Shown one piece after another: positions 1 to 52,782 of a stretch of 52,782 nucleotides of DNA. Below the pieces are notes generated by a model. It did no database searches, had not been told where the DNA came from, and saw nothing but the letters and a program-made list of their open reading frames with translations. The translations under genes were made by a program, and so were the position numbers. How positions within the stretch are numbered: the stretch's first letter is position 1; each line of letters opens with the position of its first letter. Source of the DNA: a virus; IMG/VR virus record IMGVR_UViG_3300017776_000018, positions 1 to 52,782 of that record; one strand, 5' to 3'.

Positions 1-169
1 AAAGCAAACCAATGGCTGCGTCTTGACAGAAGTTCTTTGCTTTCCCTTCATTTTCAGCGTATCTGGTGATCCACGAAGAAACGCTTTGTGGGTCATGTGC
101 CATACCAGTCAAAGCCAAGTTGTAAGAACGCAGGGTGTGAACGGCTTCAATCAAATTGGCTTCGCCCAT
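1..169 (-). CDS. Truncated minus-strand gene running off the left edge, unknown function
   Basis: An open frame on the minus strand starts at ATG 169-167 and stays open for 56 codons to the window edge, so the C-terminus is missing. Its start is preceded by a good Shine-Dalgarno-like GGTGGAGG a few bases upstream. The visible protein begins MGEANLIEAVHTLRSYNLAL and reads like a helical, soluble domain; I recognise no family. It is the only supported minus-strand gene and is divergent from the + strand cluster beginning at 249, so it probably belongs to the other transcription arm of the virus. The overlapping + strand open frame at 23-280 has poor composition and no ribosome-binding site, and I consider it spurious. 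Confidence 0.55.
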   Translation of the reverse strand, partial: MGEANLIEAVHTLRSYNLALTGMAHDPQSVSSWITRYAENEGKAKNFCQDAAIGLL

Positions 170-218
170 GCCTCCACCACAATTACCCTGCTATTTGGCT
201 TTGTTGATTGTGGGATAG

Positions 219-226
219 TTCATATA
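219..226 (+). promoter_or_regulatory. Candidate archaeal TATA box (TTCATATA) in the divergent intergenic region
   Basis: The 79-nt gap between the two divergent starts (169 on minus, 249 on plus) contains TTCATATA centred about 26.5 nt upstream of ATG 249, which is the archaeal TATA-to-start distance. Transcription from it would begin at or next to the start codon (leaderless). Read on the other strand it is TATATGAA, about 53 nt from the minus-strand ATG, and could also serve that gene with a short leader. The same octamer recurs at 22247-22254 ahead of the protease gene. Confidence 0.45.
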
Positions 227-248
227 CGTGGGAGACATGGGAGGGATA

Positions 249-395
249 ATGGGCAAGCACGTTTCAGTTGTTATGCGTGATGCCCTCTTTGAAAAAATGG
301 AGAATGAACGAGGGCGAGAGTCCAAATCATCCTTCATCAATCACGCCATTGCGTTTTATTTTCAAAACAAAGACAAGGTGAAGCATGATGAATAG
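249..395 (+). CDS. Ribbon-helix-helix (CopG/Arc-like) DNA-binding protein
   Basis: A 48-residue protein starting at ATG 249, with GGGAGGG immediately upstream. It follows the RHH pattern: an N-terminal strand (HVSVVMRDALFEKM), a first helix over ENERGRESK, then SSFINHAIAFYF as the second helix. RHH proteins dimerise through the strand and bind operator DNA. As the first gene of the + strand cluster, facing a divergent gene across a 79-nt gap, it is well placed to autoregulate or to switch between the two arms; that role is inference. Its end overlaps the next gene by 11 nt, indicating translational coupling. It is too short for default gene callers. Confidence 0.72.
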   Translation: MGKHVSVVMRDALFEKMENERGRESKSSFINHAIAFYFQNKDKVKHDE

Positions 396-834
396 ACCTG
401 AAGAAGAACAAAACCAGCAAGCGTTTTATCCTCCGCCATATATGGCTCAAGACACAAACCGAATTGACATTAACCTCATTGCTATGTTGCTATGGCAATC
501 ACTTTTGACGGGCATTTCAGTTGCCGTATCACACATGGGTTGGTATCTCCCTGATGCTGGACCAAGCGAAATGGGGCTTCAATACGGATTGATTACGTTT
601 GGTTTCCTTTGCACCGCTATGGTTCTGTTCCATGTTGGCGGTGTTCGAGACTCCCTCGCAATGCGAGCCGAGTTCACAAAGGAGAACCAAGTGGACAAGT
701 GGCATCGCCAACAACACAGGTTGCAGCAACGACGGGCGCAAAAGCAACAATACTGGCAAGGCAACGGCCAGAATCCCCAATATCCATCTCAGGGACAAAC
801 CTTTGGAGTCCCTAACAACAAAAAAGAAGAATGA
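385..834 (+). CDS. Two-pass membrane protein with a Gln-rich cytoplasmic tail
   Basis: A 149-residue protein preceded by AAGGTGAAG. The N-terminal 28 residues are polar and proline-containing. Two hydrophobic segments follow, at about residues 30-50 and 66-87, and then a long basic, glutamine-rich tail (about 95-149) that could form a coiled coil or stay disordered. There is no signal peptidase site. I recognise no family. It opens a run of membrane-related genes (385-3713) that includes a membrane-anchored GTPase, so it may be a subunit of a viral complex in the host membrane. A holin-like lysis role is an alternative, but the long tail and the location argue against it. Confidence 0.7.
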   Translation: MMNRPEEEQNQQAFYPPPYMAQDTNRIDINLIAMLLWQSLLTGISVAVSHMGWYLPDAGPSEMGLQYGLITFGFLCTAMVLFHVGGVRDSLAMRAEFTKENQVDKWHRQQHRLQQRRAQKQQYWQGNGQNPQYPSQGQTFGVPNNKKEE

Positions 835-848
835 TTTGAGGTATGTTC

Positions 849-1073
849 ATGTGGCCTTTCACGACGCAGCAGGAACGACAAACAGAAGCCATGTCAATGA
901 TATTGGCTGAAAACGCATACGAAAGAAAAATGGAAAGGGTCGCAGGATGGGTTCGAACATTTTTAGCATTGCTCGGTGGAATCGCATTGACTTTTGGAAT
1001 CCTATTTGGTTTGGAAATGCTGAACATTTCACCATCCGATGTTTGGAGTTGGATAAAAGGCATTTTCAACTGA
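849..1073 (+). CDS. Small single-pass membrane protein
   Basis: 74 residues. I chose ATG 849 over ATG 843 because GAGGT (838-842) abuts the upstream ATG but is correctly spaced (6 nt) from 849. An amphipathic, charged N-terminal helix (about 8-33) is followed by one hydrophobic segment (about 36-58) and a short tail with tryptophans. No family recognised. It sits 20 nt before the GTPase gene and is probably co-translated with it. It may help anchor or regulate the GTPase at the membrane (inference from position and topology only). Confidence 0.65.
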   Translation: MWPFTTQQERQTEAMSMILAENAYERKMERVAGWVRTFLALLGGIALTFGILFGLEMLNISPSDVWSWIKGIFN

Positions 1074-1092
1074 AAATCAATGGGGGGGCATA

Positions 1093-1827
1093 ATGGCTTC
1101 CGCTTTGGTTGCAGGACACATGTTGATGGCCTCCGCTTCCGCATTTTACGCACTTTACCGTATTTTGAGGCCATATCGGGTTGGGATTTACGGGCCATCA
1201 ATGGTCGGTAAAACAACACTTGACCAATACCTCACCGTTCCTGGCGATATTGACCCAATCCCACGTGAGATGAGGACGGCACATGCAAAAGCCGACACCG
1301 CCACAGGCTTTCGAAGTCCACGTGGAACACGAAAACAGGTTCGTATGGTCAAAGAAAAGAAGCCAATAAGAACCACCGATCTTGCTGGCGACCCTATGTT
1401 TCGCAACCTTTGGATTGAGGATATGTTCGGAAGAAATGTTGAATTGGTTATTTTTATGGTGGATCACCGAGCCATGATTTTCAAACAGTTTGCTATGGAT
1501 GCTTCCGCCAGTCTTTCGTATTTGGTGGACAACATGATAAAGAAAGACGTGTCAAAAAACATTTCACGCAAAGCAAAAAAGAACTCAAAGAACTACACGC
1601 CCAAGTTGTTTTGTTTGATGATAAACAAAATGGACTTGTGGTGGGATCCTCAAGCAGCAAGATTGTGGCAATTGGGGCTTCAAAAAGAGCATCCAATTGT
1701 TGCGCCGTTTCGAGACTCGTTGAAGCGATTGCGAAAGGCAGGTATTCGGGCTGAGGTCATGGCTATGTCCTCACAACACGGCATCAACGTTCAAAAGAAC
1801 TTAGTTGATTTATTGGATTCTTTGTGA
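1093..1827 (+). CDS. Membrane-anchored small GTPase (TRAFAC/Ras-Arf-like)
   Basis: 244 residues; the start at 1093 follows a G-rich run (1082-1088). The N-terminus is a hydrophobic helix (about 2-22), then a basic stop (RPYR), then a P-loop GTPase fold. G1/Walker A is GPSMVGKT (34-41), G3 is DLAG (96-99), G4 is NKMD (178-181), and a G5-like MSSQ lies near residue 225. A hydrophobic strand LVIFMVD follows G3, as in Ras-like folds. The NKxD motif predicts guanine specificity. The DLAG form of G3 lacks the Gln that Ras uses for hydrolysis, so intrinsic GTPase may be slow. Arf, SRP-receptor-beta and bacterial conflict-system GTPases are the nearest families by motif, and I cannot decide between them. 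A dedicated membrane GTPase is unusual in a tailed-virus structural arm. Confidence 0.78.
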   Translation: MASALVAGHMLMASASAFYALYRILRPYRVGIYGPSMVGKTTLDQYLTVPGDIDPIPREMRTAHAKADTATGFRSPRGTRKQVRMVKEKKPIRTTDLAGDPMFRNLWIEDMFGRNVELVIFMVDHRAMIFKQFAMDASASLSYLVDNMIKKDVSKNISRKAKKNSKNYTPKLFCLMINKMDLWWDPQAARLWQLGLQKEHPIVAPFRDSLKRLRKAGIRAEVMAMSSQHGINVQKNLVDLLDSL

Positions 1828-1864
1828 GAAAAGGCTTATGGGGGTGTGAGTTATGGGAGGGCTA

Positions 1865-2830
1865 ATGGCGTATAATCCGTTTGGAGGGTTTAACCCAATG
1901 AACATGCTCTATTCAAGAGGGGTCAAATTAAGTGGCCTTGATGATGAGCAATTGCGCCTCATGTCCACACAAACAGGAATCTCATACGAGTTGTTAAAAT
2001 CACAACAACGTGCTGAGATGGCAAGTGCTGGTTCAACTGGCGACATTGGCGAGGAACAATTGATTCCAACGGTGGAAATCCAACTCAAGTCCGACCCAAA
2101 GAACCCAAAGAAGGCACGTAAGAAAAACATCAAAATGCTTCGTAAGGCACTTCGGCCACCGAACTACAACTTGGGTCTTTTCAAGGTTTATCGCTACAAT
2201 GCAGCGCATGAATGCGCCTGTTGTGGCGTTGATATTCGCAGATTCCTTGAGGGCGACAACGCATACGCTCACATTGTTGATGAAAGAGTTGGACTTTCGC
2301 TGGCCGACATTTATTGGTTTGACGAGGACACAGGAAGTGCCAGAAAACCATTGGCTCGAACTCATGGAGATCACGGCGATGAAATGAACAGTTCACTTTG
2401 CCCTGCACACCTGCATATCTATCACACGCTCAAAACGTTGGTTCAAGAGCATGAGTTGGCTGAGGATGGTTTGCTTATGAAGCCTGTAAGCAAAGGAACC
2501 AAGTTCACCAAAATACCAGGAATGGGTGCGTTTAGAGGGACAAATGCAACAAAAAACCGAAGCACCCCCGAATCCTTGTTGAAATACGAGCAATTCTTTG
2601 CGATGATTCACAAAGACGCTCAACATTCCAAAGGTGTTCAACTGACACAACTTCCAAATCCAACAACAGGCATAGTGGACATTGTTCAAATTACGTTTGA
2701 CCTTCGAGCCTTACAATCGGAAACCGTTATGGCTCAAAGAAATACAATGGCAAACGGAGTTGCTATGCAAAACGCTATCAATGCACAAATGGTAGCACAG
2801 GCACAGGAAACAATTGCACAACAAAGGTGA
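1865..2830 (+). CDS. HNH-like zinc (treble-clef) protein with Met/Gln-rich tail
   Basis: 321 residues from ATG 1865, preferred over ATG 1853 because GGGAGG lies at 1855-1860. The middle part carries C117-x2-C120, H136 within AYAHIVD, N175, C179-x2-H182, a spacing that resembles the HNH endonuclease fold (CxxC, H, N, CxxH). The second HNH histidine is not evident, so it may be a degenerate or purely structural zinc finger. A lysine-rich stretch (82-96) precedes it. The C-terminus (about 285-321) is alanine/glutamine-rich helix. Phage HNH proteins usually sit beside terminase and assist packaging; here the neighbours are a GTPase and membrane proteins, so the role is open. Confidence 0.6.
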   Translation: MAYNPFGGFNPMNMLYSRGVKLSGLDDEQLRLMSTQTGISYELLKSQQRAEMASAGSTGDIGEEQLIPTVEIQLKSDPKNPKKARKKNIKMLRKALRPPNYNLGLFKVYRYNAAHECACCGVDIRRFLEGDNAYAHIVDERVGLSLADIYWFDEDTGSARKPLARTHGDHGDEMNSSLCPAHLHIYHTLKTLVQEHELAEDGLLMKPVSKGTKFTKIPGMGAFRGTNATKNRSTPESLLKYEQFFAMIHKDAQHSKGVQLTQLPNPTTGIVDIVQITFDLRALQSETVMAQRNTMANGVAMQNAINAQMVAQAQETIAQQR

Positions 2831-2835
2831 GACAC

Positions 2836-3471
2836 ATGGGATGGTTTAGCAGAAACGAAAATACGCAAGGAAGCACACAGTTTGGTTCTCCAACTGGAAT
2901 GGGAATGGGAATGGGAATGGGGATGGGTGCAGGTGCGGCTGGCATGGGAATGGACCCAACTATGATGATGATGCAACAGACTCAGAACCCCATGATGCAA
3001 CAAATGGCGAATGACCCCATCACCGCAACTGCACGTTTGCTTCAACTCAACGATCCTGTTGCACAATTTATCACAACGCAAAACATTGGTTTGCTTATGG
3101 ATTTGGTCGGTGAAGTGGTTCGATTGTCAATCAAAGAGTTCTTCACATCTGTTCAGTTCGTGCAAGACGGGGATAACATCGTTTTGAACACGGCAACTTT
3201 ACCTGCTGCAATCAACACATTATCGCCTGAGAACTTGGGCTTGACAATGACTCGCCTTCAATCATCAGCACAACAAACGCTCGCAATGAACGAACAGCAA
3301 CGACAAATGTTCCTCCAAGCCCATTCTATGGGAATGACAATGAATCCACAACAACAACCAGGGTTCTTCGGTAGTCTTATCGGAGGTATGCTTGGAAACC
3401 AAGTTCAGCAACAGGGTGGATTTGGTCAAACAGTCGCCAAGGGCGCAACAATGGGGGCTGCTGTATTATGA
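2836..3471 (+). CDS. Met/Gly/Gln-rich protein with central helical domain
   Basis: 211 residues from ATG 2836, chosen over GTG 2827 because AAAGGTGAG (2824-2832) is correctly placed for it. Residues about 20-60 contain a (GM)n repeat and runs of Met and Gln. A folded central region (about 60-150) includes a hydrophobic helix (IGLLMDLVGEVVRL) and a possible beta hairpin. The C-terminus is again Gly/Gln/Met-rich with a glycine-zipper-like GSLIGGMLG that could associate with membrane. The family is unknown. It ends in an ATGA overlap with a two-pass membrane protein, so the two are co-translated and probably act together. Confidence 0.6.
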   Translation: MGWFSRNENTQGSTQFGSPTGMGMGMGMGMGAGAAGMGMDPTMMMMQQTQNPMMQQMANDPITATARLLQLNDPVAQFITTQNIGLLMDLVGEVVRLSIKEFFTSVQFVQDGDNIVLNTATLPAAINTLSPENLGLTMTRLQSSAQQTLAMNEQQRQMFLQAHSMGMTMNPQQQPGFFGSLIGGMLGNQVQQQGGFGQTVAKGATMGAAVL

Positions 3472-3713
3472 ACAGAAAAGACGAATCACCAAATCAACCC
3501 AACATTTACCACACGACAGTTGAGTTTATGAGTCCCAACAAAATGTTGGTTGAAAGTGCAACGATGATTTACATTATCGCCTTCATGCTTGCTATGTTTG
3601 TTATGTTGGTTTGGCGAGGTTCGAGCCTCAGTTCAACTCAAGTCCTCATGGGCGCATTTGGCTTGCTTTTCACTTTCGCAATTGCAGTTCGGCAATTTGC
3701 TTCTTTTCGGTAG
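3468..3713 (+). CDS. Two-pass small membrane protein
   Basis: 81 residues, ATGA overlap with the preceding gene. A polar N-terminus of about 30 residues is followed by hydrophobic segments at about 32-49 and 58-76, joined by a short polar loop, and ends with RQFASFR. Size and topology would fit a holin or a membrane subunit of the upstream module. I see no endolysin next to it, so I lean to the latter. No family recognised. Confidence 0.6.
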   Translation: MNRKDESPNQPNIYHTTVEFMSPNKMLVESATMIYIIAFMLAMFVMLVWRGSSLSSTQVLMGAFGLLFTFAIAVRQFASFR

Positions 3714-3724
3714 CCTCATCGGGA

Positions 3725-3937
3725 ATGAGGCGGTTTAATCCGATACCTTATTCTCCTGTTTTGACTCGTTTTGACCAAGACGGAGATGGCGACTTTGACA
3801 TGGATGATGTCAAAATCTTGCTTGGGAAAAAAAAGGTTAAGCAATGCGTTGCTTTGACAAAATCTGGCGACAGATGCAAGCGGAAGGGCGACCTTGACGA
3901 AAATAACTTGTGCTATTTGCATAAGAAGAAGGAATAA
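3725..3937 (+). CDS. Mini protein: EF-hand-like Ca-binding loop plus C-C-C-H zinc knuckle
   Basis: 70 residues, starting at ATG 3725 with a weak ribosome-binding site. Residues 17-28 (DQDGDGDFDMDD) have acidic residues at EF-hand loop positions 1, 3, 5, Gly at 6, a hydrophobic at 8 and Asp at 12, giving a plausible single calcium loop. The C-terminal half has C41, C51, C63 and H66 in the pattern QCxxxTKSGxRCK...C..H, a small zinc-binding unit that recurs in many viral and bacterial proteins. Pairing a calcium loop with a zinc knuckle in 70 residues is uncommon. The function is unknown. A longer upstream reading to 3611 overlaps the previous gene and lacks sense. Confidence 0.6.
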   Translation: MRRFNPIPYSPVLTRFDQDGDGDFDMDDVKILLGKKKVKQCVALTKSGDRCKRKGDLDENNLCYLHKKKE

Positions 3938-3968
3938 CCCAATAAGCACAATAAGCGTGGGGCAAAGC

Positions 3969-4676
3969 ATGGCTGGTCGGCAGACTCGGAAGAATTGTCC
4001 GTTCTGTCAGCATCCAGAACGGGATTTAATCGAGAAAAAAATCCTTGAAGGCGCACTTGACGTTCAAGACTGTGATTTTGAGAATCAATGGCCTGAAGGA
4101 ACATCTCACCGCCACATGCGAAGGCATTCGGGAGAATACTATAACAATTCCAATTCGCATTGTCCTATTTGCACCGACCCAAACAGGGCAGATATAGAAG
4201 CAGCAATCCTTGAAGGACGTGCGGGTATTGACGACTTCGCAGTTGAGTTGGGGGTTGCCAGCAGCCTCGTTTCAACACACATGGAGAAGCACACAAAGCC
4301 AATCATTCAACAACACGTTCACATCGAGGCTTTGCCGAATGCCATGAAAACGGTGCATGAATCATTGGGTCGTGTTGAGAAAAACATGAACCGTTTGGAT
4401 CGGTTGTTGGGTCGGGTTCTTGACCATGTGGAGAATCAATTTGATGATGAAACCGAACCAATTGAAATGCGTGATGTTGAAACGGCATTGAAGGTTCATC
4501 GAGAAGTGCGTGATACGTTGGTTGAACTGGCAAAGTGGATGGAGAAGGCTGAAACCATTGAGGATAAGCAATCGGTGTCCATCATCAACGTTCTCCAACA
4601 ATTCTATTCCGAGAAGTCGCCCGAAGAATGGGTTGAACTCAAATCACGTTTGGTTGCGTCTGGGGTGATGAGTTGA
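3969..4676 (+). CDS. Tandem zinc/helix-turn-helix protein with coiled coil; candidate small terminase
   Basis: 235 residues from ATG 3969. Two tandem modules have identical spacing: C10-x2-C13-x35-H49-x3-H53 and C65-x2-C68-x35-H104-x3-H108. The second contains a clear helix-turn-helix (IDDFAVELGVASSLVSTH) between its Cys and His pairs. Such CxxC...R..I...G...A...GVS...H modules are DNA-binding. A long helical, coiled-coil-prone region (about 120-205) follows, then an acidic C-terminus. DNA-binding N-terminus plus oligomerising helices is the plan of small terminase subunits, and no other candidate precedes the large terminase (11762). The 7-kb separation leaves a transcription-factor role possible. 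Confidence 0.6.
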   Translation: MAGRQTRKNCPFCQHPERDLIEKKILEGALDVQDCDFENQWPEGTSHRHMRRHSGEYYNNSNSHCPICTDPNRADIEAAILEGRAGIDDFAVELGVASSLVSTHMEKHTKPIIQQHVHIEALPNAMKTVHESLGRVEKNMNRLDRLLGRVLDHVENQFDDETEPIEMRDVETALKVHREVRDTLVELAKWMEKAETIEDKQSVSIINVLQQFYSEKSPEEWVELKSRLVASGVMS

Positions 4677-5116
4677 AAATCACAGTTCGCCAATTGATGT
4701 GCAAGGATTCTCCTGAGCATGATGTGATTTTGAATAGCAAAATCCCAAAAGAGGATTGGTCTATTGAGGATTTGATGATGTTCACCAGTTCTGTTGATGT
4801 TGTGGTGCAACGGTGGGCAAATGCCGTTGGTGAACATATGGAATACCCAACTGAGATGATTGGTTCGATATTCGGCTCATTGATTACAACACGTATGCTT
4901 ATTGATGATTTGAAAGTCCTCAAACACAATCCACAGGCTGAGGTCATTTCACTTCTTGATGGAACGCAAATCATTACCGATTTAAAACAGAAAATGTTGC
5001 CCATGTCCAAATCCTATGCACGTGTTCCGTCGTTGGCCCAATGGTATATGGCTTTAGCAAATGAAATTGATTTGGCGTATCGTGTGATTCGAAGGGGGTT
5101 GAAGGATGGTCGTTAG
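4673..5116 (+). CDS. Helical protein of unknown function
   Basis: 147 residues starting at TTG 4673, which overlaps the previous stop (TTGA) and is preceded by GGGGTGATG. Predicted mostly alpha-helical with a conserved-looking acidic N-terminal half and a basic C-terminus (YRVIRRGLKDGR). No zinc or membrane motifs. Tight coupling on both sides (4-nt and 11-nt overlaps) suggests stoichiometric synthesis with the candidate small terminase and the next disordered protein. No family recognised. Confidence 0.6.
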   Translation: MKITVRQLMCKDSPEHDVILNSKIPKEDWSIEDLMMFTSSVDVVVQRWANAVGEHMEYPTEMIGSIFGSLITTRMLIDDLKVLKHNPQAEVISLLDGTQIITDLKQKMLPMSKSYARVPSLAQWYMALANEIDLAYRVIRRGLKDGR

Positions 5117-6611
5117 CAATCCACGTGAGCCTGTTCTTTGGACTCCAAGAACCCAAGAAATGATGGGAGGTTGGAATCCACGTGAGGTTCTTGACCACGA
5201 CATCAACCCAAATGAGGACGGCGACGGTTTATCTCATCATGGACGTGAAACCCAAGAGGACGCAAGAAGCCGTGATCAGCAAGACCCAAAAAAGCGAAGA
5301 GAACAGGCAATGCGAGAATTGGCGACTCCTATTCCTCATGTCAGCATTCGCCCTGAGAAAATAGACGATACGTTGGGAAGGTCGCCTCAATTTGAGCAAG
5401 AACAACGAATGCTTGAGGCTGGCGTTGGAATGGACTTGAACCGCAACGGCATTGGTTTGTCAAACGGTATGAATGCAGGTTCGGTGCGAAGTGAGGGTCC
5501 AAACATCAAATACGGGCAAAGCAATTCGGTTGTTCCAGCAATGCTTGGGAAGGCAATCAAGAATAATAAATGCAGCAAGTGTGGAAGGGCGGTGTTCATG
5601 GAGGACGACCCAAACAAGTTCTGCATGTTGTGTGAGGCGGGGGTTAAACAAAACAGAAGCCACCCCCCTGTTGAGTTTGACGAACAAATTGACCGACTTA
5701 AAAATAGCAACAATGTGAAAGTTCAGCAGAAAGATTTCAGCGAAGAATGGCAGAAAAAGAATGCCAGCGAGGACATTTTCGAGCAATCATGGGATAGCAT
5801 CAGCAAAGGCAAGCGACGATACAAAGGTCGCCACATGTATGATGATGAGGAATCCGATGAGGACGAGCGCAAGTCAAAGAAAAAGCGCAAGCGAAAGAAG
5901 AAGCGTGAGGGTAAGCGAAAGAAGGCAGCACGTGGAGGTCGCCAGCCCAAATCAATGACCACCAGACGAAAGGGCAATGTCGAAACCGATGTGGATCGTG
6001 GTTCACGTCGTCAAGCCTTCCACCCCAACCTTCATAGCGAGGCGATTAGGGGTGTCGGACGTTCTCGAACAGACCGAATCCCTCTCCGACTTCGTGATCC
6101 TATTGCATGGGAACGTAAGAAAGCAAACGAGCGATTGCGACGACAAGTGGGTTCACTACCAGCAGGTTTGACTCACCATGCTGATACAAGAGGCATGGGA
6201 ACAAAGCGTGGTGCAATTCAGGGCGGTTCTATTGGAAGCGGAACAAAAATGCCAACAGTTGCCCGTATGGGAACATCAACAAAGCGATTCTCAAGGGATG
6301 CCGTAGGCGACCCTCTCAGCACCCACGACCCATTGTTCAACAAATCGGATATTGAAAAATCAAAGTTGAGAATCACCCGTTCCGAACTCATGGCTATGAA
6401 ACGTAAGGTTGAGAAATTGATTCAACAACTCAACAAATTGACCAAGGCTACGCCAGAACTTGGCAACGAAGGCAAGGTTGGCGCACAGGCAAATAGCGAT
6501 ACGGCTTCATCCCCAACAGGCGCAACAAAATTGAATGAAGAGGAAGAACCGTATCGGGCTTTTGTTGATATGGCTTTGGCACAGGAGATGGGTCTTGTAG
6601 GCAAGAAGTGA
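5106..6611 (+). CDS. Long disordered protein with zinc ribbon and highly basic tract
   Basis: 501 residues. The N-terminal third is polar and disordered, and includes an acidic EDGDG stretch. A four-cysteine zinc ribbon follows (C156-x2-C159-x13-C173-x2-C176). An acidic segment (DDEESDEDE) then runs directly into a Lys/Arg-rich tract at about 256-280 containing KKKRKRKKKREGKRKK. A basic, Gly-rich region comes next, and finally a coiled coil (about 415-450). The basic tract strongly suggests nucleic-acid binding, for example genome condensation in the head or an RNA/DNA-binding morphogenesis factor. Unknown family. Confidence 0.6.
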   Translation: MVVSNPREPVLWTPRTQEMMGGWNPREVLDHDINPNEDGDGLSHHGRETQEDARSRDQQDPKKRREQAMRELATPIPHVSIRPEKIDDTLGRSPQFEQEQRMLEAGVGMDLNRNGIGLSNGMNAGSVRSEGPNIKYGQSNSVVPAMLGKAIKNNKCSKCGRAVFMEDDPNKFCMLCEAGVKQNRSHPPVEFDEQIDRLKNSNNVKVQQKDFSEEWQKKNASEDIFEQSWDSISKGKRRYKGRHMYDDEESDEDERKSKKKRKRKKKREGKRKKAARGGRQPKSMTTRRKGNVETDVDRGSRRQAFHPNLHSEAIRGVGRSRTDRIPLRLRDPIAWERKKANERLRRQVGSLPAGLTHHADTRGMGTKRGAIQGGSIGSGTKMPTVARMGTSTKRFSRDAVGDPLSTHDPLFNKSDIEKSKLRITRSELMAMKRKVEKLIQQLNKLTKATPELGNEGKVGAQANSDTASSPTGATKLNEEEEPYRAFVDMALAQEMGLVGKK

Positions 6612-6616
6612 TTGTC

Positions 6617-8455
6617 ATGCCGTTGGTTGAATTAGATCGGTATCTCATTCGTAAGGGCTACGGTGTTTTCAACATTCACGATTTCATCAACGCCATGCTC
6701 GGTGCTGATAGCGTCGAAGAAGGATATTCTCAATTGCAGCAAAACCACCACGACCTCAGCCATGAGAACTTTGCTGGCGTTGAAGCCGATGCGGTTCAAT
6801 TGGCGTTTCAAATGCAAATGGGCGGATTAACCGAACAGGATAAAGAAATCATTGACCAAAACGGCCATCCTGGTCAAAAGGGTGATTTTAACCAATCATC
6901 GCAACTTTGGTTTCAAACGTTTCAAAAGGCTGTGAACATAGGTGCGCCTCTCGTCAATGAGGCCATCTCAAAAACAAATGCAATCAATCGCAAACGTGCT
7001 GCTGAGGCAGGACACCCGCCGCCAATTGACCTCCCAATGGCTTTTGTTCAAGACAACGGGAATTATGTCGCCGTTCCTGCATGGCGTAGTGCCGTTCAAG
7101 GCTACAAAGAGGATGGAACGCACAACAGGCAGGGTGCGCTTATCACCCAACGTCTTAGCCGATTGACTCACAAACCAGAAGCGTATGCTCGGCCTTACAA
7201 CATCGGTTTAGAAACGTTGAGATCGGAAAAATACCCAAATGTCAAGTTCAAAGACAAGTTCATGGATGAGGTGTTTCCAAACATTCTTCACGGTGATTCG
7301 TTATACATTCGGGACGATAACCTTCGAAATGATTTTGCTTTTGCAGTTCAAAGTGTAAAGCAAAAATACCCTTACTTGCCGTTTGAACAGTTGCAGGGTA
7401 TGGCCTTACAATCACTACGAAGCCTTCCTCAATTCAATAAGTTCGCTGGAATCCGTCATGGCGATGGCCTCAAATACGGAACGCATTCGGAAGAAGCGGT
7501 CAATCAAATGCAAGTTGAACAAAGGCAAGAAAACGCTAATTCGTATGATGAATTGCTCAATTTCATTCATCCTGATATGCGAGAACACGCATCGTTTAGG
7601 CTCACAGGCAACCAAGCATACCACACCGCTACGCCATCACGAAAAATGAAGCGATTGTTTGAACAACATCACGGTTGGGATGAAGAAACGACAAATAACG
7701 TGTATCAAAACGCATATTCAGGCAAGTTCTCTCATCTCAAAAACAGTCGTGATAAGTTGATGGCGGCAGTTCGTGAGCAAGAAATGTTAGATGGAAAGCC
7801 GCCTCAATGGGCGGGTGATGCAATCATGCCACAGGGAGCATCCATCGGTTCTCCTGTTGATGAACAACCATCTCCCCAAATGGAAGAAAGGCCACCTGTT
7901 CAAGAAGCCATTGCGACACCGCCACCTTATCCAGTTCGACCCGACCCAGAACCCCCTAAAATGAATCAGCACATGTCTGGTGCAACGCCAATACCTGTGG
8001 CGAGTCCAGCATCGCCGCCGCCTCAAATGCAACCACAAAACCGACCTCAACCCCCTATGCAACCCCTAAACGCTTATCCCTCAACCTCTCCTGCCGTTCA
8101 AAATACGGGACGTGGGGTTTTGAACAATTTAATGACAAGGCTTGGTTATGCCTACGAATCATTGTTTCCATCCTTCGGAAAAACCGACATGTCCAATGAA
8201 GAGGTATTGACTGAAATGCTTGAGAATGTTCAGTTGGAAATCGCAAAGAAAGAAGTGGTGCAAACCATTTTCACAAAATCTCATCAGTCAATCAGTTCTA
8301 TTGCCGATGTTTCAACTATTGCTAACAGAATAAATCGTCCCAATTCCGACATTGTTTCAATTTATCATAGCCGTGGCGATTGGGAGAACGTAGCAAAGAC
8401 GTTTGGAATGACGCATAAAGAAGTTCAAATGGTGAAGGTGATTTTCAATGAATGA
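6617..8455 (+). CDS. Large protein with proline-rich linker and C-terminal HTH-like end
   Basis: 612 residues if ATG 6617 is used; a GTG at 6608 overlapping the previous stop is the alternative. Residues 1 to about 400 look folded and helical. About 405-505 is proline/glutamine-rich linker. The last about 100 residues are helical and end in DWENVAKTFGMTHKEVQMVK, which reads like a helix-turn-helix. No catalytic motif seen. It may be an internal head protein or a packaging/ejection factor; this rests only on its place between the small-terminase candidate and the large terminase. Overlaps the next gene by 8 nt. Confidence 0.58.
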   Translation: MPLVELDRYLIRKGYGVFNIHDFINAMLGADSVEEGYSQLQQNHHDLSHENFAGVEADAVQLAFQMQMGGLTEQDKEIIDQNGHPGQKGDFNQSSQLWFQTFQKAVNIGAPLVNEAISKTNAINRKRAAEAGHPPPIDLPMAFVQDNGNYVAVPAWRSAVQGYKEDGTHNRQGALITQRLSRLTHKPEAYARPYNIGLETLRSEKYPNVKFKDKFMDEVFPNILHGDSLYIRDDNLRNDFAFAVQSVKQKYPYLPFEQLQGMALQSLRSLPQFNKFAGIRHGDGLKYGTHSEEAVNQMQVEQRQENANSYDELLNFIHPDMREHASFRLTGNQAYHTATPSRKMKRLFEQHHGWDEETTNNVYQNAYSGKFSHLKNSRDKLMAAVREQEMLDGKPPQWAGDAIMPQGASIGSPVDEQPSPQMEERPPVQEAIATPPPYPVRPDPEPPKMNQHMSGATPIPVASPASPPPQMQPQNRPQPPMQPLNAYPSTSPAVQNTGRGVLNNLMTRLGYAYESLFPSFGKTDMSNEEVLTEMLENVQLEIAKKEVVQTIFTKSHQSISSIADVSTIANRINRPNSDIVSIYHSRGDWENVAKTFGMTHKEVQMVKVIFNE

Positions 8456-9419
8456 TGATTTGATTTTGCGAGCAAGGCTACATCAGCAAGGATGGTCGGA
8501 CGATCAGATTGAGAAATACATCGGACAACGCTTTGTTCAAGGGGCTAAAAATCTGGCTGGTAAATACAACCAATCAAGAGCCGCAGGGCATCAAGGTGCA
8601 TCGCTTGGGCAACGTTTCTTACCTGGTGGCAAACAACGCTACATGGACGCATCAGGTAAGGGCGTAAGGGATTACAACAAAGAGATGAAAGACCAAGCCG
8701 CAACAAAACAACAGGAGGCTCGAAATGCACAAGCCGCCCGTATGCAAGGAAAAGGCGTAGTTCCATCAACAAGTGCGGAAGCCCCATTGATGAGAGATCC
8801 AGTCAAAGACCCTGCAACGGGGCAAGGAACAACTCGCACCGATCTTGCGGCAGCAACCGTAGGAGATGGTTCACAAAACGGCTTATCAAATGTGCCTGAT
8901 GAAGTCAAAAACACAACAACAACTCAAACCATGCCTGATGGTTCCCAAAACGTGTCAAACGTTCAAGACATCACGATGAACGCAAACGCAAACGCAAACC
9001 CACAACAACCTGCCGCACCACAACAACCTGCCGCACCTCAACAACCTGCCGCACCTCAACAACCTGCAACGGGTGTTGATTCAAATGCACGTGCGGCTGC
9101 TCAACAGGCAATGGTGCAACAGGATGCGGCTACAATCCAGCAAGGCGAAGGTGGCCCTAAGCAATCATGGTTGAAAAACCGTTCTTTCGGAGGGAAAATA
9201 GCAGATATTTTTTCGGGTGGCCTTACGGCGGGTTTTGGTGAAACAGGCGTTATTGGACGAAACAAAGCAAATCAACAGTCGCAACAACAAAACCAAAAAT
9301 ACCAAGACGCACTACGACGACAAACCAACATGGCAAAATCAATGGAACTTTACCGTGATGTGATTTCACGCCGTCAAATAATCCAAGAACGCAACACGAC
9401 TCATAATCTCCGACGGTGA
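8448..9419 (+). CDS. Low-complexity Ala/Gln/Pro-rich protein
   Basis: 323 residues, start supported by GGTGAAGGTGAT upstream. The N-terminal 30 residues form an amphipathic helix (LILRARLHQQGWSDDQIEKY). Most of the rest is disordered and Gln/Ala/Asn/Thr-rich, and includes four copies of PQQPA. A short Gly-rich hydrophobic stretch near residue 255 (FGGKIADIFSGGL) could contact membrane. A basic, helical C-terminus closes the protein. The composition is typical of virion-interior or scaffold-like proteins. No known family. Confidence 0.58.
   Translation: MNDDLILRARLHQQGWSDDQIEKYIGQRFVQGAKNLAGKYNQSRAAGHQGASLGQRFLPGGKQRYMDASGKGVRDYNKEMKDQAATKQQEARNAQAARMQGKGVVPSTSAEAPLMRDPVKDPATGQGTTRTDLAAATVGDGSQNGLSNVPDEVKNTTTTQTMPDGSQNVSNVQDITMNANANANPQQPAAPQQPAAPQQPAAPQQPATGVDSNARAAAQQAMVQQDAATIQQGEGGPKQSWLKNRSFGGKIADIFSGGLTAGFGETGVIGRNKANQQSQQQNQKYQDALRRQTNMAKSMELYRDVISRRQIIQERNTTHNLRR
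9000..9071 (+). repeat. Four 18-nt in-frame repeats (PQQPAA)
   Basis: Four consecutive 18-nt units at 9000, 9018, 9036 and 9054, each close to CCTCAACAACCTGCCGCA and encoding PQQPAA; the last unit is degenerate (PQQPAT). A smaller repeat of AACGCA (NANANA) lies just before it (about 8980-8998). Near-identity at third positions shows recent expansion, so copy number is likely to vary between relatives. It lies wholly inside the coding region. Confidence 0.85.
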
Positions 9420-9423
9420 TACG

Positions 9424-11751
9424 ATGGAAGATCGTGAAGAGGCGTTGGATTTCATTTACAAAGGTTGGCGTGAAGGTCGTCAGCAACGAAGAAATCTGGT
9501 TCGACAACGTGGGATAGACCGAACACGTGCAATGCTTTACCCTACCTTGGCGCAACGTGCAAGAGGTTCAATGGCTTCTATGCCTCCTTCAATGCCAATG
9601 CCCACCGAACCACCAATTGTCCCTCAAGAAGCACCACCAATGACGGAAGTTCAAGAATCAGTATCATCTCCGCCAGCACCGCCAGCACCGCCAGCAAATG
9701 ATATGACGAATGACATCATGGACCCAAACGACCATCCCGATGATGCGACAGGGGCATTTCCTGGTCCACACAACAATTTTCAACGAAATAACCCAAAAGC
9801 ACGTATCGCAGCAGGGTTTCCACCAGTTGGAGAAACACGCCGCCCTGCCGCCCTTCCAAGCCCTGAGCCACAACCGGTTCAACCATACGCTGGCCCAGAA
9901 GATGAAGCACGACGTATTCAAGAGGCAAAGGAAAAGCGTGAAAGCCAACTCGCAAATCTGAGAGCAAAGGAGGCTCAATCACCGAATGAACGGAAAGAAC
10001 CCATTCAACGTGAAGAAATGCCGCAATCCGAAGGACAAATGCCTGTCAAAGAGGAAGAAAAACCTCCTGAGCATGAGGCAGCGTTTGAACCTGCTTTCAA
10101 CGAAATGGTTGAGAATCCAGTTGAAACGACCAAGCCGGAAAAGAAGGCTACGGAAAAGAATCCAAAAGTTGTTGAACAAACCAAGAAAACACCCGACCCT
10201 AACCCCGCTAAAGCCGTTGTTGAAGCAACAAAGCCCAAGAAGTCAAACATTGATTTCATGGACTCCGCCGAAGGAGAAGATTCAAAATCACCTTACGTGA
10301 AAGTTGGGAATAAATATGTTCAAGGAGTTGCCGCAAGCAGAATGGTGAGAGAAGGAACTCACAAATGGGGAAGAAAGACCCCTGATGGTCGAAACACACT
10401 TCAAAAGGTAAAGGGTTCCAAAAAGGAAACCACGTCAAAGAAAAAAGACCCTGTGGTTAAAGTGGCGGCAAAAAAAGACAAGGAAGCCAAGGAAGCCAAG
10501 GAAGCCAATTCAACGGACGAAAGACCTAAGCCAATCAAGCCTGAAGGCAAGGCATCCGACAAAGGCAAAGAAAGAGCAAGGCGAGCATCCGATGGATTGG
10601 CGGCAATTGGGATGGGCGATGCCTCCCCCAAAGAAAACAAAAAAAAAGCCAATAAGAAAACGCAGGACTTGAAAGGAATCACAAAGCCCAATCAATCGGA
10701 TTTGCGACGTTCAGCCGACCAGCAAATGCTCGCAGATGTCCTTCTCAAGAAATTGCCTGTCGCTGATTTGAGAATGTTTCGTCAAGCCACGGGTATTGAG
10801 GACATAGCCCCCCTTTTGGATGATAAAGGATTCATGACTCAAGTTTTGGGTGTTGATCCTTCACAGGTAAGGATGATGGGGTTAAGTGATACGCCAACAT
10901 TCAACTATCCTGTTGATCCAGCAATTGGGTTTGATTTGAATAATTTGAAGTTCAACAACGCATTTACGGGTTTTCCTCAAACAACAAAACCTCACATTGA
11001 GGATTTGTATATGCCGCCAATGAAAACCAGTCCTGTTTTGGACGATAAAGGAAAGAAAATAAAAATTGGAATGACAAAAAACAAGTTTGGTGAGAATAAA
11101 CCAACTTATCAAACGGAACAGATTGAGGATGAGGACATTGGCTATTTCATCCGTGATGGCAAAGAGCGACGAAGAATGACCAAAAAAGAAGCCCAAGAAA
11201 TCTTGGGTCAAAAAGTCAAACGTGGAGGTTTCAAACCTCCAACGGGACTTGGTTATGCCTCCCCATACTTCGAACCTAAATCTCGACTTTGGCAATTGCC
11301 TATGATTGAATCAAGAGGAAAACAAACAACGTTGCCTAAATCTCCTTGGAATAACTTTTCATTCGTGAATAGGCGACCCATTGATGCAAGCACAGTTCCT
11401 ATACCAAAAATGCCTATTCTTGACAACATGAAAGAAATTGCTTCCTTTTCGCCAAAAGAACTCAAAGCACGTTTCAAAGGATTGAACCCAAAGAAAGACT
11501 CATTGACACGGGTTGGCGATAGCGCATATGCAACAGAATACCTCAAGGATTTAGTTTTGAGTATGAATCCAAGCAACATGACTGATGAGGACATTCGTTT
11601 TAGCAGCAATGCAAATTATCCACTTCAAACCGAAGGGAGGGGGGTTGTGCGCTATGATGAGGAACCGTCGTATTGGAAACATTTCTTAGCCCCTCATCAA
11701 GACCCATATAACGACAATGTGTGGGAAAGCATGAATGATTTGTTCGAATGA
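9424..11751 (+). CDS. Long Lys/Glu- and Pro-rich disordered protein with folded C-terminus
   Basis: 775 residues, starting 4 nt after the previous stop with GGTGAT ahead. A short N-terminal helix (EEALDFIYKGWREGRQQRR) is followed by a proline-rich stretch (about 45-160), and then 300 residues dominated by Lys, Glu, Pro and Ala (charged, coiled-coil-prone or disordered). The last about 300 residues look folded and contain few low-complexity runs. There is no enzyme motif. It directly precedes the large terminase. Possible roles are scaffold, internal core or DNA-binding packaging protein; I cannot choose. Confidence 0.58.
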   Translation: MEDREEALDFIYKGWREGRQQRRNLVRQRGIDRTRAMLYPTLAQRARGSMASMPPSMPMPTEPPIVPQEAPPMTEVQESVSSPPAPPAPPANDMTNDIMDPNDHPDDATGAFPGPHNNFQRNNPKARIAAGFPPVGETRRPAALPSPEPQPVQPYAGPEDEARRIQEAKEKRESQLANLRAKEAQSPNERKEPIQREEMPQSEGQMPVKEEEKPPEHEAAFEPAFNEMVENPVETTKPEKKATEKNPKVVEQTKKTPDPNPAKAVVEATKPKKSNIDFMDSAEGEDSKSPYVKVGNKYVQGVAASRMVREGTHKWGRKTPDGRNTLQKVKGSKKETTSKKKDPVVKVAAKKDKEAKEAKEANSTDERPKPIKPEGKASDKGKERARRASDGLAAIGMGDASPKENKKKANKKTQDLKGITKPNQSDLRRSADQQMLADVLLKKLPVADLRMFRQATGIEDIAPLLDDKGFMTQVLGVDPSQVRMMGLSDTPTFNYPVDPAIGFDLNNLKFNNAFTGFPQTTKPHIEDLYMPPMKTSPVLDDKGKKIKIGMTKNKFGENKPTYQTEQIEDEDIGYFIRDGKERRRMTKKEAQEILGQKVKRGGFKPPTGLGYASPYFEPKSRLWQLPMIESRGKQTTLPKSPWNNFSFVNRRPIDASTVPIPKMPILDNMKEIASFSPKELKARFKGLNPKKDSLTRVGDSAYATEYLKDLVLSMNPSNMTDEDIRFSSNANYPLQTEGRGVVRYDEEPSYWKHFLAPHQDPYNDNVWESMNDLFE

Positions 11752-11761
11752 GGTGATATGA

Positions 11762-13198
11762 ATGTCCGAAGCCATGAATCAACTTGCAGCACAGGTTGAT
11801 TTTGAAATGGGGCGGAAGGACTTCAAATACTTCTTCGAAGAGATTTGTGGAAAGTTTGATGAGAAGTTCCCTTGGATTCTCACCAAGTTTCATCAAGAAT
11901 GGTTTGATATGTCCGAAAACAACAGCAAAACCTGTATCATTGCCAGCCGTGATCATGGCAAGTCCGTGTTTTACCGTGTTTATCTCCTATGGAAAATGGC
12001 TTACAATCCAGGCACAGAAGTTCTGTTTTTCTCACACAGTCAGCACCAGTCCATTGAACACATGGGCAAAATGAATGAACTCATCGAAGCCATTCCTGCA
12101 CTACAACATCTCAAACCAAAGCGAGGATGGGCGAAGCAGAAGTTCAAGTTCACCAACAAATCATCCATCTCGGCTATGTCCGTCGGCAAAGCAGTTCGTG
12201 GGGCGCACCCTCAAATCGTAGTGCTTGACGATATTTTGTCAAGTGAAGCCCAAACGCAACTCAAGCACATATCATCATGGTTTTACACGGCACTTCTTCC
12301 TGTTCTCCACCACACCGCCCAACTGTGCATTGTTGGAACTCCGTTTTCCTACACCGATCTTTACGCTGAACTCAAGAAGTTGAAGTCCTATGCGGTTCGT
12401 GAATATCCCGCCATCAATGAACAAACAGGCGAACCATTGTTCCCTGAACGCTGGTCGTTGGAAGCATTGAACAACCGTCGAAACGACATGACCTCAATTG
12501 CATTCACACGTGAATACCTGTGCAAACCGATTGCCAGCGAAGCGAGTCTGTTCCCTGAAGAGGTGTTGAATAAAGTCAAGGATGAGGAATTAGCATTGTC
12601 CTATTATCCACATGATGGTGAATCCTACAACTATTACATCGGTTGGGATCCTGCAATCTCAGCAGATAGGAGAGCCGACTACACGTGCATGATGGTTGTT
12701 GCCGTTGATGAAAACAAAAACAAACACATTATCCACACACACCATGAGAAGGGGATGGACTTCTCATCTCAAATTGACAAAATCATTGAACTTAACGCCA
12801 GATTCAATCCAGTTATCATTGAACTTGAGACAAACAACTTCGCATTGGCGTTTAATCAAGTGCTAAACGAAATCAGCGATTTGCCGATAAAACCCTTCAA
12901 TATGAGCCGAATGAAGAAAGAGGCTTTAATTCATACCCTCCAACTGCAATTTGAACAGGGCAAGTTGTCAATACCCTACAAAGACGAAGGAGGGACACGG
13001 AGATTGATGAACACTTTATTGACTGAACTCTCCACGTTCACCATGTTGGACAACGGACGCATGGAAAGTTTAGGGGGCCACGACGACATGGTTATGGCAC
13101 TTGCATTGAGCGTTCAAGCAACCAAGGAATATCGAGATAGTATCGTGATTTTAGATGCTGATGTTTGGCAAAACAGGTTAGGGTGGGCAAATGTTTGA
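11762..13198 (+). CDS. terL: Terminase large subunit (packaging ATPase and nuclease)
   Basis: 478 residues; GAGGTGAT precedes ATG 11762. N-terminal ATPase: Walker A ASRDHGKS (61-68, the deviant R-x-x-GKS form common in terminases), Walker B VVLDD (153-157), coupling motif GTPF (192-195). C-terminal RNase-H-like nuclease: D296 in GWDPAIS, E354/E356 in IELETN, D441/D442 in GGHDDM. All catalytic acids are present and the length is normal, so it should be active. It drives genome entry through the portal (14422) and cuts concatemers. It overlaps the next gene by 8 nt. Confidence 0.96.
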   Translation: MSEAMNQLAAQVDFEMGRKDFKYFFEEICGKFDEKFPWILTKFHQEWFDMSENNSKTCIIASRDHGKSVFYRVYLLWKMAYNPGTEVLFFSHSQHQSIEHMGKMNELIEAIPALQHLKPKRGWAKQKFKFTNKSSISAMSVGKAVRGAHPQIVVLDDILSSEAQTQLKHISSWFYTALLPVLHHTAQLCIVGTPFSYTDLYAELKKLKSYAVREYPAINEQTGEPLFPERWSLEALNNRRNDMTSIAFTREYLCKPIASEASLFPEEVLNKVKDEELALSYYPHDGESYNYYIGWDPAISADRRADYTCMMVVAVDENKNKHIIHTHHEKGMDFSSQIDKIIELNARFNPVIIELETNNFALAFNQVLNEISDLPIKPFNMSRMKKEALIHTLQLQFEQGKLSIPYKDEGGTRRLMNTLLTELSTFTMLDNGRMESLGGHDDMVMALALSVQATKEYRDSIVILDADVWQNRLGWANV

Positions 13199-14429
13199 GG
13201 GTCGAATTGAGGGCGTGTTTGGCGTTGAGTCGCCAGAAGATGTGCTAAAGTTGCTTGATGAGAAGTTGATTTCACAGGAAATCAAGAATAATCAGCAAGA
13301 GGCCAAGTTGCTTCAACAAAAAAAGAAGGCGGCGGCAAAACAACCCCAAGAAGGGGCAGGAAGCCCACGTGAGGATGCGGCCATTGAAGGTCTTGATGCA
13401 GATAACATGGGTGGGGGAGATACCCAACCTGGAACTCAGGTTCAAACAGAATCCTCGCCTTTGCCCATGACAAAGACTTGGTTTGCTGATAACTTCGGAA
13501 TGCAAGGCAACGAGATTGTTGATTTGCTCATCAAGTCTGGGCGTGATGAATTGGTGTCAATGATTCAGCCCTTGATTGTCCAAGAACGAATGGCTTTGCT
13601 CAAATCATATCCCTCGGTTTCACCAGATTTAGTTCATACCTTGCCCTTCACCGATTTTGATTGGGAGATTTTGCAGAAGAACCACGAATCATTGGCGATA
13701 CCATTCCGAAGGTTTGTCAAGAGTTGGACGGATGGCAACATGGATGCGTATGAGATTTGGGCGAGCCGCATATCAAAATCGGAACGCCTCAGCATCAATG
13801 AGCGCAAGGTGTTGGAGAAAACACAAGCGGTTCTTGACAGTCATGGAAGCATGAACGCTCAAGCCCTGCAAACACATGGAGTTCCAGAAACCACCCGAAA
13901 AATTGCGATGCTGATTAAATCACACGGTTTCCTCTATGACATTGAGCCATTTGGTTTAGGGTCAAAGCACAATGACAAAGGATTCTTTTACGGACTCAAA
14001 AAGCATGATGTGTTCGTCAAAGACGCAGGGGCTTTGGTTGGAGATCTCTATGAGATGGGCGGCTCAATTGAAATCAGTCCACGTGGAACTCCACGCTTGA
14101 TTCTCCCTTTCAATTCAAAAGTCTGTAAGGAATATGCTCATGCCCTCAACAATGAAATGGGCGTGAGAGGAATTATAGCCGAAGGCGATGGGTTGGTGAT
14201 TGAGGGGGAAGCCTCAGTCGTTAAGGCGATTGATGTTTCTTTGCCTCATTTGAAGGAAAAGAAGGGAGAAGTGAACATTTTGCGAAAGGCACTTGAGGAT
14301 GATGAAAAAGCCATCATGTGCTTGACTTACGCCCATTCAAAACCACAAAAACAAGTTCGCTTGTTGAAGTCTTGGAACCTATCGCTCGAAGCATTTGAAG
14401 AGATGAAGGAGGCCGTAGCAAATGGCTGA
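13191..14429 (+). CDS. Winged-helix plus LAGLIDADG-like protein between terminase and portal
   Basis: 412 residues. A disordered, Lys/Gln-rich N-terminal region (about 30-95) is followed by helices, a winged-helix-like segment (about 203-252) and then DAGALVGDLYEMGGSIEI (278-295), which resembles the LAGLIDADG helix and strand of homing endonucleases (compare ..AGLxDADGSIxI). The acidic metal ligand that normally precedes Gly-Ser is replaced by Met, and only one motif copy is seen, so nuclease activity is doubtful. Position between terL and portal suggests a packaging or capsid-entry role. The LAGLIDADG reading is by eye. Ends with an 8-nt overlap into the portal gene. Confidence 0.55.
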   Translation: MFEGRIEGVFGVESPEDVLKLLDEKLISQEIKNNQQEAKLLQQKKKAAAKQPQEGAGSPREDAAIEGLDADNMGGGDTQPGTQVQTESSPLPMTKTWFADNFGMQGNEIVDLLIKSGRDELVSMIQPLIVQERMALLKSYPSVSPDLVHTLPFTDFDWEILQKNHESLAIPFRRFVKSWTDGNMDAYEIWASRISKSERLSINERKVLEKTQAVLDSHGSMNAQALQTHGVPETTRKIAMLIKSHGFLYDIEPFGLGSKHNDKGFFYGLKKHDVFVKDAGALVGDLYEMGGSIEISPRGTPRLILPFNSKVCKEYAHALNNEMGVRGIIAEGDGLVIEGEASVVKAIDVSLPHLKEKKGEVNILRKALEDDEKAIMCLTYAHSKPQKQVRLLKSWNLSLEAFEEMKEAVANG

Positions 14430-16236
14430 TAAGGAGAGGATGGAACGTCTATTTTCCGCCATTGGCGTTGATATGGAGAGGCACACAACGCCTATGCCGA
14501 CAATGCCATTGTTTCAATCTGGCATCCAAGAACCGCCTTTGTTGCAGGGTATTACCATTCCCGCCCTATACGCTGCAACATTTGAATGCGTAGTTCTCCG
14601 ATCCATTCTCAACCACCTTGCAGTTGAAACATTCCGTAAAGGGTATGGATGGAAGCCAAAGTTTGTTGTCAAGTGCAGGGAATGTGATGAAGAATACCAT
14701 CAAGAAGTTGAAACCTGCAAGTCCTGTGGCGGTGAGGTTCGCAAAGCCGACAAAGGGCAAATTGAATACGCTCAAGCGTTGCTTGAGAGCAAGAACGGCA
14801 TGATGCAGAACTTCGTGGAAATCATGAAAGAAATCGAAATGGATTTGAACGTCGTTGATGATGCTTACCTTATCCTCACAAAAGAATACTTTGTGGACCC
14901 AGATACGAAGAAGGTCATGTTTTTCCGTGTTAAGGAGATTACACGTGCCGACCCTATTTTCATGCGTATGCTTGCCGATAAGCGAGGTGTGCGTGGCGGA
15001 AGCCAATACACCAGCCTTGTTGATAGGACATTCCGCACCAGCGACCCAAAGGACAAATGCCCCACAACGGGAATGCCTGTTGTTCCTATTCACTACATGA
15101 ACCTCGCTGGTGTTGGAAAAGGACAAGTCTATACCGAAGGCGAAGTTATTCACGTCAGCAAATGGTCGCCATCCAAATTGTATGGCCGTAGCCCTGTTGC
15201 GACGATGTGGCGACAGGTGAACACACTTATTGCGATGGATAACTACGTCTATTCGGCATATCAAAAGAAGCGTATGCCCCGTGGCGTGATGGTCATTAAA
15301 TCGTCCAACATGGAAACCGTTGAGCGAACCGCACGAAACATTCAGGAACACCTTGAGCGTGATCCTTCTTACATTCCAACCATCGGTGTTGAAACCGAAT
15401 CTGGGCGTGGCGGTCTTGAATACGTGCGAATGATGGACACTCTCGAAGAACTGCAATACATCCCTATCAAAGACGACATTCGCCAGCGTATCGCTGCATT
15501 CTTTGGCGTGTCCAACGTATTCATGAATGACGTTTCAGGTGGTGGCCTTAACAATGAGGGTATGCAAATTGTTGTGAGCAACCGAGCCGTTGCCTACGCT
15601 CAATCTATTTACAACCGCATTTTGTTCCCTCAAATTGTTGAAGCATTTGAAGTGAGCGAATGGGAATTGATTCTCAACCCGCATGAGGAAGAAGATGAAA
15701 TCATGCAACTCCGACGTGATGAGATGGCTATTCGCAACATGATGCAGATGAAACAGGCTGGATATGATGCAAGCCTACGCGATGGTATAGACGATAAAAT
15801 CCTACACTTTGACTTCAAGCAACCCGATCCGCAGGAAGTTGCTGCCGCCCAAGCCGCCCAACAACAGGCGCAACAGGGTGGCGGTGGCGGTCAAGCACCA
15901 CCAGTTCAAAAGACGGATGAATTGATTGACGACCCAGAATTGATGTTCAAGCGAACCAATTTTGATGCAAGCAGGGGGTCAATTCCATTCTCGGATTCCC
16001 TCGCTACAACTGCTGGAACAGGTTTGCCTCCTTTGAGAACCATTAGCCAAAACACCAGGAATAGCGGGGGTTCAAGCCCCGATATGGTTCGAAGGGTTGA
16101 TGGTGCGCCAACGGGGGCATCCGTGAAAACCGATAAACGAGAACACAAAACGCCTCAAGAAAAAGCCATTGACCACCAAATCAAGGAAACAGAAAAACGC
16201 AAAGGTTTGGGCGGTTCAAGGGGCAATAGTCAATAA
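14422..16236 (+). CDS. Portal protein with inserted zinc knuckle
   Basis: 604 residues, preceded by GAAGGAGG. Assigned from position after terL, length, and portal-like features: an N-terminal clip/stem region, FRVKEITRADP, an IHVSKW strand followed by LYGRSPVATMWRQV, and the AAFFGVSNVFMND region typical of HK97-type portals. Residues 85-102 are C85-x2-C88-x10-C99-x2-C102, a zinc knuckle inserted in the N-terminal domain, which I do not know from standard phage portals. The last about 130 residues are Gln/Gly-rich and disordered. It forms the dodecameric vertex for packaging and tail attachment. Confidence 0.88.
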   Translation: MADKERMERLFSAIGVDMERHTTPMPTMPLFQSGIQEPPLLQGITIPALYAATFECVVLRSILNHLAVETFRKGYGWKPKFVVKCRECDEEYHQEVETCKSCGGEVRKADKGQIEYAQALLESKNGMMQNFVEIMKEIEMDLNVVDDAYLILTKEYFVDPDTKKVMFFRVKEITRADPIFMRMLADKRGVRGGSQYTSLVDRTFRTSDPKDKCPTTGMPVVPIHYMNLAGVGKGQVYTEGEVIHVSKWSPSKLYGRSPVATMWRQVNTLIAMDNYVYSAYQKKRMPRGVMVIKSSNMETVERTARNIQEHLERDPSYIPTIGVETESGRGGLEYVRMMDTLEELQYIPIKDDIRQRIAAFFGVSNVFMNDVSGGGLNNEGMQIVVSNRAVAYAQSIYNRILFPQIVEAFEVSEWELILNPHEEEDEIMQLRRDEMAIRNMMQMKQAGYDASLRDGIDDKILHFDFKQPDPQEVAAAQAAQQQAQQGGGGGQAPPVQKTDELIDDPELMFKRTNFDASRGSIPFSDSLATTAGTGLPPLRTISQNTRNSGGSSPDMVRRVDGAPTGASVKTDKREHKTPQEKAIDHQIKETEKRKGLGGSRGNSQ

Positions 16237-16264
16237 ATAGAAGGTTATGCGAAAGGTGAGCGAG

Positions 16265-16891
16265 ATGTCATTTGCACACGATTTGTTATTGCGAGCGTAT
16301 CAAGGTGTGGACCATGACGCTCGAATCACAAGCCATATCGCACAAGGGCGGGAGTCGTCTGGGATTCCTGAAACAACACGCCATGACGAATTACAAAATC
16401 GCCCTCGCGATCCGCAATCCCCTGAAGCACAACACAGCCGACATGTGCGGCGCAAATGGGGGGGTCGCAAGTCGGGTGAAAAGCCGAATGCCCCAATGGT
16501 AAGCGGCGACGAAGAATACGCAAAACAAAAAGAGATGAGAAAAATGACAGATGAAAACCAAATCATTGCGAAAATGGACCCAATGGCTCGACGTGCGTTG
16601 GCCGCAATTGAAGGCGTTCAAAAAGCCATCAAAGCAAACGACACCGACGGTATCAGCGCAGGAATCATGGCTGCTGAGAACGCTTTGGCTATGCTCAAGT
16701 CCGACCTTGACCTACACGACCAAATCACAAAAGCCATGTCCAAGACTCAAACCGCAGAACGTTTCATGGGCGTTATCCCTCAATATGACAACAACGCATC
16801 CGACTACAACGGGACTGAAAACGCAGTTGCTATGGGTGTGAGCCGTCATGGTCGTGCGACTGGCTTCTTTACGCCTCATAGGATTGTGTGA
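16265..16891 (+). CDS. Small helical protein downstream of portal
   Basis: 208 residues from ATG 16265, preferred over ATG 16247 because GAAAGGTGAG (16250-16259) is correctly spaced. The N-terminal part is basic and disordered (HVRRKWGGRKSGEK). The central part (about 90-160) is helical, with a hydrophobic heptad pattern around ALAAIEGVQKAI and IMAAENALAMLKSDL. No recognised family. It may be a head-completion or minor head protein, inferred from location. Confidence 0.58.
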   Translation: MSFAHDLLLRAYQGVDHDARITSHIAQGRESSGIPETTRHDELQNRPRDPQSPEAQHSRHVRRKWGGRKSGEKPNAPMVSGDEEYAKQKEMRKMTDENQIIAKMDPMARRALAAIEGVQKAIKANDTDGISAGIMAAENALAMLKSDLDLHDQITKAMSKTQTAERFMGVIPQYDNNASDYNGTENAVAMGVSRHGRATGFFTPHRIV

Positions 16892-16896
16892 TAACG

Positions 16897-17337
16897 ATGT
16901 GGAAAATGGATGGTTGGAAAAACCCCCGTGAAAGGGCGCATATCTATGATATGTTCGTTAAGCAAGACCCTATTACGTCTGTTTCAACCGCCCCTGCTGC
17001 ACAACTCATCAACGCAATTGATGAAGGAATCCAAACGCTGGCATCTCAATGCAATGAGATGAACCAACTCATGTCGCAAGCACGTGCAACCAATGTTGCA
17101 TCCGAGCCAACAATCTCTCTCCAAAAGAACATGGAGGCACTTCGCCAGAAAATCCTTTCATTGTCCCAAGACATTTCAATGATTCGAGAAGCACACGCTT
17201 CAATTGCACAAATGCAACCTCTTGCACCAGTCCAGCCTAACGACCCAATGATGGCTTCGCAAGAGCAACAACCACCAATGAACCCAATGGGTGGCGGCAT
17301 GGGCGGTATGGGCGGCATGGGAGGCATGGGCGTATGA
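16897..17337 (+). CDS. Coiled-coil protein with GGM-rich C-terminal tail
   Basis: 146 residues from ATG 16897 (a GTG at 16888 overlaps the previous stop). Residues about 30-110 are helical and coiled-coil-prone. The C-terminus ends in a GGM-type repeat resembling the C-terminal tails of chaperonins, but nothing else is chaperonin-like. Overlaps the next gene by ATGA. Function unknown. Confidence 0.58.
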   Translation: MWKMDGWKNPRERAHIYDMFVKQDPITSVSTAPAAQLINAIDEGIQTLASQCNEMNQLMSQARATNVASEPTISLQKNMEALRQKILSLSQDISMIREAHASIAQMQPLAPVQPNDPMMASQEQQPPMNPMGGGMGGMGGMGGMGV

Positions 17338-17648
17338 GCGATGAACAAGAACACATTGACATTCTCAAAGAATTGGTTTCCGAAGTCCGTGTGCTAAACC
17401 AACGTGTTCAAGCACTTGAGGCCGAGAACAATACGCTGGCAAAAGCCATGAACGACCCTGAGATGCTTATGCGTAAGCAGGGTTGGAAGAAGTTCACAAC
17501 CCCTCATGCTGAGGAAACCTTTGACCCGTTGAACCGTCAAGTTCCAATTGATAACACGCCCTTTTCAGGAAGTGGCGACCTATTCCTCAAGTCAAGAGAT
17601 CAAGTTCTTGAAGAATGGAAAGATGCTGAAAAGGCGGTGAGGGCATGA
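17334..17648 (+). CDS. Small N-terminal coiled-coil protein
   Basis: 104 residues. Residues 5-45 form a clear coiled coil (ILKELVSEVRVLNQRVQALE...). A polar segment and a short C-terminal helix follow. ATGA overlaps on both sides tie it to its neighbours. It could be an oligomerising accessory to portal or scaffold; no family recognised. Confidence 0.6.
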   Translation: MSDEQEHIDILKELVSEVRVLNQRVQALEAENNTLAKAMNDPEMLMRKQGWKKFTTPHAEETFDPLNRQVPIDNTPFSGSGDLFLKSRDQVLEEWKDAEKAVRA

Positions 17649-18796
17649 GCGCACAATGGTTTAACCCACTTGAAGAAACCGCAGAAGGTCGTTTGTTGAA
17701 AGACGTTCAAGACCTCTTGAAAGAAGTCAAGAACAAGGATAAAGCCGATCTTGACAAAGACGGCAAATTGTCTGGCTACGAAAAGAAACGTGCAAAGGCG
17801 ATTGAGTCCTCAATGGCTAAGGACGGCTACAAATCAGATCGTGGTCAAAAGCCAGCACCCAAGTTGCCGAGTTCAAAGGGCAGCAAGACGGTGATAAAGT
17901 TTGACATGTCCGACAATTGCCCCAATTGTGGTGCAAACCCGCATGAAGAATGTGGGAAAATGGGCATGAACCATGAAATGCGAGCAATTGATTGCATGAA
18001 GAATCCTATCGCCTTTGACTCTCGATTTGATGATGCAAGGCAGCATTCCATCCTTGAACACGTTGATGAAGGACATGGTTCAATGCTCATCGCACGTTCC
18101 GATTCAAAGAACACCGAATGCTCAATGTGCATGAGCGAGATTGGAAAGAACCAAGACTGTTCAATGTGCATGAGCGAAGTCTCAAAAGCCGACATGGATG
18201 AGAAGAACAAATACTGTCAAAAGCACTTTGGATGCAATTATTCCCAATGCACATCTAAACAAAAGGCACAATGCGACAGGGAATGTGGCAAGGAACTCAA
18301 AAAATACAGTCAAGAGTCAAGCGTTGAGAACCTATTCCCTCGCTTCCAAAACGTGGATGGCGGAATGCCAGTCAATGCACATGGATTCACAACCAGGGGA
18401 ACATACCCCGCAACCAATGACGGCCCTAAGAAATCCATTGTGAGCGAAACGGCAAAAATGCCAGCATTCGCTAAGACGGAATACACCCCAAAGGGAAGCA
18501 GCCTACACATGCACTACAACGATGCTGGCGGCACACGTGCTAATCCACCAAACATTGACACCATCGAGCAACGCCTTGCATCCTTGACCAAACATGCTGG
18601 TCGCAACAATTTGGGAATGATCGGTGAAATTGAAGGGTTGTTGAAGCAGGTTAAAGACCATCTCGCCAAAGCCGAAGGTTGTAGGCGTTGCCAAGATGAA
18701 TCCGACGATTTTTTCGATACGGTGGACTTTGGGCGAATCTGTTCCGACTGTTATGAGGAATTGGATGATGAGGGACGCATCAAAACGTATCGTTGA
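17645..18796 (+). CDS. Cys-rich multi-zinc protein with an EF-hand-like loop
   Basis: 383 residues. Residues 35-46 (DLDKDGKLSGYE) match a canonical EF-hand loop at positions 1, 3, 5, 6, 8 and 12. Cysteine clusters follow: C92/C95/C103/C117, then a 13-residue tandem repeat (CSMCMSEIGKNQD and CSMCMSEVSKADM, from near-identical DNA at 18119-18138 and 18158-18177), then C191, C197, C202, C210, C214. A C-terminal ribbon CRRC...CSDC lies in the last about 35 residues. Several Zn ions are probable. It may be a metal-stabilised minor head protein or bind nucleic acid; the role is unknown. ATGA overlap with the previous gene. Confidence 0.62.
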   Translation: MSAQWFNPLEETAEGRLLKDVQDLLKEVKNKDKADLDKDGKLSGYEKKRAKAIESSMAKDGYKSDRGQKPAPKLPSSKGSKTVIKFDMSDNCPNCGANPHEECGKMGMNHEMRAIDCMKNPIAFDSRFDDARQHSILEHVDEGHGSMLIARSDSKNTECSMCMSEIGKNQDCSMCMSEVSKADMDEKNKYCQKHFGCNYSQCTSKQKAQCDRECGKELKKYSQESSVENLFPRFQNVDGGMPVNAHGFTTRGTYPATNDGPKKSIVSETAKMPAFAKTEYTPKGSSLHMHYNDAGGTRANPPNIDTIEQRLASLTKHAGRNNLGMIGEIEGLLKQVKDHLAKAEGCRRCQDESDDFFDTVDFGRICSDCYEELDDEGRIKTYR

Positions 18797-18810
18797 AGGT
18801 GGTCTTTTGC

Positions 18811-21800
18811 ATGACAACAGAATTGGATAGGATTCGCACCGACGCAATCATTTCAATTCACAAAGCATCCGATTTTGATTTCAAAGAATACGTCAAGCAC
18901 CTCCCTGCTGAAAACATCAGCAAAGAGGACATGGCGACTATGCTTGGGGGTATGCAACCCCAAATGCCTGAATACCGAATGACGGATTTATCAGCACCAA
19001 TGGCTGTTTCACAAATGAAAATACCTTCACACAATGACTTCTTGGCTGGACATACAAAGGTTTCAAACAACCCGTTAGCGGATTGGCCTTCGGCATCACC
19101 TGAAAACCAATTTGGAAAACACCACCCATTCGGCATGGAATCAAACAGTTGCCCTTTGTTGCATGGTTCGGCATGGGGAAAACCCGCCTATGCTGAACAA
19201 CTGGCAAATCTCATGCCTGAATTGAAAAACATCGCTGAACGTGAAAGGAGGCTTGCATTTGAACCTTCTCGATATGGTGAGCCAAAGGAGAGCCTACATG
19301 ACTTGATGATTCGTGATCGCAACCGATACCGCAACCATTCGGATGAAGAATATACAAACGGCAAAATTACCGAATGGGAAAAACGATTGGGATTGTTGCC
19401 GTATTTGTTTGGCCTTGAATATCAAACAGAAGATCAACGTGAGCAATTTCTTGGCATTTTGAGAAACATGGCTACAAAGAAGAACATGAACTCACCAGAT
19501 TCAAGATTCCTCCAAAACAAAATGCAGGAAAAAGCGGGTATTTCATGGGGTCGTGCAATGCGTTCCTTCCGAGCCAGATTCATTCCTCTCCTTCAATGGT
19601 GGCAACGTGCAAGTGATCGGCATGGCCCTATTTCCCCTGCTCAAATGCAAAGCGATTTGTTCAAATCGGAAAGTGCCGACTTACACTTTGTCAGCCCTTA
19701 TGTGGTGATACCTCCCTCTCAAATTGAAGAATCATTCACGCACCATTGGTGGGACATTTACCAGCCTTGGGGTGGTGTTGGCCGTGATTACAAATCATTG
19801 CATGATATTTTGAAGCAATCATACCCAAAGGTGTTTGATAGCGACTGGATGGACGAAACCTTGGTGGGTATTTCAGCATCCATGCTTGATTCCTACAACA
19901 CCGATGGAGGAAGCCACTTTCCACACCTCATTAACAATGATGAGGCGCAGGGGCATCCATCTCATGCCGCTTTGAAATCTAATTTCAAGGATGCTAATTT
20001 CTTTGAGAATCGAAGGGCAAATTGGAGTCATGCTTCAAATCTCCACTTCCTACACCCAAGCGAGGTTCAAGGTCAAGGTGGACGCATGATAGTTCCATCC
20101 GATCAAATGATGATGAGTCGGCTTGGACGTTCATTAGCGGGTCAAGCCGATATGGGTTCTCCGAGAATTGGAATGTTCCGTGAAGAACACCCCTCATCAA
20201 GTTCAGGTTATTGGGATAGCCACAACGCTTTGTTTGCCGCAAACGACATGCACATGGGCAAAGTTATGAACAACATGGCGCAACAAGTTATGAAGCAATT
20301 TGGTTCTGGCATCATCAACCCTGCTGATCCAACCAACATGGAACAGGCAACGTTGGCACGTGGAAACCTTCAACAATTGGCTGCTGCCGCCGACTTCGCC
20401 ATGAAGAAAGTGAACATGGGGGAGGAATACCGAGCCTTAGCACCGATTGTTGAGAACGGCAATGTGGGAATGAAAATCAAGAACATTGGCCCCGTTCATC
20501 CTACTTCATTTGCTACAACTCCCCCCACCTACAACACAGGCAACACCCACCTTTGGGGCCATGAAATGCCAGCGAGTCTCACATGGAAACATGACCCTCA
20601 AAGCGGGGGAATCTCCTTTGGAATGGCCGAGGAACCGTTCAACATTATGCAACGAACAGTCCATGAAAACAAAATCAAGGCGGTTTTGCCCTCTTTACTT
20701 GAAAGCAACATCATGCCTAAGCAAAAGGACATTCATGCACTATCGGCATTGGATAGCCGAGGACTTTCACCTATCGCCACAGGAAGTCTGTTGAAGGCTG
20801 ATGATTATAAGCCAACAGGTGTGTTCACAACCAAAATCATTCCCGCCTACACCATCCACAAGTTGGACGATATGGAAAAGTTGCGTGGATTTTCAGGTGA
20901 TTGGGTCGTTCAAAAAATGCCGAAGGGTGAACGGGTCTTTGTTGAAAAGAAGGGCAACCACTTGAAAGGTGGCAAGTTGCCTGGTGGCGTAAAGAAGGAA
21001 TTGCGTGATATGACTGGCGATTTCACCTTTGATGCGTATTTGGATGGCGACACTTTACACGTTGTTGATTTGCTGGTTCACAAAGGAACAGACCTACACC
21101 TTGAACCGCTTGACGACAGAATCAATGCCCTTCGAACACTTTACGACTCAACAGAACACGTTCACTTCCCCATGCCAACCAATTGTGTTTCCACCGACCA
21201 TGAGGGGTTGGATAAAGCCATCAGCAATTTTGATGAGGACGAATTGTTGATTCGTGATTCATGTTCAACTTTCATGAAGGAAAAGGAAGTTCACCCAAAG
21301 TGGATTCGCTATGCTAAAGAATCAATCGCTAAGGCGTTTTATCCTCCAATGCCAGAAGTGGTTGTTTATCCAAACAAAATCAAGTTGTGTTATCCTTCCA
21401 TTCTTGACCCTGTGATTGTAAAAGGGTCTTTTGATGGAATGGGCTTTGACATTGAAGGGCTTGAAGGCAATGATTCCATCATGTCAAAGGCAATCCGTGA
21501 TATGCCCCTTTGGAGTCCAGTCGCAATCAGTCTGTTGAAAGAAGGTGCGGCAGCATCGGGTGGTGGCTCAAGTGGTGGTGCATTTACCTCAAGTGATACA
21601 GGAGGTTTCAATCCAATTCATTCAAAACCGAAGCGAAAGCGACCACGTGAGTTGAAAATCGCAAAAGAAACCATCCTACGTGCGCCATCAATTATTGGCG
21701 AGGATGAGGAAGGCGATAATGTGGCTCACACCATGAAACACGCTCGACGTGCTATCACCGAAGATGATACGGCAAAAACAACTGAGCAATTGTTGGAAAA

Positions 21801-22236
21801 GGTGAAAGGACTCAACAAAAAAATGCTTGAGATGTTCTCAGGTGAATATGGCCTTGAGCGAACCGAAGAAGGCAAGTGGACTGTCAATGAAGCAATTGAC
21901 GACGACATCATAGAGAATATGTTTCCACGTATGAATCGCATTTCACCTGATGGTGGGGCGTGGGCTGGAATGCAAGCCGACATCACCGCACCAAGAGGAC
22001 CAACTGAACTGATTGAGGATAGCGGAACTACGTTTTACGATCCCAAAGAAGGTGAAGAGGTTGAAGAAATCCCAATGAAGCATTTGCGAGTCAAAGATGA
22101 GGCAAATGGAGAAGAAGCCACAATTGACATTGAGAATGGTCAAGCCACCCTTCGTATGCCGTTGAAAACGCAACAGGAAATGGCTGATGAGCAAGAAGTT
22201 CAACCAGATGATAGGTCCGAAGCCGAAGAGATATGA
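18811..22236 (+). CDS. 1141-residue protein with divergent DNA-ligase-like nucleotidyltransferase domain
   Basis: Start ATG 18811, chosen because GAAGGTGGTC (18796-18805) precedes it. Residues 1 to about 650 are unrecognised but look folded. Residues about 685-845 read as an ATP-ligase/capping-type adenylation domain: a motif I-like KMPKGER (K702 as candidate nucleophile, G706, R708), a motif III/IIIa-like FDAYLDGDTLHVVDLL (740-755), followed by the ligase-typical PLDDRINAL, a motif IV-like DELLIRD (810-816) and a motif V-like WIRYAK (831-836). The Asp of KxDG is absent and motif IV Lys is Arg, so activity is uncertain. A Ser/Gly linker (about 913-925) and an acidic C-terminus follow. LLK-containing motifs occur at 660-664 and 908-910. 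It sits between head genes and the protease. Confidence 0.6.
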   Translation: MTTELDRIRTDAIISIHKASDFDFKEYVKHLPAENISKEDMATMLGGMQPQMPEYRMTDLSAPMAVSQMKIPSHNDFLAGHTKVSNNPLADWPSASPENQFGKHHPFGMESNSCPLLHGSAWGKPAYAEQLANLMPELKNIAERERRLAFEPSRYGEPKESLHDLMIRDRNRYRNHSDEEYTNGKITEWEKRLGLLPYLFGLEYQTEDQREQFLGILRNMATKKNMNSPDSRFLQNKMQEKAGISWGRAMRSFRARFIPLLQWWQRASDRHGPISPAQMQSDLFKSESADLHFVSPYVVIPPSQIEESFTHHWWDIYQPWGGVGRDYKSLHDILKQSYPKVFDSDWMDETLVGISASMLDSYNTDGGSHFPHLINNDEAQGHPSHAALKSNFKDANFFENRRANWSHASNLHFLHPSEVQGQGGRMIVPSDQMMMSRLGRSLAGQADMGSPRIGMFREEHPSSSSGYWDSHNALFAANDMHMGKVMNNMAQQVMKQFGSGIINPADPTNMEQATLARGNLQQLAAAADFAMKKVNMGEEYRALAPIVENGNVGMKIKNIGPVHPTSFATTPPTYNTGNTHLWGHEMPASLTWKHDPQSGGISFGMAEEPFNIMQRTVHENKIKAVLPSLLESNIMPKQKDIHALSALDSRGLSPIATGSLLKADDYKPTGVFTTKIIPAYTIHKLDDMEKLRGFSGDWVVQKMPKGERVFVEKKGNHLKGGKLPGGVKKELRDMTGDFTFDAYLDGDTLHVVDLLVHKGTDLHLEPLDDRINALRTLYDSTEHVHFPMPTNCVSTDHEGLDKAISNFDEDELLIRDSCSTFMKEKEVHPKWIRYAKESIAKAFYPPMPEVVVYPNKIKLCYPSILDPVIVKGSFDGMGFDIEGLEGNDSIMSKAIRDMPLWSPVAISLLKEGAAASGGGSSGGAFTSSDTGGFNPIHSKPKRKRPRELKIAKETILRAPSIIGEDEEGDNVAHTMKHARRAITEDDTAKTTEQLLEKVKGLNKKMLEMFSGEYGLERTEEGKWTVNEAIDDDIIENMFPRMNRISPDGGAWAGMQADITAPRGPTELIEDSGTTFYDPKEGEEVEEIPMKHLRVKDEANGEEATIDIENGQATLRMPLKTQQEMADEQEVQPDDRSEAEEI

Positions 22237-22246
22237 ACCATATCCC

Positions 22247-22254
22247 TTCATATA
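22247..22254 (+). promoter_or_regulatory. Candidate TATA box ahead of the protease-capsid genes
   Basis: The 42-nt gap before the protease gene holds TTCATATA, identical to the octamer at 219-226, centred about 28.5 nt upstream of ATG 22279. Transcription from it would start within a few bases of the start codon. It would give the protease/capsid cluster its own transcription in addition to read-through from upstream. An AAAGGAC just before the ATG could serve read-through mRNA. Confidence 0.5.
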
Positions 22255-22278
22255 GGACTACATTAAATCGAAAGGACA

Positions 22279-23643
22279 ATGGCGACCACACTCGACCTTC
22301 AAACGGCATCGTGGAATGCCGAAGGTTCGGACTTCTTGTTGAAGTCTGTTGGAAGTGCTGGTGAACTTTACGTCGCTGGCTACGCATCTGTTGATATGGT
22401 GGACAAGCAAGGAGATAGAATCCCTACCGCCGCACTAAAGAAGGCATTCGGCCAATTCATGGATAACAAAGCGTTTCGAAATGTTCAGTTGGCTCATTCT
22501 GGTATTCAAGTTGGTGAGGTCGTTGCAGACCACACCGATTCCCAAGGTCGTGTTTGGAAGTCCGAAGTGGACGACCACGGCCTGTTCGTCGTGTGCAAAA
22601 TCCGCAACGACATTCAAAAAGCACGTGAAGTGCAAAAGCAAATCCGCAATGGCGATTTGCGAGCGTTCTCGATTGGCGGTCAAGCCTTGTTTCGTGTTAG
22701 CAAAACGACACCAGAACTTGGAAGCCATCGAGAGATTACCGATCTTGAATTGCATGAAATTACGCTATGCAAGAAAGGTATCAACCCCGAATCAACCTAC
22801 ACAATACTGAAAATGGAAGATGATAACATGAGCAACACAGAAGTTTTGAACGAAATTAAGGCTGGACTGAGCGAAGTTCTCAAAGAACTGAGCGAAAAAG
22901 AAGAAACCAAAGAGGACAAATCCTACAAAGAGGACAAATCCTACAAAGGCGACATGATGCGAGAAGAGGAAGAGGGACACACCCAAAAGTCCGAAGAAGC
23001 AGCCCTTGACTACATCACCACACTTGAGAAGTTTGCTCACGAATCTGGTGTGGACTTGAACGGCCTTCGTGATCACTTCGGTTTGGAGAAGGCTTACCTT
23101 CTCGAACAAGGTCGTGGCGGCTACTCTCACCGTGGACAAGGTGATGAAGTCGGGTCTGGCGAGGATGCTTCCGAGCCAGCATACCCCTCCCTTCCAAGTC
23201 CTGGTGGCAACCAATACGTCATCAAATCCCCAAGTGTTCCAAACATGAACATGAATGCACCTTCTGGCAACCAAAACGTTGTGAAGTCCTTGACTCCTGA
23301 GATGTTGGAGAAGGGCTACCGCACCTACGCTGCTCTCCGTGATGAAGAAGCAGTTAAGGGACTGGTTGAGAAGGAATGGCAAGACCGCTACCACGCTGAA
23401 ACGGCTCACGCTCTTGAAGTTCGCAAGCAAAACGATGTTGGAGTCCAACTGAACTCCCTACGTGAAGAGATTGCTATGCTCAAGTCCGAGAACGCATCCC
23501 TACAAAAGAGCGAAGTTGCACCTTCGACTCCTTCCACCTCCATTCGTGTGCCAACACATGGCGAGTTTGCCCAGATGGGCAATGACCTTGATGGCTGGCG
23601 AGCAGCAGAAGCACTTGCTCAACGTGCGTTGCGAGGCGAATGA
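22279..23643 (+). CDS. Prohead protease (XkdF/S78-like) with scaffold-like C-terminal domain
   Basis: 454 residues. The N-terminal about 180 residues carry the herpes/HK97-type protease triad pattern: H73 in LAHSG, S131 in RAFSIGG, and E160 in LHEITLC, followed by NPES. After that comes an acidic, Lys/Glu-rich region with a direct repeat (EDKSYK twice, near residues 215-225) and coiled coils (about 375-415), which look like a fused scaffold (delta) domain. The protease should cleave the scaffold and perhaps the capsid N-terminus during maturation. The N-terminus has W12...GSDFLLK, similar to the capsid N-terminus. The gene lies immediately upstream of the capsid gene, as in other HK97-type viruses. 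Confidence 0.9.
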   Translation: MATTLDLQTASWNAEGSDFLLKSVGSAGELYVAGYASVDMVDKQGDRIPTAALKKAFGQFMDNKAFRNVQLAHSGIQVGEVVADHTDSQGRVWKSEVDDHGLFVVCKIRNDIQKAREVQKQIRNGDLRAFSIGGQALFRVSKTTPELGSHREITDLELHEITLCKKGINPESTYTILKMEDDNMSNTEVLNEIKAGLSEVLKELSEKEETKEDKSYKEDKSYKGDMMREEEEGHTQKSEEAALDYITTLEKFAHESGVDLNGLRDHFGLEKAYLLEQGRGGYSHRGQGDEVGSGEDASEPAYPSLPSPGGNQYVIKSPSVPNMNMNAPSGNQNVVKSLTPEMLEKGYRTYAALRDEEAVKGLVEKEWQDRYHAETAHALEVRKQNDVGVQLNSLREEIAMLKSENASLQKSEVAPSTPSTSIRVPTHGEFAQMGNDLDGWRAAEALAQRALRGE

Positions 23644-23652
23644 AACAACAAC

Positions 23653-23671
23653 ATGGAGATGATGAAAAATG
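23653..23671 (+). promoter_or_regulatory. 19-nt leader before the major capsid gene, shared with the next gene
   Basis: ATGGAGATGATGAAAAATG ends in the capsid start codon. The identical 19 nt ends in the start codon of the next gene (24831-24849). It contains a strong GGAG ribosome-binding core 10-13 nt before the ATG and an A-rich spacer. Conservation outside coding sequence suggests a high-output translation initiation element, or a recombination-generated copy. Confidence 0.7.
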
Positions 23672-24817
23672 ACGCAAGGCTACATTCGAACAATTGAAGA
23701 TATGGAACGGCTCTATTACGGGGCTGGCGCAGGAACCAACGCATGGGCTTATTCGGGAACGGATTTGCTCAAGGCCGACAGTCCCTTGATGTCCTCCACT
23801 TCTGGAACCTACCAAGCGATCTTTGGCCGCAAGGTCTGGTCGCAACTGAACCAAGAGTTCAACGCATTCTCCATTCTCCCCAAGAAACCTTGGGAGAAGT
23901 CGGGATGGCGTGTCGTGACGGGCAAGCCCGATGATGCCGTCGGACTTCCTGAAAACGGAACGCTACCAGACTCCACCAAGCCAACCTTCGAAGAGGTTTC
24001 CACGAAACCCAAGACGGTTGCTTCCAAGTTTGACCTCAGCGAAACCGCCATGTTCCTTGCCGACAAGGATGATGGTTTGGGCGATGCAAGAGCCGTTATC
24101 AAAATGGAAATGTCCAAGTCTCACGCCGAGAGCATCAACAAAATGCTTCTCAAGGACATTGACACGACGGCAGGAAACACCTTTGAGTCCATTGACCGAG
24201 CCACCTCGTCGTCTTTGACTGAAACCGCCGCTTTTGCCGACGTTTCGGCTCTTGCCGACCACAACATGTATTCCATCACCCGCAACTCAACGGGAACTCG
24301 AAGTTGGTTTGATGCAAACGTGGATGCTGGCGCAACTGGGGCCGAGCGACCTCTCACCCTCAACATTCTTGACGGCATGTTCCGTGAAGTCTGGGAACGT
24401 GGTGGTCAGCCCAAGGTCATTCTCACGGGCTACGACACCATCGAGAAAATCCAACAACTCTTGCAGCCTCAGCAACGATTCACCGAGATGAAGCGTGTTT
24501 CTCCATCCGTGAACGGCGTTCAAGGAATCCCAGGCATGGAGGGCGGCTTCGTTGTCGCCACCTACAACGGCGTTCCAATCATCCCTGCAAAGGACGTTCA
24601 CAACCCATCTGGCGGAATCAGCCGCATTTACATGCTCGACACCGACTACATGTATTTCTGCACCGCCAAGCCCACGCTTTACCATGAGTCGGGCATTGAA
24701 ACGGGCGACCCCTTCGGCATCAACCGTTTGGGACAGGTCGGCCTCTTCCACACGATGGGCGAACTTTGGCAACTCTTCTATGGCGCACACGGCAAAATCC
24801 GTGATTTGAGCGCATGA
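23669..24817 (+). CDS. Major capsid protein, HK97 fold
   Basis: 382 residues following the protease. Features expected of the fold: an N-terminal arm (1 to about 60), an E-loop-like region (about 70-110), the spine-helix region (about 130-165, KMEMSKSHAESINKMLLKDI), a P-domain, and a C-terminal A-domain with VPIIPAKDV and MLDTDYMYF. The N-terminus contains AWAYSGTDLLKAD (25-37), which could be a maturation cleavage or scaffold-binding site. Codon usage is richer in C-ending codons than in most neighbours, consistent with selection for high expression. It builds the icosahedral shell around the portal. Confidence 0.9.
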   Translation: MTQGYIRTIEDMERLYYGAGAGTNAWAYSGTDLLKADSPLMSSTSGTYQAIFGRKVWSQLNQEFNAFSILPKKPWEKSGWRVVTGKPDDAVGLPENGTLPDSTKPTFEEVSTKPKTVASKFDLSETAMFLADKDDGLGDARAVIKMEMSKSHAESINKMLLKDIDTTAGNTFESIDRATSSSLTETAAFADVSALADHNMYSITRNSTGTRSWFDANVDAGATGAERPLTLNILDGMFREVWERGGQPKVILTGYDTIEKIQQLLQPQQRFTEMKRVSPSVNGVQGIPGMEGGFVVATYNGVPIIPAKDVHNPSGGISRIYMLDTDYMYFCTAKPTLYHESGIETGDPFGINRLGQVGLFHTMGELWQLFYGAHGKIRDLSA

Positions 24818-24830
24818 GGACAAAAAAAAA

Positions 24831-24849
24831 ATGGAGATGATGAAAAATG
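24831..24849 (+). promoter_or_regulatory. Second copy of the 19-nt leader
   Basis: Identical to 23653-23671 and ending in ATG 24847. It is preceded by a run of ten A (24822-24831), whose last base is shared with the leader. The + strand has no T-tract here, so the A run is not a terminator for + strand transcription. Confidence 0.7.
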
Positions 24850-25239
24850 GCAAGCGCAAATCTTACCGAAGCAAGCACCTCAGTTGTATTCAGCCTTCCA
24901 ATGTGGGCTGGTGTGGCTGATCAAGACAACACCGCATGGCTGCAATCGCCCATTGGCTCAAACGCAGCCATTGGTGCAATCAACATGGGTTGCGTGGATG
25001 TAGTGGCTACTGCTGCAACAACCACCACCACCCTTGACTTTGCAGACTCGGACACCCCAACTGCGGTCCTCAACCGAATTAACCCCACCCAGATTATTGC
25101 CGTCCTCTCGGTTGTCAATTCATCTGATGCGGCGGCTGGCGACATTCCCAACATCGGATTCGGTGCAAAGACCATCAGTTTTGATTCCGATACTGGCGGC
25201 GATGGCGACACCCACCGAATTGTGTTCCTTTACCGTTGA
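24847..25239 (+). CDS. Probable capsid decoration or minor capsid protein
   Basis: 130 residues, Ala/Thr/Val-rich and predicted all-beta (VDVVATAATTTTTLDFA, THRIVFLY). It has the same leader as the major capsid gene, which implies similarly high synthesis. Small beta proteins immediately after the capsid gene are typically decoration proteins (gpD-like position) that cement the shell. No zinc or catalytic motif. The assignment rests on position, size, composition and the shared leader. Confidence 0.62.
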   Translation: MASANLTEASTSVVFSLPMWAGVADQDNTAWLQSPIGSNAAIGAINMGCVDVVATAATTTTTLDFADSDTPTAVLNRINPTQIIAVLSVVNSSDAAAGDIPNIGFGAKTISFDSDTGGDGDTHRIVFLYR

Positions 25240-25250
25240 GGTGTTCCCTG

Positions 25251-25619
25251 ATGGGAATTAAGGTCGAATACGTGGGCGCACGTTCATACACCGAGTTCCG
25301 CTATGGCGGCAAGTCTGTTGGCTTTGCACGTGGCATGGTTCGTGAACTCGATGATGAAGCAATCCCCACCATTCGCCAACTTGTGGATAGCGGTTCAAAC
25401 ATGTGGAGAATCATTGACGATGCACCTTCCCAGACAGAAGCCATGAAAGCAACCATCGAGCCTACGGTTGAAGAAACCGTTGTTGAAGAGGAAGAATCCA
25501 CCGACGTTGATTACGCTTCAATGACAAGGGCTGCTCTCATGTCCTTAGCAAAGGAACGTGGACACACCATCAAGAACACCACGAAGAAAGCAGATCTGGT
25601 TGAACTTTTGTCGGCATAG
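25251..25619 (+). CDS. Small head protein with C-terminal SAP/HeH-like motif
   Basis: 122 residues from ATG 25251, with TTGAGGTG 7 nt ahead. An N-terminal beta domain (VEYVGARSYTEFRYGGKSVG) resembles head or connector proteins; an acidic linker (about 70-88) follows. The last about 35 residues (MTRAALMSLAKERGHTI...KKADLVELL) fit the helix-extended-loop-helix of SAP-type DNA-binding motifs. A second gene here (31928) has a similar end. Possibly a head-tail or capsid-DNA contact protein. Confidence 0.62.
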   Translation: MGIKVEYVGARSYTEFRYGGKSVGFARGMVRELDDEAIPTIRQLVDSGSNMWRIIDDAPSQTEAMKATIEPTVEETVVEEEESTDVDYASMTRAALMSLAKERGHTIKNTTKKADLVELLSA

Positions 25620-25632
25620 GTAGGTGTCCGAC

Positions 25633-26160
25633 ATGACGAACAACCGTGAATCACTTACTGATGGCGACTTCTATTTGAGTCGTTGCCGTGTTAATCGCCA
25701 CGTCATTGAATTGACAGGGGGAGAAGCCAAACAGGTTTCTTTGAACGGCAAAATATCAAAAGTCGTTGTTGATGCCTCCGATGCTGCGTTGGCACTTGGT
25801 TCTGGGAATCATGGACGTTTCCAACTCTTGATGGACGTTGAGGATGGGGGCGGAAACGAAATCCCTTATTTTGACATAATCGGCAAATTGAATTACACAG
25901 GTGCGGGTTCGGGTCAAGTTGCCTTGCTTGAGGTATCGCCTGGTTCCAACAAAGGAACTGGTTCGACCAAGAACTCATTGCACTTCTCAATCACTACTAC
26001 ATCGGCTGCTGAGTCTAACGGTGTAGCGATAGATGAACCCGCCGCATGGAATGGTCTTGTGTGCGGGAAGGTAAGGGTCGTTTGCGATATTGACCCTGGG
26101 GCTGTTGGCGTGATTCTTGATCCTGCCGCAACTATTCGTGTCATAATCCTTCTTGAATAG
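25633..26160 (+). CDS. Beta-rich structural protein of unknown function
   Basis: 175 residues from ATG 25633, with TAGGTGT ahead; a GTG at 25624 is in frame but lacks spacing. Predicted beta-rich throughout, ending in IRVIILLE. No motif recognised. Lying between capsid and connector genes, it may be a second decoration or head-fibre base protein. It is followed by a T-tract and a new promoter candidate, so it may end a transcript. Confidence 0.58.
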   Translation: MTNNRESLTDGDFYLSRCRVNRHVIELTGGEAKQVSLNGKISKVVVDASDAALALGSGNHGRFQLLMDVEDGGGNEIPYFDIIGKLNYTGAGSGQVALLEVSPGSNKGTGSTKNSLHFSITTTSAAESNGVAIDEPAAWNGLVCGKVRVVCDIDPGAVGVILDPAATIRVIILLE

Positions 26161-26164
26161 AGCA

Positions 26165-26170
26165 TTTTTT
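26165..26170 (+). terminator. T6 tract, candidate archaeal terminator
   Basis: Six T on the + strand begin 5 nt after the stop at 26160, inside the only non-coding gap in the capsid-connector region. Archaeal RNA polymerase can terminate at short T-runs in the non-template strand without a hairpin. The tract is short, so partial read-through is likely. Confidence 0.35.
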
Positions 26171-26180
26171 GGGGAAGGGA

Positions 26181-26186
26181 TATAAA
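26181..26186 (+). promoter_or_regulatory. Candidate TATA box (TATAAA) with purine-rich BRE-like flank
   Basis: TATAAA preceded by a purine-rich GGGGAAGGGA, which resembles a BRE. Its centre is about 26.5 nt upstream of ATG 26210, so initiation would be at the start codon. GAGGAA upstream of the ATG would act only on read-through RNA. Of the three boxes proposed in this window this one is closest to consensus. Confidence 0.5.
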
Positions 26187-26209
26187 CAACCACACAATGA
26201 GGAATTAAC

Positions 26210-26524
26210 ATGGCACTAACCGTTTCTCAGCCACGCCGACAGTCCGTAAATGGAAGCATGATTACCGTTCACCTTGAAATCACCCCCGATACTTCGTGGT
26301 TGGCTGCTGGTGAGGCTCTTGACCTAACCACCTACGTTCCAATCCTTGAGTCAATTGTCCTCGATGGTAGCGCAACTGGCTATGTTTGGCAATACGACCA
26401 CACCAACAAGAAATTGCTTGCCTTTGAAGCGGGTTCTGATGGTGATGCTTTGGATGCCGTCGCTGATGCAACCAACCTTTCATCTCACACGGTTCGAATC
26501 ACCGTTTCAGGCCGACGTGCATGA
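26210..26524 (+). CDS. Small beta-rich virion protein
   Basis: 104 residues. The pattern MALTV..., then V..DGSATGYVWQYDHTNKKLL followed by a glycine/asp loop and NLSSHTVRITV, resembles a small protein often encoded downstream of capsid genes in marine tailed phages (Y-x-YD-x-T-N-x-KLL core); that resemblance is from memory. It probably decorates the capsid or connector. A dedicated promoter candidate suggests high or separately timed expression. Confidence 0.6.
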   Translation: MALTVSQPRRQSVNGSMITVHLEITPDTSWLAAGEALDLTTYVPILESIVLDGSATGYVWQYDHTNKKLLAFEAGSDGDALDAVADATNLSSHTVRITVSGRRA

Positions 26525-26537
26525 TGGGGGATGCCCC

Positions 26538-26852
26538 ATGCCACGATTTGAAATTGCAGATTTTGACCTTGAAACGTCAATTGAAATCAAGAAACGTCGC
26601 AACACACGTATGTTTGAACTCATGACCTCTCAAGGGTCAATTGCTGAGGATCAATCACCATTTAGCCGTGAGAACATGGCTAAGGCTCAATCTCGCTTTG
26701 TGAAGATAAACAAACATGAAGCGAGGGATATTCAAAATATCGGCTCAGGAACACGTTGCACATCATGTGGACTACTCCACTTTTTGTGGACTCCTGAATG
26801 TGCCGTTTGTGGAGAACCAATGCACTTCAACTTAGGAGGACATCACCAATGA
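26538..26852 (+). CDS. Small zinc-ribbon protein
   Basis: 104 residues from ATG 26538, preceded by GGGGGATG. The N-terminal half is charged and helical. The C-terminus holds a rubredoxin-like ribbon, C74-x2-C77-x10-C88-x2-C91 (CTSCG and CAVCG). It ends in ATGA overlap with another small Cys-containing gene. Function unknown. Confidence 0.62.
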   Translation: MPRFEIADFDLETSIEIKKRRNTRMFELMTSQGSIAEDQSPFSRENMAKAQSRFVKINKHEARDIQNIGSGTRCTSCGLLHFLWTPECAVCGEPMHFNLGGHHQ

Positions 26853-27157
26853 GCGATGATAAACCATACGACGATGTAAAGCCGAAAGAGGACAAATACG
26901 GCATGATGAAGCCGAAGAAAAAGACTCCACGTGAAGTCATGATGGAAACCCCCCCTCAAAAAATGAAGAAGGATAAGCCTTTCACAAAAGCATGGGACGA
27001 TCTCATCAAGTTCGGTGATTGCCCCGTTTGTGTGGGCGACCCAATGGCTTGTCCTACTCCTGATGTTCCAGCATCGGCTTGTCCAACTCGAAGAAACGCA
27101 ATCAAACACATGATGCGAGGAAAGGGCGCACGACCCCCAATGGTTCTCCGTGATTAA
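26849..27157 (+). CDS. Small Lys-rich protein with FxxAW motif and cysteine cluster
   Basis: 102 residues, preceded by a strong TTAGGAGG. The N-terminal 45 residues are Lys/Asp/Pro-rich and disordered. KPFTKAWDDLIKFG then leads into a cluster of four cysteines (CPVC, then two single Cys) within about 25 residues, likely a zinc site. The FxxAW segment recurs in genes at 50610, 51357 and 51788. Function unknown. Confidence 0.58.
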   Translation: MSDDKPYDDVKPKEDKYGMMKPKKKTPREVMMETPPQKMKKDKPFTKAWDDLIKFGDCPVCVGDPMACPTPDVPASACPTRRNAIKHMMRGKGARPPMVLRD

Positions 27158-27170
27158 AGGGGGAACATAA

Positions 27171-28757
27171 TTGCCGCAATCATTCAATCCAGGTCATAGG
27201 CCAAGTTCACCATTACACCCTGATGAACTGGTTTATTGCTCGGTTGATGATGTGGCGAACTTTCTTCAACTTCCGCTTCCCGACCCCGTAGCGTTATCAG
27301 GAGATAGCATCGTTGATGGCGACAATTTGAAGTTGCCAATCACAGGTGCAAATTATCGTCGTTGGAAAATTGAGAAGGACACCTCAATTACCGTTTATGA
27401 TGATGCAAATGCACTTGGGGAAACCTACACCGTTTTGAACGTTGAAAGTGGTGGAAGTGGCAACGTCAATATCATTGTTGTCCAAGTGGCAAGTGAAACG
27501 TTCACAACCGCCAATAGCGCACAAATCCAAGTCAATTCAGCCTTTACCAACTCCAAAGAGCGAGGCTTAACCAAATCACAGGTTGAAACGCTCATTCGTG
27601 AGAAGCAAGATTACATAGACACGGTTTGCCGCATGTCATGGCGACCCCAATTGGTTTCCGATGAATACCAAAACTTCACTACATTCAAGCCATATCGCCG
27701 CAGGTATTACACGGATTATGTCGGTGCGGTCTATTTGAGGAACAGATCGGTTCAACGTATTCTTCGACTGAGCGTGTGGCAAGGCGACAAATACCGAGAG
27801 TTGGGTTCATCTGTTATTAGAATGGCCGTCAAGTCTGTTGAGATGGGGGCCAGCGATAAATTGTTCATTTGCCCTGCTGTGGTTCATACGGCCACGCTAC
27901 AACGTGGCAAGACCTCGACCACGTGGGACGGGGATTTTGGCGACAAAACAACCGCACAAAACATTGCGAACCTCATCAACAAGGATAAAGCCACCAGTCG
28001 TGGTGATATTGCGATTGGAACGCTTCAAGAGAACAGCAAGCAACTTAACGTGCATGATGAGTTCTTGGCAACCGCCAATAGCGATGAGGGGGATGGCATC
28101 GTTATGCTATCGTCCATGCGCTCAACCGAAGAAGGCGAGGACATCACCATCGCTACAAACAACCCCAATTCTTTTGAGTTCTCATTGGGGTTAGACATAG
28201 AAAGCACCATTACAAACGTTGCTGGCTCAACCTTTACCGTAAGCAATGGAGAAACGTTCACCAAGCGTGAAGGGCTGGTCTTTTACACCACAGGGGGAGG
28301 AACAACCTATGTTGCTCGATGTAGCCGTGTTGGAAACGTATTTACAGTCAATGACGACACCTTGACCACAGGTTTTGTAGCAAACCTCGCCAACGATCTT
28401 GTTGTGAAGCAGTTGAGGTTGAAAACCGATGTCATAGATGAAGCCCGTCAAAAGGATTGGTGGTCAATGGAGGACAACGGGGCAATTATGTTCAACAACC
28501 AATACCCGTTCTATGAAAACCATTCTTTGAAGGTGTCCTACATTTATGGCGAGCGTTATTTGGATAAGGTGATTAAAGAGGCTTGCATCAAGTTGGTGTG
28601 CATGGACATTTACCTTACCGATGATTACACGGTGCTTTTCCCAGAAGGAACCAGCAACATTGACCTTAATGCAAAAGTGCAGAAGTTGGATGAAGAAGTG
28701 AAGCGTATGCTCATTCCGTATCAAGAGTCCATCATCGTTGCAGGGATGGGTGGTTGA
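27171..28757 (+). CDS. Head-tail adaptor (connector) protein with inserted beta domain
   Basis: 528 residues starting at TTG 27171, supported by AAAGGGGGA 8 nt upstream. An N-terminal segment and the C-terminal about 95 residues (YGERYLDKVIKEACIKLVCM, then a helix ending EEVKRMLIPYQE) have the pattern of HK97 gp6-type adaptors that attach to the portal. The middle (about 230-400) is beta-rich and looks inserted, making this far longer than the usual 100-200 residues. It follows small head genes and precedes tail-completion genes, as in siphoviruses. Confidence 0.68.
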   Translation: MPQSFNPGHRPSSPLHPDELVYCSVDDVANFLQLPLPDPVALSGDSIVDGDNLKLPITGANYRRWKIEKDTSITVYDDANALGETYTVLNVESGGSGNVNIIVVQVASETFTTANSAQIQVNSAFTNSKERGLTKSQVETLIREKQDYIDTVCRMSWRPQLVSDEYQNFTTFKPYRRRYYTDYVGAVYLRNRSVQRILRLSVWQGDKYRELGSSVIRMAVKSVEMGASDKLFICPAVVHTATLQRGKTSTTWDGDFGDKTTAQNIANLINKDKATSRGDIAIGTLQENSKQLNVHDEFLATANSDEGDGIVMLSSMRSTEEGEDITIATNNPNSFEFSLGLDIESTITNVAGSTFTVSNGETFTKREGLVFYTTGGGTTYVARCSRVGNVFTVNDDTLTTGFVANLANDLVVKQLRLKTDVIDEARQKDWWSMEDNGAIMFNNQYPFYENHSLKVSYIYGERYLDKVIKEACIKLVCMDIYLTDDYTVLFPEGTSNIDLNAKVQKLDEEVKRMLIPYQESIIVAGMGG

Positions 28758-29027
28758 ATGCTTTACAAGTTCATGGAGGACTACTGCAAAGAGTTGAAGA
28801 AGTCCTTCAAAGCCCTTGAAAAATCAACAAAAGCAGCCATCAAGGGTGAGCCAAAATATCGGGACGGCCTCAAAGAACGTGAAGAAAAGTTGGTTGAGAT
28901 TGACGGCATCTCTATGACTGATGAAGATATAGAGGTGAATGTGGCAACACAGGCGCAATCAAGCCCATACCGCCGAAAGGTGAATGAGGATGCTCAACGT
29001 GTTTTGAAGGTGATGAAGGATGGCTAA
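28758..29027 (+). CDS. Small charged helical protein in the head-tail connector
   Basis: 89 residues, highly charged (Lys/Glu), mostly helical (KELKKSFKALEKSTKAAIKG). It lies between adaptor and tail-terminator-like genes, overlapping the next by 8 nt. Position and size fit a head-completion protein or stopper; no motif confirms it. Confidence 0.55.
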   Translation: MLYKFMEDYCKELKKSFKALEKSTKAAIKGEPKYRDGLKEREEKLVEIDGISMTDEDIEVNVATQAQSSPYRRKVNEDAQRVLKVMKDG

Positions 29028-29457
29028 GGATGCACTTCTCGCTATTCGGGATTTGCTCGATTCCAATTGGAACGTATCGCCCAAGCCATCCATTGAGGAC
29101 ATCACGGTTTTGGACAAAGGCGAGGGGAAACGTGGTCGCCTTCAAGACCATGACATCATCCGTATTTTTGAAACGGCACATAACGAGGCTCAACCAGAAC
29201 TGTTGTTTGATTTTGTGAATATCAACGTCAATCTCACCATTGATATTCGCACCGTTAAGAGTCGAGAGCGACTATCTGCATTGAGGGATGAGGTTCGGCG
29301 CATCCTTCATAAGCACAGAAAGGGCAACAATAACGACTTTGACAGGGTTATATTCAAGACGAGAACGGATTTGTCGGACCGTAGCAAGAGGTTCTTTCGT
29401 TATACAATGCAATGCGAAGTTGCGATTTTTGCCGATACGTTAGAAACGATTACATGA
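29020..29457 (+). CDS. Tail completion/terminator-like protein
   Basis: 145 residues of mixed alpha/beta, with a central strand-helix pattern (INVNLTIDIRTV, then a basic helix) and a C-terminal strand (YTMQCEVAIFA). This is the size, order and layout of tail terminators that cap the tube and join it to the connector, directly before the tube gene. Sequence similarity to a particular family is not obvious. Confidence 0.58.
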   Translation: MAKDALLAIRDLLDSNWNVSPKPSIEDITVLDKGEGKRGRLQDHDIIRIFETAHNEAQPELLFDFVNINVNLTIDIRTVKSRERLSALRDEVRRILHKHRKGNNNDFDRVIFKTRTDLSDRSKRFFRYTMQCEVAIFADTLETIT

Positions 29458-29467
29458 GGAATGAAAC

Positions 29468-31888
29468 ATGGTTGGAACAATTTTTAAGGGCGACGTAGCC
29501 GAAGTGTCATGGGGCAAAGAAACGGGTCTTATGGCTCAAGGAACAGGTTCAGCGACAGGTTTTGCTCATACGACCACATCAGGCAACACCAGCCTTCTTA
29601 CAATCGGAACTGGCGTTTATTGGCACACAGGATCGGGAACTGATGTTGAGATTCCCGACAACGCATTGGTCGGTTGCATCCTTCGCATCACAGGCGGGGG
29701 CAATTTTACCGCCGACGACTACGCATCAACTCGACGCACGTATTATGTCATTGCGAATGACACCACGGCAGGAACAATCACCGTTCAACCAGCATTGGCT
29801 ACGAATGCAGCGACAAATGGTCTAACAACCGACATTTTGGTGCTTGACACCAACCGTTGCCCAACCTTTGAATCGGCCATGACTGATGCAGCACAACAGG
29901 TCAAGACCGACCAATTCTTCGGACTTCTTGACAATTTCTCCCTCCCTGAGCCTGAGATTGATGTTCGCAAGCAACACATTGTCGGCATGGGCCGTGATGT
30001 GAACGTCCTCACAAGTGGTCGTGAAACCCTTGCTGGCGGTTCTTTCACCCTCAATGCTCACACCCTGCGTTGGATGAAATATGCGCTTGGAGGCCACGTG
30101 GCAAAGAGCAAGGGTGAGTTCGCTGAGGTGAGCGACAATTCCGATGGTTCAATCACCGATGCTGAATTGCCTCTCAACATCAAACAAACAACGTCTTTGG
30201 TTTATCGTGTTCGTGCTTATGGCGGCGCAACTCAAGACGACTTGACAGGAATTACCGCCGCAAACAAATTGTCTGGCCTCAACGCAGCGACAATTTCAAA
30301 TGGCGATAACTTGCTAATCGGTAGCAAAACCGCCAGCGATACGGGAACTGAGATTACTTCCACCGTTGCTCTTGACTCAAGCCATGAAGTCATTGACTCA
30401 ACGAATGGAGGCATTTTCAAAACCTTGAGTTCTGGTGGTGAGCCTCTTTATGGTTCATTCTCAACGATTGCTGGTGATGTCCTCACAACTGACACCATCG
30501 TTGGTGGTTCAGGTTATTCGGGTGGAACAGGTGTAGCGACAACAGGCGGAACTGGAACTGGTTTGACTGTGAACACCACCGTTAGCACAGGTGCAATAAC
30601 TGGTATTGCCATCAACGCTGCTGGCTCAGGCTACACCGTAGGCGACATAATCACCGTATCTGGTGGTGGCGGGAATGGAACATTCCGTGTTGCGACAGTT
30701 GATGAAAAGGTCTTGAGAGGTGTTGCCGACATTGATACAAACGCAAAAACGCAAGGTCAAGCCGCAGATCATGTGGTCTATTTGCTCGCCCCTCTTCAAG
30801 CCGCAATTGCTCGACGTGATGTGCGAGTCAATCTCGGTTCAACAACTGCTGGAAAGTTCGTTGCTGGCGACTACATTCAAATCGTGGATAAGGACACGCA
30901 TTCAATCCCAGGTCAAGACGACACCCTCCCAACGGTGTTCAAGAATGAAATCCGCAGGGTTATTGCCGTTGATGGTGCTTACGTCTATGTTGAAGAACCA
31001 TTCTTCTTTGCACATTCTGTTGGATCGGTGGGCGTTGAAAGACTCCAATACGCATCCGATGATGCAAGAGGAAGCCCAAACATCGTTTCAACAACCAAAG
31101 AACTTCAATTTGGTGTTGAACACACCCTATTTGGCGATACTTCACTTCCAACGTTTATGATTGAGCAATCATTCCGAAGGGACAACGCAACGCCTGGAAC
31201 TGAGCAGTTGCTACGCCTTTACAATGGATGCAAAGTGGGCGGTATGTCCTTCTCAGCAAACACCGAAGGCGAGGTCAAGTTGCAGGTTGATTATGAGGGT
31301 GGCCGACACTATACCGACACGGCAAGTGCGTTCACCCCACACCGCATGTTTGAGAACACGGCAAACACCGCCATTAACCGCAAAGCATCTGGCATTGCCG
31401 TCAATGGTGAAAAGCCGTATCTATTCCAAGACCTCTCCTTTGAGGTGTTCGGACGGCCTGTGTTGCGAGCAACCCAAATTGAGTTCTCCATCAATAACTC
31501 CAACGCTGCCCGACACTTCATTCGTGGATATGAGGGCAACACCACCGATAATGACCAAGTTCAGTTGGGCGGTGTGCAGATGCCTCTTGACATCACCGAA
31601 GCACAACGAGAATACACCTTCTCCTTTAGCGCAATGATTGAGGACGACCAACTGTGGGAACAGATTCGAACCCGCAAGCACCATCAAAACACAAATGACA
31701 TCACCTTGACCATGAAGAAGCGTGGAAGCAATAGCACACGTGAAAACGCTACAATCACCATTGAGGACTACACTATCACAAAAGCCGACCACCAAATGCC
31801 TGATGATAAAGGGGCAGTTATCGTGCAAGTCGAATTGGTGGTTCGCCACCTAAAAGTTGTGGAGAACTCGATTTATTTCACGCTTTGA
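29468..31888 (+). CDS. Major tail (tube) protein, enlarged by inserted domains
   Basis: 806 residues, about two to four times the usual size. The N-terminus (about 155-215: LPEPEIDVRKQHIVG..., GRETLAGGSFTLNA, RWMKYALGG) and C-terminus (about 625-806, ending in VQVELVVRHLKVVENSIYFTL) fit the tail-tube fold. Between them are beta insertions, including a Gly-rich block at about 346-405 with two copies of a GSGY...GD...GG type motif that is common in phage tail and fibre proteins. The insertions probably project from the tube surface. Confidence 0.72.
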   Translation: MVGTIFKGDVAEVSWGKETGLMAQGTGSATGFAHTTTSGNTSLLTIGTGVYWHTGSGTDVEIPDNALVGCILRITGGGNFTADDYASTRRTYYVIANDTTAGTITVQPALATNAATNGLTTDILVLDTNRCPTFESAMTDAAQQVKTDQFFGLLDNFSLPEPEIDVRKQHIVGMGRDVNVLTSGRETLAGGSFTLNAHTLRWMKYALGGHVAKSKGEFAEVSDNSDGSITDAELPLNIKQTTSLVYRVRAYGGATQDDLTGITAANKLSGLNAATISNGDNLLIGSKTASDTGTEITSTVALDSSHEVIDSTNGGIFKTLSSGGEPLYGSFSTIAGDVLTTDTIVGGSGYSGGTGVATTGGTGTGLTVNTTVSTGAITGIAINAAGSGYTVGDIITVSGGGGNGTFRVATVDEKVLRGVADIDTNAKTQGQAADHVVYLLAPLQAAIARRDVRVNLGSTTAGKFVAGDYIQIVDKDTHSIPGQDDTLPTVFKNEIRRVIAVDGAYVYVEEPFFFAHSVGSVGVERLQYASDDARGSPNIVSTTKELQFGVEHTLFGDTSLPTFMIEQSFRRDNATPGTEQLLRLYNGCKVGGMSFSANTEGEVKLQVDYEGGRHYTDTASAFTPHRMFENTANTAINRKASGIAVNGEKPYLFQDLSFEVFGRPVLRATQIEFSINNSNAARHFIRGYEGNTTDNDQVQLGGVQMPLDITEAQREYTFSFSAMIEDDQLWEQIRTRKHHQNTNDITLTMKKRGSNSTRENATITIEDYTITKADHQMPDDKGAVIVQVELVVRHLKVVENSIYFTL

Positions 31889-31927
31889 TGATGAGGCTTT
31901 AAGACAAAAGAATGCAACGGTGATATA

Positions 31928-32281
31928 ATGAGATTGACTGGAACTGTGAATGTTGATGGAAAGCGTGTGGCTTTGGATTGGAAAATTGATGGCGTGTCGG
32001 TAAAGGCTGGTCCTGGTCTTTCAGCCGACAATGTGAAGGTTCACACTTCACTACCCAACTTGGCAAAAGCAATGCCTGGTGAGCCAGCACCGATTGAAGA
32101 AGTTGTTTCACACCGATATGATGCAATGAACGTTTCCGAACTCCGCATTGAACTTGAACGTCGTGGCTTGCCTGTTTCTGGAAAGAAAGCCGATCTCGTT
32201 GGACTCTTGATTGAGTCGGACTCCATCGGTGAAGAACCCGAAGAAGTTGTTGAAGAAGGAGAGGAAGAGGTTGTCGAATAA
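31928..32281 (+). CDS. Small protein with SAP-like motif and acidic tail
   Basis: 117 residues, GGTGAT just before the ATG. An N-terminal beta part (GTVNVDGKRVALDWKIDGVS) is followed by a SAP-type helix-loop-helix (MNVSELRIELERRGLPVSGK...LVGLL, about 63-95) and a strongly acidic tail of Glu/Val. It overlaps the chaperone gene by 11 nt. Located between tube and chaperone genes; it may be a tail-tube accessory or assembly factor. Confidence 0.62.
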   Translation: MRLTGTVNVDGKRVALDWKIDGVSVKAGPGLSADNVKVHTSLPNLAKAMPGEPAPIEEVVSHRYDAMNVSELRIELERRGLPVSGKKADLVGLLIESDSIGEEPEEVVEEGEEEVVE

Positions 32282-32624
32282 TCCCTTCACCCTCAGCAGC
32301 ACACCTCAACGGCATGAATTGGAAACACCAGTCGGCACGTTGGTTGTTTTTGTCAAGCCTCTTTCATGGATTGAGCAGCAAGAGGCCATGTCCCAATTTG
32401 TTTCATTCAAGACTGGTGCTGATGGCGAAGTCGCACCCAACATTGACCTTGGCGGCTATTGGCGATACGTTCTCACCAACTGCATAACCAAGACTGAACC
32501 GACATTGAGCAAGAAGGATTTGCTCAACCTCACCCCTGAAGTGGGCGACGTTATCCGAACAGTCCTCCCTGACTTGAATGACATCATCGGGCAATTTGCT
32601 GGCGGTGCTGACCCTTTGGGCTAA
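32271..32624 (+). CDS. Tail assembly chaperone, short form (gpG analogue)
   Basis: 117 residues starting at TTG 32271, with GGAGAGG upstream; a longer in-frame reading from 32211 would overlap the previous gene by 71 nt and is unlikely. The protein is an alpha/beta domain of the size of lambda gpG, and it ends at TAA 32622-32624, directly after the slippery site. As in lambda, the short form should be the major product and coat the tape-measure protein during tail assembly. Identification rests on position between tube and tape measure and on the frameshift arrangement. Confidence 0.75.
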   Translation: MSNNPFTLSSTPQRHELETPVGTLVVFVKPLSWIEQQEAMSQFVSFKTGADGEVAPNIDLGGYWRYVLTNCITKTEPTLSKKDLLNLTPEVGDVIRTVLPDLNDIIGQFAGGADPLG

Positions 32625-32651
32625 CCTACGAGGATTTGGTCTTGTTCCTCG
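32612..32651 (+). other. Programmed -1 ribosomal frameshift site with downstream hairpin
   Basis: CCCTTTG (32612-32618) is read in the zero frame as C CCT TTG, a canonical X-XXY-YYZ heptamer, one codon before the zero-frame stop. Ten nt downstream, CGAGGA (32629-32634) pairs perfectly with TCCTCG (32646-32651) across an 11-nt loop, a plausible stimulatory hairpin. The -1 frame is open from 32612 to the stop at 32974, and is closed by TGA immediately before (32609-32611). This fits a designed transition at exactly this point. Confidence 0.82.
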
Positions 32652-32974
32652 ATGAAGAAACGCCCGAAAGCGAAAGGCCAGAACTCAACGTTCAACAGGC
32701 AACCATCCTGTCGTATCAGGCCATCACGTTTGGATTGGGAACTCATTTCAATTGCCCCCCTCACCTTTGGGACGACCAACCACCAGATCGCGTCATGCTT
32801 GACTACATGATAATGCGAGCAGCCAACGACAAAAAGGCTGAAATGCTTGACCGAATGAAAAAAGAGGCTGAAAGGCAAATGAAACACGGAAGAGGCAATA
32901 AGGGGCAACCACTACGCACAACAAGTGATGCTGACTTTTTCGAGCGTCATAATGCAAAAATGATGGGTGAATAG
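32636..32974 (+). CDS. Tail assembly chaperone C-terminal extension, made by -1 frameshift (gpGT analogue)
   Basis: The frame is open from 32612; the nominal first start-like codon is TTG 32636, with GAGGA nearby, but that GAGGA lies inside the frameshift hairpin. After the slip the fusion reads ...ADPLGLTYEDLVLFLDEE..., continuous and sensible. The extension of about 120 residues is helical and highly charged towards its end (DRMKKEAERQMKHG). In lambda the T extension recruits the tube protein to the coated tape measure. Independent initiation at 32636 is the alternative. Confidence 0.7.
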   Translation: MVLFLDEETPESERPELNVQQATILSYQAITFGLGTHFNCPPHLWDDQPPDRVMLDYMIMRAANDKKAEMLDRMKKEAERQMKHGRGNKGQPLRTTSDADFFERHNAKMMGE

Positions 32975-32975
32975 G

Positions 32976-34400
32976 ATGGCTGACGAACTCAACAAGTTCC
33001 TTACGAGTCAAGCGAGGCTGAATACGCTTGCTAAGGAACAGGGGAAGTCAATGAACCTGTTGAACGTGCGATATAAATTGCTGAACAAGGTTCTTGGGCC
33101 ATTTTACACGAAATACATTGACCTCAAAAACGGAATGGAAACCGCAAGTGATGTTTTCAAAATGGCAATTGGACAGGTAGGGAAATTGGGCGAAGCATTC
33201 AAAATTGCCTTGAAGCCACTTACCGCAACGCTTGGTGTGTTCAAAAAAATAACGACGATAATGACGTTTGTTTTGGGCGCATTTGCCTTAGTTGGGGGGG
33301 CGGTGTTCCTGCTCACAAAACACTTTGGAGGCGGTGAACTTGCACTTTCAAGTTTCCAATCGGTGATTGAATCAGGGAAAAAGGTGCTTGAAACATTCAA
33401 AAGTGCATTTTTCGGATTGATTGAAACATTGGGGGGGCTTGACTACGAAAGCATTGTTGCGGCTCTCATGCCTTCACTTGAGGGGGCTATGGCGGTTCTG
33501 GCACAAATCATGATTCTTTGGCATTCGTTGATGAACGCAATGATTGAGGGCATTGGAACCCTTGTCGCAACCTTACAAGAAGCAGGATTTTTCCAAAAGG
33601 CTTCGGATGCTTTCAATGCGTTGATGGCGATTCTTGGTGCGGCGTTTGTGGTTGCCGTGGATGCCATCGAAAAAATAGGTGAAGTGGTGGTCAAAATCAC
33701 AAGAGGAATTATGAAGGTTGTCAATGGAATTATCAGTTTCCTTTTCAATAGCGGCCTCATTGACTTTGCGATCACGGTTGTGAAATACGTCGTGGTCATA
33801 AACGTCGCAATTGCCGTTCTTGCTGGTGCATTCCTTAAATTATTCTTCCGTGTTTGGGGGCAACTCGGACCGCCTTTGATTCGCTTTGTTGCGGCTTTCT
33901 TTGGATTCCTTGAGCCAATTATTCGCATTATCACAGGCATTTTGGGTTTGGTCATGGAAGCCATTATGGGGCTTATCATGTGGTTGTTGCCTTACATCAC
34001 AACCGCTATGGATGGGATGATGGTTATTCTTCAACCAATCATTGATGCTATCACGTTCATTCTTGATGGTGCAAGCAAAGCATTGGAGTTTGGAGGCAAC
34101 TTGATAGGCGGTGCTGCTGACCTCTTAGGATTCAGCGATGGTGGAGTCGCCACAGGGCCAACAAGTGGCTATCCTGTGGCTTTACACGGAACTGAGGCGG
34201 TTGTTCCCCTCCCTGATGGTCGAACCATCCCCGTATCAATCAAAGGCGATGTTGGCGGTGGAGGGCAAACAAACAACATCAACATCAGCGTAAGCGGTGG
34301 AGGCAACGCAAGGGAAATCGCAAAGGCCGTGAGCGATGAAGTGAGCAAGGTTCTTCGCAACCGTTCAAGAGGCGGCAACTTCACAAGGGGTGTGATGTGA
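32976..34400 (+). CDS. Tape measure protein
   Basis: 474 residues from ATG 32976 (GGGTGA upstream; GTG 32967 in frame is less well placed). Helical N-terminus, then many long hydrophobic segments (about 90-350), as tape measure proteins have for membrane insertion. Near the C-terminus is FSDGGVATGP...HGTEAVVPLPDG, the Gly-rich P-L motif that typically ends these proteins, then a Gly/Asn-rich tail. At about 0.15 nm per residue the tail would be near 70 nm, an estimate from known proportionality. It follows the chaperone pair, as expected. Confidence 0.88.
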   Translation: MADELNKFLTSQARLNTLAKEQGKSMNLLNVRYKLLNKVLGPFYTKYIDLKNGMETASDVFKMAIGQVGKLGEAFKIALKPLTATLGVFKKITTIMTFVLGAFALVGGAVFLLTKHFGGGELALSSFQSVIESGKKVLETFKSAFFGLIETLGGLDYESIVAALMPSLEGAMAVLAQIMILWHSLMNAMIEGIGTLVATLQEAGFFQKASDAFNALMAILGAAFVVAVDAIEKIGEVVVKITRGIMKVVNGIISFLFNSGLIDFAITVVKYVVVINVAIAVLAGAFLKLFFRVWGQLGPPLIRFVAAFFGFLEPIIRIITGILGLVMEAIMGLIMWLLPYITTAMDGMMVILQPIIDAITFILDGASKALEFGGNLIGGAADLLGFSDGGVATGPTSGYPVALHGTEAVVPLPDGRTIPVSIKGDVGGGGQTNNINISVSGGGNAREIAKAVSDEVSKVLRNRSRGGNFTRGVM

Positions 34401-34401
34401 T

Positions 34402-35634
34402 ATGCCTATGATTCAACTTATTCGAAGAGATAGCACCATCATTGAACTTGAAGCAACGGACATTCAATTTTCTTTTCTTCGAAAGGTTTTGGTTCACACG
34501 GTTCCTCTTCTCGCTACACGTGCTGCTTTGGACTTGAACACGCCAGAAGTTGGAATCACGATAAATGGAATCATCACCGACGATGAACAGGCAAAAGGCG
34601 ACTCATCGGCTGAAATGACCCTTGACCTGTCGTTAGCGTTTGGATCGGCGGGTGCTGGCTCTTGGTATCAATCCCTTGATACGACATGGGCAAGCGTCAA
34701 GACTGAGATGGATGGGGCATCAATCAAGTTCTCAACGAAAGGACAAATTGATGCAGACCTTGGCGAAAGCATTGAGTTGCAGTTGAAGAATGGAAGTGGT
34801 TCAAACGTTGTGGCTACGGCCAGCATAATTTACGCCAACATTTCCTCCACCACCAACACAAGTGGGGTGTCGTCGGCAATCAAGACGGCTTTAGAAGCGG
34901 CCAGCATCAAGGTCAATGGCTCAACTGTGGCTTTTACAACTGAGGCTACGGTATCAACAAAAGCAGGGCAAGCGGCATCTGTTTCTTATCACAACCAAAA
35001 TGGTTCGACAGGTGCTTACACCGATGAAATGCTGGTTGTCAAAAACAAAGCAACAGGGGCAAACGGCAATTCCACCGTGGCGGTTCGGAAAATCGCCAGT
35101 TCAAGTTCAACCAATTGGACAAAGCAATTCTTTGTTTCCGACTTTTCAGGTGGCGTTGATGGTGTCAAAATGACACGTGGAGATAAATTGCAGGATTTAA
35201 TCAACTCAATTACAAATCCAAGTGCTGGTGGTGCGCTCATCAGTCCCAACGTATTGACAGGATCGCTGATTGACCTTCCAGATTCCATAGCCTCTTTTGA
35301 CTCAGCACAATTCCTCCGCATTGACCAAGCAAAGGCCGTCAAAAAATACATCATCGGTGTTCGCATACCGTATGAGTCCATTGTTTCATCAACGTCTGGC
35401 AACAGGGAGTTGCGACAGTTCTTGATTCCAGCAGGACCAGGAACAGACCATAGCGCAGAATCAAACACACAAGACTTTGACCCTGTGGAAATCATCAACA
35501 ACAAACCAGTTCGACCAAATCCATTCTTGCAGCAAGGCGTTGCCATTCCTTGTGTTGTTCAGGGTTTTGATCCAGGCTATGAAGCGGGTGATTCCGTATG
35601 GACCTATCAAATCACCTTGATGCCTGTTGAATAG
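34402..35634 (+). CDS. Distal tail protein candidate with beta insertion
   Basis: 410 residues. It comes immediately after the tape measure, where the distal tail protein normally lies. N-terminal and C-terminal beta parts (IIELEATDIQFSFLRKVLVH; GDSVWTYQITLMPVE) flank a Ser/Thr/Ala-rich central block (about 90-255) that looks inserted. Predicted beta throughout. No sequence family recognised; the distal-tail call is positional. Confidence 0.58.
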   Translation: MPMIQLIRRDSTIIELEATDIQFSFLRKVLVHTVPLLATRAALDLNTPEVGITINGIITDDEQAKGDSSAEMTLDLSLAFGSAGAGSWYQSLDTTWASVKTEMDGASIKFSTKGQIDADLGESIELQLKNGSGSNVVATASIIYANISSTTNTSGVSSAIKTALEAASIKVNGSTVAFTTEATVSTKAGQAASVSYHNQNGSTGAYTDEMLVVKNKATGANGNSTVAVRKIASSSSTNWTKQFFVSDFSGGVDGVKMTRGDKLQDLINSITNPSAGGALISPNVLTGSLIDLPDSIASFDSAQFLRIDQAKAVKKYIIGVRIPYESIVSSTSGNRELRQFLIPAGPGTDHSAESNTQDFDPVEIINNKPVRPNPFLQQGVAIPCVVQGFDPGYEAGDSVWTYQITLMPVE

Positions 35635-35650
35635 TTGGTGGGATTGTGAA

Positions 35651-38011
35651 ATGGGCTTGCACAAAATACGAAGCAAGGCCATTCGTTTCAATGGTTTCAC
35701 CGATGGAATAATCGTTCCAACAGGGCAGAACAAAGAATCAGGGGTGAACCTTCTCCGACCAACCTATGCGGGTGGTGCGGCGACAACAAAAAGCGATGCA
35801 ACCAAAATCGGCAGGTTGCACCTTCCAACCGAAACAAATCCGTTGAACCGCATTCTTGGGCCGTTCACCATTGATGCCTTCATTGTTCCCAATTATGGTG
35901 GAACCGTGGTGGTGAAACCGAAGTGCTTTGAGTTGAAAGTCGGCCACCCTTTCAAGAACGCACCCATTGAGTTCTCAATTCATTGCGTAGGACGTGTTTT
36001 CACGCTCACCACGCCCTTTGATGTCAATACCCTGCGTGAGTCCCATAGCGGCACGTATGGAGGCGGAGAACACCTTCCAGACGACATTTCCGAAGGGGCG
36101 CAACCGTTGATGCTGATAACGGCTCAATTCACAGGCGATGAAATGCGAATCTATGTGAACACAAATCTGGTCGCCTCCCTCAATTTGGTGCATCAGCGTG
36201 TGCTTGACAACGTTTCATCCGACTTTTTCATTGGTGGGCGTGGAGGTGAATATCGAGGCATCATTGAAAGCGTCCGTATTGACAGGGGAACAAACGCACC
36301 TTTGCTCAGTCCATTGACCACCACCGATCAAACCGTTGGACTTTGGGACTTTGAAGATGATTTGGACGTTCCAAACCTACATTTTTTCAACAACAAAAAC
36401 GAATCATCGCCAACACAGGGCCGTGATGGAACGTTGGATGAAACAGGATTGTTGGAGCCTCCAATGGTTTTTTTGGGCTATGATTTTGTGAACGTGGGTG
36501 ATTTGGGGCATTTTCGAATCTATGATAAGCCAGACCACCCAGAAGAAAACGACGACACGTATTCTGCCTTAGAAAAGTTGGCTTCGCTTGCCACAGGCAT
36601 TCCGTTGGAGGACATTCAACGCCAAACGTGGTATTCAACGTCGCTTAATTTGAACGCCTACACCTATGGCACGAACACAGGAACGCTTGACTATTTAGAC
36701 TCAGGGCGCATCAAACATTCATCGTTAAACGCCGTTATCAACCAATCGGGAACTCACCCATTGACTGGCCTTACAAAGACGGCAAGCGGTCAAACACGTG
36801 ATTTGACAAACGATGCTGATTTTACCCTTTCAACAATTGACGATCTCGACCCAATGGTGAACCCCATTGAGCGTGTAAGGATTATTTCACTTGACTTCGC
36901 AAATAACCGTGTGGTGTGTCAATCAGTTCATTTACAAAATGACACCTCCGTTTCAGCAACCATTGAGAATCACCCAAAGGGACAGGGGTTGTTGTTTGAC
37001 CATGCCGACGGGACTCCAATTTGGTTGGTGTTGGGCAACGCTGATTTGGTGATTGATTCAGGAAACAAAAACACTTCAACTGCCGTCGCCAATCAATTAA
37101 CACGTCAAAAAGACGCATTTACAAGAGCCAGATTTACGCAAGGGCAACGATTCAATGACCGTAGCGGTAGCAACAACACCGCATATTTTGTTTCAAAACA
37201 AAGTCGGATTCCTTCAACAATTGGGGCTACGCCCCCAACTTCCGAAGCAACAGATCCAGACCCTCCGTTCTTTGACGCATTGAAATTGTGGCTTCCCGTT
37301 AATGGGTTGTCGGGATATTCCGACGGTGCTACGGTGTCCCACCTCCCTGATTTTAGCGGCAACAAATACGGCGTTTATTCCGTTGGGACGTGGGCGTATC
37401 AAGCGCAAAGTGCCAATTTCAACTCTCGACCATCATTGAAAATCACCTCATCGGATGGTGCATTGGTGAACATTGACACCAACGATGGCGAATCCGAAGA
37501 GTTTAGACATACCCTCAGCACAAATGGATTCACAGCCTTCTTTATGATTTACAACCCCACCGCATCAAGTTCTGGCCCGTTTGATTTAATCGGTGAAAAT
37601 GCAAGCACCAACAAAACGTTCTTTGGTCAAGCAGCAGACTCCAACGACTTTGCATTGACAAACAATGGGGCCACCACTACGGCATCCACTATAACCGCAG
37701 ACCTCACAAATGCTGGATTGCTGATTTTTGAGTTTAACCACACCACGAACAACGCCATTATCTATCAAAACAATGCGACAAAACACACTTTCGTTGGAAA
37801 GGTTGTTCAGGATTACCGCTTCGACAATCGGTTGTTTGGTTTGTTCGGCAGGGCTTTAACCACCGACCCTGCCGCAAAAACAGGAACGGCAAACAACAAA
37901 GCCCCCCAGAACTTTGAGGTCGCTGAGGTCATTTTCTATGAAAGGGTTCTTACGTCGGCTGAAAGACAACAGGTTCAAGGGTATTTCTTGAACAAATACG
38001 GGGTGATATGA
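35651..38011 (+). CDS. Tail protein with two LamG/concanavalin-like lectin domains
   Basis: 786 residues from ATG 35651. A jelly-roll-like domain lies at about 60-240 (LITAQFTGDEMRIYVNTNLVASLN ... SSDFFIGGRGGEYRGIIESVRI is typical of the LamG core, split here). A second one runs from about 540 to the C-terminus and ends with the signature AEVIFYERVLTSAERQQV and a terminal KYGVI. Such domains bind glycans on the host surface. It should sit at the tail tip or side fibres. The central region (about 260-535) is unassigned. Confidence 0.7.
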   Translation: MGLHKIRSKAIRFNGFTDGIIVPTGQNKESGVNLLRPTYAGGAATTKSDATKIGRLHLPTETNPLNRILGPFTIDAFIVPNYGGTVVVKPKCFELKVGHPFKNAPIEFSIHCVGRVFTLTTPFDVNTLRESHSGTYGGGEHLPDDISEGAQPLMLITAQFTGDEMRIYVNTNLVASLNLVHQRVLDNVSSDFFIGGRGGEYRGIIESVRIDRGTNAPLLSPLTTTDQTVGLWDFEDDLDVPNLHFFNNKNESSPTQGRDGTLDETGLLEPPMVFLGYDFVNVGDLGHFRIYDKPDHPEENDDTYSALEKLASLATGIPLEDIQRQTWYSTSLNLNAYTYGTNTGTLDYLDSGRIKHSSLNAVINQSGTHPLTGLTKTASGQTRDLTNDADFTLSTIDDLDPMVNPIERVRIISLDFANNRVVCQSVHLQNDTSVSATIENHPKGQGLLFDHADGTPIWLVLGNADLVIDSGNKNTSTAVANQLTRQKDAFTRARFTQGQRFNDRSGSNNTAYFVSKQSRIPSTIGATPPTSEATDPDPPFFDALKLWLPVNGLSGYSDGATVSHLPDFSGNKYGVYSVGTWAYQAQSANFNSRPSLKITSSDGALVNIDTNDGESEEFRHTLSTNGFTAFFMIYNPTASSSGPFDLIGENASTNKTFFGQAADSNDFALTNNGATTTASTITADLTNAGLLIFEFNHTTNNAIIYQNNATKHTFVGKVVQDYRFDNRLFGLFGRALTTDPAAKTGTANNKAPQNFEVAEVIFYERVLTSAERQQVQGYFLNKYGVI

Positions 38012-41000
38012 TGGCGAATCTCAAAGAGTCCAACGACGACGGCTACGCTGGCATGTCGGGCATGACCGCATACAACCGAGTTGAAGGCGAGTTCTTCCTA
38101 CGTCAAATGCCCTCTCCTGATGAGCAGGTGGTGAAACAAACCATCCAAGGCGTTGTTGATGAGTTCATTTACAAAACCGATGAGGTGTCGCTGCAATCCA
38201 TCCTCAAAGAAAATGAAGAGGTGAGCCTCACCGAGAATGTCTATTTGGGTGAGTCCTCCGCTATCGTCAATCAAACGAAAACGTCCTTCGCAACTGATTC
38301 AGGGGGCGACCCATTCAATCGCATGGTGATTCAAGCAGGGGTTGGCTCTTACAATTCCGATCTTGCCGCCGACCTTTCAGCATCGGTGTTTGATGAAGTG
38401 ATTGCTATTGCTGTTGAAAACATTGAGCCTTTCATGATGAAGGGACTTGACATTGACTACACGGCAGATTTGGTGAGCAACAAACCAACAAACGACGGCT
38501 ACATCAAACACTTGACCCCCTCCGACGATCCTCACATCGCTTCGATTGAGTCTCCCTCCTTCTTGACCTCGGCTGGCGGTCCAAGCCGAGTCCTTGTGTT
38601 CTATGATGCCATAGACCTCACAGGAGAGGTCGTTGCAGGGACTACGCTCGCCAGTTCAAACATCAACCCACATCAACGCCCGTATCACGTTCAAAATAGC
38701 AACAAAGGGTATTTGGTTGTGAAGAAAATGATTCCTTCTGCCTCGACCCTTTATGAAGTCTCAGCAGGAACTTGGCGAAGCCTGTCGGACATTTTGTTCA
38801 AGCCGTATTCCTCAGCACCAGCCGTTGATGCCGATGTTCAACTCACAATCACCGCCCCTGGTGGTTTGATTTCACTTCCTACAAAGGATTTCAAGCGACC
38901 TGTCAAATCGCACACCCTCAAAACACACGGCTTTGGTGGCGCATTCCCCTCACCATTCATTGATGTAAGCGATTGTGTCATTGTCAAACAAAACAACAAA
39001 GGCGGCTATGGTCGCCCTCGTAGGGTTTTGAATCCAAACACCCCCGATGAAACGGCAAATCCAACTCATCACGTTATGACCATCACTTCAAACACAGGCA
39101 ATGACTTGAAATCGTTTGATGGGACAAAGCGAACCCCCCCTGAACTATCCCGATCCACACTTCAAGTGTTCAACGTTCTTGATAACGTGGTGAAGAGAAA
39201 CGAGCATGTGGTGTTGGTTGCCCCCGCCAACAAAAACCGATATGCCGTCTTTGAGGATTTCTTGACAAACGTTGATTCAAGCAATGCTGCTTTGGTGTCA
39301 ATTGAAATTGCGTTGCTCAATGGTCGAGCAGAAGAGTTCAACACGGAGATTTCCAATGGCGAAGCCACGCTTGAAGTGCGTGGTCGGTCAAAGTTGATGG
39401 ACATAACCGACAAAGAAACCAAGCGAAACCTCAACCTTGGCGAAAGCGTTCCAATCAAGGAGATTGGCGACATGGGAACGCCAACGGTTTCTCTTACATT
39501 GGGCGGTGTCGGTCAAGGTGGCGTTGATGCAAAGCCTGAATGGAAACAACACACTTTCCTTGAAGGATGGAAAGACAGAACGGTAAGCGGAGGAAATGCT
39601 TCGGTTCGCAACGACCACCAAACGTCCACCGACTATGCTTCAACACGTGCGCTGGTTGAATTGCCGTTGTTCCCTTCAATGTTCTATGACGTTGAAGGTA
39701 TCTATGAAATCACAGATTCAATCACCGACGGAATACACCCGTTCAACAAAGAAGTGAAATTGACGGTTGATTGCACTATGACGGCAAAAAACCGTGTTCA
39801 AATGGAGAAATACGAAGCAAGGAGTTCCGTTGATTACGGAATGCGGGATAGTTGGTCTGCGATTGAGATTTCAAATATCGCAAGCCTTGGAAATGATTAC
39901 TCCTTCGCTTTTCGAGCGCAAGTTCCCTCAATCCAAGCCGTCATTACGGGCATGGATTTAACCGCAGGGACGGCGAACTCCTACATTGAAGTGGACGACA
40001 CGGAGGCTTTTGTGAATGATACGCTGCAAGGGCCAAACGGACCAAGTATTGACGGTTCAACGGGTGTGTTAGGGCGACAATTTTACATCACGGTGGGCGA
40101 AGGAATGGTCGCACCGACTACCGACCCAACCTTGAATTATTGCACTTTCTTGATGTTCCGTGTTCACAAAATTAACAACTCAACAAACCGCATTTATGTG
40201 GATGAAGCATTCTTACGATACCCACGAAACGATCTTGCATTAAACCTTTCAACTTCAAGCCCACGTGCAGACTCATTCGCTTTCGTGAGCGCACCTGTGG
40301 TTTTAGGTGGGGTGATTGCTTCAACAGCGCATACTCAAGGATTGAAGTTCAACTACATAACAACAGGTGCAACATCGCCAGCAGAAACCTTTGGAGATCG
40401 TTTGAAAGCGCAGTTAGCATTTTGTTTGGGGCTTAATTCGGCATACGGGACGTGTTTTGACAACTCATTGTTGAATCAAGGAAAGAGAAGGTATCTCATT
40501 ATGAAAAATCACGCTGAGGCGGGGGGTCTTGAATGGGACATTTTCAACGAATACGGCTACGATAACAACCGTGAACTGAAAGAACCAATTGTCTGCATCC
40601 CCAACTTCACAGGTTTGAAAGGAATCAAATCGGACGGAAGCGGTTTGGCCTACGTTCTTCCGAGCATCTATTCGTTGCGTGATGTTGCTTTGGCAGGTGA
40701 TGGTTTCAATGAAGCCGTCAATGAGTTGATTCGAAGAATAAACATGAATGGACACCCCAAAGCCAAGAACAGTTCTGGTGGAAGTGCCTTTGACCCAATC
40801 ACGGAGGATTCCAACGGCACAGGAGGACACATGGGATATGTAAGGGCATACCGTGGAAAAGAAGTGGAATCACGAACAGGTGAGAAAGGACTTACAATCG
40901 TTATCCATTCCACCGTTCCAGGTGCGACAGGGCGTGAGTTTGCCGTGTGGATTACAAATGATAGCGTCTATCCCTATCAACCAATTCAAGCGGTTGGTCA

Positions 41001-43029
41001 TGGTGGATTGTTGGCAACCAATAGCCGTTCCTACCAATCAAGTTCATTCCCTGCACCTATGCCGATTGGGGCTGATGGTGAAACGTTTGTTCCAATCACC
41101 ACATTTACAGGTGCAGTTCACGGCCCTATCACGCACAGGCACGATACTTCAAACAACCTTCGAGAATACAACGGCATTGGTTCTCGATTCAAGGTTTTGA
41201 CAAAAAGTGAAACAGGTGCGCTTACACGGTCATATCAATGGGATGCAGCAGGTAAGAACTTCCTTCACATTACCGTTGATGGAACGGCAATGGACGTTTA
41301 TTTGCGCTCACGTAGCGAATACGCAAAAATGTTTAACTCCGTTTCAGGTAGTTTTGAAGGGGGATTAGTCCGTATCAATGGGGTGCTTTGCACATATCGG
41401 AATATATTCGTGGATTATGGAAGTGGTTCGGTGCTTGGCGAATGCCAACTGCAACGTGTCCAAGCCTTGACCGACCCAGATAAATTGGTTGAGATGTTTT
41501 ACGTTGATGGCGGGACGGCGAACACGAAGGCCGATGAAGTGCATGGAATAGAGATTGATTTCCTTTACCCCTTGTTGGACTCCGAAGGTATTCTGTTTTT
41601 TGGTGGAGGCCACACAGGTTTGACACTTGACATCAGCGATGGAACGGATAACGTCTATTCCGATCATTACAAACACCCTCTCGCCAAAGGACCAACTGGT
41701 TTTGCTGGATTCCAAAACGTGGGTGAGATTTCAGCACCAACCGCTATTTTGGACTTCACCGATGTTTTGAATGAGGACACCATCAATGACGACACGCTAC
41801 GTGGATTTCACCATACTACCGTTCTCAACTCAAACAACGAACCAGAAGGAAAATGTGCGTTCTATGGTCGCCTTCAAAATGGGATTTACGGAACTGATGA
41901 GGACTTGGGAACAGGGGCGGTATCGCAGGACAACACCAAATGGCGAGAAGATCTCTATAATCGAAAGGTTCGGATTACCTCAGCAAATGGAATGGCTACG
42001 GCAGGAAACGGGCCAACAAACGGTGTTGAAACCACCCCGACAGGTGCAACACCAACTATGAAATTGTTCCATCATGGCGACGTTGTGGCTCTTTTCAACA
42101 ACAATTCAGGAACGGTTGAAGCCGAACATGGAGAGGTGAAGGAGTTTGACCCGTCGGGCGAATGGTGCGTTTCAGCCGTTTGTCGTGCGCCAGCCTCAAA
42201 CCCAAATTATGCCACAGGGCCAATTTTCCATGCGATTTATGATGATGGGACACCAAACGGAAAACCCTACGGTTTGCATCTTGGAGGCTCGGCTTACATC
42301 ACCCCCCCTGTTTCGGGAAAAAGTGCAATTTCAATCGCAATCTCTTTTCCAAACGGCTCTTTCCCCGCAATTCCAGGCGCAAGTCCCTTAGCCGTATCTG
42401 TTCTTGTTCCATCAACCGTCCCTGGTGGAACAGTTGAGGTTAGCAGCATTGGTGAAACATTCATCATGGCTGGTCGAAACCCAAGCGGTGGCAGACCTTC
42501 ATTCCTTTACATAGGGAATACCGTAGGCATCACCGATCCAACATCAGGTGCTTATGGAGGTCCAGCCATCCACGATTTCAGCGATTTTCTCATCAATGTT
42601 GGAGATGAGAATTATGGGGCTATCGGCACGTCGCCAAACGTAAAACCACTTTTTGAAACAGAAACAAGTGGATATGCAGGTGGAAGTCCAGACCATCCGA
42701 ATGTTCCAACAGCACTACAAACAATTCGAGATAAAAATATGGCGGCAATTGGGTGTTCATTGATTGGCTCTCCATTTGTCAATATATTGCCTGGTATGAC
42801 GGTTCAAGGCGGAGGGTCAATTTCTGCCCCAACAAACGACTATTTCACCGCCCTTCAAACAGGGACGGCAACCTATGGAGTTGTAGGGACTGGCGGCTCA
42901 TTTGGAAATGGAAACAATTCAGCAGGTCCAATTCATTTTGCGGGGTATTTGGCCGAAGTTGCTTTATGGAAGCGAGCCATGACGTTTAGCGAGGCAACAA
43001 CTTGGTTTGCGGGACGTAGCAAGTGGTGA
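38011..43029 (+). CDS. Giant tail tip protein with C-terminal lectin-like domain
   Basis: 1672 residues if ATG 38011 is used (38008, overlapping the previous stop, is the alternative; GGTG spacing favours 38011). The protein is predicted almost entirely beta with few low-complexity runs, and its N-terminus is helical (VVDEFIYKTDEVSLQSILKE). The C-terminal about 290 residues contain a LamG-like domain ending in HFAGYLAEVALWKRAMTFSE. It probably forms part of the baseplate or tail tip and contacts the host. Other domains are not recognised by eye. Confidence 0.65.
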   Translation: MANLKESNDDGYAGMSGMTAYNRVEGEFFLRQMPSPDEQVVKQTIQGVVDEFIYKTDEVSLQSILKENEEVSLTENVYLGESSAIVNQTKTSFATDSGGDPFNRMVIQAGVGSYNSDLAADLSASVFDEVIAIAVENIEPFMMKGLDIDYTADLVSNKPTNDGYIKHLTPSDDPHIASIESPSFLTSAGGPSRVLVFYDAIDLTGEVVAGTTLASSNINPHQRPYHVQNSNKGYLVVKKMIPSASTLYEVSAGTWRSLSDILFKPYSSAPAVDADVQLTITAPGGLISLPTKDFKRPVKSHTLKTHGFGGAFPSPFIDVSDCVIVKQNNKGGYGRPRRVLNPNTPDETANPTHHVMTITSNTGNDLKSFDGTKRTPPELSRSTLQVFNVLDNVVKRNEHVVLVAPANKNRYAVFEDFLTNVDSSNAALVSIEIALLNGRAEEFNTEISNGEATLEVRGRSKLMDITDKETKRNLNLGESVPIKEIGDMGTPTVSLTLGGVGQGGVDAKPEWKQHTFLEGWKDRTVSGGNASVRNDHQTSTDYASTRALVELPLFPSMFYDVEGIYEITDSITDGIHPFNKEVKLTVDCTMTAKNRVQMEKYEARSSVDYGMRDSWSAIEISNIASLGNDYSFAFRAQVPSIQAVITGMDLTAGTANSYIEVDDTEAFVNDTLQGPNGPSIDGSTGVLGRQFYITVGEGMVAPTTDPTLNYCTFLMFRVHKINNSTNRIYVDEAFLRYPRNDLALNLSTSSPRADSFAFVSAPVVLGGVIASTAHTQGLKFNYITTGATSPAETFGDRLKAQLAFCLGLNSAYGTCFDNSLLNQGKRRYLIMKNHAEAGGLEWDIFNEYGYDNNRELKEPIVCIPNFTGLKGIKSDGSGLAYVLPSIYSLRDVALAGDGFNEAVNELIRRINMNGHPKAKNSSGGSAFDPITEDSNGTGGHMGYVRAYRGKEVESRTGEKGLTIVIHSTVPGATGREFAVWITNDSVYPYQPIQAVGHGGLLATNSRSYQSSSFPAPMPIGADGETFVPITTFTGAVHGPITHRHDTSNNLREYNGIGSRFKVLTKSETGALTRSYQWDAAGKNFLHITVDGTAMDVYLRSRSEYAKMFNSVSGSFEGGLVRINGVLCTYRNIFVDYGSGSVLGECQLQRVQALTDPDKLVEMFYVDGGTANTKADEVHGIEIDFLYPLLDSEGILFFGGGHTGLTLDISDGTDNVYSDHYKHPLAKGPTGFAGFQNVGEISAPTAILDFTDVLNEDTINDDTLRGFHHTTVLNSNNEPEGKCAFYGRLQNGIYGTDEDLGTGAVSQDNTKWREDLYNRKVRITSANGMATAGNGPTNGVETTPTGATPTMKLFHHGDVVALFNNNSGTVEAEHGEVKEFDPSGEWCVSAVCRAPASNPNYATGPIFHAIYDDGTPNGKPYGLHLGGSAYITPPVSGKSAISIAISFPNGSFPAIPGASPLAVSVLVPSTVPGGTVEVSSIGETFIMAGRNPSGGRPSFLYIGNTVGITDPTSGAYGGPAIHDFSDFLINVGDENYGAIGTSPNVKPLFETETSGYAGGSPDHPNVPTALQTIRDKNMAAIGCSLIGSPFVNILPGMTVQGGGSISAPTNDYFTALQTGTATYGVVGTGGSFGNGNNSAGPIHFAGYLAEVALWKRAMTFSEATTWFAGRSKW

Positions 43030-43033
43030 TTGA

Positions 43034-46000
43034 ATGGCTGATGTTTATTCTCGATACATTGACCCCGCCGCAACGGGTTCATGGGGTGCAACATCAACAG
43101 GTGAGTTCGCATCAGGCATTTTTGCTATGCACATCACCTATCCTGATACCGAATATGGCGATACGGTGGAGAACTGGCAATCAGGGGTCAATTCAGTTGA
43201 TTGGAGGCAAGGTGTTTCACTTCTTATCCGAACCCCTTTGGCATCAGCATCAGCAACAATCAGCGAAGCAACAAACGTTATCGCTATTGATTTGAAACAG
43301 GCTAAAGCCAACCATGCAAACCCAAATTACACGTATGATCTTGGGACGGAAGAAGCAGCCCGTTTTATCGCCGCTAAAATCAATTCACGACGAATCAAAA
43401 TGAAGGGCGAAAACGATCTAACGAAATACCTCCGAGCAAGGTATGTTCGTCAATCATTGCCACACAAATACGAAGTCGAGGTAGTTCGTTTTCAAGCACA
43501 GGGAGGTGGGACAACTACACTTGAAGTTGAGTTGCCGACAAAAGACAAATATGGTTTTCCATCGGAACTCCCCAATGATTTCACCTTAAAAGTTGAATCA
43601 AGTGGCGTAAGCCCACACATCGCCGCAGGTTCGTATTCAAACCCTTCAATAAAAGCAACAAAACACGGAGTAAGCGGCGATTTTGGAGAAGTTGAAGTCA
43701 TTTTAGATTCAACCCCCACGATAACAGGAAGCCCATCGGCTGGCGATGCTTTGACAAATACGTTCACATTGATTGGCGAATCACCAAAACACACAATCGC
43801 AATCACGTGGGACAACTACACGCCAAGCACCAATGATGGCTATTGGGGTGCAGCCAATTGCGGCCCTGTGGTTCAAGGCATGGGGGCTATTGGCGTTCAT
43901 CGTTTGGTGGCAAAACCAATGGATGGTGGCAACATGGGGTTGCCAGCGTTGAACTACGACTCTCGAAGCGGCATTACCGCCGTTGAGCATTCAAGCAATC
44001 ATGGCTACAACCGTTTCAGCATTGAAGGCTTGAACTCATGCGTGATGGCTGAAATGCCACCTCCTGATCGGAAAACACGATACCCCGTAGTGCAAGGAAT
44101 CACCACGCTTCATCCAGATACCGAAGGCGATTTAGCATCAAATCGTTTGAGAATCCAAGAATTGGAATACGGAACAGAAGTGTTCTCCGACAGTAGCACA
44201 TCAGGTGAGGTGAATGTTGAGAATGGGAGATACCCCCAAACATTCACCAATTCGGTTGCAGTTGAACACTACGTTCCTACGGGTTCAAATGGGGTTCACC
44301 TCAAGAACATTAACAACGATTCAACCAGCATCAAGCATGGGTTGAATGACAGTTCGGAGAAGGCTTATGCCCGACCATTCCGAATCACACAGGATTTGAA
44401 CGCAGAACGTGTTCAAGGGCTTCAAATCACAAACGAGCATTTGGTTTTTGAATCAATGAATGTTGTTGATGATTTGGGCAACGAATTGATTTTGGAAGGC
44501 GGGTCGCCCTTTGGAACAATCATTCGTGATTTTGAAGTGCAAAATGCAAGAGAGAATCCCGCAACTGGTGAAATGGTTGTTGGACCCTCAGCACCAAGCG
44601 ATACCGTTCCACCAAACCTTCGCATTCAACTTCCAAAGCAAGAAGAAATCCCAGGAGGCATTTTCGTGCGTAGCGGCCATGACCGAGTTCAAGCGTGGTC
44701 AAATCAAACATGGGGGATGGGTGGCCTCACCGCCCCCGATCCACGTGCAGCAGGTGAGCCAGAAAGTGCAAGCCCATACGACCCCTCCCAATACGAAACA
44801 CATGACCGTTCTTTGGTTTTTCATTGTGAACGTATTTTGCATGATGGCTTGGAGTCCGTCTTTGGCCTCGATTTGAGCGTAAAGGCAGGGGCAGTTCCAA
44901 GCGGAACTACACGCCTGTTCTCAGCACACCGTATGTCGGACCACACCGAGCGTGGAAGCCTTTTGAAACAAACAAACAATGGGGCTGAAACAGGAAACCC
45001 AATCCCCCATCATCGTATTCGTTTTGGCCGTCAAGGACATTCCTTCGTGATGCCTCTTTGCCACCGAGGAACGCCAATGTCCATGAGGCGGCAATTGCAC
45101 CGTTCACACGGTTCGGCGTATTCCCTCATGTTTGAGGGTGAAACCGAATACAAACACTTTGGATTTGGCAACACCAATTCAACAAACAGTTCTTCGGTTT
45201 TCCAACTTGATTCATTGGACGTAAAAACAGCCTCAGCCGTCCATTCAACAGGTTCATTTTCCTCAGATGGTTTGCCTTTGGATGAACTCAAAGGGATGAG
45301 GGGTTATGACGTGGATGGCGCATATACGAGCGCAACACATCGAAGCGTTCCCGATTATTTGTTCGCACCTGGTCAAACACACACCAGCGTTGAAGGAACG
45401 CCTCAAGACGTGGCTTTTGCATTGGCTGAAATTGACGGTTCGATTTCAACAGGCGCAGCAACCAAATTGTCATTGCAGGGAAGCACCTTAACGGCAAACA
45501 ATCGTTTCACCACGGCAAGTGAGTTCATGGTGAACGGATTCTTTCTCAACAATTACCTCGGCATTGGAGGTCGCCCTGAGCCGATTCGGAGAGTCGCTAT
45601 TGACTCAGGCGGCAACTGGTTTGTGAGAGGCTATCATGAAGGCGTGATTCGCCCACGTGTAGCAACTGAATTGGCGACTGTTCCTCCATTGGTTTGCCAT
45701 GACCCCGCTTTGCTCAACATGGCGGGGTCGCCTTATGCAAATCACGCAACGGTTCCAGCAACCAGTTGGATTCAAGCAAGTTCAAGTGAAATTGACATGG
45801 CTTTGGTGAAAGCGAGGGACACCTCAACAGGTGGAACGCCAGATGCTTTCCTTTGCACGTGGTTGGCGGAATACTCCCACCCTGCATTCTTTGGAACCAT
45901 GCGAGAACATTTCATGTCCTTCCGATACCGTGAGGCAGGAATGCCAAGATCGTTGAATTATCCCTCCACACGTGGTCTTTTCCTTCGCAATCAATCAGTT

Positions 46001-49000
46001 GATGGGAATTATGGAACAACAGGCTCACCTGCCGTTTCCTTGCCCTTTGAACGCATTTACGTTGCACAATGGATGCAGAACTACGCCTACAACGGTTTGA
46101 ATGCTGGCGGTCATGGGAACGTGGAGGGGCTTCGAGGCGTTGGTGCGGTGTTTATGGGGCATACGACCCGACGTGAGGCACATGGAACAATTCAACTCTA
46201 TAACCAAAATGGAACGGCAAGGTATTCACGTGGAGAAGGGATTGGAGACTCTTTGAACCCACGAAGTTCAATTGCCGTTGTTCAAGGAATTGACGTTGAT
46301 GGCGACAGCGAGGACTTGAACAAACAATTCTTTGTTCTTGACCCTTATGTGGCAATAGATGTAAGCCGTCGGCTTCCTGTTCGTGCATGGGGTATTCGTA
46401 GCGGTTCAAGTGCGCCAAACATGCTGGCTGGCGATCCAACCGAAACCCAAAACACCTACGCCATGCTAAATAGTGGCCGCTTTGACGGTGGAAAACACGA
46501 CTCAATGGAGGACATACCGCAGGGCGTTGATGCTTTCACCAATGACACCAACATTCGGTCAAATACCGCCAATCGTGGGGGAATCACCCGTTCAATTCCT
46601 GTTGGATTTGTAGCAAACGATTTCACGACTGAGGCGCACCCGTTTGAAAGAAACACACGTCAAGCAAATGAACGTATCAAAGCACAGGATGAACAACTCG
46701 GCATTGGTTCAAACCTTGGAATCACCAGCAACGGCCAGTTATCGCCACACGCTCAAGCGGCTGGTTCTTGGGACTATGAAACAAATGATACGAGGCCAAC
46801 AACTTTGCCTGTAAGCGGCCCCGTATTGTGGCTAAAAGGCGATTCTTTGGGTTTAGAAGATGGTGCAGCAGTTTCCTCTTGGGTTGATTCCTCAGCAAAC
46901 AATTGGGAGTTCACGCAGGGTTCGGCTTCTGCTCAACCAACATTTATCAAACGCGATCCAATCGTGAACAATCATCCCGTTATTGACTGTGATGGCAACG
47001 ACTTTCTGCAAATTGATTTCCAAGAGGAATTAAACCCTGTTGAAATGACGTTGTTCACCGTTGCCTACGTTGATTCCGACGATGGAGGGATTCACGGCAT
47101 CGTTGAATCCCGTTCTGGCTCGCCAGTTGCACGAAGCGGTTTCAACCTCTATGGGCGTATGGATTCGGGGAACAAGTGGCAATTTTGGATGGGTGGGAAC
47201 ACGGGCTGGCCTAATGTTGAAACGGCAACGAACTCATTGGAAGGTAGTGTTCCCGACATCATCACGGGCAAGATCTATGGAGGGAATGGGAACGGCAGCA
47301 ACGCAACTCAAGAAATCTATGAAAACGGGTATCTGGCCGATTCCCAAACGGCTTTGTTTTGGCGTTCAACTGCTTCAACCTACATGGTGGGGCGTGTCCC
47401 AGGTTCGTTTTATCTCAATGGAAAAATTGCTGAGGTCATTCAATACAACCGAAAATTGACTACTCAAGAGCAATATGAGGTTGAGGCTTACCTTTCCCGA
47501 AAATACGCAATTTCAATCTCCACATCAGCCAGTTTAAGTCATTCAGGAAGAATCAATAATGCCGACAAAATACCGCTTAACAAAGGAACCGATCCATTTA
47601 TTGATTTGGTTCAAAGAAGCGGCAGCACGTCTTACTCGCAAGAACATTCGTTAGGTGGAATAATAACGACCACGCTTGATGAAAGGTTTGGCGCATCTTC
47701 CAATTTTTATCACCTAAAAGGAAATGCACTTCACACAAACGGACATGCGATTACTGAGTCAAAAGGTGAAATCTCCTATCCGCCCAACGGATATTCAACC
47801 GCCGTTGTTTCAAGTTTGACTGTTGATGATGCCCGACCTGATTTGGTGAACGAAATCAGCGAAACACGTCAAATCCAATCGAGAAGTGAGCCACGCCTTG
47901 GCCTCATCATGGAGGTTGAAAGTGAGCGAAACGACAACAAAGACGTGAATTATTCAATCACAGGGACAAGAGCGTTGTCGCTACACACCGATCTTATGTT
48001 GGGGCATCACTTCCCTGTTCTCCCATCGCACGTTGTCAAAAGCAAAATGGCGAACATTGGATTTAGCAAGGACGGGACGGGTTCGGCAGCGACAGTCCCA
48101 GACTACGACATCAAGCCAACATGGAGTCCCGACTCCAACAACTCAAAAGGTGCGGTTGCATTGTCTGGCGACACCGTGAAAACGGCCTACAAAACCCACG
48201 CATTGGACGCTTGGGCTGTTCGAGGCGTGTCGGACCTTCCAGCATGGGGAGGCGTGTTTATCCTCCGCAAAACATACCTCAACCGTGAGGACTCCGAGGA
48301 TGCACCATTGAACACCGAGATTGACTCCAACACGAACAGGGCGACCACATCACACCCCCGACGTAAATACGTGGACTACATCGTGCGTCCTGTTCGCCCG
48401 TTGAAATTGTTTGGATTCGCTTCGGATTTGCTACAAGACGGTTGGACAATGGGGCCGCAAAGTTCGGTAAGCACCGCAACCCTCGCATCTCAAGCCTTTG
48501 ACCGTGATAAGCGATATGGCGTGTTTGAAATGAATTATTCAAGAGGGGTGAACGGCATTGAACCCATCACCTCGGCAGGTTCAACATTCGCCATTGATTA
48601 CCCCGATTCCAACGAATACGACGTGGTGTGGCACATTATCCCCACCGCCAATATGCTTCAATTCGCAAAAGCCGACGCTCACCGCATAGACGATGGAGGT
48701 TTCTTCAATCCCAAAATTGAAGCACGATATTCACAGGCTCAAACAACAGGTGGCGGCGAACCAATTTATCAGTCCGAAACACGATACGCCACTACAACTG
48801 GCATCATGGGCGACCATGCTCGACAGACCAAGCAACATGAAATCACACAGTCAAAAGAAGCCATGCGCTACTTCCCACGTGTCAAGGTATTGGCAAACAA
48901 AGGAAGTGGTGTTTTCTTGGTTGATGATTCCAGCGTTCTTCCAGCAACAGGCAAGTTGTTTGCTCTTGACCATTCAGGCGTTATCACCTATTCAGCCATC

Positions 49001-50608
49001 AACGACAACGATTTGACCACCACAGGAACATTGACCAATCTTGCTGGCGTTTCGGTATCGGATTTCACAGGGCTTGAGTTGTATTTCACCGACGTTTCCA
49101 GCATCCCATCATCAGCACCAGGTTCAATTCGCTATGCTCGAAGCCCATTGGTCAAGCAAGCAATTGCACCAACGCTGGTGGATAACGCCGTGATTGCTAT
49201 GCAACTTGTTTCACAAGCATGGTATTACTACGACGAAACCACCAACGTTGTGAGCAAAACGGCTTTGAATTATCGTGGACTTTTGCACTACGAACCTTCC
49301 GACTTCATCATGGCGACTCAACGGCCATTTGAAATCAAGAACGGCAGCAACCGTGGCGTGATTCAAAACAAGAACTCACTTGATGAAATCCGTTCCGATG
49401 GCCGCATTATTTCAAACGATTTCACCCCCCCGTATATCATTGATTCAAACAATATCAAATGGAGAGTCGTTGAGGTTATTCGTGAACAAAAGAACGCCGT
49501 CATGGTGTTCAAGGACATGTCGGGCAAGAGCCTATCGGATTCGGGCATGGCCGTTGGCGATGTGATCGCGGGTCAGGCTGGCTACATCGGCCTTCGAACA
49601 TCGGATGCAGCCATGCACCTTCTCAACGATGCAGGAGGAAGCGTTGCTGGAATCACAATCACGCCAACCTCCGCCATGCACGACAACTCAAAGGACATTG
49701 AAACGTATTTGGGCGCACACCCAATGCTACGTCAAATCAACGACCATTCCAAGCAATACGTTTCACGTGATACGAGAGGACTCAACACAATGGAGGTGTT
49801 GCGAAACATTTCACAATTGGATGGTCGCCAAATCATCAACGAGCGCAACGGAACAATCGTATTCTCGGATAAAGTGTTCAAGGAGAAGGGCATTCGCATT
49901 GGAATTGAGAATGGCGTTCAATCTGTCAAAGTCAGCAAGTTGTTTGATTCTCCAAACGAGATTGTCATTGTTGGTGATGTTATCGCTGGCAACGAAATTG
50001 TGTTCATCCGTGTTCGTGATAGCGAGAAAATACGTCAAGCCTCAGCAGGTGGCGAAGAGGAAGTTATCAAAACACTACGGCAACAGATTCCTGGTGTCAA
50101 GAGCGTGTCGGCTGCACGTAAGTTGGCAAAGACCCTCCTTGCGAGGGCTGAGAATGGCGCACCGATGATTTACATTCAAGGATTGATGAACGCTACGTCT
50201 GTTGAGGCTGGCGACATCATAGATGTCAATTTGCCAACTCAAGGCGTGGTCGGCAAGTTCGTTGTGTTTGAAGCAAAGCATCATTATCAATCGCTCAAAA
50301 CCGACCTCACCGTTGCTCAATACGAGAAGGGCATTGAGGGTATTTTGGCCGACATCAAAACCAGCACCGTTGATTCAAGCGGATTGAGCGCAAGTTCTGG
50401 CGATAAGGACATCAAAGAAAACCTTGCTATGTCAGCCTCAGTTGCCATCATCAGCGTTCATCGAGTCCGTATTCGCAACGTCAATGAAACAGGCTTCATT
50501 ATCGGTGCAAGGCACAAAAACGGGCTTGGAAAGATAGGTGTTCGGGATGGGAATAAAAGAGGCTTCCCCATCGGCATGAGTAAGAGCCGAAATTACGTGG
50601 TGAAGTGA
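43034..50608 (+). CDS. Giant (2524-residue) tail hub/fibre protein with internal lectin domain
   Basis: The largest gene in the window. Beta-rich over most of its length. A LamG-like domain spans about 1260-1500 (GPVLWLKGDSLGLEDGAAV at its start, GKIAEVIQYNRKLTTQEQ at its end). The C-terminal part (about 2100-2440) has the layout of baseplate-hub proteins (gp27/late-control-D type: NGTIVFSDKVF, then ARKLAKTLLARAENG, then EAGDIIDVNLP and GKFVVFEAKHHY). So the hub domain is C-terminal and the lectin domain internal. It probably forms the central tail tip that contacts the host and the tube. Confidence 0.7.
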   Translation: MADVYSRYIDPAATGSWGATSTGEFASGIFAMHITYPDTEYGDTVENWQSGVNSVDWRQGVSLLIRTPLASASATISEATNVIAIDLKQAKANHANPNYTYDLGTEEAARFIAAKINSRRIKMKGENDLTKYLRARYVRQSLPHKYEVEVVRFQAQGGGTTTLEVELPTKDKYGFPSELPNDFTLKVESSGVSPHIAAGSYSNPSIKATKHGVSGDFGEVEVILDSTPTITGSPSAGDALTNTFTLIGESPKHTIAITWDNYTPSTNDGYWGAANCGPVVQGMGAIGVHRLVAKPMDGGNMGLPALNYDSRSGITAVEHSSNHGYNRFSIEGLNSCVMAEMPPPDRKTRYPVVQGITTLHPDTEGDLASNRLRIQELEYGTEVFSDSSTSGEVNVENGRYPQTFTNSVAVEHYVPTGSNGVHLKNINNDSTSIKHGLNDSSEKAYARPFRITQDLNAERVQGLQITNEHLVFESMNVVDDLGNELILEGGSPFGTIIRDFEVQNARENPATGEMVVGPSAPSDTVPPNLRIQLPKQEEIPGGIFVRSGHDRVQAWSNQTWGMGGLTAPDPRAAGEPESASPYDPSQYETHDRSLVFHCERILHDGLESVFGLDLSVKAGAVPSGTTRLFSAHRMSDHTERGSLLKQTNNGAETGNPIPHHRIRFGRQGHSFVMPLCHRGTPMSMRRQLHRSHGSAYSLMFEGETEYKHFGFGNTNSTNSSSVFQLDSLDVKTASAVHSTGSFSSDGLPLDELKGMRGYDVDGAYTSATHRSVPDYLFAPGQTHTSVEGTPQDVAFALAEIDGSISTGAATKLSLQGSTLTANNRFTTASEFMVNGFFLNNYLGIGGRPEPIRRVAIDSGGNWFVRGYHEGVIRPRVATELATVPPLVCHDPALLNMAGSPYANHATVPATSWIQASSSEIDMALVKARDTSTGGTPDAFLCTWLAEYSHPAFFGTMREHFMSFRYREAGMPRSLNYPSTRGLFLRNQSVDGNYGTTGSPAVSLPFERIYVAQWMQNYAYNGLNAGGHGNVEGLRGVGAVFMGHTTRREAHGTIQLYNQNGTARYSRGEGIGDSLNPRSSIAVVQGIDVDGDSEDLNKQFFVLDPYVAIDVSRRLPVRAWGIRSGSSAPNMLAGDPTETQNTYAMLNSGRFDGGKHDSMEDIPQGVDAFTNDTNIRSNTANRGGITRSIPVGFVANDFTTEAHPFERNTRQANERIKAQDEQLGIGSNLGITSNGQLSPHAQAAGSWDYETNDTRPTTLPVSGPVLWLKGDSLGLEDGAAVSSWVDSSANNWEFTQGSASAQPTFIKRDPIVNNHPVIDCDGNDFLQIDFQEELNPVEMTLFTVAYVDSDDGGIHGIVESRSGSPVARSGFNLYGRMDSGNKWQFWMGGNTGWPNVETATNSLEGSVPDIITGKIYGGNGNGSNATQEIYENGYLADSQTALFWRSTASTYMVGRVPGSFYLNGKIAEVIQYNRKLTTQEQYEVEAYLSRKYAISISTSASLSHSGRINNADKIPLNKGTDPFIDLVQRSGSTSYSQEHSLGGIITTTLDERFGASSNFYHLKGNALHTNGHAITESKGEISYPPNGYSTAVVSSLTVDDARPDLVNEISETRQIQSRSEPRLGLIMEVESERNDNKDVNYSITGTRALSLHTDLMLGHHFPVLPSHVVKSKMANIGFSKDGTGSAATVPDYDIKPTWSPDSNNSKGAVALSGDTVKTAYKTHALDAWAVRGVSDLPAWGGVFILRKTYLNREDSEDAPLNTEIDSNTNRATTSHPRRKYVDYIVRPVRPLKLFGFASDLLQDGWTMGPQSSVSTATLASQAFDRDKRYGVFEMNYSRGVNGIEPITSAGSTFAIDYPDSNEYDVVWHIIPTANMLQFAKADAHRIDDGGFFNPKIEARYSQAQTTGGGEPIYQSETRYATTTGIMGDHARQTKQHEITQSKEAMRYFPRVKVLANKGSGVFLVDDSSVLPATGKLFALDHSGVITYSAINDNDLTTTGTLTNLAGVSVSDFTGLELYFTDVSSIPSSAPGSIRYARSPLVKQAIAPTLVDNAVIAMQLVSQAWYYYDETTNVVSKTALNYRGLLHYEPSDFIMATQRPFEIKNGSNRGVIQNKNSLDEIRSDGRIISNDFTPPYIIDSNNIKWRVVEVIREQKNAVMVFKDMSGKSLSDSGMAVGDVIAGQAGYIGLRTSDAAMHLLNDAGGSVAGITITPTSAMHDNSKDIETYLGAHPMLRQINDHSKQYVSRDTRGLNTMEVLRNISQLDGRQIINERNGTIVFSDKVFKEKGIRIGIENGVQSVKVSKLFDSPNEIVIVGDVIAGNEIVFIRVRDSEKIRQASAGGEEEVIKTLRQQIPGVKSVSAARKLAKTLLARAENGAPMIYIQGLMNATSVEAGDIIDVNLPTQGVVGKFVVFEAKHHYQSLKTDLTVAQYEKGIEGILADIKTSTVDSSGLSASSGDKDIKENLAMSASVAIISVHRVRIRNVNETGFIIGARHKNGLGKIGVRDGNKRGFPIGMSKSRNYVVK

Positions 50609-50609
50609 G

Positions 50610-51014
50610 ATGGACGGGAATTGCTACCAATGCGCTTATCGTGCGCTTTCAACAGGAAATCCCGAATGGCAAAACCCACGCTTAGTCCATGCCGACATCA
50701 CGCATTCACACACAGGCGATCCATATTCACACGCTTACGTCGTTTATGACAAAGCACTTCCTTTTCCAGAACCAATGCCCAAAGAATGGGGGGGCAACAT
50801 TCCAACAATGGAGTTCGTGCATGACCAGTCCAATTCATTCAAAGGATCGGATGATACGCCACGTGTGTTCTATGAAATGATGGCAAGACCAAATTATGAA
50901 ACAATGCGTGAATACACGCTGGAACAAATGATGGAACAGGCTATGAAACATGGGCATTACGGACCCTGGATTGATGATGAAAAACCGTTTAAAAAAGCAT
51001 GGAAGATGATGTGA
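50610..51014 (+). CDS. Possible papain-like (Cys/His) accessory protein ending in FxxAWxxM
   Basis: 134 residues. NCYQCAYRAL near the N-terminus and DPYSHAYVVYD about 35 residues later give a Cys then His-aromatic-Val pattern, as in papain-like or NlpC/P60-like enzymes. It could be a tail peptidase or a host-targeted hydrolase, but the evidence is only two motifs. The protein ends exactly in KPFKKAWKMM, a motif shared with three other genes here. It is tightly coupled to the hub gene upstream (2-nt gap). Confidence 0.5.
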   Translation: MDGNCYQCAYRALSTGNPEWQNPRLVHADITHSHTGDPYSHAYVVYDKALPFPEPMPKEWGGNIPTMEFVHDQSNSFKGSDDTPRVFYEMMARPNYETMREYTLEQMMEQAMKHGHYGPWIDDEKPFKKAWKMM

Positions 51015-51015
51015 T

Positions 51016-51357
51016 ATGCCAGTTCTTGACCCCCTAAAAGCCGCTTTGACCGACCACCTCCAAACGCTCATCAAGAAGTGTTCGCTTGGTTCTGGGGCTT
51101 CCGATGCCTCAAGCCGTGATGGAGGCGCAGGGAACACCAAAATGAGCCGTGATACGACCATTCAACGTATTGATGATCGGACAATCTCGGTGAGCGCATT
51201 ATTTGACACCCAATTATCCAGCGAACAGGACATCACCGAAGTTGTGCTTCATGGCACAAACCCTCTTGATTCGCCAAGTTTTAGGGCAACTTTCATGCCT
51301 ATAACAAAGAACGGCACAAATGAAGTCCGTGTGGATATTTTGATGGAGGTTCGATAA
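51016..51357 (+). CDS. Small beta-rich protein near the tail tip
   Basis: 113 residues. A helical N-terminus (about 1-25) is followed by a Ser/Gly/Asp-rich linker and a beta domain (RIDDRTISVSALFDTQL, ITEVVLHG, NEVRVDILMEV). This resembles tail-fibre base or minor tail proteins in composition. TAATG overlap with the next gene. No family recognised. Confidence 0.58.
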   Translation: MPVLDPLKAALTDHLQTLIKKCSLGSGASDASSRDGGAGNTKMSRDTTIQRIDDRTISVSALFDTQLSSEQDITEVVLHGTNPLDSPSFRATFMPITKNGTNEVRVDILMEVR

Positions 51358-51791
51358 TGTCCGACTTGAAAAAGAAAAAATGTTGCTGCGGTGCAACTGA
51401 AAAGAATCCCTGCGCTTGTATGAAAAAGGGAATTATGAAATGTTCAGCAAAAGAGCCTATGTGCCAATGCTACAAGGACTTGAAGAAACAGGGCAAGCAC
51501 CCTGCTGATTTGAAGAAATCATTCAATGGTGCATGGTTGATTATGAAGGCTGATGAGGCCGACGTTGGCATTTGCGATGGTTGCATGGAAACCGCCTTAA
51601 TTGGTCGTCTTTCAACGGGTCAAGGCAATGCTTTGCTTTGCTACGATTGCTGGCGAAAGGAGATGCAATGGCGGCATTTAAGAAATGTGGACCTGGAAGA
51701 ATCAGGAGGCTACGTCCACCCCAACGATTATTTCGAAATTGAAACATGGCCGCATAGCGACATGGAACCTGGAATGGAGGGCTACCAATGA
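51357..51791 (+). CDS. Cys-rich zinc protein with FxxAWxxMKxDE motif
   Basis: 144 residues. The N-terminal 40 residues hold eight cysteines (CCCG, CAC, C, CQC), then FNGAWLIMKADE (56-67), then a zinc ribbon CDGC...CYDC (first pair near residue 73, second about 25 residues on). C-terminus aromatic and acidic. At least two zinc sites are likely. The next gene has the same F-x-x-A-W-x-[LI]-M-K-x-D-E core. Function unknown. Confidence 0.62.
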   Translation: MSDLKKKKCCCGATEKNPCACMKKGIMKCSAKEPMCQCYKDLKKQGKHPADLKKSFNGAWLIMKADEADVGICDGCMETALIGRLSTGQGNALLCYDCWRKEMQWRHLRNVDLEESGGYVHPNDYFEIETWPHSDMEPGMEGYQ

Positions 51792-52507
51792 GCGATTATG
51801 ACCCCTATGCGCCAAGACCACTTTCAGGATTGGCAAGAGGGCAACATGATTCATACGCTCCAACTTGGATGAACAAGGTGATTGAACCCGCAGAATACAC
51901 CGAGGACGGTCGAAGAATACGAATGAAAGGGCTTACTGAGGATGAAGCCAACATGGTGCGAGATGAATTGAAACATGGAAATGAGGTGAGGACGGCTCCC
52001 GATGGGACATTCATGCTGCTTCACGCTGATCATCCTCGATATAATGAAGGAACAGATTACTCACAGGGTTCGCCTAAACGCATTGCCATGATGGAAGCAT
52101 ACCAAAAAAGGAATGAAGAATACCGAAAAAAACACGGGTTGAAAAAAATGAACGATGAAACATTTGAGATTGCATGGGAACTGATGAAAAGCGACGAGAA
52201 GGGCGACAACGCCCCAACCAATCCTGGTCTTTGGGCGCAAGCCAAATCAAAGGCACGTTCTAAGTTCAAGGTTTATCCGTCTGCCTACGCCAACGGTTGG
52301 GCTGCTAAATGGTATAAATCCAAAGGTGGCGGCTGGAAGAAGAAAGGCAAGAGCAACAAGAAAGTGAAGAAATCCGACGATGAAGGATGGACTGATAACG
52401 ACCTTCAATGCCGAATGTGCAAATACGTTCAAACCCCTGAAGAATGGGAAGCAAAGAACTGTAAAAAGTGTGGGACAAGGAATATGCTTCATCCGTTTTG
52501 GCGTTGA
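51788..52507 (+). CDS. Modular accessory protein: FxxAWxxMKxDE, YPSAYAN-type domain and zinc ribbon
   Basis: 239 residues. Residues 126-137 are FEIAWELMKSDE. Residues 146-184 (LWAQAKSKARSKFKVYPSAY, then a WAAKWYKSKGGG end) match a short domain I know from marine viral proteins, of unknown function. A Lys-rich linker (184-196) precedes a C-terminal ribbon, C208-x2-C211-x13-C225-x2-C228. ATGA overlap with the previous gene. Role unknown; the basic linker would permit DNA or RNA binding. Confidence 0.62.
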   Translation: MSDYDPYAPRPLSGLARGQHDSYAPTWMNKVIEPAEYTEDGRRIRMKGLTEDEANMVRDELKHGNEVRTAPDGTFMLLHADHPRYNEGTDYSQGSPKRIAMMEAYQKRNEEYRKKHGLKKMNDETFEIAWELMKSDEKGDNAPTNPGLWAQAKSKARSKFKVYPSAYANGWAAKWYKSKGGGWKKKGKSNKKVKKSDDEGWTDNDLQCRMCKYVQTPEEWEAKNCKKCGTRNMLHPFWR

Positions 52508-52513
52508 TGCTTC

Positions 52514-52782
52514 ATGATTGACGTTCCCGTTTCCGATCTCATCTCAAAGGACTTGAGGCGATGGTTCAAGGAAAAGTGGGTGGACGTTTCACGTAAGGGC
52601 AAAGACGGCAAGCACCCTCCCTGTGGGCGTGGTGAAGCCAAAACCGATAGCAGGGGCTACCCCAAGTGCCGACCATCAAAGAAGGTCAGCAGCAAGACCC
52701 CTGAAACCACACGTGGCATCAGTTCGAAGGAGAAGAAGGCAATGACTCGCAGGAAGCGGTCAAAGCCACAGGGCGTTGGTGG
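52514..52782 (+). CDS. Truncated gene: KWVDVSRK...PPCGR...YPKCRP family, unknown function
   Basis: Starts at ATG 52514 and is open for 89 codons to the window edge, so the C-terminus is missing. It reads as a short, basic, Cys-containing protein: KWVDVSRKGKDGKHPPCGRG, then GYPKCRPSKKVSS, then a Lys/Arg-rich stretch. I know this signature from many marine viral and bacterial proteins of unknown function. Two cysteines might bind zinc. It comes 6 nt after the previous stop, so it is in the same unit. Confidence 0.68.
   Translation, partial: MIDVPVSDLISKDLRRWFKEKWVDVSRKGKDGKHPPCGRGEAKTDSRGYPKCRPSKKVSSKTPETTRGISSKEKKAMTRRKRSKPQGVG

Follow-up and report, generated by a model that had tools for sequence, protein, structure and literature searches.

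At the left end of a viral DNA fragment, the gene for a small GTPase lies among genes for small membrane proteins, on the same strand as the packaging and capsid genes of a tailed virus and upstream of them. What do these genes encode together, to which viruses do they belong, and how might a tailed virus use them? The window, by which we mean the whole stretch of 52,782 bases analysed, covers positions 1-52,782 of the IMG/VR record IMGVR_UViG_3300017776_000018, known here as a fragment. Profile matches identify genes for large terminase, portal, prohead protease, HK97-type capsid and tape-measure proteins in it.

The gene block and its flanks

Six closely spaced open reading frames, all on the plus strand, occupy positions 385-3713. 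The initial annotation had described six adjacent genes with two-pass, one-pass, GTPase and two-pass products among them, and the coordinates, reading frames, hydrophobic segments and orthologous starts bear this out. A hydrophobic segment is defined here as a KD19 of at least 1.5, and distinct orthologues were counted. The first gene (385..834, +) encodes TM2a, which has two hydrophobic segments followed by a charged Gln/Arg-rich C-terminal tail. Its identity among the relatives of the window virus (clade 1) is 58-71%, and two segments are present in 47 of 50 orthologues. In a further group of viruses, clade 2, the tail is long and coiled-coil-like. The second gene (849..1073, +) encodes TM1, a protein of 74 aa that has a single pass and, at its N-terminus, a charged helix; its start, MWPF, is backed by orthologues, and a single segment is seen in all 45 of those counted. 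The GTPase gene follows at 1093..1827 (+). Its product of 244 residues carries a hydrophobic helix immediately before the G domain and is assigned to the Arf/Rag type by its G1, G3 and G4 motifs, profile matches and an AF2 model.

A Cys/His protein of ~320 aa, putatively of zinc type, is encoded at 1865..2830 (+), with the start MAYN backed by an orthologue alignment. The next gene (2836..3471, +; start MGWF backed by orthologues) encodes a Met/Gln/Gly-rich protein with a low-complexity, disordered-looking N-terminus, a conserved core and a Gly-zipper-like C-terminus (PGFFGSLIGGMLG). Its end overlaps the start of the last gene (3468..3713, +) by ATGA, as had been pointed out before. This gene encodes TM2b, a two-pass protein of 81 aa whose two hydrophobic segments are found in 49/49 orthologues. 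The membrane is thus the theme of the block, with three integral membrane proteins and a hydrophobic GTPase N-terminus. Where synonymous change was unsaturated, dN/dS is ~0.05-0.14 for most block genes and 0.16-0.27 for TM2b. Such values reflect purifying selection, and the reading frames are therefore genes.

Upstream of the block lies g55 (249..395, +), encoding 48 aa that may form a ribbon-helix-helix-type regulator, a fold recognized by eye. Its ATG at 249 is preceded by GGGAGGG, and its end shares 11 bases with the start of TM2a. Profile matches of g55 are weak (PHROG_18533, 1e-4; DUF6290, 0.014). In nearly every clade-1 locus, an orthologue of 44-60 aa precedes TM2a; none was detected in the 80 clade-2 loci, and the gene is kept in clade 1 only. 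Downstream, g235 (3969..4676, +) is conserved in relatives and encodes Cys pairs and an HTH-like stretch. Its Pfam matches are weak only, and a small terminase subunit is a guess. In the loci of relatives, the median spacing inside the block is ~9-41 bp, and a median gap of 261 bp follows TM2b before g235. This gene is the boundary of the module and lies outside it. The large terminase gene is found at 11762..13198 (+; PHROG_38, 4e-75).

The GTPase and the Cys/His protein

In the window GTPase, the motifs G1 (GPSMVGKTT), G3 (DLAGD) and G4 (NKMD) are intact, and a G5-like SSQ is also there. The integrity of G1, G3 and G4 had been claimed for this one protein and extends well beyond it, since G1, the Asp and Gly of G3, and the N, K and D of G4 are invariant in 121 distinct sequences (51 from clade 1 and 70 from clade 2). 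The position of the catalytic Gln in G3 is variable. It is Asp in the window virus; in clade 1, Gln occurs in 34/51 and Asp in 11/51, and in clade 2, Gln occurs in 40/70. By inference from sequence, the Asp of the window virus could slow hydrolysis or make it dependent on a partner.

Whether the P-loop serves guanine or adenine nucleotides had been left as a point on which the module idea could fail. NKxD is invariant, the NCBIfam small_GTP model matches 20 of 40 members, and the structural matches are all GTPases. Motifs and modelled fold place the P-loop protein among the small GTPases of guanine type, and GTP binding and hydrolysis are predicted on the same grounds. An ATPase reading was rejected on the NKxD motif and the fold. 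The Arf profile is matched by 15/40 members at E<=0.01, and weak profile matches to Roc, EF-Tu, Ras and Rag also occur among the 40, Rag (PF04670) in 4/40. The Arf profile (PF00025) is absent from the matches of the window protein itself at E<=1. A divergent copy in the Poseidoniales genome G346 scores above Pfam's Arf cut-off (24.9 vs 22.3 bits). The nearest PDB entry by sequence is 8oun (3.4e-6). The AF2 model has a pLDDT of 66 and is weak around residues 35-99. Foldseek returned nothing at E<=0.001 with this model, although its leading entries were GTPases, and VIA-align was therefore used. Its best 50 matches are all GTPases of the Arf/Arl/Rag/G-alpha/SR-beta types, including LokiRagO, Arl6 and Gtr1, with Z 10.4-12.0 and rmsd 2.6-3.4 over 133-152 residues.

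The description of this GTPase as TM-anchored holds in part. A hydrophobic N-terminal helix does stand directly before the G domain, but a firm anchor does not follow from it, as the peak KD is 0.9-1.3 in relatives and 50/51 lack any segment >1.5. The helix, conserved and hydrophobic, has a low moment and is not clearly amphipathic. Its sequence is borderline for a spanning segment, and the helix may be peripheral rather than spanning.

A similar adjustment applies to the label "HNH-like zinc protein". The Cys/His positions are real: C117, C179, H182, H184 and H187 are invariant in 124 sequences from clades 1 and 2. Conservation does not extend to the catalytic residues of the HNH motif: position 136, that of the His, is H or Q in clade 1 but K or R in clade 2, and position 175, that of the Asn, is mostly N in clade 1 but R or K in clade 2. 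With no Pfam HNH match either, identity as an HNH nuclease was rejected. We infer from these residues that the protein probably binds zinc. Its AF2 model (pLDDT 49) was left out of the fold search. The G346 homologue is without part of the Cys/His site.

Conservation, virus group and hosts

The order of the block is kept in ~56 relatives of the window virus in clade 1 and in 80 members of clade 2. Searches with the GTPase and the Cys/His protein gave 56 loci each, nearly all from clade 1, and clade-1 loci that extend far enough show the entire gene series in order. A search with the divergent copy L147 matched 141 loci, 80 of which were examined. In the 80 clade-2 loci fetched through the GTPase, the genes for the GTPase, the Cys/His protein, the Met/Gly-rich protein and TM2b are present in 80/80, TM2a in 78/80 and, by profile, an equivalent of TM1 in 79/80. 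Since these clade-2 loci had been found via the GTPase, an independent test was made through the terminase. Among terminase-fetched loci with 10 kb upstream, the block is present in 26/26 of clade 1; module genes fall within the 10-kb flank in 24 of them, and in L068 and L073 the block lies further upstream. With at least 9 kb upstream, it is present in 48/48 of clade 2, including the Met/Gly-rich gene. Synteny, singled out by the initial annotation as decisive for its module, is thus conserved in essentially every relative with a long enough contig. Distances of the module genes track those of the terminase (r 0.70-0.86; 70 clade-2 loci). Gene order persists while GTPase identity falls to 31%, and related viruses are non-independent events in this count. 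On sequence grounds, the six-gene block looks like a core, essential-like module of the virus group.

One locus differs in setting. On a 128-kb contig of a Poseidoniales genome (G346:C65), a few kb separate the block from a gene resembling a recombinase; the block has one inserted acidic gene and no recognizable terminase cluster beside it. The block can therefore travel as a unit. No closer relatives of the G346 GTPase were found in the viral contigs scanned.

The nearest relatives of the window capsid protein are in the haloarchaeal Druskaviridae (32% identity). In the Poseidoniales single-cell genome AG-422-I20, a contig of 106 kb carries a relative of the module in the same gene order; its GTPase is 54% identical. 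DNA polymerase B (PolB) is found in 8/8 large clade-2 records and 2/7 clade-1 records. A chaperonin gene of the TCP-1/cpn60 family is present in a related record of 108 kb, and a chaperonin has been reported as a trait of Marine Group II viruses (PMC5332604). Because of the Druskaviridae-like capsid, the AG-422-I20 contig, the chaperonin and the PolB of clade 2, both clades are read, from sequence, as magrovirus-type tailed viruses of Poseidoniales (Marine Group II archaea). For the window virus itself any family placement is provisional, since PolB is undetected in several clade-1 records. No TFIIB was found in ten virus records. As a side observation, the relative G001 carries chaperonin and ERCC4-like genes, fitting an archaeal virus.

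Host genomes were searched for comparable proteins. OapB was found in 0/97 Poseidoniales genomes and an Arf-type GTPase in 0/60; these genomes are partly incomplete, and the control genomes worked in both searches. ArvA was found in 0/60, again partly incomplete, in a search without a positive control. The sampled hosts are thus without detectable OapB, ArvA or Arf-type GTPase, and the virus therefore seems to supply its own GTPase switch to hosts in which none was detected.

Known systems and possible roles

The closest cellular counterpart is the ArvA/ArvB/ArvC (OapA/OapB/OapC) system of Haloferax volcanii, in which knockout of the GTPase lowers vesicle output ~3-fold, and whose operon includes a Zn-ribbon protein, ArvC, acting negatively (PMC10927574). 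ArvA is the sole non-viral match of the viral GTPase profile in 390 Thermoplasmatota genomes (3.3e-6). Like the viral protein, it is a small archaeal GTPase with an N-terminal membrane-active helix, encoded in an operon with a zinc protein. The P-loop and an IPxExR stretch are alike, with an hhalign probability of 95% over 41 columns. However, the likeness is limited to the first ~70 residues, ~45-55 of them aligned, from the N-terminal helix and P-loop to switch I, and G3 is DTPG in ArvA but DxGG[QED] in the viral GTPase. With full-length likeness absent and G3 different, membership in ArvA was rejected. The Cys/His and Met/Gly proteins have no Pfam match to OapB (DUF2073) or OapC (DUF2072), and their identity with these partners was likewise rejected. 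The viral block also differs from ArvABC in having three additional membrane proteins and in being virus-encoded.

Arf/Arl proteins (PF00025; Asgard ArfR, PDB 8oum) share the DxGGQ-type G3 of most members, NKxD and the fold (Z 10.6-12). The viral GTPase differs from them in a longer G1-G3 stretch and, in the window virus, in the Asp at the catalytic Gln and in a score below Pfam's Arf cut-off. LokiRagO (8yl2), of the Rag/Gtr type, scores highest in the structural comparison (Z 12.0 over 152 residues), but the sequence match to Rag/Gtr is weak, and a protein of 244 residues is too short to include a C-terminal roadblock domain. Among viruses, likeness to Magrovirales and Druskaviridae lies in the Poseidoniales host link (L038), the PolB of clade 2 and the Druskavirus-like capsid. 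The complete genome of the Druskavirus HVTV-1 encodes homologues of the capsid, portal and protease proteins of the window virus group, but lacks all six block genes. GTPase and Cys/His protein have zero matches in 50,697 phage records. Both results agree with the view of the initial annotation that the block is not part of standard tailed-virus morphogenesis. The magrovirus literature covered does not mention a GTPase; an earlier annotation of it is possible. For literature joining Poseidoniales, virus and GTPase, only an Asgard-archaea review was found.

Our leading interpretation, which we hold tentatively and at somewhat less than an even chance, is that magrovirus-type Poseidoniales viruses carry the six genes as a core module, and that these encode a membrane-associated G-protein switch for late remodelling in assembly or exit. 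How the switch docks on the membrane, what its partners do, when it acts and its use in assembly or exit are proposals, and the steps would be as follows. The Arf/Rag-like GTPase would dock on the cytoplasmic membrane via its N-terminal helix, and the small integral membrane proteins TM2a, TM1 and TM2b would give it its site. As regulator or effector of the GTPase, the strongest candidate is the Cys/His protein, which is encoded beside it. The Met/Gly-rich protein may self-associate in a coat- or scaffold-like manner. Once loaded with GTP, at a late stage of infection, the GTPase would bring the scaffold to a membrane patch, and this patch would be reshaped or marked, leading to virion assembly at the membrane or to release. 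Assembly siting and egress had both been put forward as possible roles by the initial annotation.

Several other roles have to be weighed against this switch. The block could be a lysis cassette: its small two-pass proteins would act like holins, and the GTPase would set the time or the place at which the envelope is finally disrupted. Three small integral membrane proteins, one of them an 81-residue two-pass protein, would suit this role, and lysis genes are otherwise unrecognized in profile scans of these genomes. The location fits too, as the block precedes the packaging genes and shares their strand; the lysis genes of lambda likewise sit immediately upstream of terminase genes. However, the block is without an envelope-degrading enzyme, which argues against a classical lysis cassette. 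Moreover, the Met/Gly-rich and Cys/His proteins are retained as strictly as the membrane proteins, and we know of no holin cassette that resembles a G-protein with two conserved soluble partners. We consider lysis an unlikely role. We regard it as quite unlikely that some block proteins are packaged in the virion and act on the membrane at DNA entry. The block does neighbour packaging and capsid genes, and upstream genes of relatives share an N-terminal tag resembling a sorting signal, but the tag is borne by 0/6 block proteins, and no GTPase switch in tailed-virus entry is known to us.

Two further readings seem very improbable to us. The GTPase could act like the SRP-receptor beta subunit and help to insert viral membrane proteins. 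The SR-beta fold is among the structural matches (Z 10.5), one member has a weak SRPRB profile match, and a helix directly before an Arf-like G domain recalls the anchor of that subunit. Nevertheless, the SRPRB profile is matched much less often than the Arf profile, nothing resembling an SR-alpha partner is seen, and the helix of the viral GTPase is borderline. The other reading is superinfection exclusion or anti-defence at the membrane, the former already suggested by the initial annotation. Such systems commonly combine membrane proteins with an NTPase. PADLOC models, however, gave no match for eight proteins at E<=0.1, and genes of this kind are usually variable, whereas the order of the block is fixed in both clades and it diverges with the terminase. 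Superinfection exclusion is unlikely because the block is strictly conserved and core.

If the G-protein switch is the right reading, the block would be a new viral machine. A tailed-virus core module with an Arf/Rag-like GTPase would run a switchable membrane complex in hosts without such a GTPase, and the complex would serve remodelling that resembles budding, assembly sited at the membrane or a controlled exit; we give this proposal a little less than the weight of the leading interpretation. How archaeal tailed viruses exit or reshape the envelope is largely obscure, and the block offers a concrete gene set. GTPase-driven membrane work was thought to be eukaryotic and has recently been recognized in archaeal cells; a viral small-GTPase module would be its virus-borne counterpart. 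The hosts are among the most abundant marine archaea, and the block is a marker for their virus group. It may also give insight into the spread of Arf-like switches.

Sequences flanking the module

The gene that follows the six-gene GTPase and membrane-protein module in nearly all loci is g235, located at 3969-4676 of the window. Its product is conserved, contains Cys pairs and a stretch resembling an HTH, has no database match, and is a candidate for the small terminase subunit. On the other side, just upstream of the first small gene of the module (g55, 249-395), the closest relatives have in common a TTCATATAC/CTCATATAG block within window positions 1-250. This block precedes a GGGAGG-type ribosome site by about 20 bases and could be either a promoter or the last part of a gene lying upstream.

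A divergent module copy and DNA polymerase B

A divergent copy of the module is present on a 128-kb contig of a Poseidoniales genome, G346:C65 (loci L247-L254). On the contig there are also genes resembling those for a chaperonin, for baseplate/tape-measure proteins, and for a recombinase, along with one for what may be a packaging ATPase (phrog_2666 match at 8e-8). The contig may represent a large virus of an unusual kind or an integrated element.

When the large records of clade 1, the relatives of the window virus, were set against each other (G001, G004, G404, G405, and G406 versus G002 and G407), DNA polymerase B was present in some, whereas no copy was detectable in others. Since it was detected only in some of these records, replication-gene swapping or fragmentary records are suggested.

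An N-terminal tag in many ORFs

Many ORFs that are otherwise unrelated have in common, at the N-terminus, a tag like M-x-A-F-D-x-A-W-x-[VIL]-[VIL]-K. In G001, it lies within the first 35 residues of 16 of the 120 ORFs (shuffled expectation, 0.02), with tag-bearing ORFs at 36.3-45.2, 21-24, and 76-78 kb of the record (L024-L026). There are 12 such ORFs in G002 and six in G004. Internal copies occur at 5106-6611 and 51788-52507 of the window, and ORF starts similar to the tag are found in L259 and L304, two loci of the second, DNA-polymerase-B-bearing clade. The tag looks like a common signal for sorting or capsid targeting, and it may mark virion-packaged proteins.
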